The notes beneath the pieces were generated by a model. It was given only the letters and a program-made list of their open reading frames with translations. It was not told where the DNA came from and ran no database searches. DNA of 64,000 bases from NCBI RefSeq assembly GCF_021284765.1, contig NZ_CP089924.1, positions 4,420,001 to 4,484,000 of the forward strand, given 5' to 3'. Made by a program: the position numbers and the translations under genes. Below are positions 1-64,000 of the stretch, piece after piece (position 1 is the first letter of the stretch; every line of letters begins with the position of its first letter). Source of the DNA: Lysobacter sp. 5GHs7-4 (lineage in GTDB: Bacteria > Pseudomonadota > Gammaproteobacteria > Xanthomonadales > Xanthomonadaceae).

Positions 1-417
1 TTCGCTGCACTTGGTCGACGGTCGCAAAACATTTGCGGCCTACGATCCGCATTCAATGTGAACAGCAGACCTGAATAGCGAGCCATTTTTGTGCCGACCG
101 ACGCGCGAAGACCGCATCGACGCGCCCCATTCATCAACGAGGCAATCCACACCGACAGGATCGATAACGTAGACCGGTGAAGCCCGACCCACACATCGGA
201 CCTGTGACCAGGCCTCCGGCAGGATGACCTTCGCGGCAAGGCCAAGCGGCTTCGATTCTGTGGTTCCTATGACCGCGCTCGGCCAATGGCAGACGCTCAT
301 TGGACAACACGACTATGAGGGCATTCGCAGGCACGCAGTGGCTATGCGTAATGCATTCTCCGGCAACCTTGGCTAATGCTAGGCTGCGCGTTTCCCTAGC
401 CTCGCGGAAGCGACACG
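1..417. other. Upstream region without a recognisable gene
   Basis: No protein family was recognised here. A minus-strand open frame of 86 codons (40-300) exists but its translation has no motif, and base composition is lower in GC than the rest of the window. Just before the first gene there is an inverted repeat GCTAGG (378-383) / CCTAGC (395-400); the TAGGCT within it resembles the -10 hexamers seen elsewhere in the window, so it may mark the promoter of the DUF3011 gene. Confidence 0.4.
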
Positions 418-1185
418 ATGAAATCCACCTGCCTCCTGACGGTCGCCGCACTTCTCGCACTGTCCGTGGCACCGCGAGCCAACGCGGCCATCCCGATGTT
501 CAACGGCACGTGCCCTGGCGGCCTTGAAATCCATGCCGACGAAGGTGGCCCGGTTTATGCCGACGGACGCGAAACCCGGCTCAAGCGCGTCAATGACGAT
601 TACTACGAAGCCAGCGATTCCGGCAGCGGCGTGACCCTGTCGATCAGCCGCTCGCCCGACGGCGGAGCGCAGGTGTCCTATACGGGCAAGAGCGGCGCCA
701 ATGGCGTTTGCACGATAAGCGCGGCGCGCCCTGCCGCCATGGCGGCGCCGACCGCCGACACCGCGCCGCACGAAGTGACTTGCGAATCCCGCGACGGCCG
801 TCAGACCGAATGCGACATGGACACGCACGGCGACGTACGCTTGGTTCGTCAGCTGAGCCGCACCGAATGCGTTCAGAACGAGACCTGGGGCCTTTACCAC
901 CACTCCGTATGGGTGAAGGATGGTTGCCGCGCGGTATTCAGCAACGCCGACCGCGGGCATTCCTCCTATCGTCCGCCCGCAGCTGTCGGTATGGGCGAGG
1001 CCCGCGAGCTGTTGGGTGCCTGCAATGCGCGGGCAAAGGCAGATGGCGCATTGGTCACCCGCGTCCCGGTCAACGACCAGGTGACCGAGTTGATCGTCGA
1101 CTACCCCGATGGCCGCTTCTTGTGCATGGTGCGCAACGACGGCCTGGTGGAATCCTTGAGCCCGATACGGAAGCGCGGGAAGTAA
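418..1185 (+). CDS. Secreted DUF3011-domain protein
   Basis: A 255-residue exported protein of unknown function. Residues 1-23 form a clear signal peptide (positive Lys, hydrophobic core, AxA-type cleavage site near ANA). The middle part, about residues 114-170, has the DUF3011 pattern: a VTCES start, repeated short Cys-containing strands, and an LSRTEC...WG...WV..GCRAVF ending, with paired cysteines that probably form disulfides in the periplasm. The N-terminal 90 residues and the C-terminal I78-like stretch (EARELLGACNARAKADG) are less clear. DUF3011 proteins are common in Xanthomonadaceae and have no established role. The start follows a weak purine-rich site (CGGAAGCG). The next gene begins 10 bp downstream in the same direction, so the two may be cotranscribed. 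Confidence 0.8.
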   Translation: MKSTCLLTVAALLALSVAPRANAAIPMFNGTCPGGLEIHADEGGPVYADGRETRLKRVNDDYYEASDSGSGVTLSISRSPDGGAQVSYTGKSGANGVCTISAARPAAMAAPTADTAPHEVTCESRDGRQTECDMDTHGDVRLVRQLSRTECVQNETWGLYHHSVWVKDGCRAVFSNADRGHSSYRPPAAVGMGEARELLGACNARAKADGALVTRVPVNDQVTELIVDYPDGRFLCMVRNDGLVESLSPIRKRGK

Positions 1186-1195
1186 CGGACGCAGA

Positions 1196-1924
1196 ATGCA
1201 AAGCGTGACGCCGGATTTCCCTTACTACCAAGGCCGTCCGGCGCCGTTGAGCAACGCCGGCTGCCTGCTCGTACTGGCCGCCTGCGCTGCGGGTTTCGCG
1301 GCATTGTTGGCGCTGCCACGCTTCATTCCCGGCGTGGTCGGCGGCTGGATCGGCGCGATCTCGTTCGTCGCACTGCAACTCGCCGGACTGGCGCTGGCAG
1401 TCGGGCCGGCGTGGAAAGCGATCTTCCGGCGACCCACGCTGCGTGACGTCTGGATCGCGCTGGCTTGCGTGCCGCTGATGCTCATCGTCCCGGGCATCAT
1501 AGCCTTCTTCGTGGTGGGCAGCCCCAACCTGGCGACAAACCCGGGCATCCTCGCCATCGGCGCGATGTCGCCAGCGTATGCGGCGAATGCAATGGCCATG
1601 GCGTCGGTGCAACTGCTCGGCGAGGAGTTGGTGACTATCCTGCCGTTCCTGCTACTGCTGACGCTGCTGCATCGCGCCGGCGCGAAACCGCAGTTGGCGA
1701 TCGGCGTGTCATGGGTGGTCACCGCGCTCGCGTTCGGCGCGCTGCATTTGCCCACATACGGCTGGCACTTCGGGCAGGCGTTGCTGGTGATCGGTTCGGC
1801 GCGCTTGATCCTGACCGGGGTTTACATCCTGACGCGCAACGTCTGGGCGTCCACGATTACCCATGTCGTCAACGATCTGATGGGCATGGCGATTGCCGTG
1901 CTCGCCCATATGCGTTTGCACTGA
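1196..1924 (+). CDS. CPBP-family intramembrane protease homologue
   Basis: A 242-residue polytopic membrane protein with about six hydrophobic segments. It carries the motif set of the CPBP (Abi/CAAX protease) family: a glutamate pair GEELVT near residue 142, FGALH near residue 181 (the FxxxH motif) and HVVND near residue 223 (the HxxxN/D motif). These residues line the active site of Rce1-type glutamyl proteases. The arginine usual in the first motif (EExxxR) is not present here; the position is hydrophobic, as in some bacteriocin-immunity type members. Prokaryotic members are linked to bacteriocin self-immunity or prenyl-peptide processing, but the substrate cannot be inferred. It starts 10 bp after the DUF3011 gene. 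Confidence 0.8.
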   Translation: MQSVTPDFPYYQGRPAPLSNAGCLLVLAACAAGFAALLALPRFIPGVVGGWIGAISFVALQLAGLALAVGPAWKAIFRRPTLRDVWIALACVPLMLIVPGIIAFFVVGSPNLATNPGILAIGAMSPAYAANAMAMASVQLLGEELVTILPFLLLLTLLHRAGAKPQLAIGVSWVVTALAFGALHLPTYGWHFGQALLVIGSARLILTGVYILTRNVWASTITHVVNDLMGMAIAVLAHMRLH

Positions 1925-2256
1925 ATCCGGAACGAGCGGCTAGCCCGCGCCGTGTCGGCGACCTGATCACGATGGATTGGCAGCGCGATCAGCCCTCATT
2001 GCTTCACTGAACATGCGGCCCCGGTGCACGCAAGCGGGGACGCCGCGAAGGCGTGGGTCGATGGCAATCGCGTCGACCCGTATTGGCCTATCCCTATTGC
2101 TCACCAAGAAACGAAAAGGGGCTCCGGAGAGCCCCAAGATTCGTGATTTGGCCTAGTCGCAGCTTATGAGTACCCGCGACCGCAACGTGTCGGTGCTCAA
2201 ATCGCGGCTTATGGGTGCTCTCACAGCGACTCGCGCCCACATGCCCGATCAGCCGC
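1925..2256. other. Intergenic region with terminator and degenerate repeat
   Basis: Convergent gap between the CPBP gene and nrdJb. It holds a hairpin at 2118-2135 and, at about 2160-2230, two imperfect copies of a CGCGGCTTATGGGT-like sequence that resembles the palindromic repeat at 25.2-25.4 kb. No open frame with a recognisable product is present. Confidence 0.5.
2118..2135 (-). terminator. Rho-independent terminator of the nrdJ transcript
   Basis: A perfect 7-bp stem GGGGCTC/GAGCCCC with a CGGA tetraloop. Read on the minus strand it is followed directly by TTTTCG, giving a short U tract, about 120 nt after the nrdJb stop codon. Confidence 0.6.
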
Positions 2257-3033
2257 TCACCCGCACTTGCTGTACCCGCAGTTCAAGCAAGTCGCGCAGC
2301 CGTCCATGATCACCAGCGCCTTGGCGCTGCACTTGTGGCACAGCGTGGCCGAAGGCGGGAACGACACGCCTTCGCCGGTGACTTCGATGTCCTCGTGGCC
2401 GCTGTCGGCGACGACGACGGCGGCGGCCGGGCTTACGTCAGAGTTTTTTTTTGAGCGCTGCTCGTAGGCGGCGCGCTTCTCGGCGATCAGGGCGCGCTGG
2501 GCGTCGCTCATGTCGGGGTCGTGCATCATGCCGATCGACTTGAGGTGGTCCTCGACGATGGCGCCCATTTCGGCGACCAGCGAGGGCATGTAGACGCCAC
2601 CGGGCTTGAAGTAGCCGCCGCGCGGGTCGAACACGGCCTTCATCTCGTCGACCAGGAAGGTGACGTCGCCGCCCTTGCGGAACACGGCGGACATGATGCG
2701 GGTCAGGGCCACGATCCACTGGAAGTGGTCCATGTTCTTCGAGTTGATGAAGATCTCGAAGGGGCGGCGCAGTTCGTGCTCGGTGCCGGCGTTGAGGACG
2801 ATGTCGTTGATCGTCACGTACAGCGCATGCTCGAACAGCGGCGATTTGATCTTGTAGGTGGAGCCGATCAGGATCTCGGGACGCTCGATGCGCTCGTGCA
2901 TCTGGATGACGTCGGCGCTGGGCAGCTCTTCGACCTTGCGCGCGGCGGCCTCGGACTTGGCGCTTTCCTTGGCTTTGTCTTCCGGGGTGACGACGGCGTA
3001 ACCCTTGATTTTCTTTTCGATCTTGACGGCCAT
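2257..3033 (-). CDS. nrdJb: Class II ribonucleotide reductase C-terminal subunit NrdJb
   Basis: A 258-residue protein that corresponds to the C-terminal part of B12-dependent ribonucleotide reductases, encoded separately as in Pseudomonas NrdJa/NrdJb. Residues 1-50 are lysine/alanine rich; residues 50-190 form a TSCPD-type domain (FEIFINSKN, then DEMKAVFDPRGGYF). The last 29 residues are a cysteine-rich zinc-ribbon-like tail with Cys at 232, 235, 246, 249, 252 and 257, ending GYSKCG. In class II enzymes this tail carries the redox cysteines that re-reduce the active site after each dNDP is made. It lies downstream of nrdJa on the same strand, with a histone-like gene between them, which fits one transcript. 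Confidence is high for family, moderate for the split arrangement being functional. Confidence 0.88.
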   Translation of the reverse strand: MAVKIEKKIKGYAVVTPEDKAKESAKSEAAARKVEELPSADVIQMHERIERPEILIGSTYKIKSPLFEHALYVTINDIVLNAGTEHELRRPFEIFINSKNMDHFQWIVALTRIMSAVFRKGGDVTFLVDEMKAVFDPRGGYFKPGGVYMPSLVAEMGAIVEDHLKSIGMMHDPDMSDAQRALIAEKRAAYEQRSKKNSDVSPAAAVVVADSGHEDIEVTGEGVSFPPSATLCHKCSAKALVIMDGCATCLNCGYSKCG

Positions 3034-3097
3034 GGGCCAGGCTCCTGTTGCGGTGGTGCTTTTCTAGTTTTGGTGTGGATGCGCCGGTGCGGCGCGG

Positions 3098-3135
3098 CCC
3101 TCACCCCGCCCTCTCCCGCGTGCGGGAGAGGGGAG
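3098..3135. repeat. Palindromic repeat, CCTCTCCCGC family
   Basis: Inverted repeat CCCTCTCCCGC-gt-GCGGGAGAGGG between nrdJb and the histone-like gene, preceded by CCCTCACCCCG. Related copies lie at 32089-32126, 32232-32260, 38568-38603 and 38639-38684. It could fold in the polycistronic mRNA and uncouple expression of the flanking genes. Confidence 0.75.
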
Positions 3136-3145
3136 GATCGAAGGC

Positions 3146-3673
3146 TTACTTCTTCTTCGCGGCTTTCTTGGCGGCCTTCTTGGCGACGGCCGGCTGGCGC
3201 GGCACCTTCTTGGCGGCGGCCTTCTTCTTGGCCGGCTGCTTGGCGACCTTCTTGGCCGCCTTCTTCACGGCTTTCTTGGCGGCCTTCTTCGCCGGCTTCT
3301 TGGCGACTTTCTTGGCGGCCTTCTTCGCTGCCGGCTTCTTGGCGATCTTCTTCGCCGCCTTCTTGGCCGCGGGCTTCTTGGCGACCTTCTTGGCGGCTTT
3401 CTTCGCCGCCTTCTTGGCCGGCTTCTTGCCGGTGGCCTTGGCCTTCAGCGCGGACGCTTCCTTCTTGGCCTTGGCGCTGGCGGTGGCGAGCTTCTTCTTG
3501 GCGGTGCCGACGGCCTTCTTGGCGGCCTTGCGCGCCTTGGTGGCGGTCTTCTTGACCGACTTCACCGCGTCTTCGGCGCGCGTGGCGATGGCGCTGCCGA
3601 TGTTGGACGCGGTTTCTTTGACGTTCTCAGCGGCCTGGGTCAGGGTCGCCGTCACTCCATTTCCGTTGCTCAT
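3146..3673 (-). CDS. Histone H1-like nucleoid protein (Lys/Ala repeat)
   Basis: A 175-residue very basic protein. Residues 1-40 (starting MSNGNGVTATLTQAAENVKE) are a short amphipathic region; from about residue 40 to the end the sequence is built of KKAAKK, KKVAKK and KKPAAKK units, like the C-terminal tail of eukaryotic histone H1 and bacterial HctB/AlgP proteins. Such proteins bind and compact DNA without sequence specificity. The DNA of the repeat is biased to G, C and T on the plus strand and shows many TTCTTGGCGGCC-type tandem units, so copy number may vary between strains. It lies between nrdJa and nrdJb on their strand, 112 bp upstream of nrdJb, with its own start codon preceded by a GGAGGG site. 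Confidence 0.85.
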   Translation of the reverse strand: MSNGNGVTATLTQAAENVKETASNIGSAIATRAEDAVKSVKKTATKARKAAKKAVGTAKKKLATASAKAKKEASALKAKATGKKPAKKAAKKAAKKVAKKPAAKKAAKKIAKKPAAKKAAKKVAKKPAKKAAKKAVKKAAKKVAKQPAKKKAAAKKVPRQPAVAKKAAKKAAKKK

Positions 3674-3926
3674 ATGCCCTCCTCGTGGGCGCTTTCGTCG
3701 GCGTTACGTATTGGCTATGTGTAATCGGGGTGGTACGGGACCGATGCTATACCCGGCGCGCACGCAATAACACTGACCGCGGTCGCGCGTTTCGGCCTGG
3801 CTGTGCTGCGCATCCGCCGGCCGAGGGCGGTGCGTGAGGCGCTTGAACGGTGCCTCCGCCGGAAAGTGATGCCGGGATTCCCCGAGGCCTGCCCCGCTCT
3901 GCGGCGGGAGCAGGCCGGCGCGGGGA

Positions 3927-6080
3927 TCAGAACTTGCCGTAATAGCCTTCCTTGAGCGCGTCGAACAGATTGGCGGCGGTGTGCATCTCGCCGTCGTATT
4001 CGATCTGCTCGTTGCCCTTGACCTCCAGCACGCTGCCGTCTTCGAGCTCGAAGCGGTAGGTGGTGTTTTCCAGGTCGGCTTCCTTCACCAGCACGCCCTG
4101 GAAGGCGGCCGGGTTGAAGCGGAAGGTGGTGCAGCCCTTGAGGCCCTGCTCGTGGGCGTAACGGTAGATGTCCTTGAAGTCCTCGTACGGGTAATCCGTG
4201 GGGACGTTGGCGGTCTTGGAGATCGAGCTGTCGACCCACTTCTGGGCGGCGGCCTGGACGTCGACGTGCTCCTTGGGGGTGATGTCGTCGGCGGCGATGA
4301 AGTAGTCCGGCAGCTGGGTGCCGGCTTCGTCGCTGAACGGCATCGCCTTGGCGTTGATCAGCTCGCGGTAGGCCAGCAGCTCGAACGAGTAGACGTCGAC
4401 CTTTTCCTTGGACTTCTTGCCTTCGCGGATCACGTTGCGGCTGTAGTGATGGGCGAAGGACGGCTCGATGCCGTTGGAGGCGTTGTTGGCCAGCGACAGC
4501 GAGATGGTGCCGGTGGGCGCGATCGAGCTGTGGTGGGTGAAGCGGGCGCCGACTTCGGCCAGCTCCTCGACCAGCTCCGGCGCCACTTCGGCCACGCGCT
4601 GCATGTAGCGCGAGTAACGGGTGTGCAGCAGCTTGCCGGGGATGTCCTGGCCGACCTTCCAGCCGTCCTTCTTCATCTCCGGGCGCTTGCGCAGCATCTC
4701 GGCGGTGACGGCGAAGCGCTCTTCCATGATCGGGGCCGGGCCCTTCTCCTTGGACAGCGCCAGACCCATTTCCCAGCCGGCCACGGCCATCTCGCGCGCG
4801 ATGCGCTCGGTGAACTCGCAGGACTCGGCCGAGCCGTACTTCATCTTCAGCATGGTCACGGTGCTGCCCAGGCCGAGGAAGCCCATGCCGTGGCGGCGCT
4901 TGCGCATGATCTCGGCGCGCTGCTGTTCCAGCGGCAGGCCGTTGACCTCGACCACGTTGTCGAGCATGCGGGTGAACACGCGCACGACTTCCTTGTATTC
5001 CTCCCAGTCGAACTGCGCCTGGTCGGTGAAGGCGTTGCGCACGAACTTGGTCAGGTTGACCGAACCCAGCAGGCAGGCGCCGTAGGGCGGCAGCGGCTGT
5101 TCGCCGCAGGGGTTGGTGGCGCGGATGGTTTCGCACCACCAGTTGTTGTTCATCTCGTTGACGCGGTCGATGAGGATGAACCCGGGCTCGGCGTAGTCGT
5201 ACGTCGAGACCATGATCATGTCCCACAGGTGCCGCGCGCGGATGTGGCCGTAGATCTTGCAGGCGACCAGGCCGTCGTCGCGGGAGATGTAGTTCTTATG
5301 GGTCGGCCAGTCGCGCCAGACGACCTTGTCGGCGTCTTCCAGGTCGAGGTCGCCGCGCTCCTTGACGTTGACCGGGAACACCAGCGGCCAGTCGGCGTCG
5401 GTCTTGACCGCGTCCATGAAGCCGTCGGTGATCAGCAGCGACAGGTTGAACTGGCGCAGGCGGCCGTCTTCGCGCTTGGCGCGGATGAAGTCCTTCACGT
5501 CGGGGTGGCTGACGTCGAAGGTGCCCATCTGGGCGCCGCGGCGGCCGCCGGCCGAGGACACGGTGAAGCACATCTTGTCGTAGATATCCATGAAGGACAT
5601 CGGACCGGACGTGTAGGCGCCGGCGCCGGCGACGAACGCGCCGCGCGGACGCAGGGTGCTGAATTCGTAGCCGATGCCGCAGCCGGCCTTGAGGGTCAGG
5701 CCGGCTTCGTGGACTTTCTCCAGGATGCCGTCCATCGAATCCTCGATGGTGCCCGAGACGGTGCAGTTGATCGTGGACGTGGCGGGCTTGTGCTCCAAGG
5801 CGCCGGCGTTGGAGGTGATGCGGCCGGCCGGGATCGCGCCGCGGCGCAGCGCCCAGACGAAACGGTCGTACCAGTACTGCTGCTTTTCGGACGTGGGTTC
5901 GGCGTCGGCCAGGGCCTTGGCGACGCGCTGGTAGGTGGCGTCGATATCGGCGTCCACCGCCTCTCCGGTCTTGGTCTTCAGCCGGTACTTCTTGTCCCAG
6001 ATGTCCTGGGATGCGGGCTGCAGCGGGATGTCCTTGTCAGCCGCTTCCGTCTTGACCGCCTCGAGGCGAACCGTACTCAT
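3927..6080 (-). CDS. nrdJa: B12-dependent ribonucleoside-diphosphate reductase, catalytic subunit NrdJa
   Basis: A 717-residue class II ribonucleotide reductase large subunit, which reduces ribonucleotides to deoxyribonucleotides using adenosylcobalamin and needs no oxygen. Visible landmarks: the substrate/active-site motif NPCGEQPL at 323-330 with the thiyl-radical Cys325 and Glu327; the paired cysteines in NCTVSG (Cys106) and in the CGIGYEF loop (Cys134); the GAQMGTFDVSHPD segment at 182-194; and a GCTTFRFNP motif near the C-terminus. The protein stops at YYGKF without the TSCPD/zinc-ribbon tail, which is supplied by the downstream nrdJb. Its start is ATG at 6080 preceded by a GGAGACAGG site. 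Transcription probably starts about 330 nt upstream behind a NrdR-type box, so dNTP-linked repression is likely. The class II type allows DNA synthesis both with and without oxygen. Confidence 0.93.
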   Translation of the reverse strand: MSTVRLEAVKTEAADKDIPLQPASQDIWDKKYRLKTKTGEAVDADIDATYQRVAKALADAEPTSEKQQYWYDRFVWALRRGAIPAGRITSNAGALEHKPATSTINCTVSGTIEDSMDGILEKVHEAGLTLKAGCGIGYEFSTLRPRGAFVAGAGAYTSGPMSFMDIYDKMCFTVSSAGGRRGAQMGTFDVSHPDVKDFIRAKREDGRLRQFNLSLLITDGFMDAVKTDADWPLVFPVNVKERGDLDLEDADKVVWRDWPTHKNYISRDDGLVACKIYGHIRARHLWDMIMVSTYDYAEPGFILIDRVNEMNNNWWCETIRATNPCGEQPLPPYGACLLGSVNLTKFVRNAFTDQAQFDWEEYKEVVRVFTRMLDNVVEVNGLPLEQQRAEIMRKRRHGMGFLGLGSTVTMLKMKYGSAESCEFTERIAREMAVAGWEMGLALSKEKGPAPIMEERFAVTAEMLRKRPEMKKDGWKVGQDIPGKLLHTRYSRYMQRVAEVAPELVEELAEVGARFTHHSSIAPTGTISLSLANNASNGIEPSFAHHYSRNVIREGKKSKEKVDVYSFELLAYRELINAKAMPFSDEAGTQLPDYFIAADDITPKEHVDVQAAAQKWVDSSISKTANVPTDYPYEDFKDIYRYAHEQGLKGCTTFRFNPAAFQGVLVKEADLENTTYRFELEDGSVLEVKGNEQIEYDGEMHTAANLFDALKEGYYGKF

Positions 6081-6358
6081 GCCTGTCCTGTCTCCTTAAC
6101 TGGGGCGGGCCGTGCTGTTGCGCCCGCCGCCGGGTGAGTCTTGTTGTGATTGCTGGTAATCGGGGTGTGTCTTGTTTTGGGTACCGCGGTGGTGCCGTCT
6201 GTCGCCTTGCCTGCCGTTGCCGCGACGCCTGGGCGCCGACGGCTACGCGCGCGATCGCGCCCTTACGCGCCGCGTGCGATGTGGTGTGTGTGGCATCGGG
6301 CCGAGCTTGCTCCTGTCATGCGCCGCCCCCCGTTGGCGCCTAACCGACCCAAGCCGAA

Positions 6359-6374
6359 CCCCTAAGCTTGGGCT
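6359..6374. promoter_or_regulatory. Possible second, weak NrdR box
   Basis: Imperfect palindrome around TAAGCTT whose centre is exactly 32 bp (three helical turns) from the centre of the strong box at 6391-6406. Known NrdR sites come in pairs on one face of the helix; this one matches only about half of the consensus positions, so it is tentative. Confidence 0.3.
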
Positions 6375-6390
6375 CCTGTCGCTGCGAGGA

Positions 6391-6406
6391 CCACTACATG
6401 TAGTGT
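6391..6406. promoter_or_regulatory. NrdR-type repressor box upstream of nrdJa
   Basis: The core CACTACATGTAGTG (6392-6405) is a perfect 14-bp palindrome and matches about 13 of 16 positions of the published NrdR consensus (acaCwATATATwGtgt type). It lies just downstream of the predicted nrdJa promoter, at about +9 to +24, where bound repressor would block transcription. NrdR is the ATP/dATP-sensing repressor of ribonucleotide reductase genes; its gene is not in the window. Confidence 0.75.
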
Positions 6407-6420
6407 CGAAGCGAGGACTC

Positions 6421-6449
6421 AAGCTACGCCCGGCCCTGGACGGTGTCAA
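6421..6449 (-). promoter_or_regulatory. Sigma-70-like promoter of nrdJa
   Basis: On the minus strand a perfect -35 TTGACA (6449-6444) is followed after 17 bp by TAGCTT (6426-6421). The spacing is ideal, the -10 matches three of six positions, and the NrdR-type box follows directly downstream. Confidence 0.6.
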
Positions 6450-6707
6450 CGGTTTTTTTGATGACGGTCACGTGTCGGGATGAAGTAAAACGACACACGC
6501 GCGCCTTACGTAAACGCGCTGAGAATGCGGCCACAATTTGTGTGTGCGCCATGAGTACAAACCCTCAGGCGGAACACTTCATCGCATATTTAGCGGGCTT
6601 GACCGACACTTCGTTCAGCTGCGCGCACGCCCGCGGCGCCGGGCCCGCACGGGCCGGATCGCCGGGCGGCCGCCCCTCCTTACAACGTCCTTACGGAACG
6701 GTACTCG

Positions 6708-8144
6708 ATGCGTCCTCGCCCCCTGCCGACCCTGCTCGCCCTGACCCTGGCCGCCGCATTCGGCGGTTTCGCCGCGACCGCGATCCGCGACGGGCTGGAG
6801 GCGCCCGCCCAGGCCTCGCCGGCCGCGGCCGCGCTGCCGGCGGTGTCGGCGCTGCCGACCGCGGTGGGCGGGCAGCCGGTGCCGTCGCTGGCGCCGATGC
6901 TGGCGCGGGTGACCCCGGCGGTGGTCAGCGTGCACGCCAAGCAGACCGTGCGCATCCGCAACCCCTTCGCCAACGACCCGATGTTCCGGCGCATGTTCCC
7001 GAACATCCCGCAGGAGCGGATCAACGAATCGCTGGGCTCGGGCGTGATCATCGACGCCAAGAACGGCTACGTGCTGACCAACCACCACGTGATCGAGGGG
7101 GCCGACGCGGTGTCGGTGACGCTCAGCGACGGGCGCACGCTCAAGGCCGCGTTCGTCGGCTCCGACCCGGACACCGACATCGCGGTGATGAAGATCCCGG
7201 GCGAAAACCTCAGCGCGCTGAACCTGACCGATTCCGACGGGCTCAAGGTCGGCGACTTCGTGGTGGCGGTGGGCAACCCGTTCGGCATCGGCCAGACGGT
7301 CACCTCGGGCATCGTCTCGGCGGTGGGCCGCAGCGGCCTGCGTGGGCTGGGCTACCAGAACTTCATCCAGACCGACGCCTCGATCAATCCCGGCAACTCC
7401 GGCGGCGCGCTGGTCAACCTCAACGGCGAGCTGGTCGGCATCAACACCGCCAGCTTCAATCCGCAGGGCAGCATGGCCGGCAACATCGGCCTGGGCTTCG
7501 CGATCCCGGCCAACCTGGCGCGCTACATCAAGGACCAGCTGATCGCCAACGACGGCGTGGTGCGGCGCGGTTCGCTGGGCCTGGAAACCCAGGACGTGGA
7601 CGCGCGCCTGGCGCAGGCGCTGAAGCTGGACGAGCCGCGCGGCGCGGTGGTCACGCGGGTGTTCGCGGGCAGCGCGGCGGCGGCGGCGGGATTGAAGGCC
7701 GGCGACGTGATCCTGAGCGCCAACAACCAGCGCATCGACAACCGCGACGCGCTGCGCAACTTCGAGGGCCTGCAGGCGATCGGCGGGCGGGTGGCGCTGG
7801 ACGTGCGCCGCGACGGCCGGCCGCTGCAGCTGACCGCGACCCTGCGCGAGCAGCCCAAGGCCTACGCCGGCACCGAACTGGACGAGCGCCTGACCGGCGC
7901 CAGCTTCGCCGAGCTGCCCGAGCGCCTGCGCCAGTCCGGCGCGGCCGGCGTGCTGATCGAGTCGGTGGCGCGCGGCAGCCGCGCCGAGCGCAACGGCCTG
8001 CGTTCGGGCGACGTGGTGGTGGCGGGCAACGCGGGCGATTTCGAGGATCTGCCGGGCTTCCGCGCGAGCTTCACACGGCCTCCGGCACAGTTGGTCCTGC
8101 GCGTGATGCGCGGCAACGCGGTCGCCAATCTGTTGATGCAATGA
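6708..8144 (+). CDS. degQ: DegQ/HtrA-family periplasmic serine protease
   Basis: A 478-residue Do-type protease that degrades or refolds damaged proteins in the periplasm. The first 37 residues look like a signal peptide or anchor. The trypsin-like domain (about 65-270) contains the triad His127 (in TNHHV), Asp157 (in DTDIAV) and Ser231 (in GNSGGAL). Two PDZ domains follow, about 280-375 and 390-478; the second is shorter than in E. coli DegP. The length and the absence of a long LA-loop Q-rich stretch favour DegQ over DegP. Start: ATG at 6708. The downstream DUF883 gene is 100 bp away with a palindrome between, so it is probably a separate unit. Xanthomonad homologues are also named MucD; which paralogue this is cannot be decided from the window. 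Confidence 0.9.
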   Translation: MRPRPLPTLLALTLAAAFGGFAATAIRDGLEAPAQASPAAAALPAVSALPTAVGGQPVPSLAPMLARVTPAVVSVHAKQTVRIRNPFANDPMFRRMFPNIPQERINESLGSGVIIDAKNGYVLTNHHVIEGADAVSVTLSDGRTLKAAFVGSDPDTDIAVMKIPGENLSALNLTDSDGLKVGDFVVAVGNPFGIGQTVTSGIVSAVGRSGLRGLGYQNFIQTDASINPGNSGGALVNLNGELVGINTASFNPQGSMAGNIGLGFAIPANLARYIKDQLIANDGVVRRGSLGLETQDVDARLAQALKLDEPRGAVVTRVFAGSAAAAAGLKAGDVILSANNQRIDNRDALRNFEGLQAIGGRVALDVRRDGRPLQLTATLREQPKAYAGTELDERLTGASFAELPERLRQSGAAGVLIESVARGSRAERNGLRSGDVVVAGNAGDFEDLPGFRASFTRPPAQLVLRVMRGNAVANLLMQ

Positions 8145-8156
8145 AGCGGGTCGGGC

Positions 8157-8168
8157 GATGACGTCATC
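8157..8168. promoter_or_regulatory. Perfect palindrome upstream of the yqjD-like operon
   Basis: GATGACGTCATC is a perfect 12-bp palindrome lying 12 bp after the degQ stop and about 75 bp before the DUF883 gene. It may be an operator for a dimeric regulator; no second copy was noticed in the window. Confidence 0.3.
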
Positions 8169-8243
8169 TGGATCAGCGATCATCGCCGGACGCGCTAGCA
8201 GACCTTAAGCAGACAAAGTCCCGCCCCCTCCCAGGAGAATGCA

Positions 8244-8606
8244 ATGAGCCCTACCTCGACCGACGCCATGAAGGCCAACCTCGGCGAAGCCGGTACCCAC
8301 CTCAAGCAGGCGGCGGCCGATGCCGGCGAAGCGATCCGCGGCGCGGCCGGCGCGGCCGGCGACGAACTCAAGATCGGACGCGCCAACGTCAAGGCCGACC
8401 TGGCCGATGGCGCCCTGGCCGGCATCGCCGCGGCCGAGCACGCCGGCGGCGCGGCGCGCGAGCAAGTCGACGTGCTGATGGACAAGGGCCGCGACCTGAT
8501 CGAAAGCGCGGCCGATCTGGTGCGCGAACGTCCGCTGGCCTCGTTCGGCGTGGCCTTCGCGGCCGGCTTCATCATCGCCAAGCTCGCCCGCGGCAGCGAC
8601 AAGTAA
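8244..8606 (+). CDS. DUF883 (YqjD/ElaB-like) inner-membrane protein
   Basis: A 120-residue protein with a long charged, alanine-rich helical N-terminus and one C-terminal transmembrane helix (about residues 97-114, ending AKLARGS), preceded by the RERPLASFG motif typical of DUF883. E. coli YqjD, ElaB and YgaM have this layout, are tail-anchored in the inner membrane, and bind ribosomes in stationary phase. The start is supported by a good AGGAGAA site at 8234-8240. The next gene begins 8 bp downstream and encodes a YqjE-like protein, the same order as E. coli yqjD-yqjE, so this is the head of an operon that runs to at least 10786. Confidence 0.85.
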   Translation: MSPTSTDAMKANLGEAGTHLKQAAADAGEAIRGAAGAAGDELKIGRANVKADLADGALAGIAAAEHAGGAAREQVDVLMDKGRDLIESAADLVRERPLASFGVAFAAGFIIAKLARGSDK

Positions 8607-8614
8607 GCCCAGGC

Positions 8615-9214
8615 ATGCAAGCCACAGGGGACCCGCGCCCGCCGCAGCCGCCCGGCAGCGGCGGTGCCGACGCGCACCAGCCCGATGCCGGCGGACCGGA
8701 CGCCGCGAAGGCCGCACCGGACCTGCTGGAATCGCTGCGCGAATTGGGCGATACCGGCCGCGCCGGATTGGGCGCGGCCGGCGACACCGCCAAAGCCCTG
8801 CGCAGCCTGGTCGCGGCCGACATTTCGCTGGCGCGCAGCGCATTGGGCCGCGCGCTGGCGCTGATGGGCGTGGCGATCGCGTTCGGCGGCTCGGCCTGGC
8901 TGTTGCTGATGGCGACGCTGATCGTGTTCCTGAGCCGCACCCTGGGCATGCCGTGGTCGCTAGCCCTGCTGCTGAGCGCGCTGCTGAGTCTGGCGGTGAC
9001 GGCGTGGGCGGGCTGGCAGGCGGTGCGCTACTTCGAGCACACCCGCATGCAGGCCACGCGCCGGCAGTTGGCGCGGCTGGGCATCGGCGAGCTGGCCGAC
9101 GTCACGCCGACGCCGGGCTCGCCGGAATCGGCGCGCGATGCCGCGCGGCGCTGGCCGCCGGCCGGCCCGGGTGCCGGCAAGGACGACCGCGGCGTCGACC
9201 TGACGCCGCCCTGA
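8615..9214 (+). CDS. YqjE-like / holin-superfamily membrane protein
   Basis: A 199-residue protein with an N-terminal Pro/Ala/Gly-rich cytoplasmic part, an amphipathic segment (DLLESLRELG to ADISLARSAL, 35-85) and two adjacent transmembrane helices (about 88-112 and 116-136), then a basic cytoplasmic tail. The DISLARSALGRAL stretch before the first helix is characteristic of the YqjE/phage-holin superfamily (actinobacterial-type holin-X, holin superfamily III). It is almost certainly not a phage holin; it follows a YqjD-like gene as in enterobacteria. Function is unknown. Spacing of 8 bp upstream and 43 bp downstream supports cotranscription. Confidence 0.75.
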   Translation: MQATGDPRPPQPPGSGGADAHQPDAGGPDAAKAAPDLLESLRELGDTGRAGLGAAGDTAKALRSLVAADISLARSALGRALALMGVAIAFGGSAWLLLMATLIVFLSRTLGMPWSLALLLSALLSLAVTAWAGWQAVRYFEHTRMQATRRQLARLGIGELADVTPTPGSPESARDAARRWPPAGPGAGKDDRGVDLTPP

Positions 9215-9257
9215 TGCCGTTTGTTTCCGACCCACCGTCCAGACAGAGCGCACGCGC

Positions 9258-9662
9258 ATGAGCTTCGAACAACTGATCGCCAAGGTGCACCAGGCCGAGG
9301 ACGTGGTCGAAGCGCATGAGCGGCGCCTGGTCGCGCATCTGGACGTGATCAAGCAGTCCTGGCGCGAAGCCTGGACGCCGGGACGCATCGTGATCGCCGG
9401 GCTGGTCAGCGGCTTCGCGGTCGGCCGCGCCGAGCCGCTGCGCGTGGCGGCCAAGAGCGGCGGCATGATGCAGATGATCTCGATGCTGTCCAGCCTGTTC
9501 GCCGGCGGTAGCGCCGGCGTGGCGGCCAGCCAGGCCGAACGCGCGGCCGACAACACCGAAACCGTCGCCGCGGCGGTCGAGGAAGGCGAGGAAGCCGCCG
9601 TGGCGCGCGCCGAGGCGACGGTGCAAGCTGTGCGTTCCACCGCCGATCCGATCGACTTTTGA
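9258..9662 (+). CDS. Small envelope protein of the yqjDE-type operon, unknown function
   Basis: A 134-residue protein. Residues 1-40 form a charged helix (EQLIAKVHQAEDVVEAHERR), 41-57 a short hydrophobic stretch (GRIVIAGLVSGFAVGRA), and 65-90 a Met/Ser/Gly-rich stretch that could insert in the membrane; the C-terminal part is acidic and alanine rich. The position, third after YqjD- and YqjE-like proteins, corresponds to E. coli yqjK, but sequence similarity is not evident by eye. The stop codon overlaps the TTG start of the next gene (TTGA), so translation is probably coupled. Confidence 0.65.
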   Translation: MSFEQLIAKVHQAEDVVEAHERRLVAHLDVIKQSWREAWTPGRIVIAGLVSGFAVGRAEPLRVAAKSGGMMQMISMLSSLFAGGSAGVAASQAERAADNTETVAAAVEEGEEAAVARAEATVQAVRSTADPIDF

Positions 9663-10786
9663 ACGCGTCCGCCGAGCACGAACCCGAACCCGCCGCCGAC
9701 GCGCCCGCGCCGGCCGACGACGAACCGCACGCACCCGCGCCGCCGCGACCGCGCGCGCCGGCCTCTATGGTGGTGCTGGCGACGCTGGCGGTGGGCGCCA
9801 CCCTGTGGGCGGCGCAGGCGCTGATCCTGCCGATCCTGCTGTCGGCGTTCTTCGCCCTGATCGGCAACCCGATCATCCGCGGCCTGCGCAAGCTGTGGCT
9901 GCCGCGTTTCGCCGCGGCGCTGCTGGTGCTGATCGGCGGTCTGGCCGCGGCCGGGCTGCTGGCCAACCAGTTGATCGAACCGGCCGGCGAGTGGGTGCGG
10001 CAGGTGCCGCGCGAGATGAAGCAACTCGCGCCCAAGCTGCGCGAGATGACCAAGCCCATGCAGGAGGCCAACCGCGCCGCGCAGAACATCGCGCGCGCGG
10101 CCGGCGGCGAGAGCACGGCCAAGCCGGTGCAGGTGGTCAAGACCGAGCTCAACGACCCTTACAAGTCGCTGACGTCCACGCCCAAATACGTGGCCTCGGT
10201 GCTGGCGGTGGTGCTGCTGACGTTCTTCTTCATGGTCTACGGCGAAAGCCTGCAGCGCAACGCGATCAGCCTGCTGCCCGGCTTGCGCGAACGCAAGATC
10301 ACCGTCGACATCCTGCATTCGATCGAGCGCGAGATCTCGCGCTACGTGCTCACCATCAGCCTGATCAACACCGCGCTGGGCCTGGCCCTGGCCGGGGCCT
10401 TGTTCTGGCTGGGCGTGCCGCTGCCGGAGGCGCTGCTGTGGGGCACGATGGCGGCGATCCTGAACTTCGCGCCGTACGTGGGCCCGCTGATCGGCATGGT
10501 GACCATGCTGCTGATGGGTTTCGTCGCTTTCGACGAGGCCTGGCGCGCGCTGCTGCCGGCCGGCCTGTACCTGGTGCTGCATACCATCGAGGGCCAGATC
10601 GTCACGCCGATCGTGCTGGGCCGGCGCATGCGCCTGTCGCCGCTGGTGCTGATCCTGGCGCTGATGTTCTTCGGCTGGCTGTGGGGCATCGTCGGCCTGC
10701 TGCTGGCGGTGCCGATGCTGGTGTGCGTGAAACTGGTGCTGGCGCGCATCGAAGGCCTGGAGAAGTGGTCCAAGCTGCTGGAGTGA
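9659..10786 (+). CDS. PerM/AI-2E-family transporter
   Basis: A 375-residue polytopic protein of the UPF0118 (AI-2E exporter-like, PerM/TqsA) family. After a 36-residue Pro/Ala-rich N-terminus there are two helices (about 38-85), a long amphipathic region (95-165), and five or six helices (180-355). Family marks include GNPIIRGLRK, the E-x-E-ISRYVL segment, the conserved NFAPYVGPLIG loop and the EGQIVTPIVLGRRMRLSPLVLI motif. Family members export autoinducer-2 or small solutes, or act as antiporters; the substrate here is unknown. The TTG at 9659 overlaps the previous stop; an in-frame ATG at 9767 is a possible alternative that would remove the Pro/Ala extension. Confidence 0.85.
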   Translation: MNASAEHEPEPAADAPAPADDEPHAPAPPRPRAPASMVVLATLAVGATLWAAQALILPILLSAFFALIGNPIIRGLRKLWLPRFAAALLVLIGGLAAAGLLANQLIEPAGEWVRQVPREMKQLAPKLREMTKPMQEANRAAQNIARAAGGESTAKPVQVVKTELNDPYKSLTSTPKYVASVLAVVLLTFFFMVYGESLQRNAISLLPGLRERKITVDILHSIEREISRYVLTISLINTALGLALAGALFWLGVPLPEALLWGTMAAILNFAPYVGPLIGMVTMLLMGFVAFDEAWRALLPAGLYLVLHTIEGQIVTPIVLGRRMRLSPLVLILALMFFGWLWGIVGLLLAVPMLVCVKLVLARIEGLEKWSKLLE

Positions 10787-10889
10787 GGCCGCAGGCCGAG
10801 GCGTCGAGTGCCGCGTGGCACACAGCTTGTGAGTGAAAACCCCTACGCGCCTCGCGCGGGAAAACCGCGGCCGTGCGCGCATTAGGCGC

Positions 10890-10895
10890 TAAAAT
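10890..10895 (+). promoter_or_regulatory. -10 hexamer, probable leaderless start of the HAD gene
   Basis: TAAAAT (five of six matches to TATAAT) ends exactly 6 nt before the ATG at 10902, which places the expected transcript start on the start codon. No Shine-Dalgarno sequence and no clear -35 hexamer are present. Confidence 0.55.
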
Positions 10896-10901
10896 GGCGC
10901 G

Positions 10902-11633
10902 ATGACTTTCCCCGTCCGCGCCATCACCCTCGACCTCGACGACACCTTGTGGCCGATCGCGCCGGTGATCGTGCATGCCGAACGCGCGCTGGGCGACTGG
11001 TTGCGCGAACACGCGCCGCGCACCGCGCAGCGCTGGCCGGCCGAGGCCATGCGCACGCTGCGCGACCAGATCGCCGCCGAGCATCCGCACCTGGCGCACG
11101 ACTTCACCCACCAGCGCAAGCTCACCCTGGAGCGCATGCTGCGCGAGGCCGGCGACGACACGGCGCTGGTCGCGCCCGCGTTCGAGGTGTTCTTCAACGC
11201 GCGCTGCGAGGTCCGCCACTACGACGACAGCGTGGCCGCGCTGGAGCGCATGGCCGCGCGTCTGCCGCTGGCCGCGCTGAGCAACGGCAACGCCGATCTG
11301 CAGCGCATCGGCCTGATGCATCTGTTCCGCTTCCAGCTGGGCGCGCGCGAGCACGGCGAGGCCAAGCCCGCGGCGAGCATCTTCCACGCCGCCTGCGCGC
11401 GTTTGGACTGCGAGCCGCAGCACGTGCTGCACGTGGGCGACGACATCGAGCTGGACGTGGTCGGCGCGCATCGCGCCGGGCTGCGCAGCTGCTGGATCAA
11501 CCGCCTCGACGAGGCAGGCCGCCGCCGCGAATGGCCGCACGCCGGCCTGCGCCCCGACCTCGAATTCGACACCCTCGCCGCGCTCGCCGACTGGCTGGAC
11601 GCGGCCCAGACCCCGGACACCGCCGCCGCATGA
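10902..11633 (+). CDS. yigB: HAD-family phosphatase, YigB-like
   Basis: A 243-residue haloacid dehalogenase superfamily hydrolase. Motif I is DLDDTLWP (residues 10-17) with nucleophile Asp10 and general acid Asp12; motif II is the Ser in ALSNGNAD near 127-134; motif III/IV is a Lys near 150 (GEAKPAASIF) and GDDIELDVVGA near 178. An alpha-helical cap (20-100) places it in subfamily I. The DDTLWP signature and length match E. coli YigB, which dephosphorylates the riboflavin precursor 5-amino-6-(5-phosphoribitylamino)uracil and FMN; substrate specificity is inferred. It overlaps the next gene by four bases (ATGA), indicating coupled translation. Confidence 0.8.
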   Translation: MTFPVRAITLDLDDTLWPIAPVIVHAERALGDWLREHAPRTAQRWPAEAMRTLRDQIAAEHPHLAHDFTHQRKLTLERMLREAGDDTALVAPAFEVFFNARCEVRHYDDSVAALERMAARLPLAALSNGNADLQRIGLMHLFRFQLGAREHGEAKPAASIFHAACARLDCEPQHVLHVGDDIELDVVGAHRAGLRSCWINRLDEAGRRREWPHAGLRPDLEFDTLAALADWLDAAQTPDTAAA

Positions 11634-13012
11634 ACCTGCCCCTGGGCTTTACCGATTCCGCCACCGACGCGCTGCCGCTGCACCTGGTCGCACGCACCGA
11701 CTTCGCCGCCTGGCACGCGACGCTGCCGCCGGCCAGCGCGGCCTGGGTGACGGCGCAGGGCTACGAGGCCGCGGCCGGCACGCTGCTGACCCTGCCCGGT
11801 GCCGACGGCGGCCTGGGCGGCGCGGTGCTGGGCATCGGCGATGCGCTGGATCCGTATTCCTATGGCCATGCCGCGTTCGGCCTGCCGCTGCGCACCTGGC
11901 GCGTGGCCGGCACGCACGACACCGCGACCCTGGCGGCGCTGCGCCTGGGCTGGGGCCTGGGCAGCTACCGCTTCAGCCGCTACAAGCAACCGCCGCGCGC
12001 ACCGGCGCGCCTGCTGGTCGAACGCGACGACGCCGAAACCGACGACCTGATCGCCGCCTGCCTGCGCGTGCGCGACCTGATCAACACGCCGACCGAACAC
12101 ATGGGCCCGGAGCAGCTGGAAGCGGTGGCGCGCGAGATCGCGCAACGCCACGGCGCGCAGATCGACGCGGTGACCGGCGACGAACTGCTGAGCCAGAACT
12201 TCCCCGCCATCCACGCCGTCGGCCGCGCCTCGCACCGCGCGCCGCGCCTGATCCGCCTGCGCTGGGGCGACGAGGCGCATCCGCACGTGGCGCTGGTCGG
12301 CAAGGGCGTGTGCTTCGACACCGGCGGCCTGGACCTGAAGCCGGCCGACGGCATGCGCAACATGAAGAAGGACATGGGCGGCGCCGCGCACGCGATCGCC
12401 CTGGCCGAGCTGGCGATGGCGCGCAAGCTGCCGCTGCGCATCACCCTGCTGGTGCCGGCGGTGGAGAACGCGGTCGGCCCCGACGCGTTCCGGCCTGGCG
12501 AAGTCATCGCCACGCGCCAGGGCATCAGCGTGGAGATCGACAACACCGACGCCGAGGGTCGCGTGGTGCTATGTGATGCGCTGACCTATGCCGGCGAACT
12601 CTCGCCCGCGCTGGTGCTGGATTTCGCCACCCTGACCGGCGCGGCGCGCATCGCGCTGGGCCCGGACCTGCCGGCGCTGTACAGCAACGACGAGGCGCTG
12701 GCCCAGCGCTGGCTCGACGCCGGCCTGCAGCAGCGCGATCCGCTGTGGCGCATGCCGCTGTGGCGCCCGTACCTGCGCTATCTCACCAGCGCCATCGCCG
12801 ACATCGCCAACGGTGGGCCGTCGAAGATGGCCGGTTCGGTCACCGCGGCGCTGTACCTGGAGCGCTTCGTGCCGGCCGCCCTGCCCTGGGCGCACCTGGA
12901 CGTGTACAGCTGGAACGACGCCGACCGCCCGGGCCGTCCCGCCGGCGGCGAGGCGCAAGGCCTGCGCGCGGCCTACGCGCTGCTGAAATCCCAGAGCGGC
13001 TCGACGCCTTAA
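11630..13012 (+). CDS. M17 leucyl aminopeptidase family protein
   Basis: A 460-residue cytosolic di-zinc aminopeptidase. The family signature NTDAEGR is at 305-311; likely metal and catalytic residues are Lys225 (VGKGV), Asp230, Lys237 (LDLKP), Asp248 (KDMGGAA), Asp307, Glu309 and Arg311. The N-terminal domain (1-150) is shorter and divergent relative to PepA, as in the PepB-like M17 branch that Xanthomonads carry in addition to PepA. It removes N-terminal residues from peptides; hexameric assembly is expected from the family. The ATG at 11630 is inside the stop of the HAD gene, so the two are translationally coupled. Longer in-frame starts exist upstream inside the HAD gene but are rejected. 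Confidence 0.88.
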   Translation: MNLPLGFTDSATDALPLHLVARTDFAAWHATLPPASAAWVTAQGYEAAAGTLLTLPGADGGLGGAVLGIGDALDPYSYGHAAFGLPLRTWRVAGTHDTATLAALRLGWGLGSYRFSRYKQPPRAPARLLVERDDAETDDLIAACLRVRDLINTPTEHMGPEQLEAVAREIAQRHGAQIDAVTGDELLSQNFPAIHAVGRASHRAPRLIRLRWGDEAHPHVALVGKGVCFDTGGLDLKPADGMRNMKKDMGGAAHAIALAELAMARKLPLRITLLVPAVENAVGPDAFRPGEVIATRQGISVEIDNTDAEGRVVLCDALTYAGELSPALVLDFATLTGAARIALGPDLPALYSNDEALAQRWLDAGLQQRDPLWRMPLWRPYLRYLTSAIADIANGGPSKMAGSVTAALYLERFVPAALPWAHLDVYSWNDADRPGRPAGGEAQGLRAAYALLKSQSGSTP

Positions 13013-13393
13013 GCCACCGCCCCCGCGGCCGTGGACACCGACGCTAGCGACGGTGTCTGGCCGTCCTGCGCGTGCGCGTGCCGCAACCAGACCGCCATCG
13101 CGGGCGTCCGCTCAGCGACGCGCGCGTCACGGTGAACGCACCGGTCCGCCGGCGGCGTGCGGCTGCCGACGTTTTTCGCACGCTGAATGGGCGCGATTTA
13201 TCACCTTTTCCAAACCTGAAATGTGTAAATTGCCTTGAGGTAGCCCGCCACTGATCGGCCGCCCGATGGCCGTACCGTGATCGCCACCGCGTGAATCCCC
13301 GAGGCGTCGGACGCCGCGGGGCCGGTGCGACGGCTGCCATGGGTACGCAAGCAAGCGCCAGCGCCCTGGCGCCGGGTTCAAGGAGGAAGGGGA
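13013..13393. other. Intergenic region with hairpin and AT-rich patch
   Basis: Contains an imperfect inverted repeat at 13034-13057 (GACACCG/CGGTGTC arms with an inner CGC/GCG) without a T tract, possibly a terminator for the aminopeptidase operon. An AT-rich patch at about 13196-13235 (ATTTATCACC..., TGTGTAAATTG) is the likely promoter area of the secreted protein gene, but no -35/-10 pair is convincing. Confidence 0.4.
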
Positions 13394-15265
13394 ATGCGGG
13401 ATCACGCGACGCGCCGGCTCGGCGCCTTGGGCTTAGCCGTGGCCGCGGCGATATGCGCGCCCAACGCCGCCGCACAGGTGCAACGCACCTTCGTCAATCT
13501 GGGGTTCGAGCAGCCGGCGCTGACCGGCAGCAGCTGCTATCTGATCATTTCGGCCGACGTGGTGCCGGGCTGGAACACCGACCACCCCGCCAATGTCGTC
13601 GGCGGCACCTGCACCCTGGCCGGTCAGCCGGGCGGCGCGGCGATCAACGGCCCCATCGAGATCTGGCGCGGCCCCAGCTTCAGCAGCGTGCCGCCGCGCG
13701 CCGGCAATCAGCACGCCGAACTCAACGCCTACACCGCATCGCGCCTGTCGCAGACGATCTGTCTGACCAATGGCGAGCGCGTGGACTGGCGGCTCAGCCA
13801 CCGCGGCCGCAACAGCAACGTCACGCCGGACGTCATGAACTTCAACATCGACAGCACCACCAACACGGTGGCGGTGCTGTCCAGCACCACCGTGGCCGGC
13901 GGCGCTCCGGTCTGCCTGGACAGCGGCAGCGTCGACAACCTCAGCTGCACCGTCGGGGCCGGCGGCAACGGCTGGGCCGATTACTCGGGCAGCTTCAACT
14001 GGAACGGCACCAGCGGCAACCACAACTTCGGCTTCCAGGCCGTGGGCGGCGGCGGCTCCGGCAACTTCCTCGACGACATCCAGATCACGCTGCGCCCTTA
14101 TCTGGAATTCGACCCCATCACCTACACCACCCGCGAAGGCCAGGCCGTGCCCTCGCTGCCCACCATCCGCATCACCGGCACCGTGCCGGCCGGCGGCATC
14201 ACCGTGCTGGTCAACGTCACCGGCGGCACCGCGACCTCCGGCAGCGACTACACGGCCGGCGCCAACGTCAACGTGGCGATTCCCGCCGGCACCTACGACG
14301 ACAACCGCTTCGCGATACCGATCACCATCACCGACGACAACGTGATCGAGGACAACGAGACCGTGCTGGTGCAGGTGTTGCCCAACGCCGCCGCGTACAC
14401 GCTGGCCTCCACCACCACCTGCGGCAGCGCGACGGTGCAGAACACCGCCACGCTCACCATCCTCGACAACGACGTCGACCTGCGCGTGACCAAGAGCAAC
14501 AGCGGCAATGCGACACCGCCCGCTGGCGGCACCACGCAGTTCACCGTCGCCTACACCAACAACACCGCCAAGCCCACGGTCGGCGACACCACCGCGCACG
14601 ATGCGGTGGCGACCATCGCCGACGCGGTGCCGGCGGGGCTCACCTTCACCAGTTGGACCTGCGCCGGCAGCAACGGCGGCGTGTGCCCGGCGGCCAGCGG
14701 CAGCGGCGCGATCGCCGGCAGCGCGACCCTGCCGGCGGGCACCGGCGGCGTCGCTGGCGGCACGGTCACTTACACCATCAACGCCACCCTCGGCGCGACC
14801 CAGTGCACCGCGGTCACCAACAACGCCTCGATCGCGACCAACACGCCTCTGGCCGAAGGCGCGTCGGCGCAGGCCGGGTTCGTCACGCCGGTGCCCGGCG
14901 GCAGCGTCAACAACGCCGCCACCGCCCTGGTCGATCCGCTGTGCGCCGATCTGACGATGACCAAGAGCGAGAGCGGCAACCCGACGACTTACACGCCGGG
15001 CGCGACCACCACCTACACCTTGCAGGCCTGCAACCAGACCGGTCCGGACGGCGCCACCGGCGCCACCATCAACGACTCGCTGCCCAACGGCGTGACCCTG
15101 ACCGCGCCCTGGACCTGCAGCGGCACCGGCGGCGGCACCTGCCCGGCTAGCGGCGGCAGCATCGGCGGCAACACGGTGGCGATCGCCGGCGTGAACCTGC
15201 CGGTCGGCGCCTGCGTCAACGTGCTGGTGCCGGTGATCTTCAGCGCCAATCCCGCGGCGTACTGA
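13394..15265 (+). CDS. Secreted Calx-beta / DUF11 repeat protein
   Basis: A 623-residue exported protein. Residues 1-28 are a signal peptide ending PNAAAQ. Residues 30-235 (starting QRTFVNLGFEQPAL) form a beta-rich, probably carbohydrate-binding or adhesin-like domain with scattered cysteines. Residues 240-355 fit a Calx-beta domain (GTATSGSDYT, then TITDDNVIEDNETVLV, closing TLTILDND). Two DUF11-like repeats follow, each opening with DLRVTKSNSG or DLTMTKSESG (about 357 and 515) and holding paired cysteines; the last stops soon after a short beta-strand. Such architectures are typical of surface-exposed adhesive proteins. No LPXTG, autotransporter or PEP-CTERM tail is visible. The start is set by a strong AGGAGG site at 13381-13386; a longer frame beginning at 13325 lacks a signal peptide at its start. 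Confidence 0.8.
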   Translation: MRDHATRRLGALGLAVAAAICAPNAAAQVQRTFVNLGFEQPALTGSSCYLIISADVVPGWNTDHPANVVGGTCTLAGQPGGAAINGPIEIWRGPSFSSVPPRAGNQHAELNAYTASRLSQTICLTNGERVDWRLSHRGRNSNVTPDVMNFNIDSTTNTVAVLSSTTVAGGAPVCLDSGSVDNLSCTVGAGGNGWADYSGSFNWNGTSGNHNFGFQAVGGGGSGNFLDDIQITLRPYLEFDPITYTTREGQAVPSLPTIRITGTVPAGGITVLVNVTGGTATSGSDYTAGANVNVAIPAGTYDDNRFAIPITITDDNVIEDNETVLVQVLPNAAAYTLASTTTCGSATVQNTATLTILDNDVDLRVTKSNSGNATPPAGGTTQFTVAYTNNTAKPTVGDTTAHDAVATIADAVPAGLTFTSWTCAGSNGGVCPAASGSGAIAGSATLPAGTGGVAGGTVTYTINATLGATQCTAVTNNASIATNTPLAEGASAQAGFVTPVPGGSVNNAATALVDPLCADLTMTKSESGNPTTYTPGATTTYTLQACNQTGPDGATGATINDSLPNGVTLTAPWTCSGTGGGTCPASGGSIGGNTVAIAGVNLPVGACVNVLVPVIFSANPAAY

Positions 15266-15329
15266 CGCCTTCCCGCCCGCCAAGCCCGGCCCGCACTCGC
15301 TGCGGCCTGGGCCTGGTCGTAAGGTCCGC

Positions 15330-15358
15330 TTGCTTTACTCTGAAATCCAGAGTACTTT
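15330..15358 (+). promoter_or_regulatory. Promoter with a palindromic operator in its spacer
   Basis: TTGCTT (15330-15335) and TACTTT (15353-15358) are 17 bp apart. The spacer contains the perfect inverted repeat TACTCTG-aaatc-CAGAGTA (15336-15354), overlapping both elements. This is a typical repressor site; the small winged-helix regulator encoded second in the operon is the obvious candidate to bind it. Confidence 0.6.
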
Positions 15359-15385
15359 GCAAACACCTTCCACCGACCCGCCGCC

Positions 15386-15952
15386 ATGACCCGAGACGAA
15401 CTGCAGAGCAACCTGGACTACGTGGCCCGCGCCGTGCGCAAGCGCGAGCGCCCGCCCGGCGTGCCGGCGATCTACTTCCTGTGGGCACCGCTGGTGCTGA
15501 TCGGCTTCGCCCTGCCGGATTGGGCGCCGCATGCGGCCGGGCTGTATTGGTTCATCGCCTGCATCGGCGGCGGCGCGCTCAGCGTCTGGCTGTCGATGCG
15601 CGACGAGCGCGTGCACGGCGTGATCGACCGCGAACGCAGCCGCCGTTACGGCTTCCACTGGCTGGTGGCCGGCGTCGCATTCGGGCTGACCGCGTTGCCG
15701 ATCGCCCTGGGCCGCTACGAGATCCAGACCGTCGCCAACTTTCTGCTGACCGGCGGCACCGTCTACGCATTGGCCGGCGTGCACATGGATCGTCCGATCC
15801 TGTGGAGCGGCCTGATCATGTATGCCGCCTACGCCGCGATGATGCTGTTCTCGCCGCCGTATGCCTGGACCTTCGCCGGTATCGCGACCGCGGCCGGACT
15901 GACCTGGGCCGGCATTTCCGCGCAGCGTCGCAGGGGCGGAGCGTCGCAATGA
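15386..15952 (+). CDS. Membrane protein paired with a winged-helix regulator
   Basis: A 188-residue protein of unknown function. A charged N-terminus (MTRDELQSNLDYVARAVRKRE) is followed by four or five transmembrane helices: about 28-46, 51-68, 92-110, 114-134 and 140-175. No catalytic motif was seen. Its gene follows an operator-containing promoter with a 27-nt leader and overlaps the regulator gene by four bases (ATGA), so the two are translated together. Such small membrane protein plus PadR/HTH_34 regulator pairs often precede export genes; here an HlyD/ABC operon follows. The function is inferred only from context. Confidence 0.7.
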   Translation: MTRDELQSNLDYVARAVRKRERPPGVPAIYFLWAPLVLIGFALPDWAPHAAGLYWFIACIGGGALSVWLSMRDERVHGVIDRERSRRYGFHWLVAGVAFGLTALPIALGRYEIQTVANFLLTGGTVYALAGVHMDRPILWSGLIMYAAYAAMMLFSPPYAWTFAGIATAAGLTWAGISAQRRRGGASQ

Positions 15953-16257
15953 AGGCGCTGGCGGCTCTCGATCCTGAGTTCGAGCACCGCGTGCGCCTGG
16001 CGATCGCGGTGCTGCTGATGCGCCACGACGAGATCAGCTTCGCCGCGTTCAAGCAGCAGCTTCAGCTCACCGACGGCAACCTCGGCGCGCAGCTGCGGCG
16101 GTTGGAGGAGGCGGGCTATCTCGCCTTGCGCCGCGACTTCGTCGAACGCAAACCGGTGACCTGGTACCGCATGACCGACAGCGGCCGCGGCGCGCTGGAA
16201 CGCCACCTGGGCGCGCTGCAGTCGATGATCGCGGCGGCCGGCAGCGGCGCGCCCTAG
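15949..16257 (+). CDS. Small winged-helix transcriptional regulator (HTH_34 type)
   Basis: A 102-residue DNA-binding protein consisting of a single winged-helix domain. The order is a helix (EFEHRVRLAIAVLLM), the HTH (DEISFAAFKQQLQLTDGNLGAQLRRLEEAGYL, about 27-58), and a wing (LRRDFVERKPVTWYRMTDSGRGAL, 60-83), followed by a dimerisation helix. The LTDGNL and TWYRMTDSGR motifs are characteristic of the PF13601 family, MarR-like repressors of membrane protein or efflux genes. It overlaps the membrane protein gene upstream and probably autoregulates through the palindrome at 15336-15354. It may also act on the export operon that starts 97 bp downstream. Confidence 0.85.
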   Translation: MKALAALDPEFEHRVRLAIAVLLMRHDEISFAAFKQQLQLTDGNLGAQLRRLEEAGYLALRRDFVERKPVTWYRMTDSGRGALERHLGALQSMIAAAGSGAP

Positions 16258-16353
16258 CGCCGCCGCAGCCTGCTGACAGATTCTGACTTCCGGCAGGTTG
16301 GCGCCTGAACGGCCTACGGTCACACTAGGCACACTTTTTCGTCCGGTTGGGAT

Positions 16354-17637
16354 ATGGCGACTTCTTCCGATCTGCTCAAAGAACTCCGCATCGACCGCAG
16401 CGCTCCGCCGCCGCCGTCCGGTGGCGGGCGCACGCTGTGGATCGCGCTGGGCGCGGTCGGCGTGGTCGCCCTGCTCGGCGTCGTCGGCTGGGCGGTGTTC
16501 GGCCGCAACGCCGCGCCCGAGGTCAAGACCGCCACCGCGGTCGCGGTCGGCCAAGGCGGCGGCAGCGCGTCGGTGCTGGACGCGACCGGCTACGTGGTGG
16601 CGCGGCGCATGGCCACGGTCTCGGCCAAGATCACCGGCAAGGTGCGCGAGGTGATGATCGAGGAAGGCCAGCGCGTCGAGGCCGGCCAGATCATGGCCAC
16701 GCTGGACCCGATCGACGCCAACGCCGAACGTTCGCTCGCCGACGCCCAGCTGGGCGCCTCGCAAAGCGAAACCGCGCGCGTGCAGGCCCAGCTCAAGGAA
16801 GCCGAGATCAACGCCAACCGCCTGGCCACGCTGGTCAAGCAGCAGCTGGTGTCGCGCTCGCAATACGATCAGGCCGTGGCCACGCGCGACTCGCTGCGCG
16901 CGCAGCTGCTGACCTCGCAGCGCAACGCCAAGGTCGCCGGCGACCGCCTGCACATCGCCGACCTGGGCGTGGACAACACCATCGTGCGCGCGCCGTTCGC
17001 CGGCGTGGTCACGGCCAAGGCGGCGCAGCCGGGCGAGATCGTGTCGCCGCTGTCGGCCGGCGGCGGCTTCACCCGCACCGGCATCGGCACCATCGTCGAC
17101 ATGGACTCGCTGGAAGTCGAAGTGGACGTGGGCGAGGCCTTCATCGGCCGCGTGCAGCCGAAGATGCCGGTGGAGGCCACGCTCAACGCCTACCAGGACT
17201 GGAAGATCCCGGCCGAGGTGATCGCGATCATTCCGGCCGCCGACCGCGGCAAGGCCACGGTCAAGGTGCGCATCGCGCTCAAGACCAAGGACGCGCGCAT
17301 CGTGCCGGACATGGGCGTGCGGGTGAGCTTCCTGGAAGCGGCCAAACCGGTAGCGGCCAACCAGCCCAAGCCCGGCGTGCTGGTGCCCACCGCGGCCATC
17401 GCGCAGCGCGACGGCGCCGATGTCGCCTTCGTGGTCGCCGACGGCAAGGTCGCCCAGCGCGCGCTCAAGCTCGGCCGCAGCCTGGGCGACGACCGCGAAG
17501 TCACCCAGGGCGTGGCCGGCGGCGAGACCGTGGTGCTGAACCCGGGCAACGAGTTGAAGGACGGCGCGCGCGTGCGCGTGGCCGCCGAAGGCGGCGACGA
17601 TGCCAGCAGTGACGAATCCGGTTCCAGCAGCGAATAA
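16354..17637 (+). CDS. HlyD/MacA-type periplasmic adaptor of an ABC exporter
   Basis: A 427-residue membrane fusion protein. One N-terminal transmembrane helix (about 29-50) anchors it; then come a lipoyl-like half (LDATGYVVARRMATVSAKITGKVREVMIEEGQ region, 75-110), a coiled-coil hairpin (about 120-205, with QQLVSRSQYDQ), the second lipoyl half (VRAPFAGVVTAKAAQPGEIVSP, near 215), a beta-barrel, and a membrane-proximal domain with an acidic Ser/Glu tail. It would bridge inner-membrane transport proteins and an outer-membrane TolC-like channel. No outer-membrane factor is encoded nearby. The following three genes encode an ATPase and two FtsX permeases, making a complete inner-membrane export unit. 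Confidence 0.87.
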   Translation: MATSSDLLKELRIDRSAPPPPSGGGRTLWIALGAVGVVALLGVVGWAVFGRNAAPEVKTATAVAVGQGGGSASVLDATGYVVARRMATVSAKITGKVREVMIEEGQRVEAGQIMATLDPIDANAERSLADAQLGASQSETARVQAQLKEAEINANRLATLVKQQLVSRSQYDQAVATRDSLRAQLLTSQRNAKVAGDRLHIADLGVDNTIVRAPFAGVVTAKAAQPGEIVSPLSAGGGFTRTGIGTIVDMDSLEVEVDVGEAFIGRVQPKMPVEATLNAYQDWKIPAEVIAIIPAADRGKATVKVRIALKTKDARIVPDMGVRVSFLEAAKPVAANQPKPGVLVPTAAIAQRDGADVAFVVADGKVAQRALKLGRSLGDDREVTQGVAGGETVVLNPGNELKDGARVRVAAEGGDDASSDESGSSSE

Positions 17638-17749
17638 CGTTCAAGGCGGGATCCGGGAATAAGCGTTCGAGCTGGCCGAAGCCATCCGACCGCACTCTCG
17701 CAACCCGACTCCCAATCCCGAATCTGCGCTCTACAGAGGAAGTCCAACG

Positions 17750-18442
17750 ATGGATACGCTGGTTTCGATCCGCAACCTCAAGAAGACCTATCAGCGCGGC
17801 CCCGAAAAGGTCGAAGTGCTGCACGGCATCAACCTCGACATCCCCAAGGGCGACTTCGTCGCGCTGATGGGGCCGTCGGGCTCGGGCAAGACCACGTTGC
17901 TCAATCTGATCGGCGGCCTGGACAACCCCAGCGACGGCGAGATCGAGATCGAGAACCAGCGCATCGACCGCATGAGCGCCGGCCAGCTGTCGCAGTGGCG
18001 CAGCAACCATGTCGGCTTCGTGTTCCAGTTCTACAACCTGATGCCGACCCTGACCGCGCAGAAGAACGTCGAGCTGCCGCTGCTGCTGACCAAGCTCAAC
18101 GCCGCCCAGCGCAAGCGCAACGCCGAGATCGCGCTGCAACTGGTCGGCCTGGCCGAGCGCGGCAAGCACCGCCCGAACGAACTGTCCGGCGGCCAGCAGC
18201 AGCGCGTGGCGATCGCCCGCGCGATCGTGTCCGACCCCACCCTGCTGATCTGCGACGAGCCCACCGGCGACCTGGACCGCCAGTCGGCCGAGGAGATCCT
18301 GGCCCTGCTGCAGTCGCTCAACCGCGACCACGGCAAGACCATCGTCATGGTCACCCACGATCCCAAGGCCGCCGACCACGCGCGCCGCACGATCCATCTC
18401 GACAAGGGCACGCTCGCGGGCGAAGGCGGCGGCGCGCACTGA
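17750..18442 (+). CDS. ABC exporter ATP-binding protein (MacB/LolD-like)
   Basis: A 230-residue nucleotide-binding subunit. Walker [10 protein letters not shown] is at 41-49, the Q-loop in FQFYNL near 93, the signature LSGGQQQR at 145-152, and Walker B with catalytic glutamate [12 protein letters not shown] at 165-176; a switch histidine lies in VTHD near 206. The [14 protein letters not shown] form and length are those of the MacB/LolD/FtsE branch that works with FtsX-type permeases by mechanotransmission rather than classical transport. It follows the adaptor by 112 bp and precedes the permeases by 141 bp. Start is supported by an AGAGGAAG site. Confidence 0.92.
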
Positions 18443-18583
18443 GTTCCGCACGCGCGCGCTCCCGACGAGCGCGCTGAGCCACCGCCGTCGCGATCGCGCG
18501 CCGTCGGCCGGGCTCCGGATCCTCACCCGCCGCTTGCGCCTGTTCTCCCTCGCGGAGAAGGCAACACCTAAAGGAAAGCAGAC

Positions 18584-19741
18584 ATGAAATACCTGCACCT
18601 GATCTGGGCCGCACTGTTCCGAAGCAAGACCCGCACCTTCCTGACCCTGTTGTCGGTGGTGGCGGCGTTCCTGCTGTTCGGCATGCTCGACTCGGTCCGC
18701 GTGGCCTTCAACTCCGGCGGCAGCGTCGCCGGCGCCGATCGTCTGGTGGTGGCCTCGCGCCTGTCGATCACGCAGATGCTGCCCTACAACCTGCTCAGCC
18801 AGATCGAGTCGCAGCCGGGCGTGAAGAAGGTCGCCTACGCGGCCTGGTTCGGCGGCATCTACCAGGATCCGAAGAACTTCTTCCCGAACTTCTCGGTCAG
18901 CCCGGACTATCTGGACCTGTACCCGGAATACATCGTGCCCGCCGAGCAGGTCAAAGCCTGGCAGGCCGACCGCCAGGGCGCCATCGTCGGCGCCTCGCTG
19001 GCCAAGCGCCACGGCTGGAAAGTCGGCGACACCATTCCGCTGCAGGCCACGATCTTCCCGACCAAGGGCAGCAACGACTGGCCGCTGAAGCTGCGCGCGA
19101 TCTTCGAGATCAAGGACAGCAAGCGCAAGGGCGAGGAAAACCAGCTGTTGTTCCACTGGAAGTACTTCGACGAGTCCAACGACTACGTCAAGAGCCGGGT
19201 CGGCTGGTACATGGTCAAGCTGTCGGACGTGAACCAGGCCACGCGCGTGGCCAAGGGCATCGACGCGCTGTCGGAGAACTCCGACCACGAGACCAAGACC
19301 CAGACCGAACAGGCCTTCAACCAGTCCTTCGCCAAGCAGTTCGCCGACATCGGCCTGATCGTCACCGCGATCATGGGCGCGGTGTTCTTCACCCTGCTGC
19401 TGCTGACCGGCAACACCATGGCTCAGGCGGTGCGCGAGCGCATCCCGGAACTGGCGGTGCTCAAGACCATCGGCTTCAGCGACCGCAGCGTGCTGGCGTT
19501 GGTGCTGACCGAGTCGATCCTGCTGATCGTGCTGGGCGGCAGCATCGGCCTGGGCATCGCCGCACTGCTGATGCCGGGCGTGAGCGCGGCCAGCGGCGGC
19601 ATCATCCAGCTGCCGACCGTGCTGCCGCAGACCTGGTTGACCGGTCTGGGCCTGATGCTGGCGATCGGCGTGGCGGTGGGCTTGATGCCGGCGTTGCGCG
19701 GCATGCGCCTGAAGATCGTCGATGCACTGGCCGGCCGCTAA
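18584..19741 (+). CDS. FtsX-family ABC permease, first of a tandem pair
   Basis: A 385-residue permease with the MacB/FtsX layout: one transmembrane helix at 16-38, a large periplasmic domain (about 40-265), and three C-terminal helices (about 265-290, 318-345, 352-375). The stretch MAQAVRERIPELAVLKTIGFSDRSV, between the second and third helices, is the conserved cytoplasmic coupling segment of FtsX domains. The periplasmic part begins with SGGSVAGADRLVV, typical of the MacB-PCD domain. A good GGAAAG site precedes the ATG. It is followed after 12 bp by a second permease, so the transporter is probably a heterodimer. Confidence 0.88.
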   Translation: MKYLHLIWAALFRSKTRTFLTLLSVVAAFLLFGMLDSVRVAFNSGGSVAGADRLVVASRLSITQMLPYNLLSQIESQPGVKKVAYAAWFGGIYQDPKNFFPNFSVSPDYLDLYPEYIVPAEQVKAWQADRQGAIVGASLAKRHGWKVGDTIPLQATIFPTKGSNDWPLKLRAIFEIKDSKRKGEENQLLFHWKYFDESNDYVKSRVGWYMVKLSDVNQATRVAKGIDALSENSDHETKTQTEQAFNQSFAKQFADIGLIVTAIMGAVFFTLLLLTGNTMAQAVRERIPELAVLKTIGFSDRSVLALVLTESILLIVLGGSIGLGIAALLMPGVSAASGGIIQLPTVLPQTWLTGLGLMLAIGVAVGLMPALRGMRLKIVDALAGR

Positions 19742-19753
19742 GGAGAAATCGCG

Positions 19754-21061
19754 ATGATGAAGTTCCTGATCAATGTCGGCATCGTGGTCCTGCTGCTCGC
19801 CGCGCTGGCCGTGTGGGTGATGTTGCCGTGGTACGCGGTGGTCGGCGTCGCCGTGGCGCTGCTGCTGTGGCTGTTCCTGACCAAGCGCGGCCAGCAGACC
19901 CTGGCCGTGTCCGGCGTCGGCATCTCCAGCCTGCCGCAGCGCTGGGGCGCGTCGTCGGTGATCGTGATCGGCATCGCCGGCGTGGTCGGCGTGCTGGTGG
20001 CGATGCTGGCGATGGGCGAAGGCTTCCAGAACACGCTCAAGCAGACCGGCAGCGACGACACCGCGATCATCCTGCGCGGCGGTTCGCAGGCCGAGACCAA
20101 CTCGGTCATCAACCGCGACCAGGTGCCGCTGATCTCGTCCCTGGCCGGCATCGCCAAGGACGCGGGCGACCGTGCCCAGGTCTCGCCGGAGCTGTCGCAG
20201 GTGATCAACCTGCCCACCGTCAGCGACGGCAGCGACGCCAACGCGCAGCTGCGCGGCGTCGGCGCCGAAGCCTGGTCGCTGCGTCCCAACGTCAAGATCG
20301 TGAAGGGCCGCAAGTTCGGCGCGGGCCTGCGCGAGCTGATCGCCGGCCAGGGCGCGGCCAAGCAGTTCCGCGGCCTGGAAGTGGGCAAGCAGATCGAGCT
20401 GGCCAACCAGAACTGGACCGTGGTCGGCGTGTTCGCCGCCGGCGACTCGCACGATTCGGAGCTGTGGGCCGACGGCGAGGTGCTGGCCTCGACCTACCAG
20501 CGCAGCTCGTTCCAGTCGGTGACGGTGAAGCTGGCCGGCAAGGACGGCTTCAAGCAGCTCAAGGGCGCGCTGGCCGCCGACCCGCGGTTGAAGCTGGACG
20601 TGCAGACCACCCACGACTACTACGCCAAGCAGTCCGAAGGCCTGACCAAGCTGATCAAGATCCTGGGCACGGTGATCGGCACCATCATGGCGATCGGCGC
20701 GGTGTTCGGCGCGCTCAACACCATGTACGCCGCCGTCGCCGGACGCGCGCGCGAGATCGCGACCCTGCGTGCGCTGGGCTTCCGCGGCGTGCCGGTGGTG
20801 GTGGCGGTGATGCTGGAAACCATGCTGCTGGCGCTGCTGGGCGGCCTGCTCGGCGCGGCGGTGGCGTGGCTGATCTTCAACGGCTACCAGGTGTCGACGC
20901 TGGGCAGCAACTTCAGCCAGGTGGTGTTCCAGTTCAAGGTCTCGCCCGAGCTGCTGTGGAGCGGCCTGAAGTGGGCGCTGGGCATCGGCCTGGTCGGCGG
21001 CCTGTTCCCGGCGCTGCGCGCGGCGCGCCTGCCGGTGACCACGGCGCTGCGCGCCGCTTAA
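19754..21061 (+). CDS. FtsX-family ABC permease, second of a tandem pair
   Basis: A 435-residue permease. It differs from its neighbour by an additional N-terminal pair of helices (about 5-48) before the usual FtsX helix (about 70-95). The MacB-like periplasmic domain follows, then helices at about 305-330, 352-380 and 395-420, with the coupling motif AGRAREIATLRALGFRGVPVV near 330-350. It starts with an AAGGAGA site right after the first permease. Together with the adaptor and ATPase it forms a four-gene HlyD-ABC-FtsX-FtsX operon, like the YknXYZ or DevBCA-type exporters of peptides, lipids or toxic compounds; the substrate is unknown. A strong terminator closes the operon 25 bp downstream. 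Confidence 0.88.
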   Translation: MMKFLINVGIVVLLLAALAVWVMLPWYAVVGVAVALLLWLFLTKRGQQTLAVSGVGISSLPQRWGASSVIVIGIAGVVGVLVAMLAMGEGFQNTLKQTGSDDTAIILRGGSQAETNSVINRDQVPLISSLAGIAKDAGDRAQVSPELSQVINLPTVSDGSDANAQLRGVGAEAWSLRPNVKIVKGRKFGAGLRELIAGQGAAKQFRGLEVGKQIELANQNWTVVGVFAAGDSHDSELWADGEVLASTYQRSSFQSVTVKLAGKDGFKQLKGALAADPRLKLDVQTTHDYYAKQSEGLTKLIKILGTVIGTIMAIGAVFGALNTMYAAVAGRAREIATLRALGFRGVPVVVAVMLETMLLALLGGLLGAAVAWLIFNGYQVSTLGSNFSQVVFQFKVSPELLWSGLKWALGIGLVGGLFPALRAARLPVTTALRAA

Positions 21062-21085
21062 ACGACAAGTCACCGCGGAAAACTA

Positions 21086-21118
21086 ACGAGGCGCCGTTCG
21101 CGGCGCCTCGTTTTTTTT
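21086..21118 (+). terminator. Strong rho-independent terminator
   Basis: A perfect 11-bp stem ACGAGGCGCCG/CGGCGCCTCGT with a TTCG tetraloop, followed by eight T residues, 25 bp after the last export gene. Confidence 0.95.
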
Positions 21119-21220
21119 GCGGCGATCAACGGCGGCGACGCATGCACGGGTCAGGGCCTGCGCGCCGACGGTCGGATCGGCTAGGCTGACGCGGTCCGGC
21201 CGACAGGGAGCCCGCCGCAG

Positions 21221-22066
21221 GTGGACAGCAGACGCGAGATCACCGAGACGCTGCGCACGCGCCGCCTGGACGCGAACCTGCATCGCGGCAGCGCGCTGAT
21301 CGGCGCCGCCGTGCTGGCGCTGATCTCCACCTCGTTGTCGGCCGCGTTGCTGGGCGGCGAATGGACCGCAGGCCTAGCGCTGCTGGTGCTGGCAGCAGCG
21401 TGGGCCTTGCTGCTGCCCTGGCTGATCACCGTGCTGCACTCCGGCCCGCACCTGAGCCTGGACGATCGTGGCCTACGCACCGTGCTGATCGGCGACATCC
21501 CGTGGGCGGACGTGGCCGGCCTGCACCTGCGCACCGATCGCGATACCGGCGAGGACGGCGTGCGTATCCGTCATTACCTGGACTTGTGCCTGCGCCATCC
21601 GCACCGCTACTCCGCATCGCTGTGGATCCGCAAGCAGACCAAGGCCCACGCCGATTACGGCAGCTACACGCTCCCGCTGGACCTGTTCGACAGCGATCCG
21701 CTGCAGATCCATCGATTGGCGCTGCTGCTGCGTCGCGCCGAACCGGCGCCGTTCTTCGCCGACTGGCAACTGGACGTGACCATGGCCGAAGTCGCGCGCG
21801 AGATCGAGGCGCTGCGCGAGCGCGCCGGTGCGCTTGGCGCCGCACAGGCGTCGGCGGAACCCACCGACGACTACCCGCACCGCCTGCGCGCTCAGCAGGC
21901 ATCGGCCGAACGTGAGGTCCAGGCCGAAGCCCAGCGGCGCGAGCGCGAGTTGCGGCGCAGCCGCACGCGCCGCGAGGCCGAGCGCACACGGCAGCGCAGG
22001 GACAGCTGGCTCATCGTCGGGTTCGTGCTGGCGGCGTTGCTCGCCGCTTACCTGCTCGACCTCTGA
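21221..22066 (+). CDS. Hypothetical membrane protein with C-terminal coiled coil
   Basis: A 281-residue protein not recognised with certainty. Two adjacent N-terminal transmembrane helices (about 25-45 and 49-70) are followed by a PH-like beta domain (LSLDDRGLRTVLIGDIPWADVAGLHL, about 78-175), a highly charged Arg/Glu-rich helical stretch (190-258), and a C-terminal transmembrane helix (263-280). The IPWADVAGL motif after two helices recalls STM3941-type proteins. The start is GTG at 21221 with an AGGGAG site; TAGGCT at about 21183-21188 may be its -10. It converges with rarD, with only 6 bp between the stops. Confidence 0.65.
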   Translation: MDSRREITETLRTRRLDANLHRGSALIGAAVLALISTSLSAALLGGEWTAGLALLVLAAAWALLLPWLITVLHSGPHLSLDDRGLRTVLIGDIPWADVAGLHLRTDRDTGEDGVRIRHYLDLCLRHPHRYSASLWIRKQTKAHADYGSYTLPLDLFDSDPLQIHRLALLLRRAEPAPFFADWQLDVTMAEVAREIEALRERAGALGAAQASAEPTDDYPHRLRAQQASAEREVQAEAQRRERELRRSRTRREAERTRQRRDSWLIVGFVLAALLAAYLLDL

Positions 22067-22072
22067 GCGACG

Positions 22073-22975
22073 TCAGGCCGCCGCCTGCCTGCGCGACCGC
22101 CACAGGCCGTCGCCGGCGAACATCAGCAAGCCGACCCAGATGAACACGAAGCCGATCAAACGCGCGCGGTCGAACGGCTCGTGCAGCACCAGCACGCCGA
22201 TCAGCAGCTGCAGGGTCGGCGCGATGTACTGCATCAGACCCACCACCGACAGCGGCACGCGCCGTACCGCGTAGGCGAAGCCGATCAACGGCAGCGCGGT
22301 GAGCGCGCCGGCCATGATCAGCAGCAGATCGACGCCCAGGCCCCAGCCGCCCAGAAACCCGCCCTGACCGTGGCTTTCGCCCCACAGCAGCACCGCCAGC
22401 GCGGGCAGGAACAGGTACAGGCTCTCGATGCCCAGCCCGGTCACTGCCTCCACCGCGACCAGCTTGCGGATCAGGCCGTAGGTCGCGAACGACAGGGCCA
22501 GCGCGATCGCGATCCAAGGCAGTTGGCCGTACTGCCAGGTCAGCCAGACCACGCCGGCCGCGGCCAGCGCCACCGCCAGCCACTGCACGCGGTTCATGCG
22601 CTCGTGCAACAGCAGCACGCCCAGCACCACGTTGACCAGCGGGTTGATGAAGTAGCCCAGACTGGTCTCGACCACGTGGCCGGCGTTGACCGCCCAGATG
22701 TACAGGCCCCAGTTGAAGGCGATCAGCGTGCCGCTCAAGGCCAGCATCGCGGCCTTGCGCGGCTGCGAGAACACCTCGCGCAACCAGGCCAGGCCCTGCT
22801 TCCAGCACAGCCAGGCCGCCACCATCGCCGCGCTCCAGGCGATGCGATGGCCGACGATCTGCAGCGACGGCACCGCCTTGAGCAGATGCCAGTACAGCGG
22901 CATCAGCCCCCACAGTACGAACGAGGCGGCGGCAATCCACAGCCCGCGCCGCCCTTCGGCCTGCGCGGCGTTCAT
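22073..22975 (-). CDS. rarD: EamA-family transporter RarD
   Basis: A 300-residue drug/metabolite transporter with ten transmembrane helices in two EamA repeats. RarD-specific features include the opening GLWIAAASFVLWGLMPLYWH, the HRIAWS motif near 45, NWGLYIWAVNAGHVVETSLGYFINPL near 87-112, and the C-terminal SVVGLMQYIAPTLQLLIGV. RarD was named from a chloramphenicol-sensitivity phenotype; its substrate is not known. The start ATG overlaps the stop of the upstream yedA-like gene (ATGA), so the two transporters form an operon. Confidence 0.88.
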   Translation of the reverse strand: MNAAQAEGRRGLWIAAASFVLWGLMPLYWHLLKAVPSLQIVGHRIAWSAAMVAAWLCWKQGLAWLREVFSQPRKAAMLALSGTLIAFNWGLYIWAVNAGHVVETSLGYFINPLVNVVLGVLLLHERMNRVQWLAVALAAAGVVWLTWQYGQLPWIAIALALSFATYGLIRKLVAVEAVTGLGIESLYLFLPALAVLLWGESHGQGGFLGGWGLGVDLLLIMAGALTALPLIGFAYAVRRVPLSVVGLMQYIAPTLQLLIGVLVLHEPFDRARLIGFVFIWVGLLMFAGDGLWRSRRQAAA

Positions 22976-23925
22976 GCCGCCGGCTCGCTCGGCGTTGGCG
23001 CGGCCGGAGCCGGCGTCATCGGCGCACGCGCGGCGCGCGCCTTGGCCAGGGTGATGATGACCACGCCGACCAGGATCACCGCCATCGCGCCGATGTCGTG
23101 CGAGGTGAAGCGCTCGCCCGCCAGCACCGCGCCGAACAGCACCGCGATCGGCGGATTGACGTAGGCATAGCTGGTCGCCAGCGCCGGGCGCACGTGATGC
23201 AGCAGCCAGATGTAGGCGGTGAAGCCGAAGATCGAACCGGCCACGACCAGGTACAGCAGCGCCCCGGTCGCACCCGCGCTGGGCCAAGCGGTGATGCGCT
23301 CGCCGGTCACCGCGGCCGCGCCCAGCATCCACACGCTGCCGGTCAGCATCTGCGCGCTGGCGGCCATGAACGGCGACGGCAGGTCCTGATCGCGGCTCCA
23401 GATCGAACCCCAGGCCCAGGCGATCGGCGCCACGATCAAACAGACCAGGCCCAGGGTCGAACCCGACAAGGCGCTGCCGGCGTTGAGCCAGATCACGCCC
23501 AGGAAACCGATCACCAGACCGATCCATTCGATCTTCGAGGGATGGCGGCCGCGCAGCATCGCGAACACGCCGGCGAACAGCGGCATCGACGCCACCGCGA
23601 TCGCGGCCAGGCCGGAGCCGACTTCGGTCTCGGCCAGGTTCACCAGGCCGTTGGACAGCAGCACCATCCAGATCGACAACACCCACAGCGTGCGCCATTG
23701 CTTGCGCGTCGGCGGCGTCGCGCCGCGCCAGCGCAGCACGCCGTACATCAGCGCGCCGGCGATGAACATGCGCAGCGCGCCGAGCAGGAAGGGCGGATAG
23801 CTCTCCAGGGCAAAGCGGATCGCGAGATAGGTCGAGCCCCACAGGATGTAGACCGAGGCCAGCGCCAGCGCGACCGCGATCGCGCCGGGGGCCAGTCTTG
23901 CTGCGGAGGGTGAGGCGGCGCTCAT
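22972..23925 (-). CDS. yedA: EamA-family transporter, YedA-like
   Basis: A 317-residue ten-helix drug/metabolite transporter. YedA/RhaT-like marks are VYILWGSTYLAIRFALES near 23-40, LSNGLVNLAETEVGSGLAAIAVASMPLF near 93-120, HPSKIEWIGLVIGFLGVIWLN near 131-150, and SYAYVNPPIAVLFGAVLAGE near 250. A Pro/Ala-rich tail extends past the last helix. The start ATG at 23925 is chosen because it lies immediately before the hydrophobic N-terminus; the longer open frame upstream has no transporter character. It is the first gene of the yedA-rarD pair. Substrate is unknown; family members export amino acids or drugs. Confidence 0.86.
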   Translation of the reverse strand: MSAASPSAARLAPGAIAVALALASVYILWGSTYLAIRFALESYPPFLLGALRMFIAGALMYGVLRWRGATPPTRKQWRTLWVLSIWMVLLSNGLVNLAETEVGSGLAAIAVASMPLFAGVFAMLRGRHPSKIEWIGLVIGFLGVIWLNAGSALSGSTLGLVCLIVAPIAWAWGSIWSRDQDLPSPFMAASAQMLTGSVWMLGAAAVTGERITAWPSAGATGALLYLVVAGSIFGFTAYIWLLHHVRPALATSYAYVNPPIAVLFGAVLAGERFTSHDIGAMAVILVGVVIITLAKARAARAPMTPAPAAPTPSEPAA

Positions 23926-23975
23926 ACGGCGGGGTTTCCTAGGGGGAGGAAGGGAGGGAGTGACTGCTACAGGGT

Positions 23976-24533
23976 TCAAGGCGGACGGTGCACGCAGACC
24001 GCGGTGCGCCCGCTGCCGACGCTGCGACGCACGGGGTCGTGATAGCTGTCGATCGGGGCGAAACCGGCCTTGCGCATCATGCCGGCCGAGCCCGCGTTCT
24101 CTTCGTGCCGTTCGGCATAGATCTCGATCAGGCCGCGCGCGCGCAACCGCGCGACGGCCTCGCCCAGCAGGCGCGCGCCGAGGCCGGCGCCGCGGTGGTC
24201 GCGGTGCACCACCACCTCGCCGATGTGGCCGTGGCGCGCGCGCTCGCGGCCGGCGCTCTGGTAGCAGGCGAAGTCGTCGCTGTCGGCGTACGTGGTCGCC
24301 GCGACCAGCGCGCCGTCCAGCGTCGCCAGCACCGCGTCGACACCGCGACCGATCGCGCGCAGGTGCTCGGACAGCGCCGGTTCGGCGAGGTAGTTCCACG
24401 GGCTGGGGCCGTGCTCGCGGATCAGCGCATGGACCGCCGCGATGTCGGCGGGCGCGGCCACGCGCAGGGCGTAGCGCTCGGCACCGGCGCGCAGGGGAGA
24501 AGGGGTGGGGGCGAGGCGCTGCATGCGGCTCAT
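23976..24533 (-). CDS. GNAT-family N-acetyltransferase
   Basis: A 185-residue acetyltransferase. The GNAT fold is visible from LRVAAPADIAAVHALIREH (about 23-41) through the acetyl-CoA binding loop HRDHRGAGLGARLL near 111-124 (the R/Q-x-x-G-x-G/A motif), to GLIEIYAERHEENAGSAGMMRKAGF. The substrate is unknown. The ATG at 24533 is chosen; a second ATG nine bases downstream is equally possible, since neither has a clear ribosome binding site. It is divergent from the Lrp-type regulator gene with an 81-bp shared promoter region, so the regulator may control it. Confidence 0.8.
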   Translation of the reverse strand: MSRMQRLAPTPSPLRAGAERYALRVAAPADIAAVHALIREHGPSPWNYLAEPALSEHLRAIGRGVDAVLATLDGALVAATTYADSDDFACYQSAGRERARHGHIGEVVVHRDHRGAGLGARLLGEAVARLRARGLIEIYAERHEENAGSAGMMRKAGFAPIDSYHDPVRRSVGSGRTAVCVHRPP

Positions 24534-24579
24534 CGGCGTATTCGACTCGACGATCCTATCGGGGGGCGAAGAATGGCGA

Positions 24580-24614
24580 TTGAAAATTGGCCCGCCGCAA
24601 CGCAAAATTTTTGC
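24580..24614 (+). promoter_or_regulatory. Leaderless promoter of the Lrp-type gene, with palindrome
   Basis: TTGAAA (24580-24585) and CAAAAT (24603-24608) are 17 bp apart, and the ATG follows the -10 by 6 nt. The near-perfect palindrome GCAAAATTTTTGC (24602-24614) overlaps the -10 and the expected start point and could be the operator for autoregulation. Confidence 0.5.
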
Positions 24615-25115
24615 ATGGCCCGTGCCCCCCTCGCGTTGGACGAACTCGACCACAAACTGCTGGGCCTCCTGCAGCGCGACGCCTCGGCCACGCTGACCGC
24701 GTTGGGCGACGCGGTGGGGCTGTCGCCCAGCGCGGTGCAGCGGCGGCTGACCCGCTACCGCACGCACGGGCTGCTGCGTCAAGTCGCCGTGCTGGACCCG
24801 GTCGCGCTGGGCAGCACCCTGGCCGCGGTGTGGGTGACGATCGAACGCGAATCGGCGAGCCGGCATGCCGCGTTCTACGCGCGCATGCGCGCCGCGCCCG
24901 AGGTGCAGCAGTGCTATGTGTTGGCGGGGCAATGGGATTACCTGGTGATCCTGGCCACCACCGGCGTCGCCCACTGCCGGCAGGTCGCGGAGCGGCTGTT
25001 CTTGGACGAGGGCAACATCAAGCGCTACGAGACGCATCTGGTGTTCGATGTGGTCAAGCACGGGCTGGAATTGCCGACGCGGGATGCGCCTAAGGCGACG
25101 CGAAGGCGGAAGTAG
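24615..25115 (+). CDS. Lrp/AsnC-family transcriptional regulator
   Basis: A 166-residue feast/famine regulator. The N-terminal HTH (about 7-55) reads LDELDHKLLGLLQRDASATLT and then LGDAVGLSPSAVQRRLTRYRTHGLL, followed by a linker and the RAM effector domain (about 65-150), ending CRQVAERLFLDEGNIKRYETHLVF. Effectors of the family are usually amino acids. The ATG at 24615 fits a leaderless mRNA; an in-frame ATG at 24573 would lengthen the protein by 14 residues but lies upstream of the predicted transcript start. It is divergent from a GNAT gene and the two EamA exporters, a common arrangement for amino-acid export control, which is inference. Confidence 0.9.
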   Translation: MARAPLALDELDHKLLGLLQRDASATLTALGDAVGLSPSAVQRRLTRYRTHGLLRQVAVLDPVALGSTLAAVWVTIERESASRHAAFYARMRAAPEVQQCYVLAGQWDYLVILATTGVAHCRQVAERLFLDEGNIKRYETHLVFDVVKHGLELPTRDAPKATRRRK

Positions 25116-25194
25116 TGGCCTGGCTGGAAGCGGCGGGTTGGTAGCAGTTGGTAGCGCATACGCTCAGGTCGGTGCTTGCGTCGTAGGCGCGTTT

Positions 25195-25400
25195 CGCGAT
25201 CGCGGCTCACGCCGCTCCCACAGAGGGCGGGCTTGCGTCGTAGCTTCCTGACGCGGTCGCGGCTTACGCCGCTCCTACAGAGGGCAAGCTTGCGTCGTTA
25301 CCTCCTGGCGCGATCGCGGCTTACGCCGCTCCCACGGAGGGCGGGCTTGCTTCGTAACTTCACTGACGCGGTCGCGGCTTACGCCGCTCCTACAGGGGCC
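25195..25400. repeat. Tandem array of four ~57-bp palindromic units
   Basis: Units begin CGCG(A/G)TCGCGGCT at 25195, 25252, 25309 and 25367, giving periods of 57, 57 and 58 bp. Each contains the palindrome GCGGC-tta-cGCCGC followed by TCC(C/T)AC and a GGGCTTGCGTCGTA-like tail. The tail of a further partial unit lies at about 25173-25187. A single dispersed copy is at 26479-26509. Confidence 0.9.
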
Positions 25401-25411
25401 ACCGGCGATTC

Positions 25412-25444
25412 GTAGGATGCGGTACGCCGTAGGCGCACCGCATC
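25412..25444. repeat. REP element of the RAYT-associated family
   Basis: GTAGGATGCGGT (25412-25423) pairs with ACCGCATC (25437-25444) around a short variable centre. The same conserved head and arms occur in the elements flanking the RAYT transposase gene at 33.5-34.3 kb, about 8 kb away. Confidence 0.75.
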
Positions 25445-25482
25445 GTGGGCTCCGCATCGGGCGCGGACTGGCGCGCCTGCCG

Positions 25483-26328
25483 TTATGCCGCGCGCTCGCG
25501 CTGCAGCAGCTTTTCCTTCAGCGGCAGGCCCCAACGGTAGCCGCCCAGCGAACCGTCGCCGCGCACCACTCGGTGGCAGGGCACCACCACCGCCACGCGA
25601 TTGCCGGCGCAGGCGCGCGCCACCGCGCGGGCGCTGCCCGGTGCGCCGATGCGTTCGGCGACCTGCGCGTAGCTGAGCGTCTGTCCGGCCGGAATCTTCA
25701 TCAAGGCATCCCAGACCTTCTTCTGGAACGCGGTGCCCAGCAGGTCCACTGGCACCGCGTGGGCCTGGCCGCCGAGGGTGTCGGCGACGGCTTGCAGGCG
25801 CGGCGCGAGGAACTCGTCGCGGCCGGCGTCGACGCGTTCCAGCTGCGCCTGCGGGAACTCGGCGCGCAGCTTGGCTTCCAGCGCCGCGCCGTCGTCGCCC
25901 AGTTCGACCATGCACACGCCGCGTTCGGTGGTGGCGACCAGGGCCGTGCCCAGGGCGGTGCGCGCCAGGCTCCAGCGGATCTGCTCGCCGGCGCCGCCGG
26001 CGCGGTAGCGCGCGGGCGTCATGCCCAGGCGGGCCGCGCCGCCCTCGTACACGCGCGAGGGCGAGCCGTAGCCGGCGTCGTACAGCGCGGCGCTGACGTC
26101 GCTGCCTTCGCGCAGGGCCGACTTCAGCGTGCCCAGCTTGCGCTGCGCCAGGTATTCGGCCGGGCTGATTCCGTAGCGCGCGCTGAAACGGCGCTGCAGG
26201 TGCGAGGGGCTGAGGCCGACGGCGGCGGCCAGATCGGTCAGGGTGGGCTCGCCGGCATCCAGCAGCGCGCGCGCGTGATCGAGCTTGTCGACGGGGGTGA
26301 GATCGCGGATGGGGGTCATGGCGTTCAT
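25483..26328 (-). CDS. AraC-type regulator fused to O6-methylguanine-DNA methyltransferase (Ada-like)
   Basis: A 281-residue two-domain protein. Residues 10-110 are an AraC DNA-binding domain (DLAAAVGLSPSHLQRRFSARYGISPAEYL, then the second helix-turn-helix ending LGMTPARYR). Residues 115-281 are a methylguanine methyltransferase with the active-site motif PCHRVV at 250-255, acceptor Cys251, and the RAVARACAGN helix. The N-terminal Ada domain that accepts methyl from phosphotriesters (four zinc-binding cysteines) is absent, so this is the C-terminal two-thirds of Ada. It repairs O6-alkylguanine and may regulate an alkylation response. ATG at 26328 is chosen; 26319 is an alternative. Palindromic repeats flank the gene on both sides. 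Confidence 0.87.
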   Translation of the reverse strand: MNAMTPIRDLTPVDKLDHARALLDAGEPTLTDLAAAVGLSPSHLQRRFSARYGISPAEYLAQRKLGTLKSALREGSDVSAALYDAGYGSPSRVYEGGAARLGMTPARYRAGGAGEQIRWSLARTALGTALVATTERGVCMVELGDDGAALEAKLRAEFPQAQLERVDAGRDEFLAPRLQAVADTLGGQAHAVPVDLLGTAFQKKVWDALMKIPAGQTLSYAQVAERIGAPGSARAVARACAGNRVAVVVPCHRVVRGDGSLGGYRWGLPLKEKLLQRERAA

Positions 26329-26478
26329 GGCCTGCAGGGTACGGCCGGCGGCGTGGGCGCGATATCCGATTCTTGCACCCATGGGGGTTCGGTGCTGGAG
26401 AGCTTCAGTTGGGGGTAAAGGAGGTCTGCGTCGCAGCCCGGCATCCGTTGGCGCTGGGGTTTCGTCGCATGCGGGTGT

Positions 26479-26509
26479 CGCGATCGCGGCTTACGCCGCT
26501 CCCACAGAA
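26479..26509. repeat. Dispersed copy of the 57-bp palindromic unit
   Basis: CGCGATCGCGGCTTACGCCG followed by CTCCCACAGA, identical in its core to the units at 25195-25400, on the other side of the AraC-MGMT gene. Confidence 0.85.
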
Positions 26510-26574
26510 AGCGGGGGGGGCTTGGGTGAGGTCCGTTGAGTGTCGAATCGTTAGGGAGGCGTGGCTCGGAAACG

Positions 26575-26607
26575 ACGAAGGCGCGCCCTTGCGGTGCGCG
26601 CCTTCGT
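26575..26607 (-). terminator. Hairpin terminator of the prc gene
   Basis: A perfect 12-bp stem ACGAAGGCGCGC/GCGCGCCTTCGT with a 9-nt loop, 23 bp beyond the prc stop codon. On the minus strand a weak T run (CGTTT) follows, so it probably terminates prc transcription. Confidence 0.65.
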
Positions 26608-26629
26608 GATTACCCGTTCGCCGCGGAAC

Positions 26630-28831
26630 TCAGTCGGCCCAGTGGCCCGGCTTGTTGGCGGTCGGCAGCACCTGCGCCGACAGCTGGCGGTCGTCGTTGA
26701 GCAGGCGCACCGCGTCGGCCAGGATCGAGGCGGACTCGCGCAGCAGCGGATCCGGGCGCTTTTCGGCGGCCTTCTCGCGCGCCACTTCCTGGGCCAGGTT
26801 GCGCTCGCTGGACTGCAGGCCGTCGTCGCCGTTGTCGTCGGCCAGCGGATCCAGGTCCAGGCCCATGGTCTTGCGCTCGGCCTGGCGCTGCTTGCGCTTG
26901 GCGTCGTCGCGGTCGCGCTCGGCGCGGCGCTCGGCCTCGTTGAGCGTGATCGACTTCTTGGCGCGCTCGGTGCGGAACTCGGTCACGTCCTGCGACCACC
27001 ACTGGAATTCCTTGTCGTTGGCGACGCGGCTGTCGTGCAGCGCCGACAGCTTGGGCAGCAGCGGCGCGAAGTTGCCGTAACGCACGTGCGGCACCGGCGC
27101 GATCTTGGTCCAGGGCAGCGCGTTGTCGTAGGTGCTCTCGCCGTATTCGCTGGCGTCGACCGAGGCCGGGAACGACAGGTCGGGCACCACGCCCTTGTTC
27201 TGGGTGGAACCGCCGCTGACGCGGAAGAACTGGGCGATGGTCAGCTTGACCTGACCGAAGCGCGGGCCTTCGTTGGCCGGCCAGCGGTCCAGGTCCAGCA
27301 TGTTCTGCACGGTGCCCTTGCCGAAGGTGGTCTCGCCGATCACCAGGCCGCGGCCGTAGTCCTGGATGGCGCCGGCGAAGATCTCCGAAGCCGAGGCCGA
27401 ACCGCGATTGATCAGCACCGCCAGCGGACCTTCCCAGGCGATGCCGGAGTCGTCGTCGCCATTGACCTCGATGCGGCCGCCCGACTGGCGCACCTGCACC
27501 ACCGGGCCGCGGTCGATGAACAGACCGGTGAGTTCGATCGCCTCGTCCAGCGAACCGCCGCCGTTGTAGCGCAGGTCCAGCACCACGCCGTCGACCTTGT
27601 CGGCGCGCAGCTTGGTCAGCAGCTTGCTGACGTCGCGCGTGGCCGAGGCGTAGTCGGCGCTGTTCTTGCGACGGCCTTCGAAGTCCTGATAGAAGCCGGG
27701 CAGCTTGATCACGCCGATGCGCTTGGCCGGGACGCCGCCGGCGGCCGGGATGGTGATGATCTCGGACTTGGCGGCCTGATCTTCCAGGCGCACCTTGTCG
27801 CGCACCAGCACCAGGCGGTTGGGCTTGCTGTCCAGGCCGGCTTCGGCCGGGATCACGTCCAGGCGCACCTTGGTGCCCTTGGCGCCGCGGATCTTGGCGA
27901 CCACGTCGTCGATGCGCCAGCCGATCACGTCTTCCATCGCGCCGCTGTCGCCCTGACCCACCGCGACCACGCGGTCGCCGGCCTTGATCTTGCCGGAGTT
28001 GCCGGCCGGACCGCCGGGCACGATCTCGCGGATCGCGACCACGTCGTCCTGCTTCTGCAGCACCGCGCCGATGCCTTCCAGCGACAGCGACATGGTCATG
28101 TTGAAGTTGTCGGCCGACTTGGGCGTGAAGTAGTCGGTGTGCGGATCGATCGCGTTGGCGTAGCTGTTGACGAAGGTCTGGAACACGTCCTCGCTCTTGA
28201 GCTCGGAGAAGCCCTTGGCGAGATTCTGGTAACGCTTGTCCAGGGTCTTGCGGATGTCCTCGGGCTTCTTGCCGGCCAGCTTCAGGCGCAGGTAGTCGTT
28301 ACGCACCGACTGCCGCCACAGCGTGTCCAGCGCGGCGGTGTCGGCGGCCCACGGCGCCTTCTCGCGGTCGTACTCGAAACGGTCGCTGCCGTCGAAGCTG
28401 AAGATGTCCTGCTTGAGCAGCGCGCGCGCATAGGCGACGCGTTCGTCGACGCGCTGCTTGAAGGTGGCGAAGATCGCGTAGGCCGGGCTGAGGTCGCCGC
28501 CGCGGATGGCGTCGTCCAGCTTGGTCTTGTAGGCGTCGAACTTGGCGATGTCCTGGGCGGTGAAGTACTGCTTGCCCGCGTCCAGCGATTCCAGATAGCG
28601 CTTGTGCATGTCGGCCGACAGCGCGTCGTCGAGCGCGCGCGGACGGTAGGCGTAGCGGCTGTCGGACAACACGCCGTAGACCAGCTTGGCGGCGGTGGCC
28701 TGATCGGCGGTCGGCGCGTTGGTCAACGCGTTGGGAGCGCCGCCCGCGTCGGCGCGCGCGAGCAGCGCGAGCGGGGCGGTCAGCATGAAGGCGAGCAGAG
28801 TGGTCTTGGCGGTCATCGCGGGGGTCTTCAT
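26630..28831 (-). CDS. prc: Carboxy-terminal processing protease Prc/Tsp, S41 family
   Basis: A 733-residue periplasmic protease that trims or degrades proteins from the C-terminus, including peptidoglycan hydrolases and tagged proteins. A signal peptide covers residues 1-29. The order is an N-terminal helical domain (40-235, with the DPHTDYFTP motif), a PDZ domain (about 245-330), and the S41 catalytic core (about 360-570). The Ser-Lys dyad is intact: Ser480 in GSASASE and Lys505 in TFGKGT, with Asp491 25 and 14 residues apart as in E. coli Prc. A charged C-terminal DUF3340 region (600-733) follows. An S41 paralogue lies upstream on the same strand, 225 bp away, so the two may be cotranscribed. 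Confidence 0.93.
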   Translation of the reverse strand: MKTPAMTAKTTLLAFMLTAPLALLARADAGGAPNALTNAPTADQATAAKLVYGVLSDSRYAYRPRALDDALSADMHKRYLESLDAGKQYFTAQDIAKFDAYKTKLDDAIRGGDLSPAYAIFATFKQRVDERVAYARALLKQDIFSFDGSDRFEYDREKAPWAADTAALDTLWRQSVRNDYLRLKLAGKKPEDIRKTLDKRYQNLAKGFSELKSEDVFQTFVNSYANAIDPHTDYFTPKSADNFNMTMSLSLEGIGAVLQKQDDVVAIREIVPGGPAGNSGKIKAGDRVVAVGQGDSGAMEDVIGWRIDDVVAKIRGAKGTKVRLDVIPAEAGLDSKPNRLVLVRDKVRLEDQAAKSEIITIPAAGGVPAKRIGVIKLPGFYQDFEGRRKNSADYASATRDVSKLLTKLRADKVDGVVLDLRYNGGGSLDEAIELTGLFIDRGPVVQVRQSGGRIEVNGDDDSGIAWEGPLAVLINRGSASASEIFAGAIQDYGRGLVIGETTFGKGTVQNMLDLDRWPANEGPRFGQVKLTIAQFFRVSGGSTQNKGVVPDLSFPASVDASEYGESTYDNALPWTKIAPVPHVRYGNFAPLLPKLSALHDSRVANDKEFQWWSQDVTEFRTERAKKSITLNEAERRAERDRDDAKRKQRQAERKTMGLDLDPLADDNGDDGLQSSERNLAQEVAREKAAEKRPDPLLRESASILADAVRLLNDDRQLSAQVLPTANKPGHWAD

Positions 28832-29055
28832 GGCCGGAGCGGCCTAGGCGTCGAGGATGGTGCGGGATTGGACAAGACCACAGTGCCGAAAGTTGCCGTG
28901 CCTGTCACGCGCGGCGGTAACGGTTTCGGGCATCCGGGGGCGGATGGCGTTCAGCTTCGTGGGTTGGGCACGCGTAAAGGCGTTAGAACGACGTTAGAAA
29001 GTCGTCCCGACGCCTAAGGATGTGAACGCAAGACCGGCCGCAACGGGGCTAAAGC

Positions 29056-30960
29056 TCAGCGCGCGGCGCCCGCCGTCGCGTCGGCCAGCACCGCCGCGGC
29101 CTCGGCCAGCTCGGCGTCGGTCTGCGGTGGCGGCCCCAGCCGCGCCAGTTCGGCGCGGCGCGCCGCCAGGTTCAGCGACACCTGGCCGCGCGCGTGCGCG
29201 GCCAGGGCCTGCCGGCGTTGCTGCCAGCGGCGCAACTCGCCGTCGGCGGCCGCGCGCGCCTGGTGCGCGGCCAGCGGCACGGCCGGCGCGACCGGCGCCT
29301 TGTAGCCCGGCATGGCGACCATGCGCGGACCAGGCTTGGGCGCGGCCGCGGTATCGGCGAGCAGGCTCAGGTCCGGTGTCACGCCTACCCCCTCCAGCGA
29401 TAGCCCGCTGACCCGGAAGGCATGGGCGACGCTCATGCGCACCTGGCCGTAACGCCGCTCCTGGTTGTTCGGCCAGCGGTCCAGGTCGATCAGGTTCTGG
29501 ATGCTGCCGCGGCCGTAAGTGCGCTGGCCGACCACCAGGCCGCGGCCGTAGTCCTGCACGGCGGCGGCGAACATCTCCGAGGCCGCGGCCGAGCGTGCGT
29601 TGACCAGCACCGCCATCGGGCCGGTCCACACCGGCTCGACCTGGGCGTTCATCAGTTCGACGCGGCCACCGCCCTCGCGCAGCTGCACCACCGCCGGCGC
29701 CCGCATGAACAATCCGAACACTTCCGGCAACTGGTTGAGGGCGCCGCCCTCGTTGTCGCGCAGGTCCACCAGCACCGCGTCGACGCGCTGCGCCTGCAGC
29801 TGGCGCAGCAGCTCGGCGACGTCGCGCGACACCGAGCGGTGATCGGGATCGGTGCGCATGCGCGCGAAATCGACGTAGAAGCTGCCCGGCACGATCACGC
29901 CGATGCGCTTGCCGCCGACCTCCAGCACGCGCTGGGTGGCGCGCTGCTCGGCCATGCCGGCGCGGGCGCGTTCCAGCACGACGGTGCGCGTGGGCTCGCC
30001 GGGCAGGCTGCCGAACGGCTGCACCTGCACGCGCACGCGGCTGCCCGGACGGCCGCGCAGACGCGTCACCAAGGCGTCCAGATCGGCACCGGCGACGTCC
30101 TCCAGCGCGTCGGTCTCGCCCTCGCCCGTCGCCAGCAGACGGTCGCCGCTGCGCAGGCCGGCGCGCGCGGCGGGGCCGTCGGCGCTGAGGTAGACCAGCG
30201 ATACCGTGTCGTCGTTGCCGCGCTTGAGCGACATGCCGACACCGACGTGGTCGGGCACCGCGTCGAGCAGGCGCTGCGCGGCGGCGGACGAGTAATAGTC
30301 GCCGCCGGAATCGCTGACGCCCGCATAGGTGTTCAGGACCGCTTCGAACACCGCCTGCGGCGACGGCGCATGCGCGGCGCCCGCGATTTGCGCGTAGCGG
30401 CGTTCCAGCGTCGCGCGCACCTGCGCCGGCGTGCGGCCGGCCAGGCTCAGGTCCAGCGCCTCGCTCTTGATCCGGCGCAGCCACAACGCGTCCAACGCGG
30501 CGGCGTCCGCGGCCCAGGGCGCGGCGGCGCGATCGGGCGTCCAGTCGTCCTGGCCGCCGAAGTCGAAGCCCTGCGCGAGCAGCGCCGGCACCTTCGCCAC
30601 GCGCGCGTCCAGGCGCGTCAGCGCCAGTTCGCGCATGGCCAGGAACGGGGCGAGATCGCGTGCGCGGATCGCGTCGTCCAGGCCCTCGCGATAGCGCTGC
30701 AGCTCGCCGATATCGGCGGCGCTGAGGTAGAGGCGATCGGGATCCAGCTGCGCCAGCCAGGCGTCGAACAGTTCGGCCGACAAGGCGTCGTCCAGCGCAC
30801 GCGGCCGGTAGTTGTAGCGCTTGTCGGTGAACAGGCCGCTGACCAGGGCGATGGTGTCGGCGCGCGTCTTGACGTCGTCGGCGGCCACGGCATCGGCCGC
30901 GGGCGCCTGCAGCGCGCAGCCCCACAGGGCGAGCGCGAGGCCCGCGCGCAACACAGTCAT
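29056..30960 (-). CDS. Catalytically dead S41 (Prc-like) paralogue
   Basis: A 634-residue paralogue of the neighbouring Prc, sharing the same domains: signal peptide (1-23), helical domain with TDKRYNYRPRALDDALSA, a PDZ domain (about 235-325), S41 core (350-560), and a shorter C-terminal region. Aligning by the invariant QDYGRGLV segment, the catalytic serine is Ala459 (RSAAASE) and the catalytic lysine is Arg484 (TYGRGS), while Asp470 remains. The NGGG motif of the core is changed to NEGG. It should therefore bind substrates but not cleave them by the Ser-Lys mechanism. The frame is intact and the fold-defining segments are conserved, which argues against a decaying pseudogene. ATG at 30960 starts a clean signal peptide; an upstream ATG (30984) is less likely. 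A TATGAT -10-like element lies at about 30996-31001. Confidence 0.85.
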   Translation of the reverse strand: MTVLRAGLALALWGCALQAPAADAVAADDVKTRADTIALVSGLFTDKRYNYRPRALDDALSAELFDAWLAQLDPDRLYLSAADIGELQRYREGLDDAIRARDLAPFLAMRELALTRLDARVAKVPALLAQGFDFGGQDDWTPDRAAAPWAADAAALDALWLRRIKSEALDLSLAGRTPAQVRATLERRYAQIAGAAHAPSPQAVFEAVLNTYAGVSDSGGDYYSSAAAQRLLDAVPDHVGVGMSLKRGNDDTVSLVYLSADGPAARAGLRSGDRLLATGEGETDALEDVAGADLDALVTRLRGRPGSRVRVQVQPFGSLPGEPTRTVVLERARAGMAEQRATQRVLEVGGKRIGVIVPGSFYVDFARMRTDPDHRSVSRDVAELLRQLQAQRVDAVLVDLRDNEGGALNQLPEVFGLFMRAPAVVQLREGGGRVELMNAQVEPVWTGPMAVLVNARSAAASEMFAAAVQDYGRGLVVGQRTYGRGSIQNLIDLDRWPNNQERRYGQVRMSVAHAFRVSGLSLEGVGVTPDLSLLADTAAAPKPGPRMVAMPGYKAPVAPAVPLAAHQARAAADGELRRWQQRRQALAAHARGQVSLNLAARRAELARLGPPPQTDAELAEAAAVLADATAGAAR

Positions 30961-31028
30961 TGGATATCCCCGGCGACGTCCCATCGTCGCCGTCGATCAT
31001 ACCCGGCGCGCGGCGCCGGATTGGCGGC

Positions 31029-32063
31029 TCAGGCCGCGGCGAAACCGGCTTCGATGGCCTGGCGGTCGGCGTGGTAGGACGAACGCACCAGCGGGCCGGA
31101 GGCGACGTGGGTGAAGCCCAGCGCCATGCCGTACTCCTCCAGCGCCTTGAACTCGTCCGGCGTCCAGTAGCGCAGCACCGGATGGTGATGCGGCGTGGGC
31201 TGCAGGTACTGGCCGATGGTGATCATGTCCACGTCGTGCGCGCGCAGGTCGCGCAGCGTGGCCTGCACCTGCTCCATGGTTTCGCCCAGGCCCAGCATGA
31301 TGCCGGACTTGGTCGCGACCTGCGGGTGCTGGGCCTTGAACTTCTGCAGCAGGGTCAGCGACCACTGGTAGTCGGCGCCCGGACGCACGTTGGTGTACAG
31401 GTCCGGCACGGTCTCGACGTTGTGGTTGAACACGTCCGGCGGGCTGGTGTTCAAGATGTCCAGCGCGCGCTCCATGCGGCCCTTGCCGCGGAAATCGGGC
31501 GTGAGGATCTCGATCTTGGTGCGCGGGCTTTCGTTGCGCACGGCCTTGATGCAGTCGACGAAATGCTGGGCGCCGCCGTCGCGCAGGTCGTCGCGGTCGA
31601 CGCTGGTGATGACCACGTACTTCAGCGCCATGTCGGCGACGGTGCGGGCCAGGTTGGCCGGCTCGCTGGCGTCCGGCGGCTTGGGCCGGCCGTGGGCGAC
31701 GTCGCAGAACGAGCAACGGCGCGTGCAGACCTCACCGAGAATCATGAAGGTCGCGGTGCCGTGACTGAAGCACTCGTGGATGTTCGGGCAGCTGGCCTCT
31801 TCGCAGACGGTGACCAGCCGGTTCTCGCGCAGTTTCGCCTTGAGCTGGGCGACCGAATTGCCCGAGGGGATGCGCACGCGGATCCAGGACGGCTTGCGCA
31901 GCACCGGCGCATCGACGAACTGCACCGGCGAGCGCTGGATCTTGTCGCCGCCGAGCTGCTTGGCGCCCGGCGTCATGGTGGTGGACTGCAGCACCGCCGG
32001 CGCGTCGGGCGCGCCACCGCTGACGACCGTGAGCGGGATGGTCTTGGAGGCGGGATCGGTCAT
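31029..32063 (-). CDS. lipA: Lipoyl synthase
   Basis: A 344-residue radical-SAM enzyme that inserts two sulfurs into octanoyl groups on lipoate-dependent enzymes. The auxiliary cluster motif [12 protein letters not shown] supplies Cys87, Cys92 and Cys98; the radical-SAM motif CTRRCSFC supplies Cys113, Cys117 and Cys120; and RSSYHAD near the C-terminus carries the conserved Ser of the auxiliary cluster (about Ser328). A 30-residue N-terminal extension is longer than in E. coli. It follows lipB on the same strand; the 208-bp gap holds two palindromic repeats. It completes lipoate synthesis from octanoyl-ACP with LipB. Confidence 0.96.
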
Positions 32064-32088
32064 GCGTGCGTCGACTCTGGTGTGTTAG

Positions 32089-32126
32089 CTCCCTCCCCCG
32101 CGGGCGGGAGAGGGTTGGGGTGAGGG
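32089..32126. repeat. Palindromic repeat, CCTCTCCCGC family
   Basis: CTCCCTCCCCCGC-GGGCGGGAGAGGG followed by TTGGGGTGAGGG, between lipA and lipB. Same family as 3098-3135 and 38568-38603. Confidence 0.7.
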
Positions 32127-32231
32127 CCACGCAGCGGCCGATCGCGAAGCGAATCGGCACTGCGTTCCCCGGCCCGCCCGCATAGCGGTCGGGCGTTCGG
32201 CGCAGCGCGAGCCGGTGGCTCGCAAACGCCG

Positions 32232-32260
32232 CTCCTCACCCCGCTTGCGGGAGAAGGGAA
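32232..32260. repeat. Palindromic repeat, CCTCTCCCGC family
   Basis: CTCCTCACCCCGCTTGCGGGAGAAGGG immediately downstream of lipB; a degenerate member of the family. With 32089-32126 it brackets the lipB-lipA gap. Confidence 0.6.
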
Positions 32261-32271
32261 ATCAGAAGCAA

Positions 32272-32955
32272 TCAGAAGCTCAACGGCTCGGCGGTTTCCA
32301 CCGTCAAACCAAACTGCCGGGACAAGTGGTCGACCAGCACCGGCTTGACCGCATCCAGCCCGGAAGGGCCGCCCAAGTCTACCACCGAGGTCACCTGCAG
32401 CCCCTGATAACCGCAGGGGTTGATGCGCTGGTAGGGCGACAGGTCCATGGCGATGTTGAAGGCCAGGCCGTGGAAGGTGCAGCCGCGCCGCACCCGGATG
32501 CCCAGGGCCATGACCTTGGCCCCGGCCACGTAGACCCCGGGCGCGCCGTCGCGGCGCGCGCCTTCCAGGTTCCACTCGGCCAGGGTGTCGATCACCGCCT
32601 GCTCGATCCGGTCCACGTACTCGCGCACCCCGACCTTGAGCCGGCGCAGATCCAGCAGCGGGTACAGCACGATCTGGCCGGGCCCGTGGTAGGTCACCTG
32701 GCCGCCGCGGTCGACGTGGATCACCGGAATGTCGCCCGGCATCAGCACGTGCTCGTCCTTGCCGGCCTGACCCAGGGTGAACACCGGCTCGTGTTCGACC
32801 AGCCACAGCTCGTCCGGCGTGTCGGCGTCGCGGGCGTCGGTGAAGGCCTGCATGGCGCGCCAGACCGGCTCGTAGGGCTGGCGGCCCAGATCGCGCAGCT
32901 GCGCCGGCGGCGGGCCGCGCTCGCCGCCCAGCACCGCCGCCACGGCGTCGATCAC
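32272..32955 (-). CDS. lipB: Octanoyltransferase LipB
   Basis: A 227-residue enzyme that moves octanoate from acyl carrier protein to lipoyl domains, the first committed step of lipoate synthesis. The family motif [12 protein letters not shown] is at 83-94; the catalytic pair is Lys147 ([11 protein letters not shown]) and Cys181 (NPCGYQG). The start is taken as GTG at 32955, which overlaps the stop of ybeD (GTGA) and gives the usual length; a GTG four codons further upstream is also possible. Order ybeD-lipB-lipA is the same as in E. coli and indicates one transcript. Confidence 0.94.
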
Positions 32956-33230
32956 AGTGTCCACTTCACTTCCGGATGGTCGCGCAGCACCTGGTGGGCC
33001 AGGTCGTACTGGGCGCGGCTTTCGGCGCGGAAGCTGATCCGTACCGAGACGTATTTGCCGCTGGCCGAGTGCTTCCACTGGATGGTTTCGGCCTCGACCT
33101 CGATACCGGCGTCGGTCAGCAGCCGCGGCAGTTCGCGCTCCAGGCCGGCCTCGGCCGCGCCCATGGCGCTGAGCTCGAAGGTACCGGGGAACTGGAAGCC
33201 GTGGTCGGGGTTGTCGGATTGGATGTCCAT
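32952..33230 (-). CDS. ybeD: DUF493 (YbeD) family protein
   Basis: A 92-residue ACT-like small protein. Typical features are [14 protein letters not shown] near the N-terminus, and the central [19 protein letters not shown], in which E. coli YbeD has a closely similar K.S..G.Y.S....F pattern. YbeD lies next to lipB in many proteobacteria; a role in lipoate regulation has been suggested but not established. The ATG at 33230 lies exactly 6 nt after a CATAAT -10-like hexamer, with no Shine-Dalgarno sequence, so this operon probably begins with a leaderless mRNA. Its last bases overlap the start of lipB. Confidence 0.88.
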
Positions 33231-33236
33231 ACGCGG

Positions 33237-33242
33237 ATTATG
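33237..33242 (-). promoter_or_regulatory. -10 hexamer, probable leaderless start of ybeD-lipB-lipA
   Basis: CATAAT on the minus strand (five of six matches to TATAAT) ends 6 nt before the ybeD ATG. No clear -35 and no ribosome binding site are visible. Confidence 0.55.
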
Positions 33243-33311
33243 GGTCCGCGGGAGCCCGAACCCAACCCGGCGTAGCATGCGCCCAGGCACCGGTTGCGGG
33301 AGTCGCGTCAG

Positions 33312-33515
33312 ATGAATACAGCGTCGCTGTGGTGGGGCTTGCTGTTCGGCTCGATCGGCCTGGGTTATTTCCTGTACGGCAAGCGCCAGCGCGCACCGGT
33401 GCCGCTGGTATGCGGGCTGGGGCTGATGGCGTTCCCCTACTTCGTCTCCAACAACTGGGCGCTGGTGCTGATCGGCGTGGGGTTGGCGGCGGTGCCGTAT
33501 TTCTTGCGGTTCTGA
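33312..33515 (+). CDS. Small two-to-three-helix membrane protein
   Basis: A 67-residue hydrophobic protein. Three short hydrophobic segments (about 5-21, 27-42 and 46-65) are separated by YGKRQRAP and NN turns. Homologues in Xanthomonads are short uncharacterised membrane proteins; I assign no function. ATG at 33312 is preceded by a GGGAG site at 33299-33303 within TGCGGGAGTCGCG. It stands alone on the plus strand between ybeD and the RAYT gene. Confidence 0.65.
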   Translation: MNTASLWWGLLFGSIGLGYFLYGKRQRAPVPLVCGLGLMAFPYFVSNNWALVLIGVGLAAVPYFLRF

Positions 33516-33535
33516 CTGCCGCGGTAGCCGCAGCC

Positions 33536-33566
33536 GTACGATGCGGTGAGCGTAGCGAGCCGCATC
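33536..33566. repeat. REP element upstream of the RAYT gene
   Basis: GTACGATGCGGT-gagcgtagcgag-CCGCATC, an imperfect stem, 106 bp before the transposase start. Same orientation as the element at 34263-34292. Confidence 0.8.
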
Positions 33567-33671
33567 GCCCACCCATCACCAGATTTTTCCCACACCGTAG
33601 CGCGCCATCTGCCGACAGCGCCCCCGCGTTGCGACATTCATCCTGGGCCCTCCGTGCTCCGGGTTCCAACG

Positions 33672-34205
33672 ATGACCGCCTATCGCCGCCCCCACGCCTC
33701 AGGCGCGACCTGGTTCTTCACCACCAACCTCGCCCAGCGCGGCGGCAATCGCCTGCTCGTGGAGCAAATCGGACTACTGCGCGAAACGGTCGCGCGGGTT
33801 CGGTGCAGACATCCGTTCCGCATCGACGCCATGGTGGTGCTGCCCGATCATCTGCACGCCATTTGGACGCTGCCTCCCGGCGATTCACGTATCGGAACGC
33901 GCTGGGGACTGATCAAGGCGGACTTCGCCCGTCGCCTGCCGCACGGCGAACAACGTTCGAACAGCCGCCTGTTGCGTGGCGAGCGCGGCATCTGGCAGCG
34001 ACGATACTGGGATCATTTGATTCGCGATGCGACCGATTTGGCGGCGCATTGCGATTACGTGCACTACAACCCCGTGAAACATGGACTGGTGACGGCAGCG
34101 AAGGAGTGGCCCTACTCAAGCTTTCATCGCTACGTGAGCGATGGGCGATATGCGAAAGACTGGGGTGTTGCGGCGTATGCCGGGACGCGTGATTTTGGCG
34201 AGTGA
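33672..34205 (+). CDS. REP-associated tyrosine transposase (RAYT, Y1 family)
   Basis: A 177-residue HUH endonuclease of the IS200/IS605-like Y1 superfamily that acts on REP hairpins. The opening TWFFTTNLAQRGGNRLL matches RAYTs; HLHAIWTLPPGD (about 60-71) is the HUH-type metal motif as HxH; and the catalytic tyrosine is in the family hallmark DYVHYNPVKHGLV near 136-148. RAYTs are domesticated, single-copy genes that spread or maintain REP sequences and do not move as IS elements. The gene is flanked by REPs at 33536, 34214 and 34263. The ATG at 33672 is chosen because it directly precedes the conserved N-terminus. Confidence 0.93.
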   Translation: MTAYRRPHASGATWFFTTNLAQRGGNRLLVEQIGLLRETVARVRCRHPFRIDAMVVLPDHLHAIWTLPPGDSRIGTRWGLIKADFARRLPHGEQRSNSRLLRGERGIWQRRYWDHLIRDATDLAAHCDYVHYNPVKHGLVTAAKEWPYSSFHRYVSDGRYAKDWGVAAYAGTRDFGE

Positions 34206-34213
34206 CGCGGGCT

Positions 34214-34244
34214 GATGCGGTTCGCTGCGCTCACCGCATCCTAC
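34214..34244. repeat. REP element downstream of the RAYT gene, inverted
   Basis: GATGCGG...CCGCATCCTAC, 8 bp after the transposase stop, in opposite orientation to the neighbour at 34263-34292. The two form a head-to-head REPIN-like pair. Confidence 0.8.
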
Positions 34245-34262
34245 GGTGACGTTCCGGGCGAA

Positions 34263-34292
34263 GTAGGATGTGGTGAGCGCAGCGAACCGCAT
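34263..34292. repeat. REP element downstream of the RAYT gene, direct
   Basis: GTAGGATGTGGT-gagcgcagcga-ACCGCAT, with the GTAGG head found in other copies; partner of the inverted element at 34214-34244. Confidence 0.8.
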
Positions 34293-34327
34293 AGCACGCG
34301 ATGTTCGTTAGCGATGTAACTGGATAT

Positions 34328-34355
34328 AAAAAGGCCGGCTTTCGCCGGCCTTTTT
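34328..34355. terminator. Bidirectional rho-independent terminator
   Basis: AAAAAGGCCGGC-tttc-GCCGGCCTTTTT: a 7-bp GC stem flanked by five A and five T residues. It can serve dacA on the minus strand (25 bp after its stop) and the RAYT gene on the plus strand. Confidence 0.92.
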
Positions 34356-34380
34356 GATCGCATCGTTAGGCGTAAGCCGC

Positions 34381-35613
34381 TTACTCCGACTCCCACCACA
34401 TCCAGAACTCGTCCCACAGGCGCTTGAAGAAGCCGCCTTCTTCGATCGCGTTGAGCGCGACCAGCGGGCGCTGGGCGATGACTTTGCCGTCCAGCACGAC
34501 CTTTACGGTGCCCACGGCCTGACCCTTCTGGATCGGCGCGACCAGGGTCTTGCTGACGTCCATGCTGGGCTTGAGCTGGGCGTACTTGCCGCGCGGCACG
34601 GTCACCAGCAGCGGCTCGGCGACGCCGAGCTGGGCTTCGTCGGCGGTGCCCTTCCAGACCTTCTGCTTGGCGATGGATTTGCCGGCGTCGTAGAGGCGGT
34701 GGGTTTCGTAGAAGCGGAAGCCCCAGTTCAGCAGCGCCTGGCTGTCGACGGTGCGCTGGTCGTCGGAGGTCGAGCCCATCACCACCGAGATCAAGCGCTG
34801 ATCGCCACGCAGGGCCGAACCCATCAGGCAGTAACCGGCGCCGGAGTGGTGGCCGGTCTTGATGCCGTCGACCGACGGATCGCGCCACAGCAGGCGATTG
34901 CGGTTCAACTGCTCGATCGGGCCGACCTTGAGTTCCTTGATCTTGTTGTACGAGTACGCGACCGGGAAATCGTGGATCAGCGCGCGCCCGAGCAGGGCCA
35001 GATCGCGTGCGCTGGAGTAATGGTTTTCCTGCGACAGGCCGTGCGGATTCATGAAGTGCGAGTTCTTCATGCCGATGCGCGCGGCGTACTGGTTCATCAG
35101 CGCGGCGAAGGCGTCCTCGCTGCCGGCGACGTGCTCGGCCAGGGCGATCGCGGCATCGTTGCCGGACTGCACCACCATGCCCTTTTCCATGTCGATCAGC
35201 GGCGCGGTCTTGTTGACCTCGAAGCCGGAGTAGCTGCCGTCGGTGGCCGCGCCGCCCTTGCGCCAGGCGTTCTCGGTCATCATCACCTGGTCGGTGTCCT
35301 TGACCTTGCCGCCCTTGAGTTCGGCGGCGATCACGTAGCTGGTCATGACCTTGGTGATGCTGGCCGGCTCGACGCGGGTGTCGATGTTTTCGCCGGCGAG
35401 CACGTTGCCGCTGGCGGCGTCCATCAGCACCCAGGCGCTGGCCTTGATCGCCGGCGGCGGCGGCACCGGCAGCGAATCGCTGGCCGGCGGCAGGGCCGCG
35501 GCGGGCTTCGGAACGGGCGTCTGCGCGAAGACCAGGCCGGCGGTCGTGGTGACCAGGCAGGCGGCGGCGAACGCTGCGAGCGCGGCGGCGCGTGGGGTGA
35601 AGCGGGCTTTCAT
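34381..35613 (-). CDS. dacA: D-alanyl-D-alanine carboxypeptidase (PBP5/6 type)
   Basis: A 410-residue low-molecular-weight penicillin-binding protein that removes the terminal D-Ala from peptidoglycan stem peptides in the periplasm. Signal peptide 1-30. Active-site motifs: SITK with nucleophile Ser85 and Lys88; SGN at 150-152; and KTG at 252-254 (DGIKTGHHSGAGYC). The C-terminal beta domain (about 310-385) is followed by an amphipathic membrane anchor (FFKRLWDEFWMWW). An extended Pro-rich stretch follows the signal peptide. It is the last gene of the mre-mrd-rlpA block, closed by a terminator. The 220-bp gap to rlpA holds CCGTCCCGGG-type inverted repeats. Confidence 0.95.
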   Translation of the reverse strand: MKARFTPRAAALAAFAAACLVTTTAGLVFAQTPVPKPAAALPPASDSLPVPPPPAIKASAWVLMDAASGNVLAGENIDTRVEPASITKVMTSYVIAAELKGGKVKDTDQVMMTENAWRKGGAATDGSYSGFEVNKTAPLIDMEKGMVVQSGNDAAIALAEHVAGSEDAFAALMNQYAARIGMKNSHFMNPHGLSQENHYSSARDLALLGRALIHDFPVAYSYNKIKELKVGPIEQLNRNRLLWRDPSVDGIKTGHHSGAGYCLMGSALRGDQRLISVVMGSTSDDQRTVDSQALLNWGFRFYETHRLYDAGKSIAKQKVWKGTADEAQLGVAEPLLVTVPRGKYAQLKPSMDVSKTLVAPIQKGQAVGTVKVVLDGKVIAQRPLVALNAIEEGGFFKRLWDEFWMWWESE

Positions 35614-35833
35614 CGTTCAACTACTCCGGGGAGCCGGTCTCGTGCCGGCCTGGGCTGGGCTTACGCTGGAATTCTAGGCTGGAGCCGCCCGTCCCGGGCG
35701 CTCCAGATCGGCGGGCGGGCTTGCGCCCTCCCCTTGCGTTCGACGCGGCCGTCCCGGGCCGCGATCGACGGCGGGACGTCCTGCCCCGCGCCGCCGCGGA
35801 CGAATCCGCGGCCAGATGTAGCTCCTGGCGCGT

Positions 35834-37252
35834 TCAGTCGCGCACGCGCTGCGGTTGTCCGAAACCCAGACCGACGATACGCGCGGCGAGTTCCGGCGCG
35901 GCGGCGGCCTGCAGCGGACCCACGCGCAAGCGCCAAACCTTCTGCCCGTTGGCGTTGCCGTCGAGCAGGCGCGCGTCGTCGATGCCGGCGCTTTTCAGCA
36001 TGCCCAGCGCGCGGTCGGCGTTGCTGCGCGCGCTGAAGCTGGCCACTTGCAGGGTCACGTCTTCGCCGCGCGGCGTGTCGTTGCGCTCGATCGCGGCGGC
36101 GACCACGGTGGCGGCCTTGGCCGGACTCGGCGGCGGCGGCGCCTTGGGCGGCGCCGGCAGCGCGGCGGCGGCGACCGCTTCGGCCTTCTGGCGTTTTTCC
36201 AGGGCGCGGCGCTCGGCGCGGCTGAGCTTGCGCGGCGGCGCGCTGTCCACGCGCACCGCCTTGCCGGTGGCGACCCGGACCTGGCGCGACTTCATCCAGA
36301 CCTCGAACTCGTCGGCGGTCATGGTCTTGCCGTTTTGCAGCATGTCGAAGCGGTAATCCCCGCCCGAGGCCGGTTTGGCGGCGGAGGCGACCGCCGCCGC
36401 TGTGGGCTTGGCGACGACCGGCGCCGGCTTGCCGGTGGCGATGCGTGCGCCCGGCGGCAATTCGCCGGCGTTGGCGCTGGCCACCGGCATCGCCGACACC
36501 AGGCGGTCCATGGCGCTGGGCGCGGCCGGCCGGGCCGCGGCCGGCGGCGGATTGTTGGCGGCGCTGGCGTACGCCGGCGGCGGCGCCTCGCCCGGATGCA
36601 GCGCGCGCACCTCGACCCGGCCGGTGCCGCGCTGGGTGATGCCCAACTTGACCGCGGCGGCGTAGCTCAGGTCGATCACGCGGCCGTCGTGGAAGGGGCC
36701 GCGGTCGTTGACGCGCACGGTCACCGACTTGCCGTTGTCCAGGTTGGTCACGCGCGCGAAGCTGGGCAGCGGCAGCGATTTATGCGCGGCGGTGAAGGCG
36801 TACATGTCGTACACCTCCAGGTTGGAGGTGCGGCGGCCGTGGAATTTCTGGCCGTAGTAGGACGCGGTGCCGGTCTCGACGTAATCGTCGTGGTTGTCGA
36901 GTACGCGGTAGGTCTTGCCCAGCACGGTGTACGGCGAGCGGTTGCCGAAGCGCGAGCGCGGCTCGGCGACGATGTCGGGCTCGGGGATCGCGTCGACGTC
37001 GGGCACGTAGTCCGGCGTGCTGTCGCGCTGGCCCGGCGCGTACAGGCCACCGGCGGTGTAGTTGCCGCGCGTGCGCGGATCTTCCTGGGCCGGGGCGTAC
37101 GGCGATTTCTTGCGTCCGCCCGCCGACGGCAGGCCGGCGCGATGGACGCCGTCGCGGTCGGGCAAGGCGACCGATTCGGAGGCGGGCTTCCTGGGGGCGC
37201 TAGCGCAGGCCACCAGGGCCAGGGGCAGGATCGCGGCGATCAGCCGCTTCAT
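35834..37252 (-). CDS. rlpA: Septal-ring lytic transglycosylase RlpA-like lipoprotein
   Basis: A 472-residue outer-membrane lipoprotein. Signal peptide II with lipobox LVAC and lipidated Cys16. The double-psi beta-barrel domain (about 130-225) has GTASYYGQKFHGRRTSNLE, VRVNDRGPFHDGRVIDLS, and the catalytic-type Asp in NDRGPF. A long Pro/Ala linker follows, and the C-terminal SPOR domain (about 395-472, VTLQVASFSARSNADRAL) binds denuded glycan strands at septa. It is longer than E. coli RlpA owing to the linker. The start overlaps the mltB stop by four bases, so mltB and rlpA are translated together. Confidence 0.9.
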   Translation of the reverse strand: MKRLIAAILPLALVACASAPRKPASESVALPDRDGVHRAGLPSAGGRKKSPYAPAQEDPRTRGNYTAGGLYAPGQRDSTPDYVPDVDAIPEPDIVAEPRSRFGNRSPYTVLGKTYRVLDNHDDYVETGTASYYGQKFHGRRTSNLEVYDMYAFTAAHKSLPLPSFARVTNLDNGKSVTVRVNDRGPFHDGRVIDLSYAAAVKLGITQRGTGRVEVRALHPGEAPPPAYASAANNPPPAAARPAAPSAMDRLVSAMPVASANAGELPPGARIATGKPAPVVAKPTAAAVASAAKPASGGDYRFDMLQNGKTMTADEFEVWMKSRQVRVATGKAVRVDSAPPRKLSRAERRALEKRQKAEAVAAAALPAPPKAPPPPSPAKAATVVAAAIERNDTPRGEDVTLQVASFSARSNADRALGMLKSAGIDDARLLDGNANGQKVWRLRVGPLQAAAAPELAARIVGLGFGQPQRVRD

Positions 37253-38418
37253 GCCGGAGGCTGTCCAGTGCTGTTCGTGGCCAAGGGATTCTCCCGTCCG
37301 GCGATCGCCTCGGACAACTGGTACACCGCCATCGCGTAGTGGGCGGAGATGTTGTAACGGGTGATCGCGTAGAAGTTGCGGAAACCGAGCCAGTACTCCG
37401 GCCCGGCGACGCCTTCCAGGTTCAACAGCGTCGCCGTTTCGGTCGGCGCGACCGTGCCCAAGGGACGATAGCCGCGCGCGGCCAGGTCGCTGAGCGGAAT
37501 GATCGGGTCCAGGTTGTCGGGCTTGAAGTCCAGCGCGGTGGCGTCGCGGTTGGCGCGCAGCACGATCGGACCGCCGCGCACCCAGCCGCCCTTCTTGACG
37601 AAGTAGTTGGCGACCGAGGCGAACACGTCGTCGAGATCGGTGAACAGATCCTTCTTGCCGTCGCCGTCGCCGTCGACCGCGTACTGACGGTAGCTGGAGG
37701 GCATGAACTGGCCCCAGCCCATCGCGCCGGCGTAGCTGCCGGTCAGCGTGGCCACGTCCATGCCGTTTTCCTTGCCCATCGCGAACAACTGGCCGAGCTC
37801 GTCGCGGAAGAAGGCCTCGCGGCGGTTCTCGCGTTCGGCCTTGGCCGGATCGCCGGTGCGCGGATAGGCGAAGGCCAGCGTGTACAGCGCGTCGATCACC
37901 GGATAGCTGCCGGTGTTGCCGCCAAAGCTGGTCTCGACCCCGAGGATCGAGACGATGATCTCGGCCGGCACGCCGGTCTGCGCCTCGACGCGCGCGAGCT
38001 TTTCGCGATGCTGGGCCAGGAAGGCCTTGCCGCCGTCGATGCGCTTTTGGGTGATGAAGATCGGGCGGTAGTCGCGCCAGGGCTTGGCCTCGGCCGGGCG
38101 CGACATCGCCGCGACGATGCCGTCGCGGATCTGCGCGCGGGCCAGCACGGATTCGATGTAGGCCGGGTCGATCGCGTACTTGGCCGCGGTGTCGCGCACG
38201 AACGCGGCGCGGGCCTGCTCGATCGGCATCGGCACCACCGGCGGCGGCAGATGCGCGAGCGGGTCGGGCTTGGCGGCCGGCGCGGCCGGCGTCGGCGTCG
38301 CGGCGGGCGCCTTGGGCTGTGCGGCGGTCGGGGGCGGCGCCTGGGTGGCGCAAGCCGCCAGAGCGAGCGTGAGCGCGCAGATCGCGGCGCGGCGTACGGT
38401 ATGGGGGCGTCGAATCAT
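37249..38418 (-). CDS. mltB: Membrane-bound lytic murein transglycosylase B
   Basis: A 389-residue lipoprotein that cleaves peptidoglycan glycan strands to anhydromuropeptides. Lipobox LAAC with lipidated Cys23. The catalytic glutamate is Glu162 in GVETSFGG; GSYAGAMGWGQFMPSSY near 240 is a family mark; and VDGDGDGKKDLFTDLDD is the EF-hand-like calcium loop of Slt35. The ATG at 38418 gives a normal lipoprotein signal; an in-frame ATG at 38466 adds 16 residues. It lies between rodA and rlpA, a position found in Pseudomonas and Xanthomonads but not E. coli. A TGCTAACCT element sits 7 nt before the start. Confidence 0.93.
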   Translation of the reverse strand: MIRRPHTVRRAAICALTLALAACATQAPPPTAAQPKAPAATPTPAAPAAKPDPLAHLPPPVVPMPIEQARAAFVRDTAAKYAIDPAYIESVLARAQIRDGIVAAMSRPAEAKPWRDYRPIFITQKRIDGGKAFLAQHREKLARVEAQTGVPAEIIVSILGVETSFGGNTGSYPVIDALYTLAFAYPRTGDPAKAERENRREAFFRDELGQLFAMGKENGMDVATLTGSYAGAMGWGQFMPSSYRQYAVDGDGDGKKDLFTDLDDVFASVANYFVKKGGWVRGGPIVLRANRDATALDFKPDNLDPIIPLSDLAARGYRPLGTVAPTETATLLNLEGVAGPEYWLGFRNFYAITRYNISAHYAMAVYQLSEAIAGRENPLATNSTGQPPA

Positions 38419-38567
38419 CGACGCGAGGTTAGCACGCGAAAACAGCGGCCAAAACCGTGTATTCATGAAGATCGCGGCCGATAGTCAGGTTTTGTTGCTT
38501 AATCGGCGCGAAGTGGGCGCAGCGGGATTCCGGCTACATGTGGCCACGAAGCGATCGCGCCGCGGAA

Positions 38568-38603
38568 GCCCCTCTCCCGCTGGGAGAGGGGTTGGGGTGA
38601 GGG
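38568..38603. repeat. Palindromic repeat, CCTCTCCCGC family
   Basis: CCCCTCTCCCGC-TGGGAGAGGGG followed by TTGGGGTGAGGG, in the rodA-mltB gap. Confidence 0.75.
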
Positions 38604-38638
38604 TCCGACGCAAGTGCGCCGCTCGAACCTCATCCCGG

Positions 38639-38684
38639 ACCCTCATCCGCCCTGCGGGCACCTTCTCCCACAGGGAGAAGGAAA
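38639..38684. repeat. Palindromic repeat, related variant
   Basis: ACCCTCATCCGCCCTGCGGG followed by CACCTTCTCCCACAGGGAGAAGG; two short inverted repeats in tandem, 32 bp before the rodA stop. With 38568-38603 it makes a double element separating rodA and mltB. Confidence 0.65.
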
Positions 38685-38715
38685 ATCAGGAGCTCGACGC
38701 TGGCGCTTCAGCCTC

Positions 38716-39831
38716 TCAGCGCCCGCCATGCACCGGTCGGTGCGCGCGCACCGCCATCACCACGCCCAGGCCGGCCAGCAGCGAGACCGCGGAGGTGCCG
38801 CCGTAGCTGAGCAGCGGCATCGGCACGCCCACCACCGGCAACAGGCCGGCGATCATGCCGCCGTTGACGATCACGTAGACGAAGAACGCCAGGCCCAGCG
38901 CGCCGGCGATCAGGCGCGAGTAGCCGTCGCGCGCCTCCGCCGCGATCCACAGGCAGCGCCCGACCACGAACAGGTACAGGCTCAGCACCGTCGCCACGCC
39001 CAGCCAGCCGAACTCCTCGCTGAGCACGGCGAAGATGAAATCGGTGGTGTGTTCGGGCAGATAGTTCAGATGCGACTGCGAGCCCTGCAGCCAGCCCTTG
39101 CCGGTCATGCCGCCGGCACCGATCGCGATCTTGGACTGGATGATGTTCCAGCCCGTGCCCAACGGATCGGATTCGGGGTTGAGGAAGGTCAGGATGCGGT
39201 CCTTCTGGTAGGGCCGCAGCAGCCAGAACCAGGCCACCGGCGCGATCGCGGCGACGCCGCCGAAGGCCGCGCCGAACCACCACCACGGCAATCCCGCCAG
39301 ATACAGCGCGAACGCGCCGCTGATGCCGACCAGCATGGCGGTGCCGAAGTCGGGCTGCAGCAGGATCAGCACCGTCGGCACCGCGATCACCACGCCGGCG
39401 ACCAACACCGAAGAGAACTTCGGCGGCAGCGCCTGACGGTTGAGGTACCAGGCCACCATCATCGGCAGGCTCAGCTTGAGCAGCTCGGCGGGCTGGAAAT
39501 AGAACAGCTTCAAATCGATCCAGTGGCGGCCGTGCTTGCCTGTGCCGATCGCCAGCACCAGCAGCAGCGGCAGCAAGGACGCGCCGTAGATCAGCGGCGT
39601 CCAGTTACGCAGCTGTGAGGTCGGCATGCGCGACAGCGCCCACATCGCCACCAGGCCGGCGCCGAAGCGCGACCCCTGCGCCAACACCATGCGCGTGGAA
39701 TGGTCGCCGGCGCTGTACAGCACCGCCAGGCCGATCGCCATCAGCGCCAGCAAGGCGCCCAGCAGCGGCAGATCGACCGTGCGCAGCGCGCGCGCGATCA
39801 GGTCGAACAGCCAGCGCAGAATCACTCTCAC
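38716..39831 (-). CDS. rodA: Rod-shape SEDS glycosyltransferase RodA
   Basis: A 371-residue polytopic SEDS protein that polymerises lipid II into glycan for lateral-wall growth, working with PBP2. About ten helices are visible. SEDS marks include FQPAELLKLSLPMM near 136-149, LLQPDFGTAMLVG near 189-201, an Asp in the large periplasmic loop region, and the SEEFGWLGV segment near 292. The start overlaps the mrdA stop by four bases (ATGA), which couples synthesis of the two partners. The gene is followed by two palindromic repeats that may reduce read-through to mltB. Confidence 0.95.
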   Translation of the reverse strand: MRVILRWLFDLIARALRTVDLPLLGALLALMAIGLAVLYSAGDHSTRMVLAQGSRFGAGLVAMWALSRMPTSQLRNWTPLIYGASLLPLLLVLAIGTGKHGRHWIDLKLFYFQPAELLKLSLPMMVAWYLNRQALPPKFSSVLVAGVVIAVPTVLILLQPDFGTAMLVGISGAFALYLAGLPWWWFGAAFGGVAAIAPVAWFWLLRPYQKDRILTFLNPESDPLGTGWNIIQSKIAIGAGGMTGKGWLQGSQSHLNYLPEHTTDFIFAVLSEEFGWLGVATVLSLYLFVVGRCLWIAAEARDGYSRLIAGALGLAFFVYVIVNGGMIAGLLPVVGVPMPLLSYGGTSAVSLLAGLGVVMAVRAHRPVHGGR

Positions 39832-42101
39832 CGGCGCGGCTCCGGCGGTGCGGCGCCGTTTTGCCGCGTGGGCATGCCGCCCTGAACCGGCGCCTGGCCT
39901 TGCGTTGTCGCCGGCGCGGTGCCGGCGCTCGCAGGCGCCGCCGCGGTGGGCGCGACTTGCGTCGTCGTGCTGGTTCCCGTCTGCGCAGGCGCGGTGGCGC
40001 CGCTGCGCCGCGCATTCAAATTAGGCGCATTGGCATGGCCCTTCGCGGCCTCCTGCGCCAGCGCCTGCGGGCTCAGCGCGCCGACCGCGAACGCAGGCGA
40101 CACCGGCGCCGGCGTATTGGCCACCACGCCGTCGTCGGCCGCCGACAAGGCGACCTGCACCACTTGCGCCGTCGTCGCCGCCACCGGCGCGGCCAGCGGC
40201 GGAATCGCGTTTTTCTCGGCCGGATCGGGCTCCGGCATCTTGCCCAGCAGCCAGGCATCGAAGATCTTGCGCGCGATCGGGCCGGCCGAGCTGGCGCCGT
40301 AACCGCCGTGCTCAACCACCACCGCGACCGCGATGGTCGGGTTGTCGGCCGGCGCATAGCCCACGAACAGCGCCTGATGGCGCAGGTGGTAGGGCAGCGA
40401 ATGCGGGTTCAGGCTGACGTTGCCGCGCCGGCTGATCTTCTGCGCGGTGCCGGTCTTGCCGGCGCTCTGGTACGGCGCGCCGCGCACCAGGCTGGCGCCG
40501 GTGCCGCCGGGCAGCATGGTCGCGACCATGCCCTCCTGCACCGCGCGCAGATGCGCGGCGTTGTCGGTGATGCGCGACGGCACCGGCTGCTCGACCGCGG
40601 TCCACGGCGACTCGTAACCGTCGCGGCGCTCGCGCACCAGGTGCAGCCGGCGCAGGTCGCCGCCGTTGGCGATCGCCGCGGTGCCGCGCACCAGTTGCAA
40701 GGCGGTGGCGACCCAATAGCCCTGGCCGATGCCGGCGATCACCGTCTCGCCCGGGTACCAGCCTTCCTTGCTGCGCTTGGCCTTCCATGCCTGCGACGGC
40801 ACCACGCCGCTGTTCTCGCCGGCCAGGTCGATGCCGGTGGGCCCGCCGAAGCCGTACTTGCGCATGTACTGCTCGAAACGGTTGATCCCCATTTCGTAGG
40901 CGAGCTTGTAGTAGTAGTAGTTCACCGACTGCGAGATCGACTTGCGCAGATCGGTCCAGCCGGCGCCGCCGTGCGCGTCGCGGTAGCCGCGCTTCTGGCC
41001 TGGGATGTGGAACTCGCCGGTGGAGAACACCTTGTCGTCGGCGGTGCGCAGGCCGCTGTCCAGGCCGGCCAGGCCGATCAGCGGCTTCACCGTCGAGCCC
41101 GGCGGACCGCCGCCGAGCACGTTGCGGTTGAACATCGGCCGCGAGGGGTTGTCCATCAGCGCGCGGTAGTCGGCGCTGGAGATGCCGTTGACGAACAGGT
41201 TGGTGTCGTAGCCCGGCAGGCTGACCATGGCCAGCACCTCGCCGGTGCGCGGGTCCACCGCCACCGCCGAACCGTCGAAGTCGCCGAACGCGGCCACCAT
41301 CGCGCGCTGCAGGTCCAGGTCGATGCTCAGGCGCAGGTCCGCACCCGGCTGCGCCGGCACGTGCCCGACCTGGCCCATCGGACGGCCGTCGACGTTGGTC
41401 TCGATCTTTTCGTAACCGACCTTGCCGCGCAGCGCTTCCTCGTAATAGCGCTCCAGGCCGGTCTTGCCGACATGGGTCAGGGCCGCGTTGCCCTCGGCCA
41501 TGGTCTCCAGGTCCTTGGTGTCGATGCGGCCGACGTAGCCGATCACATGCGACAGCAGTTCGCCGTAGGGATAACGGCGGTTGAGGTAGGAGACCAGCTC
41601 CACGCCCGGGTAGCGCCAGCGATCGACCGAGAAGCGCGCCGCTTCCTCGTCGCTCACGCGCAGCTTGAGCGTGATCGGCTTGAAGCCGCGCGTGGCCTTG
41701 CGCTCGTTCTCGTAGCGCTTGATGTCCTCGGGCGACAGCGCGATGACCTGTGCCAGCGCCGGCAGCCAGGTTTCGGTCTTGCCGGCCTCGCTGGGCGTCA
41801 CGTCGATGCGGAACGCCGGCACGTTGTCGGCGAGGATGCGGCCCTTGCGGTCGTAGATCAGCCCGCGCCCGGGCACCACCGGCCGCAGCTTGATGCGGTT
41901 GGCTTCCGAGCGGGTGACGTAGTCGGCGTGCTGCAGCACCTGCAGGCGGTAGTACCAGAAGCCCAGGCCGAGCACGCCCAGCACCACGCACACGAACGCG
42001 ACCGCGGCGCGGCGGCGGAACTGGTCCGCCTCGGCGGCGGCGTTCTTCAGCGTCCGCTTCTTGAGCGGGTGCGCACCGAACCAGCGACGACGCGGGCCCA
42101 C
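39828..42101 (-). CDS. mrdA: Penicillin-binding protein 2 with long low-complexity tail
   Basis: A 757-residue class B transpeptidase that cross-links new lateral wall. One N-terminal transmembrane helix (about 31-52), the pedestal domain (60-250), and the transpeptidase domain (260-625) with STVK at 336-339 (nucleophile Ser336), SVN at 392-394 and KTG at 549-551. From about residue 630 to the end there is a Pro/Ala/Thr-rich tail of roughly 125 residues not found in E. coli PBP2. The tail is in frame and ends inside the rodA start. It starts 3 bp after the mreD stop. Confidence 0.95.
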   Translation of the reverse strand: MGPRRRWFGAHPLKKRTLKNAAAEADQFRRRAAVAFVCVVLGVLGLGFWYYRLQVLQHADYVTRSEANRIKLRPVVPGRGLIYDRKGRILADNVPAFRIDVTPSEAGKTETWLPALAQVIALSPEDIKRYENERKATRGFKPITLKLRVSDEEAARFSVDRWRYPGVELVSYLNRRYPYGELLSHVIGYVGRIDTKDLETMAEGNAALTHVGKTGLERYYEEALRGKVGYEKIETNVDGRPMGQVGHVPAQPGADLRLSIDLDLQRAMVAAFGDFDGSAVAVDPRTGEVLAMVSLPGYDTNLFVNGISSADYRALMDNPSRPMFNRNVLGGGPPGSTVKPLIGLAGLDSGLRTADDKVFSTGEFHIPGQKRGYRDAHGGAGWTDLRKSISQSVNYYYYKLAYEMGINRFEQYMRKYGFGGPTGIDLAGENSGVVPSQAWKAKRSKEGWYPGETVIAGIGQGYWVATALQLVRGTAAIANGGDLRRLHLVRERRDGYESPWTAVEQPVPSRITDNAAHLRAVQEGMVATMLPGGTGASLVRGAPYQSAGKTGTAQKISRRGNVSLNPHSLPYHLRHQALFVGYAPADNPTIAVAVVVEHGGYGASSAGPIARKIFDAWLLGKMPEPDPAEKNAIPPLAAPVAATTAQVVQVALSAADDGVVANTPAPVSPAFAVGALSPQALAQEAAKGHANAPNLNARRSGATAPAQTGTSTTTQVAPTAAAPASAGTAPATTQGQAPVQGGMPTRQNGAAPPEPRR

Positions 42102-42104
42102 GGC

Positions 42105-42590
42105 TCAGCGCCTCCGCCAGGTGCCCAGGCGCAATGCGTCGAGCAGCAGGAAGATCAGCGGCCACAGCAGCAGGCCCGACAGCGGCGCCAGCCAGAACGT
42201 CGCCGGCAACGTCGGCTCGCCCAGCGCGACGTGGATCGCGGCGGTGACGATGCGGTCGTTGAGCATCAGGCCGCCGACCCACAGCGCCTGCTGCCACAGC
42301 GGGAAGAACCGCAGCCGCGCGCGGAAGCGCTGCAGGATGAAGGTCATCACCACCAGCCGCAGCGCCTGCTCGCCGAACAGGCCGCCGTACACCAGGTCGC
42401 CGAGCAGGCCGATGGCGAAGGCGAAGCCCAGGCCGGCGCGGTCGGGGTCCTCGATCACCCAGTAGGCCAGCACCAGCGCCAGCCAGTACGGGCGCAGCGG
42501 CTGCAGCAGCGTGGGCAGCGGCAGCAAACCCAGCAGCAGCGCGGCGATCAGGCTCACCGGCAACACCCAATGTTGGCGGGTGCGGGTCAT
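42105..42590 (-). CDS. mreD: Rod shape-determining protein MreD
   Basis: A 161-residue inner-membrane protein with about five helices, part of the MreBCD scaffold that positions the elongation machinery. Family features are the short hydrophobic N-terminus, PYWLALVLAYWVIEDPDRAGLGFAFAIGLLGDLVYGGLFGEQALRL near 34-80, and a C-terminal charged end DALRLGTWRRR. The start ATG overlaps the mreC stop by four bases. Order mreB-mreC-mreD-mrdA-rodA is the standard one. Confidence 0.93.
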   Translation of the reverse strand: MTRTRQHWVLPVSLIAALLLGLLPLPTLLQPLRPYWLALVLAYWVIEDPDRAGLGFAFAIGLLGDLVYGGLFGEQALRLVVMTFILQRFRARLRFFPLWQQALWVGGLMLNDRIVTAAIHVALGEPTLPATFWLAPLSGLLLWPLIFLLLDALRLGTWRRR

Positions 42591-43657
42591 CGGCGCGGCT
42601 CGCGGGCAGCTGGAGCGGTGGGCGGGGTCGCGCGCGCGGGCGCGGGCGATGTCGGCGGATTCGTGGCCGGCGCGGCGCCGGTGGTGGCGCCGGTGGTGGC
42701 GCTTGGGGTCGCAGCGGCGGCGCTCTGCGTCGCGCCAGCCGGCGCGGTGGCCGTCGGCGCGCCGGGTTCGCCCGGCGCCGGCGGCGTGGTGTCGAACTCC
42801 TCCGGATTCACCGGCGGCGGCATCGACAGCAGCACCAGCACTTCGCGGCCGCGGTCCAGCTGCGCGGCCGGCTTGACGTCGCCGATCAGGAAGGCGCGGC
42901 TGTCGTCGGGGCGCAGCGCGGCGATGGTGCCGACCGGGAACCCCGGCGGAAAACGCCCGCCCAGGCCCGAGGTCACCAGTTGGTCGCCGACCTTGACGTC
43001 GCTGGACAGCGGCACGCTGGCCAGGCGCAGGGTGTCGCTGCGGCCGTCGCCGTACACCACCAGGCGCACGCCGTTGCGCGCCACCGCCACCGGCACCGCG
43101 TGCGAGGGGTCGGTGATCAGCAGCACGCTGGCGTGCATCGGATTGACGCCGATGATCTGGCCGAGCAGGCCGCCGGAATCGATCACGCTCTGGCCGGTGC
43201 GCACGCGGTCGCGGCTGCCCGCGTCCAGGATCAGGCGCTGCCGGGTCGGGTCCAGGTCGATGTCGAGGATGGGCGCCAGCACCACGTCCAGATTGCCGCG
43301 CTCGGCCGCTTCCAGCAGGCCGCGCAGGCGCGCGTTGTCGGCGGCCAGGGTCTGCAGCCGCGCCATCCGCGCCTGGTTGACCAGCAATTCGTTGCGCAGG
43401 CGGCGGTTGTCTTCGGTGAGCTGGCCCAGGGTGCCGGCGTCGTCGTGGATGCGTTCGGCCACCCGTCCCGGCCAGCCGGCCACGGCCCACAGCGGCGCGA
43501 CCGCCACGCCGACCTGGCGGCGCGCCTGGTTGAGCCAGCCGCCGCGGTGGTCGAGCACGATCAGCACCACCGCCAGCGCCAGATAGGCGAGCAGGCGCAA
43601 GGTCCCTGCGACATCCCCGATGCGGGCGGTGGTGGGAGGACCGGCGTAAGACGGCAC
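42587..43657 (-). CDS. mreC: Rod shape-determining protein MreC
   Basis: A 356-residue bitopic protein that links MreB and PBP2. An N-terminal transmembrane helix (about 19-37), a coiled coil (70-115), and a two-lobed beta-domain (115-285) with GLLGQIIGVNPMHASVLLITDPSHAVPV near 163-190 and VTSGLGGRFPPGFPVGTI near 228-246. After residue 285 there is a Pro/Ala/Thr-rich tail of about 70 residues, similar in composition to the tail of PBP2 in the same operon. It is separated from mreB by about 190 bp. Confidence 0.94.
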   Translation of the reverse strand: MPSYAGPPTTARIGDVAGTLRLLAYLALAVVLIVLDHRGGWLNQARRQVGVAVAPLWAVAGWPGRVAERIHDDAGTLGQLTEDNRRLRNELLVNQARMARLQTLAADNARLRGLLEAAERGNLDVVLAPILDIDLDPTRQRLILDAGSRDRVRTGQSVIDSGGLLGQIIGVNPMHASVLLITDPSHAVPVAVARNGVRLVVYGDGRSDTLRLASVPLSSDVKVGDQLVTSGLGGRFPPGFPVGTIAALRPDDSRAFLIGDVKPAAQLDRGREVLVLLSMPPPVNPEEFDTTPPAPGEPGAPTATAPAGATQSAAAATPSATTGATTGAAPATNPPTSPAPARATPPTAPAAREPRR

Positions 43658-43845
43658 GGGCGGTGTCTACGAGTCGAAAGAGGCGGACGGAAGAGGCCGC
43701 GAACGCGGCGCCTGCATCGGGACGGCGTCCTGCCGTCCCGGGCTGCGAGCGGCAGGCAGGCTGCCGGCTCGCGGATGGAACAAACACTGCGATGGCCGTC
43801 GCGCTGCTGACCCACCCGCTCCGACCAGCGCGGGCGCGCGTGACC

Positions 43846-44963
<1,118 letters not shown>

Positions 44964-45144
44964 GGAAAAACAACGCTTTCCGACGCTTTTCGACGCCGGG
45001 GGTCATCCGCCGGGACGGTCCCGCCGCCGCCCCGGCCCGGGTCCGATCCGAAGCTGAATAGGGGGTGCCGCGACGACGGCCGCCGAATCCGGATTTGCGT
45101 CACAAACTGGCCGGACGGACGTACAGCGGCTACGCTAGCCGCCG

Positions 45145-45169
45145 GGCGGCATAGGGCCGCCGTTTTTTT
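45145..45169 (+). terminator. Terminator-like hairpin in the leader of the PfkB kinase gene
   Basis: GGCGGC-atagg-GCCGCC followed by G and seven T residues, 60 bp before the kinase ATG on the same strand. It could be an attenuator or simply stop upstream transcription. Confidence 0.55.
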
Positions 45170-45228
45170 GGCCGCCGCGCGCCTGTACGGCGCCGCATCG
45201 AGCGGCTCTCAACCTTGGGGTTTCAGCG

Positions 45229-46161
45229 ATGTCTGCACTGATCTGCGGTTCTCTGGCTTACGACACCATCATGGTGTTTCCCGACCAGTTCAAGAACCAC
45301 ATCCTGCCGGACAAGGTCCACATCTTGAATGTGTCGTTCCTGGTGCCGCGCATGCGCCGCGAGTTCGGCGGCTGCGCCGGCAACATCGCTTACAACCTCA
45401 AGCTGCTCGGCGGCGATCCGATTCCGATGGCCACCGTCGGCCAGGACTTCGGCCCGTACCGCGAGTGGTTCGAGGAGCAGGCGATCCGTCTGGATCAGGT
45501 CAAGGTGATCGACGAGCTGTTCACCCCGCAGGCCTTCATCACCACCGATCACGACAACAACCAGATCACCGCCTTCCATCCGGGCGCGATGATGCGTTCG
45601 TACGAGAACCACGTGCGCGACGTCGCCGGCGTCACCTTCGGCATCGTCAGCCCCGACGGCCGCGAAGGCATGCTGCAGAACGCGACCGAATTCGCCGAAG
45701 CCAACATCCCCTTCATCTTCGATCCGGGCCAGGCGATGCCGCTGTTCAACGGCGAAGAGCTGCGCCACTTCATCGAGCAGGCCGACTACGTCACCGTCAA
45801 CGATTACGAGTCCAATCTGCTGCAGGAGCGCACCGGCTGGAGCGAGAACGACATCGTCAAGCGCGTGAAGGCCTACATCACCACGCGCGGCCCGCACGGC
45901 TCGCAGATCCACACGCCGGAAAAGACCTACGACATCCCGCCGGCGCACGAGCGCCGCGTGACCGACCCGACCGGCTGCGGCGACGCGTTCCGCGCCGGCC
46001 TGATCTTCGGCATCGAGAAGGGCTACGACTGGCTGACCATCGGCCGCATGGGCAACCTGATGGGCGCGCTCAAGGTCGAGCACCCGGGCACGCAGAACCA
46101 GCGCTTCGACTACGAAGAGTTCGCCGAGCAGTTCCGCCAGCAGTTCGGCTACGCGTTGTAA
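45229..46161 (+). CDS. PfkB-family carbohydrate/nucleoside kinase (adenosine kinase-like)
   Basis: A 310-residue ribokinase-superfamily kinase. The first PfkB signature is the FGGCAGNIAYNLKLLGG segment near 46-62; the second, DPTGCGDAFRAG at 246-257, holds the catalytic base Asp252 and the anion hole. The length, start (ALICGSLAYDTIMVFPDQFK) and NNQITAFHPGAM region resemble the proteobacterial branch annotated as adenosine kinase, which would salvage adenosine to AMP; the substrate is inference. It is a single-gene unit with a terminator-like hairpin in its leader and a strong terminator after it. Confidence 0.85.
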   Translation: MSALICGSLAYDTIMVFPDQFKNHILPDKVHILNVSFLVPRMRREFGGCAGNIAYNLKLLGGDPIPMATVGQDFGPYREWFEEQAIRLDQVKVIDELFTPQAFITTDHDNNQITAFHPGAMMRSYENHVRDVAGVTFGIVSPDGREGMLQNATEFAEANIPFIFDPGQAMPLFNGEELRHFIEQADYVTVNDYESNLLQERTGWSENDIVKRVKAYITTRGPHGSQIHTPEKTYDIPPAHERRVTDPTGCGDAFRAGLIFGIEKGYDWLTIGRMGNLMGALKVEHPGTQNQRFDYEEFAEQFRQQFGYAL

Positions 46162-46184
46162 GCGCGAGGCGCGGCGTTCGATAC

Positions 46185-46217
46185 GAAAATCCCGGCCTCG
46201 CGCCGGGATTTTCTTTT
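46185..46217. terminator. Strong rho-independent terminator
   Basis: GAAAATCCCGGC-ctcgc-GCCGGGATTTTC, a perfect 12-bp stem followed by TTTT, 23 bp after the kinase stop. The A/T-flanked arms could also terminate the convergent GNAT operon. Confidence 0.9.
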
Positions 46218-46260
46218 GCACGGCCGGGGCGTCGCCTCGTCGCGACGGCGCGCGCAGCGA

Positions 46261-46740
46261 TCAGTCGCGCAGGCGCTTGCGGAACACCGCAACCTCTTCG
46301 CCGCCTTGTCGCGCGGTTTGCAGATACTCCCAGCGCAGGCTATGCATCAGGCTGACGGCGGTCGCGGTGCCGGTGTACAGCGCGGCATCGCCGCGCCGGC
46401 GCGCCAGTTCCTCCAAGGCGACGATCAGTCGCGCGCCCACCCCGCGCCGGCGCCAGGCCGGCGCGACCAGCGCCGCCGCGGCCCAGGGCGTGTACTGCGC
46501 GCACTCGTCGATCGAGGCCGCCTTCAACGCCGCCACGCCGATCGCCGCGCCCTGATGCAGCGCCACCACGCCGATCGGCAGCGCATCGCGGCTGCGGAAC
46601 GCGGCCAGATCGGCGGCCGCGTCGCCGGGGCCTTCGGCACCGTAGTAATCGGGCCATTCGCTTTCGAACAGGCGCCGCAAGTCGGCGGTCGCCGTCGGAT
46701 GGTCGGCCAACAGCGCGACCTGGATCTCGTCGCCGCTCAT
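46261..46740 (-). CDS. GNAT-family N-acetyltransferase
   Basis: A 159-residue acetyltransferase. GNAT features: the opening VALLADHPTATADLRRLFESEWPDYYG, a central beta-strand pair (GVVALHQGAAIGVAALKA), and the acetyl-CoA loop APAWRRRGVGARLI near 92-105. The PDYYG segment resembles small-molecule (aminoglycoside-like) acetyltransferase relatives, but the substrate is unknown. Its ATG overlaps the stop of the GH25 gene, making it the third gene of a lipoprotein-GH25-GNAT operon. Confidence 0.8.
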   Translation of the reverse strand: MSGDEIQVALLADHPTATADLRRLFESEWPDYYGAEGPGDAAADLAAFRSRDALPIGVVALHQGAAIGVAALKAASIDECAQYTPWAAAALVAPAWRRRGVGARLIVALEELARRRGDAALYTGTATAVSLMHSLRWEYLQTARQGGEEVAVFRKRLRD

Positions 46741-47459
46741 GGCGCCGCCTCGCGCCATCGCGCGAATGCCGCGGCGTCGCCTTCGAACACGTTCAAGTCC
46801 ACCGGTCCCGCGATGCCGCGCACGCGGCCGCGATTGTGGTACTGCCAGAACGCCCACGGCGTGCCCGCGTCGGGCAGGCGCACGATCGAGCGGCGCCACA
46901 GCGCATGCGGCGGCAGATCGCCGCGATGCGCGGCGAGAAACTCCGGCGTGACGTACAGCAACACGGGCTTGCCGTAGGCGGCCTCCACCGTCGTCAGATA
47001 GGCATCGAGTTCGCGACGCAATTCCGCGCCGCTGAGGCTGCGGCCGCAGTTGCCGCCGAACTCCAGATCCAGCGCCGGCGGCAGCGCGTCGGCATCGCGC
47101 GGCACGGCGTCGATGAAGTTGCGCGCCTGCTCGGCGCCCGGCTTGCACCAGGTGAAGAAGTGGTAGGCGCCGACCGCCAGCCCGGCCGCGCGCGCATCGC
47201 GCCGGTTCTGCGCGTAGCGGCGGTCGCGGTGGTCGCCGCCTTCGCTGGCCTTGAGGTAGGCGAAGGCGACATCGTCGGACGCCACCGCGCGCCAGTCGAT
47301 CGCGCCCTGGTGGTGAGAGACGTCGATGCCGCGCACGGGATAGCGCGCGCGATCGGGCTGCCAATGCAGGAACCACAGCCAGCCCAGCGACGCGGCCAGC
47401 ACCGCGGCCGCGGCCGCACCGACGCAGACGGCGGCGATGCGCCAGCCGCGCGCGCTCAC
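46737..47459 (-). CDS. Membrane-anchored GH25 lysozyme
   Basis: A 240-residue glycoside hydrolase of family 25 (muramidase). An N-terminal transmembrane helix (about 7-31) anchors it, with the catalytic domain outside. GH25 residues: Asp46 in GIDVSHHQG, and the DxE pair Asp131/Glu133 in LDLEFGG; FWQYHNRGRVRGIAGPVDLNVFEG closes the domain. Such enzymes cut between N-acetylmuramic acid and N-acetylglucosamine in bacterial walls; a predatory Lysobacter-like organism could use it for attack or remodelling. The start is GTG at 47459, overlapping the upstream stop (GTGA). Confidence 0.9.
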   Translation of the reverse strand: MSARGWRIAAVCVGAAAAAVLAASLGWLWFLHWQPDRARYPVRGIDVSHHQGAIDWRAVASDDVAFAYLKASEGGDHRDRRYAQNRRDARAAGLAVGAYHFFTWCKPGAEQARNFIDAVPRDADALPPALDLEFGGNCGRSLSGAELRRELDAYLTTVEAAYGKPVLLYVTPEFLAAHRGDLPPHALWRRSIVRLPDAGTPWAFWQYHNRGRVRGIAGPVDLNVFEGDAAAFARWREAAP

Positions 47460-48181
47460 TTCCAGCCCGGCAGCCGGCTGGCGTCCAGGCCGCCGACCTC
47501 GAACACCGCCGTGCGCGTGCCGCCGGCCTTGACCGGGAACTCGATCGCGATGGTCTTGGCGCCGCGCACGGTACGCCACAACATGCGCTCGTCCTCGATG
47601 AACATCGCCGTGGCCTCGTCGGTCTTGGGCCGGCTCGCGGCCACCGGCTTGGGCGCCGCGTCGTCGACCTTGAGCTTGACCTTGCAGCCGCCGTAGCAAT
47701 CGAAGTCGCCGGCCTGCAGCACCAGGTAACTGCTGCGCCCCCAGGCGGGATGGTCGCGGAAGATCAGCCGCACCTCGTGCGCACCGCCGCCGTCGGTGTC
47801 GATATGGTCCTTGGCGTAGAGCGCGGCCGAGCGCTGCTCGCCGCCGGAGATCACCGGCTCGGTCTGGTACGACCACAGCGCGGCCAGACGGCGCGCCTCC
47901 AGCGCCTTCACCGCTTCGACCTTGGCGACCTCGTACTGCGCCTTGATGCGCGCCGCGGCCTTGCTGTTGGGGTACTGCGCGGTCAGCACGTCGCCGTGCG
48001 CGCGCGCGACGTCCCATTTGTTCAAGGCCACCGCCGCCTCGAAGGACTGGGCCATCGCCTCGGCGGCCTTCTCGTCCGCGGCGGCCTTGGCGGCGATCGC
48101 GACCTGCGGATCCTCGGCGGGTTTGCAGGCGCCCAGCGCGAGCGCGGCGGCGAGCAACAACATCGGCGTCCTGGAATTCAT
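47456..48181 (-). CDS. Putative lipoprotein upstream of the GH25 lysozyme
   Basis: A 241-residue protein of unknown function. Residues 1-19 form a lipoprotein signal with lipobox LGAC (Cys19). Residues 20-100 are helical and alanine-rich (KAAADEKAAEAMAQSF to VEAVKALEARR). The C-terminal part (105-241) is a beta-rich domain with a DFDCYGGCKVKLKVDD motif whose two cysteines may be bonded. It is the first gene of the operon with GH25 and GNAT, overlapping the former by four bases. No Shine-Dalgarno sequence is obvious; a four-copy 7-bp repeat lies 18-45 bp upstream of the start. Confidence 0.7.
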   Translation of the reverse strand: MNSRTPMLLLAAALALGACKPAEDPQVAIAAKAAADEKAAEAMAQSFEAAVALNKWDVARAHGDVLTAQYPNSKAAARIKAQYEVAKVEAVKALEARRLAALWSYQTEPVISGGEQRSAALYAKDHIDTDGGGAHEVRLIFRDHPAWGRSSYLVLQAGDFDCYGGCKVKLKVDDAAPKPVAASRPKTDEATAMFIEDERMLWRTVRGAKTIAIEFPVKAGGTRTAVFEVGGLDASRLPGWK

Positions 48182-48198
48182 GCGGCAAGTCTCGATAG

Positions 48199-48226
48199 GG
48201 TTCGTGGTTCGTGGTTCGTGGTTCGT
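48199..48226. repeat. Four tandem copies of a 7-bp unit
   Basis: GGTTCGT occurs four times without interruption (48199, 48206, 48213, 48220), upstream of the lipoprotein start at 48181. Slippage at such a site could change promoter spacing. Confidence 0.9.
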
Positions 48227-48245
48227 CGTTAAAATCGGAACGGCC

Positions 48246-49214
48246 TTACGGTGGCCCCGCCAGCGCCGCTACGGCTTGCGCGACCGCATCCGGACGCTCC
48301 ATCAGCGACATATGACCGCAGCCGTCCAGCAGCACCCGCCGCGCCTGCGGCATGCGCGCGGCGTACAACGCCATCGCGCTGGCGTCGATCACCGCATCCT
48401 GCCGGCACCATAGCAGCAGCGCGGGCTGGCGGATGCGCTGCGCTTCCTCGCCGGGCAGGAAACGCTCGGGACCGCGGCCGATGCGGTTCAGCACCGCTTG
48501 CTCGAACGCGGCATCGCGCTTGCGGCGCGCGATGTAGATCGCATCGGCGGGCCAGGGAATCGTGGGCTTGGCGGCGGCGTCGAAGAACACCGTGTCCAGG
48601 TAGCGCTGCAAGCTGGCGCCGTCGTGCACCGCGAACGGATTGCGGCCGGCCAGCACCTCGATGCCGAAACGGTTGTCGCGAAAACGCACGCCGGCCGCGT
48701 CGAGCAGGCCCAGCCGGTCGACCTCGCGCGGATAGCGCGCCGCGGTCAGCGCGGCGATGCCGCCGCCCATGGAGTGCCCGATCAGCACCACCTCGCCGCC
48801 CTGCGGCCGCGCCACGCGTTCGATGAAACGCGCCAGTCGCGCGCTCTGGGCCACGAAGCCGTAATCGCCGCCGTCGCGGCGCTGGCTTTCGCCCCAGCCC
48901 GGCAGATCCGGGATCAGCAGCCGATAGCGGCCGCGCAGCCGCTGCGCGAGCGGGTACCAGTTTTCCTTGCTGCCGGTAAAGCCGTGCACCAGCACCAATG
49001 TGGGCGCGCCGGCCGGCGCTTCGTTGCTGTACGCGTAGACCCAACGATGCTCATCGAGCACCAGGCTGTCGCGCGAGAGGCCCGCGGCGATGCGCTGACG
49101 ATGGAAGTCGGCCAGCACCAGACCGTAGGGATTGCGCCACAGCAGCACCGCGACCACCGCAAACGACGCGGCCGCCACGAGGGCGGCCGCGTAGAGGGCA
49201 CGACGCCAGCGCAT
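48246..49214 (-). CDS. Membrane-anchored alpha/beta hydrolase
   Basis: A 322-residue hydrolase with an N-terminal transmembrane helix (about 8-26) or uncleaved signal. The alpha/beta fold starts with LVLVHGFTGSKENW (oxyanion hole HGF at 77-79). The triad is Ser148 in GHSMGG, Asp273 in CRQDAVID, and His301 in GCGHMSLMERP. The HGFTGSKENW and GHSMGGGIA segments recall lipases and esterases of the abhydrolase_1 family; the substrate is unknown. Its start is 6 bp after the stop of the M1 peptidase gene, so the two are likely cotranscribed. Confidence 0.86.
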   Translation of the reverse strand: MRWRRALYAAALVAAASFAVVAVLLWRNPYGLVLADFHRQRIAAGLSRDSLVLDEHRWVYAYSNEAPAGAPTLVLVHGFTGSKENWYPLAQRLRGRYRLLIPDLPGWGESQRRDGGDYGFVAQSARLARFIERVARPQGGEVVLIGHSMGGGIAALTAARYPREVDRLGLLDAAGVRFRDNRFGIEVLAGRNPFAVHDGASLQRYLDTVFFDAAAKPTIPWPADAIYIARRKRDAAFEQAVLNRIGRGPERFLPGEEAQRIRQPALLLWCRQDAVIDASAMALYAARMPQARRVLLDGCGHMSLMERPDAVAQAVAALAGPP

Positions 49215-49220
49215 GGCGTC

Positions 49221-51164
49221 TTACTGGGCGGCCTGCGGCGCGGCCTTGGCCTTGGCGATCACCGCCGCGACCGAATCGGTCGTGATCGGGTGATAGCCCG
49301 GCTTGGCCTTGGCGAAGGTGTCCTCGGCCAGCTTCAGGCCGGCCGGCGTTTTCACCAGCTCGCTGTAGGTCGGCATGATCAGCTTGCGGCGGCCGATGCG
49401 CTGCAGGAACGCGGCGATCGCCTCGTTGGCCTGCGTGTAGCCGCTGCGCACGGTCAGCGGATACCAGCGCTGCGCGATCTCGCCGTTGGGCGTGCCGGTG
49501 ATCTTGTAGGCGGCGTCCAGCGCCTTGAGCTGATCGACGCTGAGCGTGTCCGGCATGCCTTCGATGAAGTGCACCCATTCCTGGGTCGACCACTTCGCGG
49601 TCGCGGCCTTGTCCGGCAGAGTGCCCGCGTCGATCCAGGCCTTGCGCGCGGCGTCGATGGCGTCGAAGCGCGCCGACGGCGTCTGCGGCGCGTTGGCCGG
49701 CACGCCCGGCTCGTACAGCCAGGCGTCGAACTCGGCCTGGGTGACCTTGCCCGGGTACTTGTCGAGCAGGTTGGCCTTGGCGTAGTCGACGAACTGCTGG
49801 GTCGAGATGCTCTGGAACGCGAAGTGGTCGAAGTAACCGCGCAGGAAGGCGTCGAAATTCTCGCGGCCGAAACGCTGCTCCAGGAACTGCAGGAACCACG
49901 CGCCCTTCGTATAGACGGTGCCGGTGAGGTTGTCGTCCGGATCGGTCAGGTCGCCCGGCTTCACCGCCAGGCGCTGCAGCGCCTTGTTGTCCTCGGTGAA
50001 CTCGGACTTGAGCTCGTTGCGGCCGATCAGGCTCTCCATGTCGGCGCGCTCCTTGCCGTACAGCACTTCGACGATGCGGTTCTCGACGTAGCTGGTGAAG
50101 CCTTCGTTGAGCCAGGCGTCGTTCGACGTGGAGAAGGTCACCAGGTTGCCGGACCAGCTGTGCGCGAGCTCATGCGCGATCAGCGACACCAGCGACTTGT
50201 CGCCGACGATCGCGGTCGGAGTGGCGAAGGTCAGGCGCGGATTCTCCATGCCGCCGTACGGGAACGACGGCGGCAGCACCAGGATGTCGTAACGGTCCCA
50301 GCGGTAGGGGCCGTACAGCTTCTCGGCGGTCTCCATCATCTTCTCGGTGTCGGAGAACTCGGCCACCGCCTTGGGCGCCATCGCCGGCTCCGCCCACACG
50401 CCGCTGCGCTGCGAGATCGGCTGGAACACCAGGTCGCCGGCCGCGATCGCGAGCAGGTAGGACGGGATCTTCTGCGGCATCTTGAATTCGTAGTCGCCGT
50501 CGCGCGCCGCCTTGGGATCGTTGTCGGCGCTCATCAGCACCATCGCGTCCTTGGGCGAGGTCACGTGCGCGGTGTAGGTGAAGCGCACGCTGGGCGTATC
50601 CTGCAACGGCACCCACGAACGCGCGTGGATCTGCTGCGACTGGCTGAACATGAAGGGCGTCTTCTTGCCCTCGGTCATCGCCGGGGTCAGCCACTGCAGG
50701 CCCGACGCGCTGGGCGAGGTCTTGTAGGTCACGCGGATGCGCGCGTTGCGCTCCGGCGTTTCGATGGTGAGCTTGCTGCCCAGCAGCTTGTCGGCCGGCG
50801 CCAGCGCGAACTTGAGATCGTTCCACTTGCCGTCGCTGCGCTCGCCGACGATCTTCTCGATGGTCAGATCGCGCGTGTCCAGCACCAGCTGGGTGGCGGT
50901 CTTGTCGACCCAGTTGAGGGTGTAGGTGGCCGAGCCGCTGAGCTGCTTCTGCTCGAAGTCGACCGCCAGCTGCAGGGCCAGATCGTCGATCCGGACCTTG
51001 CCGGGCTGGGCGTAGGAATGCTCGTCGACCGCGGCGGTCTGGGTCACGGCGGTCTCCGTCTTGGCGGCGGGAGTGGCGGCGCCGTCGGCGGACGGCGCGG
51101 TCTCGCGCGAGCAACCCAGGGCGAGCGCGGCGGCGAGGCAAACGGTAAGGATCGAATAACGCAT
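49221..51164 (-). CDS. M1-family aminopeptidase lipoprotein
   Basis: A 647-residue zinc metallopeptidase exported as a lipoprotein (lipobox-like ALGC with Cys18). The N-terminal beta domain (50-245) leads to the exopeptidase motif GGMEN at 304-308 and the zinc motif HELAHSW with His331, His335 and Glu354 (NEGF) as ligands and Glu332 catalytic. The C-terminal armadillo-like helical domain (about 515-640) resembles leukotriene A4 hydrolase. It should remove N-terminal residues from peptides in the periplasm or at the surface. ATG at 51164 begins a normal lipoprotein signal; a longer frame lacks support. Confidence 0.92.
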   Translation of the reverse strand: MRYSILTVCLAAALALGCSRETAPSADGAATPAAKTETAVTQTAAVDEHSYAQPGKVRIDDLALQLAVDFEQKQLSGSATYTLNWVDKTATQLVLDTRDLTIEKIVGERSDGKWNDLKFALAPADKLLGSKLTIETPERNARIRVTYKTSPSASGLQWLTPAMTEGKKTPFMFSQSQQIHARSWVPLQDTPSVRFTYTAHVTSPKDAMVLMSADNDPKAARDGDYEFKMPQKIPSYLLAIAAGDLVFQPISQRSGVWAEPAMAPKAVAEFSDTEKMMETAEKLYGPYRWDRYDILVLPPSFPYGGMENPRLTFATPTAIVGDKSLVSLIAHELAHSWSGNLVTFSTSNDAWLNEGFTSYVENRIVEVLYGKERADMESLIGRNELKSEFTEDNKALQRLAVKPGDLTDPDDNLTGTVYTKGAWFLQFLEQRFGRENFDAFLRGYFDHFAFQSISTQQFVDYAKANLLDKYPGKVTQAEFDAWLYEPGVPANAPQTPSARFDAIDAARKAWIDAGTLPDKAATAKWSTQEWVHFIEGMPDTLSVDQLKALDAAYKITGTPNGEIAQRWYPLTVRSGYTQANEAIAAFLQRIGRRKLIMPTYSELVKTPAGLKLAEDTFAKAKPGYHPITTDSVAAVIAKAKAAPQAAQ

Positions 51165-51381
51165 GGAAGGCCCACGACTAGGGATCGAGCCTTCGAGTTT
51201 AGCGCCTGATCCGCGCCGGGGGCACCGCACAGCATGGCGGTTCGCCCGCCCGTGGTCAGCCCCGGCGCCGCAACGCTGATTTCCGGCCCGCGACGCTGCA
51301 ACGATCCGTCCCGCGCGCCCGGCTGCGCCCGTGCGGACGGGCGCCTAGCATCGGCGGCCTCTCCCCTTTCGGAACGACACG

Positions 51382-52122
51382 ATGACTTCCCTTGCAGGCA
51401 AAGTGGCCCTGGTCACCGGCGGCAGCCGCGGTATCGGCGCGGCCACCGCGCAACGCCTGGCGCGCGACGGCGCCGATGTGGTGCTGACCTACGCCGCCTC
51501 GCCGGACCGCGCGCAGGCGGTGGTCGCGGCGATCCAGGCCGGCGGACGGCGCGCGCTGGCGATCCAGGCCGACAGCGCCGACCCGGAGGCGGTGATCGCC
51601 GCGGTCGAGCGCACCGTGGCCGAGTTCGGCCGCCTCGACATCCTGGTCAACAACGCCGGCATCTTCATGTACGGGCCGTTCGAGGACGAATCGCGCGAAA
51701 GTTTCGAACGCGCGATCGCGATCAACGTGCAGGCGCCGTTCGTCGCCGCCCAGGCCGCGTCCAGGCACATGGGCGAAGGCGGCCGCATCATCACCATCGG
51801 CAGCTGCCTGGGCGAGCGCGTGGGCGCGCCGGGCATGACCCTGTACTCGCTGACCAAGTTCGCCACGGTCGGCCTGAGCAAGGGCCTGGCGCAGGACCTG
51901 GGCGCGCGCGGCATCACCGCCAACGTGGTCCAGCCGGGCCCGATCGACACCGAGATGAACCCCGCCGACGGCGAAGGCGCCGACGGCCAGCGCGCGGGCC
52001 TGCCGCTGGGACGCTACGGCGAAGCCGACGAGGTCGCCGACGCGGTGGCGTTCCTGGCCGGCCCGGGCGGACGCTTCATCACCGGCGCCGCGATCTCGGT
52101 CGACGGCGGCTTCTCGGCCTGA
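51382..52122 (+). CDS. SDR-family oxidoreductase, FabG-like
   Basis: A 246-residue NAD(P)H-dependent short-chain dehydrogenase. The nucleotide motif TGGSRGIG is at 12-19, NNAG at 90-93, and the catalytic triad Ser141 (GSCLG), Tyr155 and Lys159 (YSLTK). An arginine in GGSRGIG and the [10 protein letters not shown] segment suggest NADP(H). The closing SVDGGFSA is typical. Members reduce ketones or oxidise alcohols; the substrate is not inferable. It begins after a GGAACGACACG weak site, and the SMR gene follows after 7 bp, so they form an operon. Confidence 0.9.
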
Positions 52123-52129
52123 GCCGGCG

Positions 52130-52462
52130 ATGACGCGCGCGGCGATGCTGGCCTGGGCGCTGCTGGTCGGCGCGGGCCTGCTGGAAATCGTCTGGGCGAT
52201 CGCACTGAAGCAGAGCGAGGGTTTCGCGCGCCTGTGGCCCAGCGCGATCGGCCTGGGCGCCGCGATCGCCAGCTTCGCCTTGCTGGCGTTGGCGCTGAAG
52301 TGGTTGCCGGTGGGCACCGCCTACGCGGTCTGGGTCGGCATCGGCACGGTCGGCGTCGCGATCGCGGGCATCGTCGCTTTCGGCGAGCCCGCGAGCGCGG
52401 CGCGGCTGCTGTGCCTGGCGCTGATCGTGGGCGGCGTGATCGGGTTGAAGCTGGTGCACTGA
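52130..52462 (+). CDS. sugE: SMR-family exporter, SugE/Gdx-like
   Basis: A 110-residue four-helix small multidrug resistance protein that works as a dual-topology dimer. The essential glutamate is in [17 protein letters not shown] (Glu19), and the [17 protein letters not shown] segment is the marker that separates SugE/Gdx guanidinium exporters from EmrE-type drug exporters. [14 protein letters not shown] near 63-76 is also conserved. It probably exports guanidinium. No guanidine riboswitch was noticed upstream; the gene is translated 7 bp after an SDR gene. Confidence 0.88.
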
Positions 52463-52511
52463 GGCCGCGCGCGCGCATGCGCGGCGCTGATGCCGTCCCG
52501 CCGCGCGGCCC

Positions 52512-53054
52512 TCACCAGTCGTTCCATTGCTCCACGCAGTTGGCATAGGCCGGCTTGCACATCGGCGAGCCCTTCGATTTGCACTGCGCTTCGGCCTGGC
52601 GCTTCGCGTCGGCCACGTCCTTGCCGGTGCCGGCGTAAATCGCGATCCTGCTGCCGCCGGCATCGGCGCCCAGCACGGCCACCGCGCATTCGTTGACGAA
52701 GCTCAGCACGATCTTGCAGTCGGTGCCGCCGTTGGCCTTGCAACTGTTCAAAGCCGAGCGTTCGGCCTGACGCTTGCTGCCGAACAGATCCTGCTTGTCG
52801 CTGGCGCCCACCGCCACCGAGGTCTGCGCGAACGCGAGCGCGCCGTAGCCGTTGTAGACCTTGGGCCCGCGCGGCGTGCTGTCCACCGGCGGCCAGCCGC
52901 CGCCCGACGACCCTGGAACGCATTGGTTCGCGCCCGGAGTGCCGGTGGGCGTCGGATTCGGCCGCATGCCGTCCGGGCAGCCGTCCTCTGCGTACGCCGG
53001 GACGGCAGCGCCCAGCAGCAGAAACAGCGATAGCGATGCGGGCAGGAACTTCAT
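52512..53054 (-). CDS. Secreted DUF4189 protein
   Basis: A 180-residue exported protein. Signal peptide 1-22 ending AYA. A Gly/Pro-rich linker with two cysteines (23-60) is followed by a DUF4189 domain (about 65-180): YGALAFAQTSVAVGASD, then AERSALNSCKANGGTDCKIVLSFVNECAVAVLG, then ADAKRQAEAQCKSKG. Conserved cysteine pairs should form disulfides. DUF4189 proteins are frequent in Xanthomonadaceae and some are linked to contact-dependent toxin immunity or type VI/IV systems, but no effector gene is next to this one. ATG at 53054 is chosen over a start six codons upstream. Confidence 0.85.
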   Translation of the reverse strand: MKFLPASLSLFLLLGAAVPAYAEDGCPDGMRPNPTPTGTPGANQCVPGSSGGGWPPVDSTPRGPKVYNGYGALAFAQTSVAVGASDKQDLFGSKRQAERSALNSCKANGGTDCKIVLSFVNECAVAVLGADAGGSRIAIYAGTGKDVADAKRQAEAQCKSKGSPMCKPAYANCVEQWNDW

Positions 53055-53219
53055 GGCGACTCGACGTGGCAAACATGCGCTTCGATGCGATCGAGCCTAT
53101 GGCAGCCAATCGCATCGCCGCCAGCGATGTGCGCTCACACGTGGGCGGTATGCGCCGACCCGGGCAGGGCGGGTGCGAAACCGCAGTCGGTGCGGATCGA
53201 GGCGGCCCGGTCGCGCCGC

Positions 53220-53675
53220 TCAGGCCGCGTGGACGCGCCGCAGGTAATAGGCGGTGGCGGCGTAAGCCTCGTTGCCGGCCAGTTGGCCTTCGACCTTGCG
53301 CACCACGCTGAAGCCTTCCGACAGATACAGCGCCAGCGCGGCGGCGTTGCCCGCCAGCACTTCGGTGTACAACTCGTCTTCGCTTGCGTCGATGACATGG
53401 CGCAGCAAAGCGCGGCCCGTGCCTTGTCGATAGGCCGACGGATCGCAGTACAGCCAGGTCAGCTCCTGTGGCGAGTAAGCGGCGAAGCCCAGCACGCGGC
53501 CGTCGACCTCTGCCACCACTACTTGGGCGTCGAACAGGCCCTCGGTGGCCGCGGCCTGCTCCAGGCTCAGAAACGCCTCCATCAAACCGCTCGCGCGCAA
53601 CTCGTCGCGGCGCGCGGCGTCATGGATTTCGCACAGTCGTGGCCAATCCTGGTGGCGGTACTCGCGTATATGCAT
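53220..53675 (-). CDS. GNAT-family N-acetyltransferase
   Basis: A 151-residue acetyltransferase of the general GNAT type. HIREYRHQDWPRLCEIHDAARRDEL opens the fold; VVVAEVDGRVLGFAAYSPQELTWLYCDPSAYRQGTGRALLRHVI contains the strand and the acetyl-CoA loop (YRQGTGRAL near 84-92). The ending LALYLSEGFSVVRKVEGQL is standard. Its substrate is unknown. It stands alone on the minus strand, 32 bp downstream of a small membrane protein gene. Confidence 0.82.
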   Translation of the reverse strand: MHIREYRHQDWPRLCEIHDAARRDELRASGLMEAFLSLEQAAATEGLFDAQVVVAEVDGRVLGFAAYSPQELTWLYCDPSAYRQGTGRALLRHVIDASEDELYTEVLAGNAAALALYLSEGFSVVRKVEGQLAGNEAYAATAYYLRRVHAA

Positions 53676-53707
53676 GTCGAATCAATCCCGCGGTGCCATG
53701 CACGCGG

Positions 53708-53908
53708 CTAGAAGATCACCCACAGCACGAAACCGATCGTCAGCCAGGCGGCGGTGGCCAACAGGCCGAGGAAATTCAAACCGCCGGCGCAGTCGCGGCA
53801 ATAGCCCGAGCCGGAAACCGCGCCCAGCAGCAGTAAGGGCAGCCATAACCACCACTGCACCTCGCCGCCCTCGGCCTCGCGCTGTTCGCATCGGCGGCAC
53901 AGCGCCAT
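53708..53908 (-). CDS. Small membrane protein with CxxC motifs
   Basis: A 66-residue candidate gene. The N-terminus has CRRC and the middle CRDC, a pair that could bind zinc, and two hydrophobic helices lie at about 19-32 and 45-66. It starts 11 bp after the ubiE stop in the same direction, which favours a real gene cotranscribed with ubiE. No family was recognised. Confidence 0.5.
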   Translation of the reverse strand: MALCRRCEQREAEGGEVQWWLWLPLLLLGAVSGSGYCRDCAGGLNFLGLLATAAWLTIGFVLWVIF

Positions 53909-53919
53909 AGAGGCCCCGC

Positions 53920-54681
53920 TTAGACTTTATAACCGGTATGAATCGCGACGATGCCGGCCGACAGGTTCTTGTAATCGCAGCGCGCGAACCCCGCCTCGCC
54001 CATCATCCGCTTCAGCTCGTCCTGCGGCGGGTGCTTGCGAATGCTTTCGGCCAGGTACTGATAGCTGTCGCTGTCGTTGGCGAACAGCTTGCCCAGCTTG
54101 GGCAGGATGTTGAAGGAGTGGAAGTCGTAGATCGGCTTGAACCAGTCGGCCTTCACTTCCGAGAACTCCAGCACCCGCGCCTGGCCGCCCACCTTCAGCA
54201 CGCGATGCATCTCGCGCAGCGCGGCGTCCTTGTCGGTGACGTTGCGCAGGCCGAAGGCGATGGTGACCAGGTCGAAGCTGGCGTCCGGGAACGGCAGCTT
54301 CTCGGCATTCATCTGCACGTACTCGAAGCCGCCGACCTTGCCCTGGTCGGTCATGCGGTCGCGGCCCACGCGCAGCATGTCGCCGTTGATGTCGCCCAGC
54401 ACGATGCTGCCGTTGACGCCGACGCGGTCGCGCAGCAGCAGGGCGATGTCGCCGGTGCCGCCGGCCAGGTCGAGCACGCGGTCGCCGCGCTTAACCTGCG
54501 CGGTGGCGACGAAATAGCGCTTCCAGACCCGGTGCACGCCCAGGCTCATCAGGTCGTTCATCAGGTCGTACTTGCCGGCGACCGAGGAGAACACCTCGCC
54601 GACCAGCTTCTGCTTGTCGCCCGTGGGCACGTCGCGGAAACCGAAATGGGTGGTGCCGGGCTTTTGGGTCTGTTCGCTCAT
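53920..54681 (-). CDS. ubiE: Demethylmenaquinone/ubiquinone methyltransferase UbiE
   Basis: A 253-residue SAM-dependent C-methyltransferase of ubiquinone and menaquinone synthesis. Family marks: HFGFRDVPTGDKQKLVGEVFSSVAGKYDLMNDLMSLGVHRVWK near 12-54; the SAM motif VLDLAGGTGDIALLL near 69-83; DLVTIAFGLRNVTDKDAALREMHRVLKVGG near 138-167. The last residues GIVAIHTGYKV match UbiE ends. ATG at 54681 follows a GATAAT -10-like hexamer by 6 nt without a ribosome binding site, so the mRNA is probably leaderless. It is divergent from an ElaA-like gene. Confidence 0.95.
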   Translation of the reverse strand: MSEQTQKPGTTHFGFRDVPTGDKQKLVGEVFSSVAGKYDLMNDLMSLGVHRVWKRYFVATAQVKRGDRVLDLAGGTGDIALLLRDRVGVNGSIVLGDINGDMLRVGRDRMTDQGKVGGFEYVQMNAEKLPFPDASFDLVTIAFGLRNVTDKDAALREMHRVLKVGGQARVLEFSEVKADWFKPIYDFHSFNILPKLGKLFANDSDSYQYLAESIRKHPPQDELKRMMGEAGFARCDYKNLSAGIVAIHTGYKV

Positions 54682-54687
54682 GGCGGC

Positions 54688-54693
54688 ATTATC
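54688..54693 (-). promoter_or_regulatory. -10 hexamer, probable leaderless start of ubiE
   Basis: GATAAT on the minus strand, five of six matches, ending 6 nt before the ATG at 54681. Confidence 0.55.
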
Positions 54694-54728
54694 GCACGGC
54701 CGTCCGCGGCGCCCGCGTACCGGCATGG

Positions 54729-54734
54729 CATGAT
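54729..54734 (+). promoter_or_regulatory. -10 hexamer, probable leaderless start of the ElaA-like gene
   Basis: CATGAT on the plus strand, four of six matches, ending 6 nt before the ATG at 54741. It faces away from the ubiE element, 35 bp distant. Confidence 0.45.
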
Positions 54735-54740
54735 CCGGCC

Positions 54741-55217
54741 ATGTCCGCCTCCCCTGCCCTGCGCTGGCTGATCAAGCCCTACGCCGAACTCGAACGCGAC
54801 CAGCTCTACGAACTGCTGCGCCTGCGCGCGCAGGTGTTCGTGATCGAGCAGAACTGCGTCTACCTGGACCCCGACGGCAAGGACCGCCATCCCGAGGCCC
54901 TGCACGTGCTCGGCTATGCCGACAACGGCGAGCTGGCCGCCTACCTGCGCATCCTGCCGGCCGGGCTCAGCTATCCGCAGGTCAGCTTTGGACGCGTGCT
55001 GACCGCGCCGGCCTTCCGCGGCCGCGGCCTGGGCGACGCCATGGTCGAGGCCGCGCTGGCCGCGATCCAGGCGCACTGGCCGGGCGCCGACATCCAGATC
55101 GGCGCGCAGGCCCATCTGCAGGGCTACTACGGCAAGCACGGCTTCGTACCTTCGTCCGAGCCCTACGTCGAGGACGGCATCCCGCACGTGGATCTCATCA
55201 GGCGCGCGGGCGCCTGA
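54741..55217 (+). CDS. elaA: ElaA-family GNAT acetyltransferase
   Basis: A 158-residue acetyltransferase. The start RWLIKPYAELERDQLYELLRLRAQVFVIEQNCVYLDPDGKDRHPEALHVLGY pattern is that of ElaA, followed by RILPAGLSYPQVSFGRVLTAPAFRGRGLGDAMVEAAL (acetyl-CoA loop near 93-100) and YYGKHGFVPSSEPYVEDGIPHVDL. ElaA has no assigned substrate. Its 3-prime end overlaps by 20 bp with the convergent DUF417 gene, so the two could interfere with each other by antisense. Confidence 0.86.
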   Translation: MSASPALRWLIKPYAELERDQLYELLRLRAQVFVIEQNCVYLDPDGKDRHPEALHVLGYADNGELAAYLRILPAGLSYPQVSFGRVLTAPAFRGRGLGDAMVEAALAAIQAHWPGADIQIGAQAHLQGYYGKHGFVPSSEPYVEDGIPHVDLIRRAGA

Positions 55218-56100
55218 CCGCAGCCGCGGGCGCGCGCGACGGCGGTTCGCTGAGCAGCAGCACCGCGGCGCCGGCCAACAACAGCAGATCCTTGAGCAGG
55301 AACTGGCCGGTACCGCCGACGTACGGGAAACCGTAGCCGGGCTCCCAGCCGGGCGTGGTGAACAGGAAGGTGTTGGTGAGCACATAGGTGCCGATCGCCA
55401 GCCACAGGCCCCAGCGCGCCAGCGCCGGCCGCCACGGCCACAGCGCGATCGACGCCGCGGTCGCCAGCTCGATAACGCCGATCACGTTCGACGCGCCCTG
55501 TTCGCCGAAGGGCCCGTACAGCCAGGCGAACAATGGACTGGGCCGCATCAGCCCGGCCACGCCCTGCGCCTCGACCAGGGTGAACTTCATCAGTCCGATC
55601 CACACCAGCACCAGCAGCTGGCCCGCCCACAGCAGGTACAGCGCGCGCCGCCGGCCGTGCGGGCAGCCGCGTTCGCGCGCGTACAGCCCCAGCGCCAGGC
55701 CGGCGATGCCCAGGTGCTTGAGCAGGGTCTGACCGCTGCCGATCACCGGGAAACCGCCGTAGGGCGGGTCGTGGATCCAGGCCGCGGCGCCGAACAGCAG
55801 CGCCAGCCCCGCGCCCCAGAACAGCATCGCCGCCAGCGCCGCGCCCTTGCGCCACGCGCCGCGCGGCGCCAACAGCAATGCCAAGCCGATGCCCGACTCC
55901 AGCACCGCCAGCGCCAGGCTCAGCGCCGGGGCGGTCTCGGCCGGCGGCAGCCAGGCATAGCGCGCGAAGGTCCGTTCCAGCGCGGCGATCTCGAACGGAA
56001 ACAGCCGCATCAGCCCGAACCACAGGCTGAGCAGGCCAAGCAGGCGGGCCGACAGCTCCCAGACGCGGGACAGGGCGGGACGTTCCTCGGGGTAGTGCAT
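55198..56100 (-). CDS. Duplicated DUF417 (RclC/YkgB-like) membrane protein
   Basis: A 300-residue polytopic membrane protein. The C-terminal half (about 150-285) is DUF417: LVWIGLMKFTLVEAQGVAGLMRPSPLFAWLY, then NVIGVIELATAASIALWPW, then YGFPYVGGTGQFLLKDLLLLAGAA, as in E. coli RclC/YkgB. The N-terminal half (10-145) has matching segments in the same order (WFGLMRLFPFEI, LAVLESGIGLALLLAP, YGGFPVIGSGQTLLKHLGIAGLAL), so the protein looks like two DUF417 units in tandem. RclC is a hypochlorite-stress inner-membrane protein; the role here is inferred only from family. ATG at 56100 has a GGAG site; an ATG four codons upstream is weaker. Confidence 0.83.
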   Translation of the reverse strand: MHYPEERPALSRVWELSARLLGLLSLWFGLMRLFPFEIAALERTFARYAWLPPAETAPALSLALAVLESGIGLALLLAPRGAWRKGAALAAMLFWGAGLALLFGAAAWIHDPPYGGFPVIGSGQTLLKHLGIAGLALGLYARERGCPHGRRRALYLLWAGQLLVLVWIGLMKFTLVEAQGVAGLMRPSPLFAWLYGPFGEQGASNVIGVIELATAASIALWPWRPALARWGLWLAIGTYVLTNTFLFTTPGWEPGYGFPYVGGTGQFLLKDLLLLAGAAVLLLSEPPSRAPAAAVRRPRA

Positions 56101-56306
56101 GCGGATCTCCAAACGGCGCTATCGGCTTTCGACCCTGACTAGAGGCCGCGCAGGGGCGATCGGATGCGCGACCCGGCGCAATCGTCGGGGGCGATGGCGT
56201 TCCCGCCCTGTTCGTGGCGCTTCGGACGTACGAATCCGCCGTCTCGGACGACCTCGCACGCCGTCGCGGCCACGCTGGCACCTCCTGAATCCAACGGAGG
56301 TACGGC

Positions 56307-56966
56307 ATGTCGCGTGCAAAGGTGTGGTTGCGGTGGGGAGCGGCGCTGACGTTCGGCCTGTCCTGCGTGGCGGTGGCGGCGTATGCCTTCACCTTCTTCC
56401 ATTACCGCGACGCCTCGATGGGCAATCCCTTCGATGCCCGCTTCGTCGTCTCCGGCTGGGACGTACCCGGCCATCTGTTCGGCGCCGGCCTGGCCCTGCT
56501 GCTGGCGCCACTGCAACTGCTGACCGGCGCGCGCCGGCGCTGGCCGCGCCTGCACCGCCTGGGCGGCGGGCTGTACGCGGGCGGCATCCTGATCGGCGGC
56601 CTCTCGGCGCTGTCGCTGGCCACCCACGCGCAAGGCGGCTGGGCCAGCGGCAGCGGCTTCGTGCTGCTGGCGCTGGCGTGGATGGGCGTCACCGCCCACG
56701 GCATCCGTTACGCGGTGATCGGCGACTACGAGCGCCATCGGCGCTGGATGTGCCGCAGCGTCGCCTTGACCGCCTCGGCGGTGACCCTGCGCCTGATGCT
56801 GGGCGTGGGTGCGGCCGCCATGCATTGGCCATTCCTGACCGTCTACATCACCGCCGCCTGGGCCTGCTGGACCTTCAATCTGGCGGTGTGCGAACTGTTG
56901 CTGCGCTGGCCGCAGATACGCGCGCGTTTCGCGGCCGGGCGCCGGCTAGCCGCCCTGCCCCGCTGA
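56307..56966 (+). CDS. DUF2306 membrane protein
   Basis: A 219-residue protein with about six transmembrane helices. DUF2306 features: YRDASMGNPFDARFVVSGWDVPGHLFGAGLALLLAPLQLL near 34-72, RLHRLGGGLYAGGILIGGLSAL near 83-105, ERHRRWMCRSVALTASAVTLRLML near 144-168. The histidines in PGH and RLH suggest heme or metal binding, which is not established for the family. ATG is preceded by a strong GGAGG site (56297-56301). Its last 21 bp overlap the convergent AraC gene, and the regulator may control it. Confidence 0.82.
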   Translation: MSRAKVWLRWGAALTFGLSCVAVAAYAFTFFHYRDASMGNPFDARFVVSGWDVPGHLFGAGLALLLAPLQLLTGARRRWPRLHRLGGGLYAGGILIGGLSALSLATHAQGGWASGSGFVLLALAWMGVTAHGIRYAVIGDYERHRRWMCRSVALTASAVTLRLMLGVGAAAMHWPFLTVYITAAWACWTFNLAVCELLLRWPQIRARFAAGRRLAALPR

Positions 56967-58067
56967 AGCCGCCGCGTGCTGCTGGCGATAGGCGCTGGGC
57001 GTCTGGCCTAGCTGGCGCTTGAAGGCGGCGTTGAAGGTCGATTTGGAGGTGTAGCCGCAGGCGTAGGCGATGTCGAGGATGGTGCGCGCGTCGCCGCCAT
57101 CGGCCAGGCAGGCGCGCGCGGCTTCGACGCGCTGGCGATTGATGTAATCCCAAAACGAACCCTCGAAGCGGCGGTTGATCACCGCCGACACCAGGTACTC
57201 GGGGTAGCCGCTGCGCTTGGCCAGTTGGCCGATGGTCAGCGCCGGTTCGCGGTACAGCTGCTCGCGCGCCATCAGTTGCGCCAGGCGCGCCTCCACCGCC
57301 GGGAAGCGCGGATCGTCCGCGGCCGGCGCCTCCGTCGGCGCGGCCTCGTCGCCGGCGGCCGCGGGTTCGGCCGCCACCGCGACCTGATGCAGGCTCAGAT
57401 AACCGATCACGAACACCCAGGCCACCACCGCGCCGTAGATCAACGGATAGTCGATCCCCGGGATGCGCGTCAGCCACTGCATCACCGCGATGCACCAGAT
57501 CACGATCTGCGACACCGCCATCGCGTCGATCCAGTGCAGCGACATGCGGTCGGCGTCCGAGCGCCGCTGCCGCAGCCGGCGGCGATACGCGCGCACCTGC
57601 AGCAGGCCGGCCAGCACATAGCTCAGGCTGTAGCCGAACAGCAGCAGATCCAGCCACGGCCGTCCCGGCCACTCGCCGCCGCGGCGCAGGTAATCCAGAA
57701 AGGCGCGGTCCTGCGCCGCGTCCTGCAGGAACAGGCCGATGTTGGCCACCAGCCCGATCGCGAAACCGCTCAGGTGCAGCAGATCGCGCCAACGCGGCGC
57801 GCGCGCCTGCGTCAGCGTGCGCACGTAGAGATAGAACAGGCTGCCGTAGAAAAACGGGAACAGCCCGACCAGGCGAAAGGTCTTGATCCATTCCGGCGTC
57901 GGGCCGTGGAACCACACCGCCTTGACCGCCAGGTCGACGCCGATCGTCGCCACCCACGCGGCCAGCACGCGGTTGGCCTGCACGTTCACCGGCCTTCGCC
58001 ACAACGCCAGCGCCAGCAACAGGGCCTGGCCCGCACCGATCGCGAATACGATGCTCCAGAAGATCAT
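56946..58067 (-). CDS. AraC-family regulator with N-terminal seven-helix membrane domain
   Basis: A 373-residue membrane-bound transcription factor. Residues 1-235 hold about seven transmembrane helices, as in the Bacteroidetes/Xanthomonad AraC proteins with a 7TM receptor-like sensor. A charged Pro/Ala linker (240-265) leads to the AraC HTH (about 270-365): LTIGQLAKRSGYPEYLVSAVINRRFEGSFWDYINRQRVEAA, then ILDIAYACGYTSKSTFNAAFKRQLGQTPSAYRQ. Being membrane-tethered, it would act on nearby promoters or after clustering. A CATAAT hexamer about 41 bp upstream of the start may be its -10. The neighbour DUF2306 gene overlaps its 3-prime end. Confidence 0.87.
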   Translation of the reverse strand: MIFWSIVFAIGAGQALLLALALWRRPVNVQANRVLAAWVATIGVDLAVKAVWFHGPTPEWIKTFRLVGLFPFFYGSLFYLYVRTLTQARAPRWRDLLHLSGFAIGLVANIGLFLQDAAQDRAFLDYLRRGGEWPGRPWLDLLLFGYSLSYVLAGLLQVRAYRRRLRQRRSDADRMSLHWIDAMAVSQIVIWCIAVMQWLTRIPGIDYPLIYGAVVAWVFVIGYLSLHQVAVAAEPAAAGDEAAPTEAPAADDPRFPAVEARLAQLMAREQLYREPALTIGQLAKRSGYPEYLVSAVINRRFEGSFWDYINRQRVEAARACLADGGDARTILDIAYACGYTSKSTFNAAFKRQLGQTPSAYRQQHAAASAGQGG

Positions 58068-58170
58068 GCGGCGCGGATCGTCGGCGTGGCGGCGGGGCCA
58101 CGATTATGCCCGCCTCTCGACCGCGTCGGGCGCACAGGCCAGACTGCGCCTCTGTCTTCCGGAGTTGCCC

Positions 58171-58626
58171 ATGCTCGCCACCCCCGATTACCGCGCCCTG
58201 CTCGCCACCGCCGTCGCCGAAGCCCGCCAGGGATTGGCCGAAGGCGGCATCCCGATCGGCGCGGCGCTGTACCACAACGACGGCCGCCTGCTCGGCTGCG
58301 GCCACAACCGCCGCGTGCAGGAAGGCGACCCGTCCGTGCACGGCGAAACCGACGCCTTCCGCAAGGCCGGCCGCCAACGCCGCTACCGCGACACCATCAT
58401 GGTCACCACGCTGGCGCCGTGCTGGTACTGCAGCGGCCTGGTGCGCCAGTTCAACATCGGCACCGTGGTGGTCGGCGAATCGGTGACGTTCCAGGGCGGC
58501 ATTCAATGGCTGCGCGAGAGCGGCGTCAACGTGATCGATCTCAACGACGGCGAATGCATCGAGATGCTCGGCGGCTACATCGCACAGCACCCCGAGATCT
58601 GGAACGAAGACATCGGCGAAGACTGA
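58171..58626 (+). CDS. Fungal-type cytosine deaminase
   Basis: A 151-residue zinc-dependent deaminase. The catalytic motif HGE (His57, Glu59) and PCxxC (Cys84, Cys87 in APCWYCSG) mark the CDA superfamily. Details outside the active site, including GGIPIGAAL...LGCGHNRRVQEG near 25-53, VVVGESVTFQGG near 99-110, and the closing WNEDIGED, closely resemble yeast Fcy1 rather than the amidohydrolase-type E. coli CodA. It would convert cytosine to uracil for pyrimidine salvage; a broader nucleoside deaminase is possible. ATG at 58171 has a CCGGAG site. It is a single gene between the AraC and RseB-like genes. Confidence 0.85.
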   Translation: MLATPDYRALLATAVAEARQGLAEGGIPIGAALYHNDGRLLGCGHNRRVQEGDPSVHGETDAFRKAGRQRRYRDTIMVTTLAPCWYCSGLVRQFNIGTVVVGESVTFQGGIQWLRESGVNVIDLNDGECIEMLGGYIAQHPEIWNEDIGED

Positions 58627-58763
58627 ACGCGACGCGATCTGCTCGGTGCACGCTGATTGGTGCGCGCTGACACGCACCGTCATCCGGCGGTGTTACCCTG
58701 CCGATGCAGGGGTGATCAATGGATTGGTGCGTCCATCCATGCAGCGGTACACAAGGAGATCGA

Positions 58764-60005
58764 ATGAACGCAATGCGTAAGCGGGCGCTGCTGTCCTGCG
58801 CCCTGGCCGTCACGGGTATGTTCGCCGCGCCGGCCTGGGCCGGCAGCGTGCAGTGCGACAACGACCGCGCCGCGGGGCAATACCCCTGCGACAACATGGG
58901 CGGCCTCAACTACGTCTACCGCAGCGGCCAAAGCGGCGACTGGAACGGCGACGATCGTCTGAACTCCACCAGCAGCGGCTGGTACGGCTGGTTCTTCCCC
59001 GGCGTCGAGCGCAGCTACAGCTTCTACGCCTGGCTCAACAACGGCGCCTTCACCGACGCCTACGCGCGCTACGGTGTGATCGACACCAGCAACGCCTACC
59101 GCCAGACCGCCGTCATCAACCAGAACACCGCGCCGGGCGGCTGGAACTACGCGGGTTACGGCTATGGCTACCTGTTCACCGTCACCCCCAGCGGCAACGG
59201 CCGCAACGGCGCCGACATCGTGCAGCTGTACTACTCCGGCAGCCTGGCCGCGGCCGATACCGCCCCGCGCATCGCCGAGGCCGATCGCGACGTCGGCGGT
59301 CGCTGCCCTTCCGTCACGCCGGCCGATCCGCGCATCGCCGCGTTGCAGCAGCGCATGCTCGACGCCGGCGACGCCTACCGCGACGTCGCCGGCTCGGTGG
59401 ACCTGCGCTTCAGCAACAACGGCCAGGACGAAGCCATCGACTTCGAAGTGTCGCGCACGCAGCGCAGCAGCTTCGTGCGCATCGCCCGCGGCCACGACCA
59501 TGTCGAAGAACACGCCACCCGCGACGGCACCAGCCTGAGTCTGTACCCGCAAGCCAAGGCGTATCGGACGACTTCGCTCGCGGAGCTGCCCGCGCCCAGC
59601 GGTCCGCGCGTGTATCGCAACGCGCGCTGCGAGCCGGTGTTCGTGCACCGCAGCGACAGCGCCGGCGCGGTCGGCGCCGACAACGTGATCTCGCCGCAGA
59701 ACTACGCCTTCTGGCTGTCCACCGAGGACGTGCGCATCGCCGGCCGCCAGCGCCTGCTCGGCCGCGCCGCCACCGTGGTGGCCGGCAAGCACGGCGACTA
59801 CCTGGGCCACAAGCTGGGCGCGGACAGCTTCCGCATGTGGGTGGACGACAAGACCGGTGCCCTGCTCAGGCTGGTCGGTCGCGACCGCAACGGCGCGGTC
59901 GCCTACGCCATCGAGGTGCGCGACCTGCGCTTCGACACCGGCCTGCCGCTGAAACCGGCACTGACCGCGCCGCAGGGCTGGTCGCGCTTGCCGCAGCAGC
60001 GCTGA
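58764..60005 (+). CDS. Secreted protein with RseB/MucB-like C-terminal half
   Basis: A 413-residue exported protein. Signal peptide 1-26 ending AWA. The N-terminal half (27-175) is aromatic- and glycine-rich and shows a choice-of-anchor/lectin-like pattern (NGDDRLNSTSSGWYGWFFPGVERSYSF). The C-terminal half (200-400) has elements of the MucB/RseB N-terminal domain: VSRTQRSSFVRIARGHDHVEEH, a SLSLYPQAKAYRTTS strand, RIAGRQRLLGRAATVVAG, and GADSFRMWVDDKTGALLRL. The resemblance is by eye only. RseB proteins sense periplasmic lipoproteins and restrain anti-sigma cleavage, but no sigma-E pair is adjacent. A strong AAGGAG site precedes the ATG. Confidence 0.6.
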   Translation: MNAMRKRALLSCALAVTGMFAAPAWAGSVQCDNDRAAGQYPCDNMGGLNYVYRSGQSGDWNGDDRLNSTSSGWYGWFFPGVERSYSFYAWLNNGAFTDAYARYGVIDTSNAYRQTAVINQNTAPGGWNYAGYGYGYLFTVTPSGNGRNGADIVQLYYSGSLAAADTAPRIAEADRDVGGRCPSVTPADPRIAALQQRMLDAGDAYRDVAGSVDLRFSNNGQDEAIDFEVSRTQRSSFVRIARGHDHVEEHATRDGTSLSLYPQAKAYRTTSLAELPAPSGPRVYRNARCEPVFVHRSDSAGAVGADNVISPQNYAFWLSTEDVRIAGRQRLLGRAATVVAGKHGDYLGHKLGADSFRMWVDDKTGALLRLVGRDRNGAVAYAIEVRDLRFDTGLPLKPALTAPQGWSRLPQQR

Positions 60006-60012
60006 TCCATCC

Positions 60013-60042
60013 GCAGCGCGCGGGCTCCGGCCCGCGCGCTGC
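60013..60042. terminator. Hairpin between convergent genes
   Basis: A perfect 13-bp stem GCAGCGCGCGGGC/GCCCGCGCGCTGC with a TCCG loop, directly between the two stop codons. There is no T tract, so termination would be weak or Rho-assisted, but it can protect both 3-prime ends. Confidence 0.7.
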
Positions 60043-60047
60043 AACGG

Positions 60048-60518
60048 CTAGACCGGCTTGAGCACCATCAGCCAGAAAATCGCGATCACGCTCAGGAACG
60101 CGGGCCAGCCCAACCAGAACCACCAGCGCATCGCCCGGTGATAGGCCGGCGGCAACGGCGCGTTCGTGCGAGCGGCCTCCATCGCCAGATCGCGCGCGCG
60201 CAACTGCAGCCACAGCACCGGCAACCAGCACGCGCCGATCACGAAGAACAGCAGCAACGCGGTCTTGACCCAGAACAGGTCGAACGGCAGGCCCAGCTGA
60301 CGCACCAACCACAGGCCGCTGAAGAACTGCACCAGCACCGCCGGCGCCGTGAAACAGGCATCGGCGATCACCACCGTGCGCGCGGTTTCGGCGATCACGC
60401 GCGCATCGCCACGCCGATGCGCGAGCCAGAAGAAGAACGCGATGCCCAGACCGGTGCCGAACAGCAGGGTTGAGGACAGGATGTGCAGCCACTTCACCCA
60501 CAGATAGGCCATGCTCAT
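60048..60518 (-). CDS. DUF2269 membrane protein
   Basis: A 156-residue four-helix membrane protein. The opening YLWVKWLHILSSTLLFGTGLGIAFFFWLAHRRGD and the histidine in KWLHILSS are characteristic of DUF2269; helices lie at about 8-31, 52-72, 80-102 and 132-152. The function of the family is unknown. The start ATG overlaps the stop of the SDR-DoxX gene by four bases, so the two are translated together. Confidence 0.85.
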   Translation of the reverse strand: MSMAYLWVKWLHILSSTLLFGTGLGIAFFFWLAHRRGDARVIAETARTVVIADACFTAPAVLVQFFSGLWLVRQLGLPFDLFWVKTALLLFFVIGACWLPVLWLQLRARDLAMEAARTNAPLPPAYHRAMRWWFWLGWPAFLSVIAIFWLMVLKPV

Positions 60519-61822
60519 CTACGCTCCGCCAAGACCCAGGCCACGGCCAGCGCCGGCAACACCAGCAGATTCTTGGCCAAGCCGCCCAAGGGGTCCAGCC
60601 ACAACCCCGGCAGCGCGATGCCGAACACGACGGTATAGGCCGCTACGCTGAGCCCCATCAACCCCAGCACCCAGCGCGGGCGCCGGCCGCTGGCGAGCCA
60701 GACCGCCAGCAGCAGATCCAGCGTCGCCGTCGCGCGCGCCAACGGCAGCGGCGCCCAATGCGCCAACGCCGAGTCCGCGGTCAGCGCGTCGATCGTCGCG
60801 GCCGGCGTCGCCCAACCGGCCCAGGCCGACAACAGCCACAAGGCGACGATAGCCACGCGCAAGCTCGGCGCGAGAAAATACAGCTGCGCCTGCCAACGGT
60901 CCTGGACCTGGCTGGGATGCGCGGCCAACACCTCGGACAGCGCGCGCGGCGTGTAGCCGAAGCTCTCGCGCAATCGCGAAGTCGCTTGCGGCGCGGTCAC
61001 GTTGCCGCGCCGGAGCATGCGCCACATGGTCTCGCCGACCGGACCGCGCCCCAGCCACTCGCCGACCCGCACCTGCGCGGACACCAGCGCCTCGGGCACG
61101 CGCCAGGCGCGTTGCCCGTCTATCCGCAACCAACGTCGCCAGGCGCTCTGGTAGTCGCGCAAGGCCATGGGCTCGGGGCCACCGACCTCATAGAGGCCGC
61201 GCTCCCCGCCGCTCAGGGCGCGCGCCGCCAATTCGCCCAGGTCCTCGGCCGCGACCGGCTGGATCGGCCAACGGCCGTCGCCCGGCAGCAGCTGCATGCC
61301 CGGGAACGCCGCCAGCGCACGCAGCAGCGAAGTACCGCCGTAGGAGCCGGACGTCGCATAGACCACCGACGGGCGCAGCACCACCGCGTCCAGCGGCAAG
61401 GCCAGCAGCGCCGCGTCGAAGCGATGCTTGGAGGCGATGAATTCGCCGTCCTCGGGGCGGCCCAGCGCGGACAACTGCACGAAACGCGTCACGCCCGCGC
61501 TCACGCAGGCGCGCGCCAGCGCAAGCGGCGCATCGACATGGATGCAGGCGAAGCTCTGGCGCCCGCTTTCGCGCAGGATGCCCGAGGCGTTGACCACCGC
61601 GTCCACGCCGGCCAGCAAAGGCCGCCAATCCGCCTCGTCGCGCAGCCGGGTGAGCTCGCAGTGGCGCTCGTCCTGCGCCAACGCGCCGCGCCGGCGCACG
61701 CCGCGCAGTACGCGCCAACCCGAACGCCGCAGCGCGGCGAGGATGTACCCGGCCAGAAAGCCGTCGGCGCCGATCACCAGGACGGTGCGGACGGCGGGCG
61801 TAGGCGGGTCGGCTGCGGACAT
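60515..61822 (-). CDS. SDR-type epimerase fused to DoxX-like membrane domain
   Basis: A 435-residue two-domain protein. Residues 10-285 are an atypical short-chain dehydrogenase: VLVIGADGFLAGYILAALRRSGW (nucleotide loop GADGFLAG), DAVVNASGILRES, and VQLSALG...SKHRFDAALLAL; the usual YxxxK is replaced by an SKHRFD pattern as in NmrA-like and atypical SDRs. Residues 325-435 have four hydrophobic helices of the DoxX type. This fusion is found in several proteobacteria and may act on a membrane substrate. ATG at 61822 lies 7 nt after a TTAGCCT element. It forms an operon with the DUF2269 gene. Confidence 0.82.
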   Translation of the reverse strand: MSAADPPTPAVRTVLVIGADGFLAGYILAALRRSGWRVLRGVRRRGALAQDERHCELTRLRDEADWRPLLAGVDAVVNASGILRESGRQSFACIHVDAPLALARACVSAGVTRFVQLSALGRPEDGEFIASKHRFDAALLALPLDAVVLRPSVVYATSGSYGGTSLLRALAAFPGMQLLPGDGRWPIQPVAAEDLGELAARALSGGERGLYEVGGPEPMALRDYQSAWRRWLRIDGQRAWRVPEALVSAQVRVGEWLGRGPVGETMWRMLRRGNVTAPQATSRLRESFGYTPRALSEVLAAHPSQVQDRWQAQLYFLAPSLRVAIVALWLLSAWAGWATPAATIDALTADSALAHWAPLPLARATATLDLLLAVWLASGRRPRWVLGLMGLSVAAYTVVFGIALPGLWLDPLGGLAKNLLVLPALAVAWVLAERR

Positions 61823-61880
61823 GCGCGACAGGCTAACCCAACGCGCGCGGCCGCAGCTCCACGATGCGCCGAACCGCGCG

Positions 61881-62462
61881 CTAACCGTCGCGCAGCTGCG
61901 CCTGCAGCTCGCGCAGGTAAGCCAGGCGACGGCGGCCACTGCGGTGCTTGAACCAACCCATCGCCGCGGAGAACAGCGCGCCCAACCCGCCGCCGACCGC
62001 ACCGCCGACCAGGCCGCCGATTTGCTTCGGTTGGGCGTCCACCAGGGCGAACGCGAAGACCGCCAGCATCAACAGCAGCGCCGACCAGGTGCCGTGACGC
62101 CAATAGCGCAGGCTGGCGTTGACCCGGCCGATCTCCAGCTCCAGCATCGCCGCCACGTCCAGACCGTCGTCGCGCAGTTGCCGGCGGCGCAGCCACAGCG
62201 ACCACAGCTGGAAACCGATCGAGATCGGGATCATCGCCACCAGGATCGTCCTCATCGGATCGCCGGTCTCGGTCTGGACTATCAGCCAGACCAGCGCCGC
62301 CAGGATGGCCAGGGTCAGCAAGACCTCGCCCAGCAGGGCGCGCCGCAGGCTGCGCCCGCGCTTGCGCACGTCCGCGCGCAGGCGCTCGACGTCGATGCCG
62401 GCGTCGGGCTGCGCGCGCCACTCGTCGCCCAGTGCGGCCCAATCGAAATTCGTGTCGCTCAT
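61881..62462 (-). CDS. Membrane partner of the ECF sigma factor (possible anti-sigma)
   Basis: A 193-residue membrane protein with about four helices: 45-62, 71-87, 118-140 and 145-165. The cytoplasmic N-terminus (1-43) is charged and could bind a sigma factor. There is no cysteine in the whole protein, so it lacks the zinc-binding HxxxCxxC motif of typical ECF anti-sigma factors. Its start overlaps the sigma gene by four bases (ATGA), which is the usual arrangement for a sigma/anti-sigma pair. The anti-sigma role is inferred from position only. Confidence 0.65.
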   Translation of the reverse strand: MSDTNFDWAALGDEWRAQPDAGIDVERLRADVRKRGRSLRRALLGEVLLTLAILAALVWLIVQTETGDPMRTILVAMIPISIGFQLWSLWLRRRQLRDDGLDVAAMLELEIGRVNASLRYWRHGTWSALLLMLAVFAFALVDAQPKQIGGLVGGAVGGGLGALFSAAMGWFKHRSGRRRLAYLRELQAQLRDG

Positions 62463-63037
62463 GCCGACTCTCCCCGACCGTCCGCGCCCAGGCCATCGCG
62501 CAGCTCGCGGCGTGCGCGGCTCAAGCGTTGCGCGACGGTGTTTTCTTCCAGCCCCAGCGAACTGCCGATCTCGCGCAGGGAAAATCCTTCCAGGGCCAGC
62601 ACCACCACCTGGCGCTGGCCCAGCGGCAGGCGCCGCACCGCGGCCAGCAGGTTGCGGCGACGCTGCTGGGCCTCGGCGTGGCGCAGCGGGTCGTCGCCTG
62701 GATCGGGGTGGTCTTCGTCCAGTTCGTCCTCCACCCGGCGGTGGCGGGCGAGGTAGTCGATCGCGCGGTTGTGCGCGACCCGCGCCACGAAGGTGCGCAG
62801 CGACGCGTCGCCGCGCCAGCTCGGCAAGGCGCGCCACAGCGCCAGGCTGATTTCCTGCAGCAGGTCTTCGCGCCGTCCCGGCTCGGCCTGATAGCTGCCG
62901 GCGATGCGGCCGAGCATCGGTCCGTGTTCGCGCAGCACCGCGTCGAAATTCGCTGTCGCAGCCCCGCCCGCGCGCCCCTGCACTTGCGCGGCGCCGTCGC
63001 CACTCTGCGTCGAAACCGCTTTCGCGGTGTTGTCCAT
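62459..63037 (-). CDS. ECF-type RNA polymerase sigma factor
   Basis: A 192-residue extracytoplasmic-function sigma factor. Region 2 (about 35-105): GPMLGRIAGSYQAEPGRREDLLQEISLALWRALPSWRGDASLRTFVARVAHNRAIDYLARHRR, holding the 2.1-2.4 helices. Region 4 (about 130-185): LAAVRRLPLGQRQVVVLALEGFSLREIGSSLGLEENTVAQRLSRARREL. The acidic linker DELDEDHPDPGDDP lies between. A GGAAGACC site precedes the ATG. It is cotranscribed with a membrane partner. The genes it controls cannot be named; the region upstream of the operon (63038-63303) may contain its own promoter. Confidence 0.92.
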   Translation of the reverse strand: MDNTAKAVSTQSGDGAAQVQGRAGGAATANFDAVLREHGPMLGRIAGSYQAEPGRREDLLQEISLALWRALPSWRGDASLRTFVARVAHNRAIDYLARHRRVEDELDEDHPDPGDDPLRHAEAQQRRRNLLAAVRRLPLGQRQVVVLALEGFSLREIGSSLGLEENTVAQRLSRARRELRDGLGADGRGESA

Positions 63038-63288
63038 ACCGGTCTTCCTGGCTCCCCTGCCTGCATAGTCTGCCGGGCCGCGGAAAACCTGACACGTCCG
63101 CTCAGGCTACCGCGGCGCCGGTCGAGGCCCGAGCCTACACCCTCGGCAACACGAGCGAGTTACCAGCGCGAATCATCTATTCGCACCAATATTTCACGCG
63201 TCGCAGTTAATCGAACCCTAGTTGCATCGCAGGGTGAGATTACCGCGTAACTCGGCGACGAGGACGGCCGTGCGCCGAATCCGTCCAC

Positions 63289-63294
63289 TATAAT
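63289..63294 (+). promoter_or_regulatory. Perfect TATAAT hexamer
   Basis: TATAAT at 63289-63294, 9 nt before the ATG at 63304, in an AT-rich patch (CACTATAATATTCTC). With the overlapping TAATAT it is the best -10 in the window; no clear -35 is present. Confidence 0.45.
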
Positions 63295-63303
63295 ATTCTC
63301 AGA

Positions 63304-63792
63304 ATGGAGCGGGTCAGAGATGGCCTGGAGAATGCGACAGGTTCCGAGATTGCGATGAAGATCGTTTACACACTCTTGCAAGACCTGAAAGACAACCCGG
63401 CGCGAGCAGACCGTATCCACGCGACGACTCTCGACGACTCCAAACCCTATCTCGGACTGGCGGGGACGCAGGGGTTGTTCGCGAGCAAAGAGTGGTGGCG
63501 CGCGATCATCGACGGCGATCTTGAGGTGATGTTCTTTTCAGGGACGATACGTCGCCTGTTCATCCCCGGAATGCCGGGCGATGCCATCTCCGAACCCGAT
63601 TTCGAATGCGTGTCCGACGATGGCGAAGTTCGCATCTCGAGCCGGTATGCGAATGACCCCAACGACCTGGCGCTGTTTCAGGTCGGAAAGAGAGTGAAGA
63701 TGGCCTATGTACTGGATCAACTGAAGGCGCCTCGTTCCGACGGCACAACGAACTATGCGGACATCCTGCTCGAACTGTCGTTAGAGGAGTGA
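63304..63792 (+). CDS. Hypothetical protein, lower-GC, possible immunity-like protein
   Basis: A 162-residue soluble protein without recognised family. It reads MERVRDGLENATGSEIAMKI, then LKDNPARADRIHATTLDD, WWRAIIDGDLEVMFFSGTIRRLFIPGMPGD, and ends VKMAYVLDQLKAP...YADILLELSLEE. Base composition is clearly lower in GC than the neighbouring genes and codon use is less biased, suggesting horizontal transfer. The compact acidic character resembles polymorphic-toxin immunity proteins, but no toxin gene is visible in the window. ATG at 63304 or an internal ATG at 63355 (MKIVYTLLQ) are both possible. Confidence 0.6.
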   Translation: MERVRDGLENATGSEIAMKIVYTLLQDLKDNPARADRIHATTLDDSKPYLGLAGTQGLFASKEWWRAIIDGDLEVMFFSGTIRRLFIPGMPGDAISEPDFECVSDDGEVRISSRYANDPNDLALFQVGKRVKMAYVLDQLKAPRSDGTTNYADILLELSLEE

Positions 63793-64000
63793 GCGGCGAT
63801 CGCAATAGGTAGCGTGGAATTCGTGACGCTGCAATTTACGAGATCGAGCGTGGACAGCCCAAGCTGTCGTCTGGATTCTGATGGCAGCGCTATTTCTCAG
63901 CAACATTATCGCGGCCGGCAAAATCAGCGACGCCAGGCAGAGAAAATCTGCACAGGCACCCTGGCCGCGACCGTGCTTATCTATCTGTTTTACGAGACAT
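63793..64000 (+). other. Window end, possible start of a truncated gene
   Basis: Lower-GC sequence after the hypothetical gene. One frame stays open from a GTG at 63814 to the end of the window; its last codons read GTLAATVLIYLFYET, which could be the start of a transmembrane helix. There is no ribosome binding site of note, and the reading is uncertain. Confidence 0.25.

What the first reader, a model, noticed from the sequence alone, without database searches (positions are those of the whole stretch)
26630..30960. Active Prc protease beside a pseudoprotease paralogue
Both proteins share signal peptide, helical domain, PDZ and S41 core. Counting from the invariant QDYGRGLV segment, the first has Ser480/Asp491/Lys505 at the spacing known for E. 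coli Prc (25 and 14 residues before the Lys). The paralogue has Ala459/Asp470/Arg484 at exactly those positions and NEGG for NGGG, with an intact 634-codon frame. A conserved dead copy next to the live enzyme suggests an adaptor, decoy or regulatory partner for substrate selection, comparable in logic to rhomboid and caspase pseudoenzymes.
Basis: partly seen in the sequence, partly recalled or inferred. Interest (0 to 1): 0.75.

Follow-up and report, generated by a model that had tools for sequence, protein, structure and literature searches.

The report
Dead Prc protease copy beside Prc
Some Lysobacter-family bacteria carry, directly upstream of the gene for the cell-envelope protease Prc, an old, still-selected copy that has lost its cutting residues, which suggests that a non-cutting version of the protease has a job of its own.

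Summary
Prc (26630-28831, -) has Ser480/Asp491/Lys505. Its 41%-identical neighbour (29056-30960, -) has Ala459/Asp470/Arg484 in an intact 634-codon frame.

Relatives sharpen the claim. Lys->Arg is the fixed lesion: Arg in 10 of 10 copies, Lys in 124 of 124 other homologues read without selection. Ser->Ala is not fixed: 3 of 10 copies keep Ser. The copies form one clade (100/100), older than the genus; separate duplications in three other genera are rejected (AU p <= 0.004). Intact copies are under purifying selection (ML omega 0.168; omega = 1 rejected, 2dlnL 332), though dN is about 12 times that of Prc. The gene is dispensable: 3 of 20 genus genomes have it and 3 more hold only C-terminal remnants between lipA and prc; at least 6 of 395 family genomes have a copy.

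Best reading: an ancient, patchily kept pseudoprotease of the S41A/Prc family with a predicted Prc-like fold, probably a non-cutting binder of Prc clients or of Prc. The mechanism is inferred. Active-dead protease pairs are known (MamE/MamO); I found none described for Prc.

The parts
26630..28831 (-). prc, active-type tail-specific protease (S41A), 733 aa; TSP_NTD, PDZ, S41, DUF3340
27392..27394 (-). Prc Ser480 codon (TCG), catalytic nucleophile position
   Evidence: position by arithmetic
27317..27319 (-). Prc Lys505 codon (AAG), general base position
   Evidence: position by arithmetic
29056..30960 (-). Prc paralogue (pseudoprotease), 634 aa; TSP_NTD, weak PDZ, S41; C-terminal domain shortened
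29584..29586 (-). Ala459 codon (GCG) in place of the catalytic Ser; Ser kept in 3 of 10 copies
   Evidence: position by arithmetic
29509..29511 (-). Arg484 codon (CGC) in place of the catalytic Lys; Arg in 10 of 10 copies
   Evidence: position by arithmetic
28832..29055 (-). gap between the paralogue and prc; a 171-base alignment (about 28791-28959, 94% identity) to the region upstream of prc in G190, which lacks the paralogue, shows that prc keeps its own leader
31029..32063 (-). lipA (lipoyl synthase; name recalled), upstream neighbour, conserved anchor of the locus

Best explanation
The paralogue is a catalytically dead, folded, secreted member of the Prc/Tsp family: a pseudoprotease. It arose from one old duplication of prc within the Lysobacter family (GTDB family of the window), with Lys->Arg fixed early and Ser->Ala following in most lineages. 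It has since been kept under selection in a few lineages and lost in others. Most likely it works by binding without cutting: its PDZ and cleft engage C-terminal tails or partners of Prc, so that it shields, holds or presents them and tunes Prc output. Shown here: lesion, ancestry, selection, losses, predicted fold. Inferred: loss of activity (from mutants of other Prc proteins), periplasmic location, joint transcription with prc, substrate or Prc binding. My confidence is about 0.9 that it is a genuine selected pseudoprotease and about 0.4 for the non-cutting-binder mechanism.
Against: No binding, expression or phenotype data. The hinge that senses PDZ ligand in E. coli Prc (L245, L340) is poorly kept: the L245 equivalent is lost in 8 of 9 copies with a residue there; the L340 equivalent is Leu in 2, Met in 4, Thr in 1 and absent in 3 of 10. 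The G078 copy (439 aa) lacks most of the PDZ region. No intact copy in 17 of 20 genus genomes, so any effect on Prc is optional. Lys->Arg itself was not among the mutants in the passages that I read.
Confidence: 0.45

Rival explanations
1. Mixed-oligomer regulator: the paralogue assembles with Prc itself and lowers or retunes its activity, as a dominant-negative subunit.
For: Xanthomonas campestris Prc exists as monomer and trimer in vitro and only the monomer binds and cleaves VgrS (PMC6237974, passages); genes adjacent and on the same strand; predicted fold Prc-like.
Against: E. coli Prc is monomeric (PMC5686067, passages); I know of no solved Prc:Prc interface for this group and tested none; fast divergence (dN 0.153 against 0.013 for Prc) is unlike an obligate subunit.
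Confidence: 0.2
2. Neofunctionalised periplasmic binder that no longer has anything to do with Prc substrates; the S41 fold is reused for another ligand, as in IRBP.
Against: In G000, G015, G309 and G127 the gene stays between lipA and prc; the cleft glycines 405-406, Asp470 and Gln488 are kept in 10 of 10.
Confidence: 0.2
3. A decaying paralogue on its way out.
For: Three remnants in the genus; dN about 12 times that of Prc; whole-gene pairwise Nei-Gojobori ratio up to 0.61.
Against: Intact frames in the six copies read from DNA (G000, G015, G309, G127, G306, G078); ML omega 0.168 with neutrality rejected; an old lineage still predicted to fold.
Confidence: 0.1
4. An altered enzyme: copies that keep Ser beside Arg still cut slowly.
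For: Ser present in the P0002, G127 and G078 copies.
Against: The window copy has no Ser at the nucleophile position; Lys is needed for full activity in X. campestris Prc and for activity in P. aeruginosa CtpA (PMC11021448, passages).
Confidence: 0.05

Closest known systems
Prc/Tsp tail-specific protease (MEROPS S41A), E. coli and Xanthomonas campestris
   Different: Lys->Arg, Ser->Ala, hinge Leu residues changed, C-terminal DUF3340 shortened, weak PDZ score
Engineered dead Prc (E. coli K477A; X. campestris S475A/K500A; PDB 5wql, 8xud)
   Same: Changed at the same positions; 8xud carries SAAASE and FGAGT (alignment), close to SAAASE and YGRGS here
   Different: Laboratory mutants; here natural and 41% identical to the local Prc
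MamE/MamO (HtrA family) active-dead protease pair
   Same: A duplicated protease with a dead copy; [quoted passage not shown]
   Different: Unrelated family; MamO also binds metal; no activation shown here
IRBP/RBP3 modules
   Different: Eukaryotic retinoid binder, no PDZ (recalled), distant
NlpI and LbcA, lipoprotein adaptors of Prc and CtpA
   Same: Possible logic: a non-catalytic partner that controls a C-terminal processing protease
   Different: TPR proteins, unrelated in sequence; no match to NF008391/PRK11189 (NlpI by recall) in this genome

Membership tests
Prc/Tsp tail-specific protease (S41A) | TSP N-terminal domain, PDZ and S41 core in that order | tested here: met
   TSP_NTD and S41 above cut-off; PDZ weak (20 bits, cut-off 27) but aligned and predicted
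Prc/Tsp tail-specific protease (S41A) | Catalytic Ser-Lys dyad | tested here: not met
   A459 and R484; Lys lost in 10/10, Ser lost in 7/10 copies
Prc/Tsp tail-specific protease (S41A) | DUF3340 C-terminal domain | tested here: inconclusive
   No Pfam hit in the window copy; shortened but alignable; G309 copy 24.4 bits, below the cut-off of 28.6
Prc/Tsp tail-specific protease (S41A) | Proteolytic activity | not testable with these tools
   needs an assay
Pseudoprotease | Homologous to a protease, catalytic residues lost in a conserved lineage | tested here: met
Pseudoprotease | Retained under purifying selection (functional, not a pseudogene) | tested here: met
   ML omega 0.168, neutrality rejected, three taxa only
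Pseudoprotease | Demonstrated non-catalytic function | not testable with these tools
   none available
Active-dead protease pair (MamE/MamO-like) | Dead partner alters activity of the live one | not testable with these tools
   only adjacency in some lineages
NlpI/LbcA-like lipoprotein adaptor | Lipidated N-terminal Cys and TPR | tested here: inconclusive
   Cys15 invariant in six aligned Lysobacter-type copies, but a signal peptidase I site looks equally plausible by eye; no TPR among Pfam matches

The most novel reading that the evidence does not exclude
A first natural pseudo-Prc lineage: a substrate-trapping, possibly lipid-anchored partner that was invented once in this bacterial family with Lys->Arg as its hallmark, and that acts where the NlpI adaptor is missing, giving some species an extra layer of control over Prc-dependent envelope proteolysis.
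Probability: 0.25. Interest if true: 0.7.

Novelty: new variant of a known kind. Interest (0 to 1): 0.52.

Why it matters
C-terminal processing proteases control cell-wall hydrolases and stress signalling, and their partners are known in few species. A natural Prc without its catalytic residues, kept under selection for longer than the genus has existed and standing next to the live enzyme, is a ready test of whether bacteria tune Prc with a non-cutting copy. It also offers a naturally evolved Lys-less Prc for substrate discovery. The patchy presence, with close relatives that have lost it (G229, with Prc 98.6% identical), supplies natural deletion controls.

Tried and rejected
Recent tandem duplication in Lysobacter: rejected by tree and AU test. 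Separate duplications in G127, G306 and G078: rejected, p 7.7e-6, 1.7e-4 and 0.004; these rows are long branches, and the test shares the model's pull. Split or fragment artefacts: of the ten family genomes with two matches, six hold a copy with Arg; in G004, G011 and G084 the two matches are pieces of one Prc (one frame in G084, different frames in G004 and G011), and in G023 the second is a 391-aa fragment with Ser, Asp and Lys. G080, flagged with two matches only, was not read.

Promoter, terminator and Rfam scans of the locus gave nothing useful. NlpI model: no match in the own genome. Domain-wise ratios (lower for PDZ and C-terminus between G000 and G015) were not repeated with G309, so I claim nothing from them. 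Copies outside the family: of 164 non-family genomes of the order none had a match near the score of the five longer copies (best 571 bits against 767 or more); at most six candidates per genome were scored and the threshold was 1e-150, so short or divergent copies could be missed. Pairwise dS of the copy (0.386) exceeds that of prc (0.147) and lipA (0.215); exchange between strains or weaker codon constraint could explain it; not resolved.

The regexes failed to collect Prc rows, and their 11-row trees were discarded. The Prc rows, and so the 55, were collected with a motif that contains Ser and Lys (one locus, L069, was dropped for lack of it), so K 55/55 there is partly by construction; one search repeats the count on all 129 listed proteins without a motif (124 S-D-K, 4 A-D-R, 1 S-D-R) and finds Ser, Asp and Lys in L069 too.

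Full report
The observation. The window lies in a single-contig 4.71-Mb genome (G000), whose seven S41-domain places include these two genes. On the minus strand the order is lipA (31029-32063), paralogue (29056-30960), prc (26630-28831). Prc carries TSP_NTD, PDZ, S41 and DUF3340; the paralogue carries TSP_NTD and S41 above cut-off and a weak PDZ. They are 41% identical over 595 columns. S480, D491 and K505 of Prc align with A459, D470 and R484. The Lys codon AAG and the Arg codon CGC differ at all three bases, and the G015, G309 and G127 copies read CGT, CGC and CGC, so this is no sequencing slip.

Relatives. A protein search (215 hits, 120 listed) gave five close relatives of the paralogue (P0001-P0005, 53-96% identity) above a plateau of ordinary Prc at 38-44%. 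Two further genus genomes of the 20 held carry it: G015 (77% identity) and G309 (55%), both in the order lipA-copy-prc. The only hit in the named genome collection, which may leave out records near the window's own, is Lysobacter sp. cf310; its contig has the same length as the G015 contig. In the wider family, second copies with Arg were read in G127 (601 aa, between lipA and prc), G306 (631 aa, on another contig than prc) and G078 (439 aa, on another contig). That is 6 of 395 family genomes (with 19-21), a lower bound because only three first-look candidates per genome were scored.

What is conserved. I compared ten copies (window, P0001, P0002, P0004, P0005, and those of G015, G309, G127, G306, G078; P0003 was left out because it nearly equals the G015 copy). 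The Lys position is R in 10/10; the Ser position is A in 7/10 and S in 3/10 (P0002, G127, G078); Asp is kept in 10/10. Among 129 listed proteins taken without a motif, all 124 outside the close group are Ser-Asp-Lys. In one search the 55 Prc rows are K in 55/55, but they had been collected with a motif that requires it. Glu404 of NEGG is in 5/10. The hinge leucines that sense PDZ ligand in E. coli Prc (L245, L340; PMC5686067 and PMC6686036, passages) are mostly replaced, while the PDZ-pocket Leu is kept.

Ancestry. In a 65-row tree the ten copies form one clade at 100/100 within the family's Prc radiation. It persists at 100/99 when 92 columns around the active site and the short G078 row are left out. 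Grouping the G127, G306 or G078 copy with its own Prc is rejected (p 7.7e-6, 1.7e-4, 0.004), and so is grouping the Lysobacter copies with the Lysobacter Prc rows in the set (p 1.8e-5). Branches are long, so the exact attachment point (88/74) is open. None of 164 non-family genomes of the order had a match at the level of the five longer copies.

Selection and loss. Nei-Gojobori between G000 and G015: copy dN 0.153, dS 0.386, ratio 0.395; Prc 0.013, 0.147, 0.091; lipA 0.015, 0.215, 0.069. Between G000 and G309 the copy's ratio is 0.613 and Prc's 0.428. A codon ML model on the same three taxa gives omega 0.168 for the copy, 0.100 for Prc, 0.037 for lipA; fixing omega at 1 costs 166 log units for the copy. 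The two methods differ in size but agree that the intact copies are constrained and less so than Prc. All 20 genus genomes were checked between lipA and prc: three have the intact gene; G229 retains only the C-terminal end (92.6% identical to P0004 over 68 aa, E 6e-36); G138 (E 3e-12) and G090 (E 5e-7) hold decayed ends most like P0005 and the G309 copy. Among 380 shuffled gaps one hit reached 4e-4. The other 14 show no remnant at E 1e-3. Since remnants and intact copies occur both among relatives with Prc 98-99% identical to the window's and among those at about 83%, I infer that the gene was in the common ancestor and was lost repeatedly.

Mechanism. In X. campestris Prc, changing Ser475 or Lys500 to Ala abolishes or significantly decreases activity; Prc occurs as monomer and trimer and only the monomer binds and degrades the VgrS sensor; prc is in a four-gene operon, one gene of which (XC_0713) serves lipoic acid synthesis (PMC6237974, passages). 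The same paper's introduction reports that Prc of X. oryzae stabilises DppP rather than cutting it. E. coli Prc-K477A retained a co-purified peptide in its cleft. From these I infer that the Lysobacter copy is inactive, is probably transcribed with lipA and prc, and most likely binds Prc clients or Prc without cutting. A model that I recall as NlpI's (NF008391/PRK11189), the E. coli adaptor, had no match in this genome. A cysteine at position 15 is invariant in six Lysobacter-type copies and absent from the window Prc's signal peptide, which leaves a lipid anchor open.

Known or new. Active-dead protease pairs are established in the HtrA family: MamO's presence, not its triad, appears to be required for MamE proteolysis, and duplication with loss of function occurred three times there (PMC4794232, passages). 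For Prc I found no described natural dead paralogue; the searches were (listings only; the last, pseudoprotease with tail-specific protease, returned 0 papers), limited to open-licence PMC. Hence a new variant of a known kind, interesting but functionally unproven.

Noticed in passing
lipA-prc gap in L116, L115, L111 (G263, G273, G293): The same gap holds an antisense 289-290 aa gene; the G263 protein has a DUF6973 match (41.8 bits, cut-off 27). Its C-terminal part resembles, from memory, the signal domain of Xanthomonadales type IV secreted effectors.
   Followed up: partly
lipA-prc gap in L112, L110, L109 (G116, G252, G241): Antisense frames with a lipoprotein-like signal peptide (133 and 135 aa, longer frame in G252), similar to each other by eye, no Pfam match for the G116 one; with the DUF6973 gene this marks the gap as a site of frequent gene turnover.
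   Followed up: partly
29056-30960 against flanks: Pairwise dS between G000 and G015 is 0.386 for the copy but 0.147 and 0.215 for its neighbours prc and lipA, suggesting exchange or weaker synonymous constraint.
   Followed up: no
L085 (G078), 859-2175 +: A 439-aa copy that has lost most of the second half of the N-terminal domain and the PDZ but keeps the S41 core with Ser and Arg.
   Followed up: partly
G585: A genome of another family in the order has two Prc-like places of nearly equal score (509 and 506 bits); catalytic residues not read.
   Followed up: no
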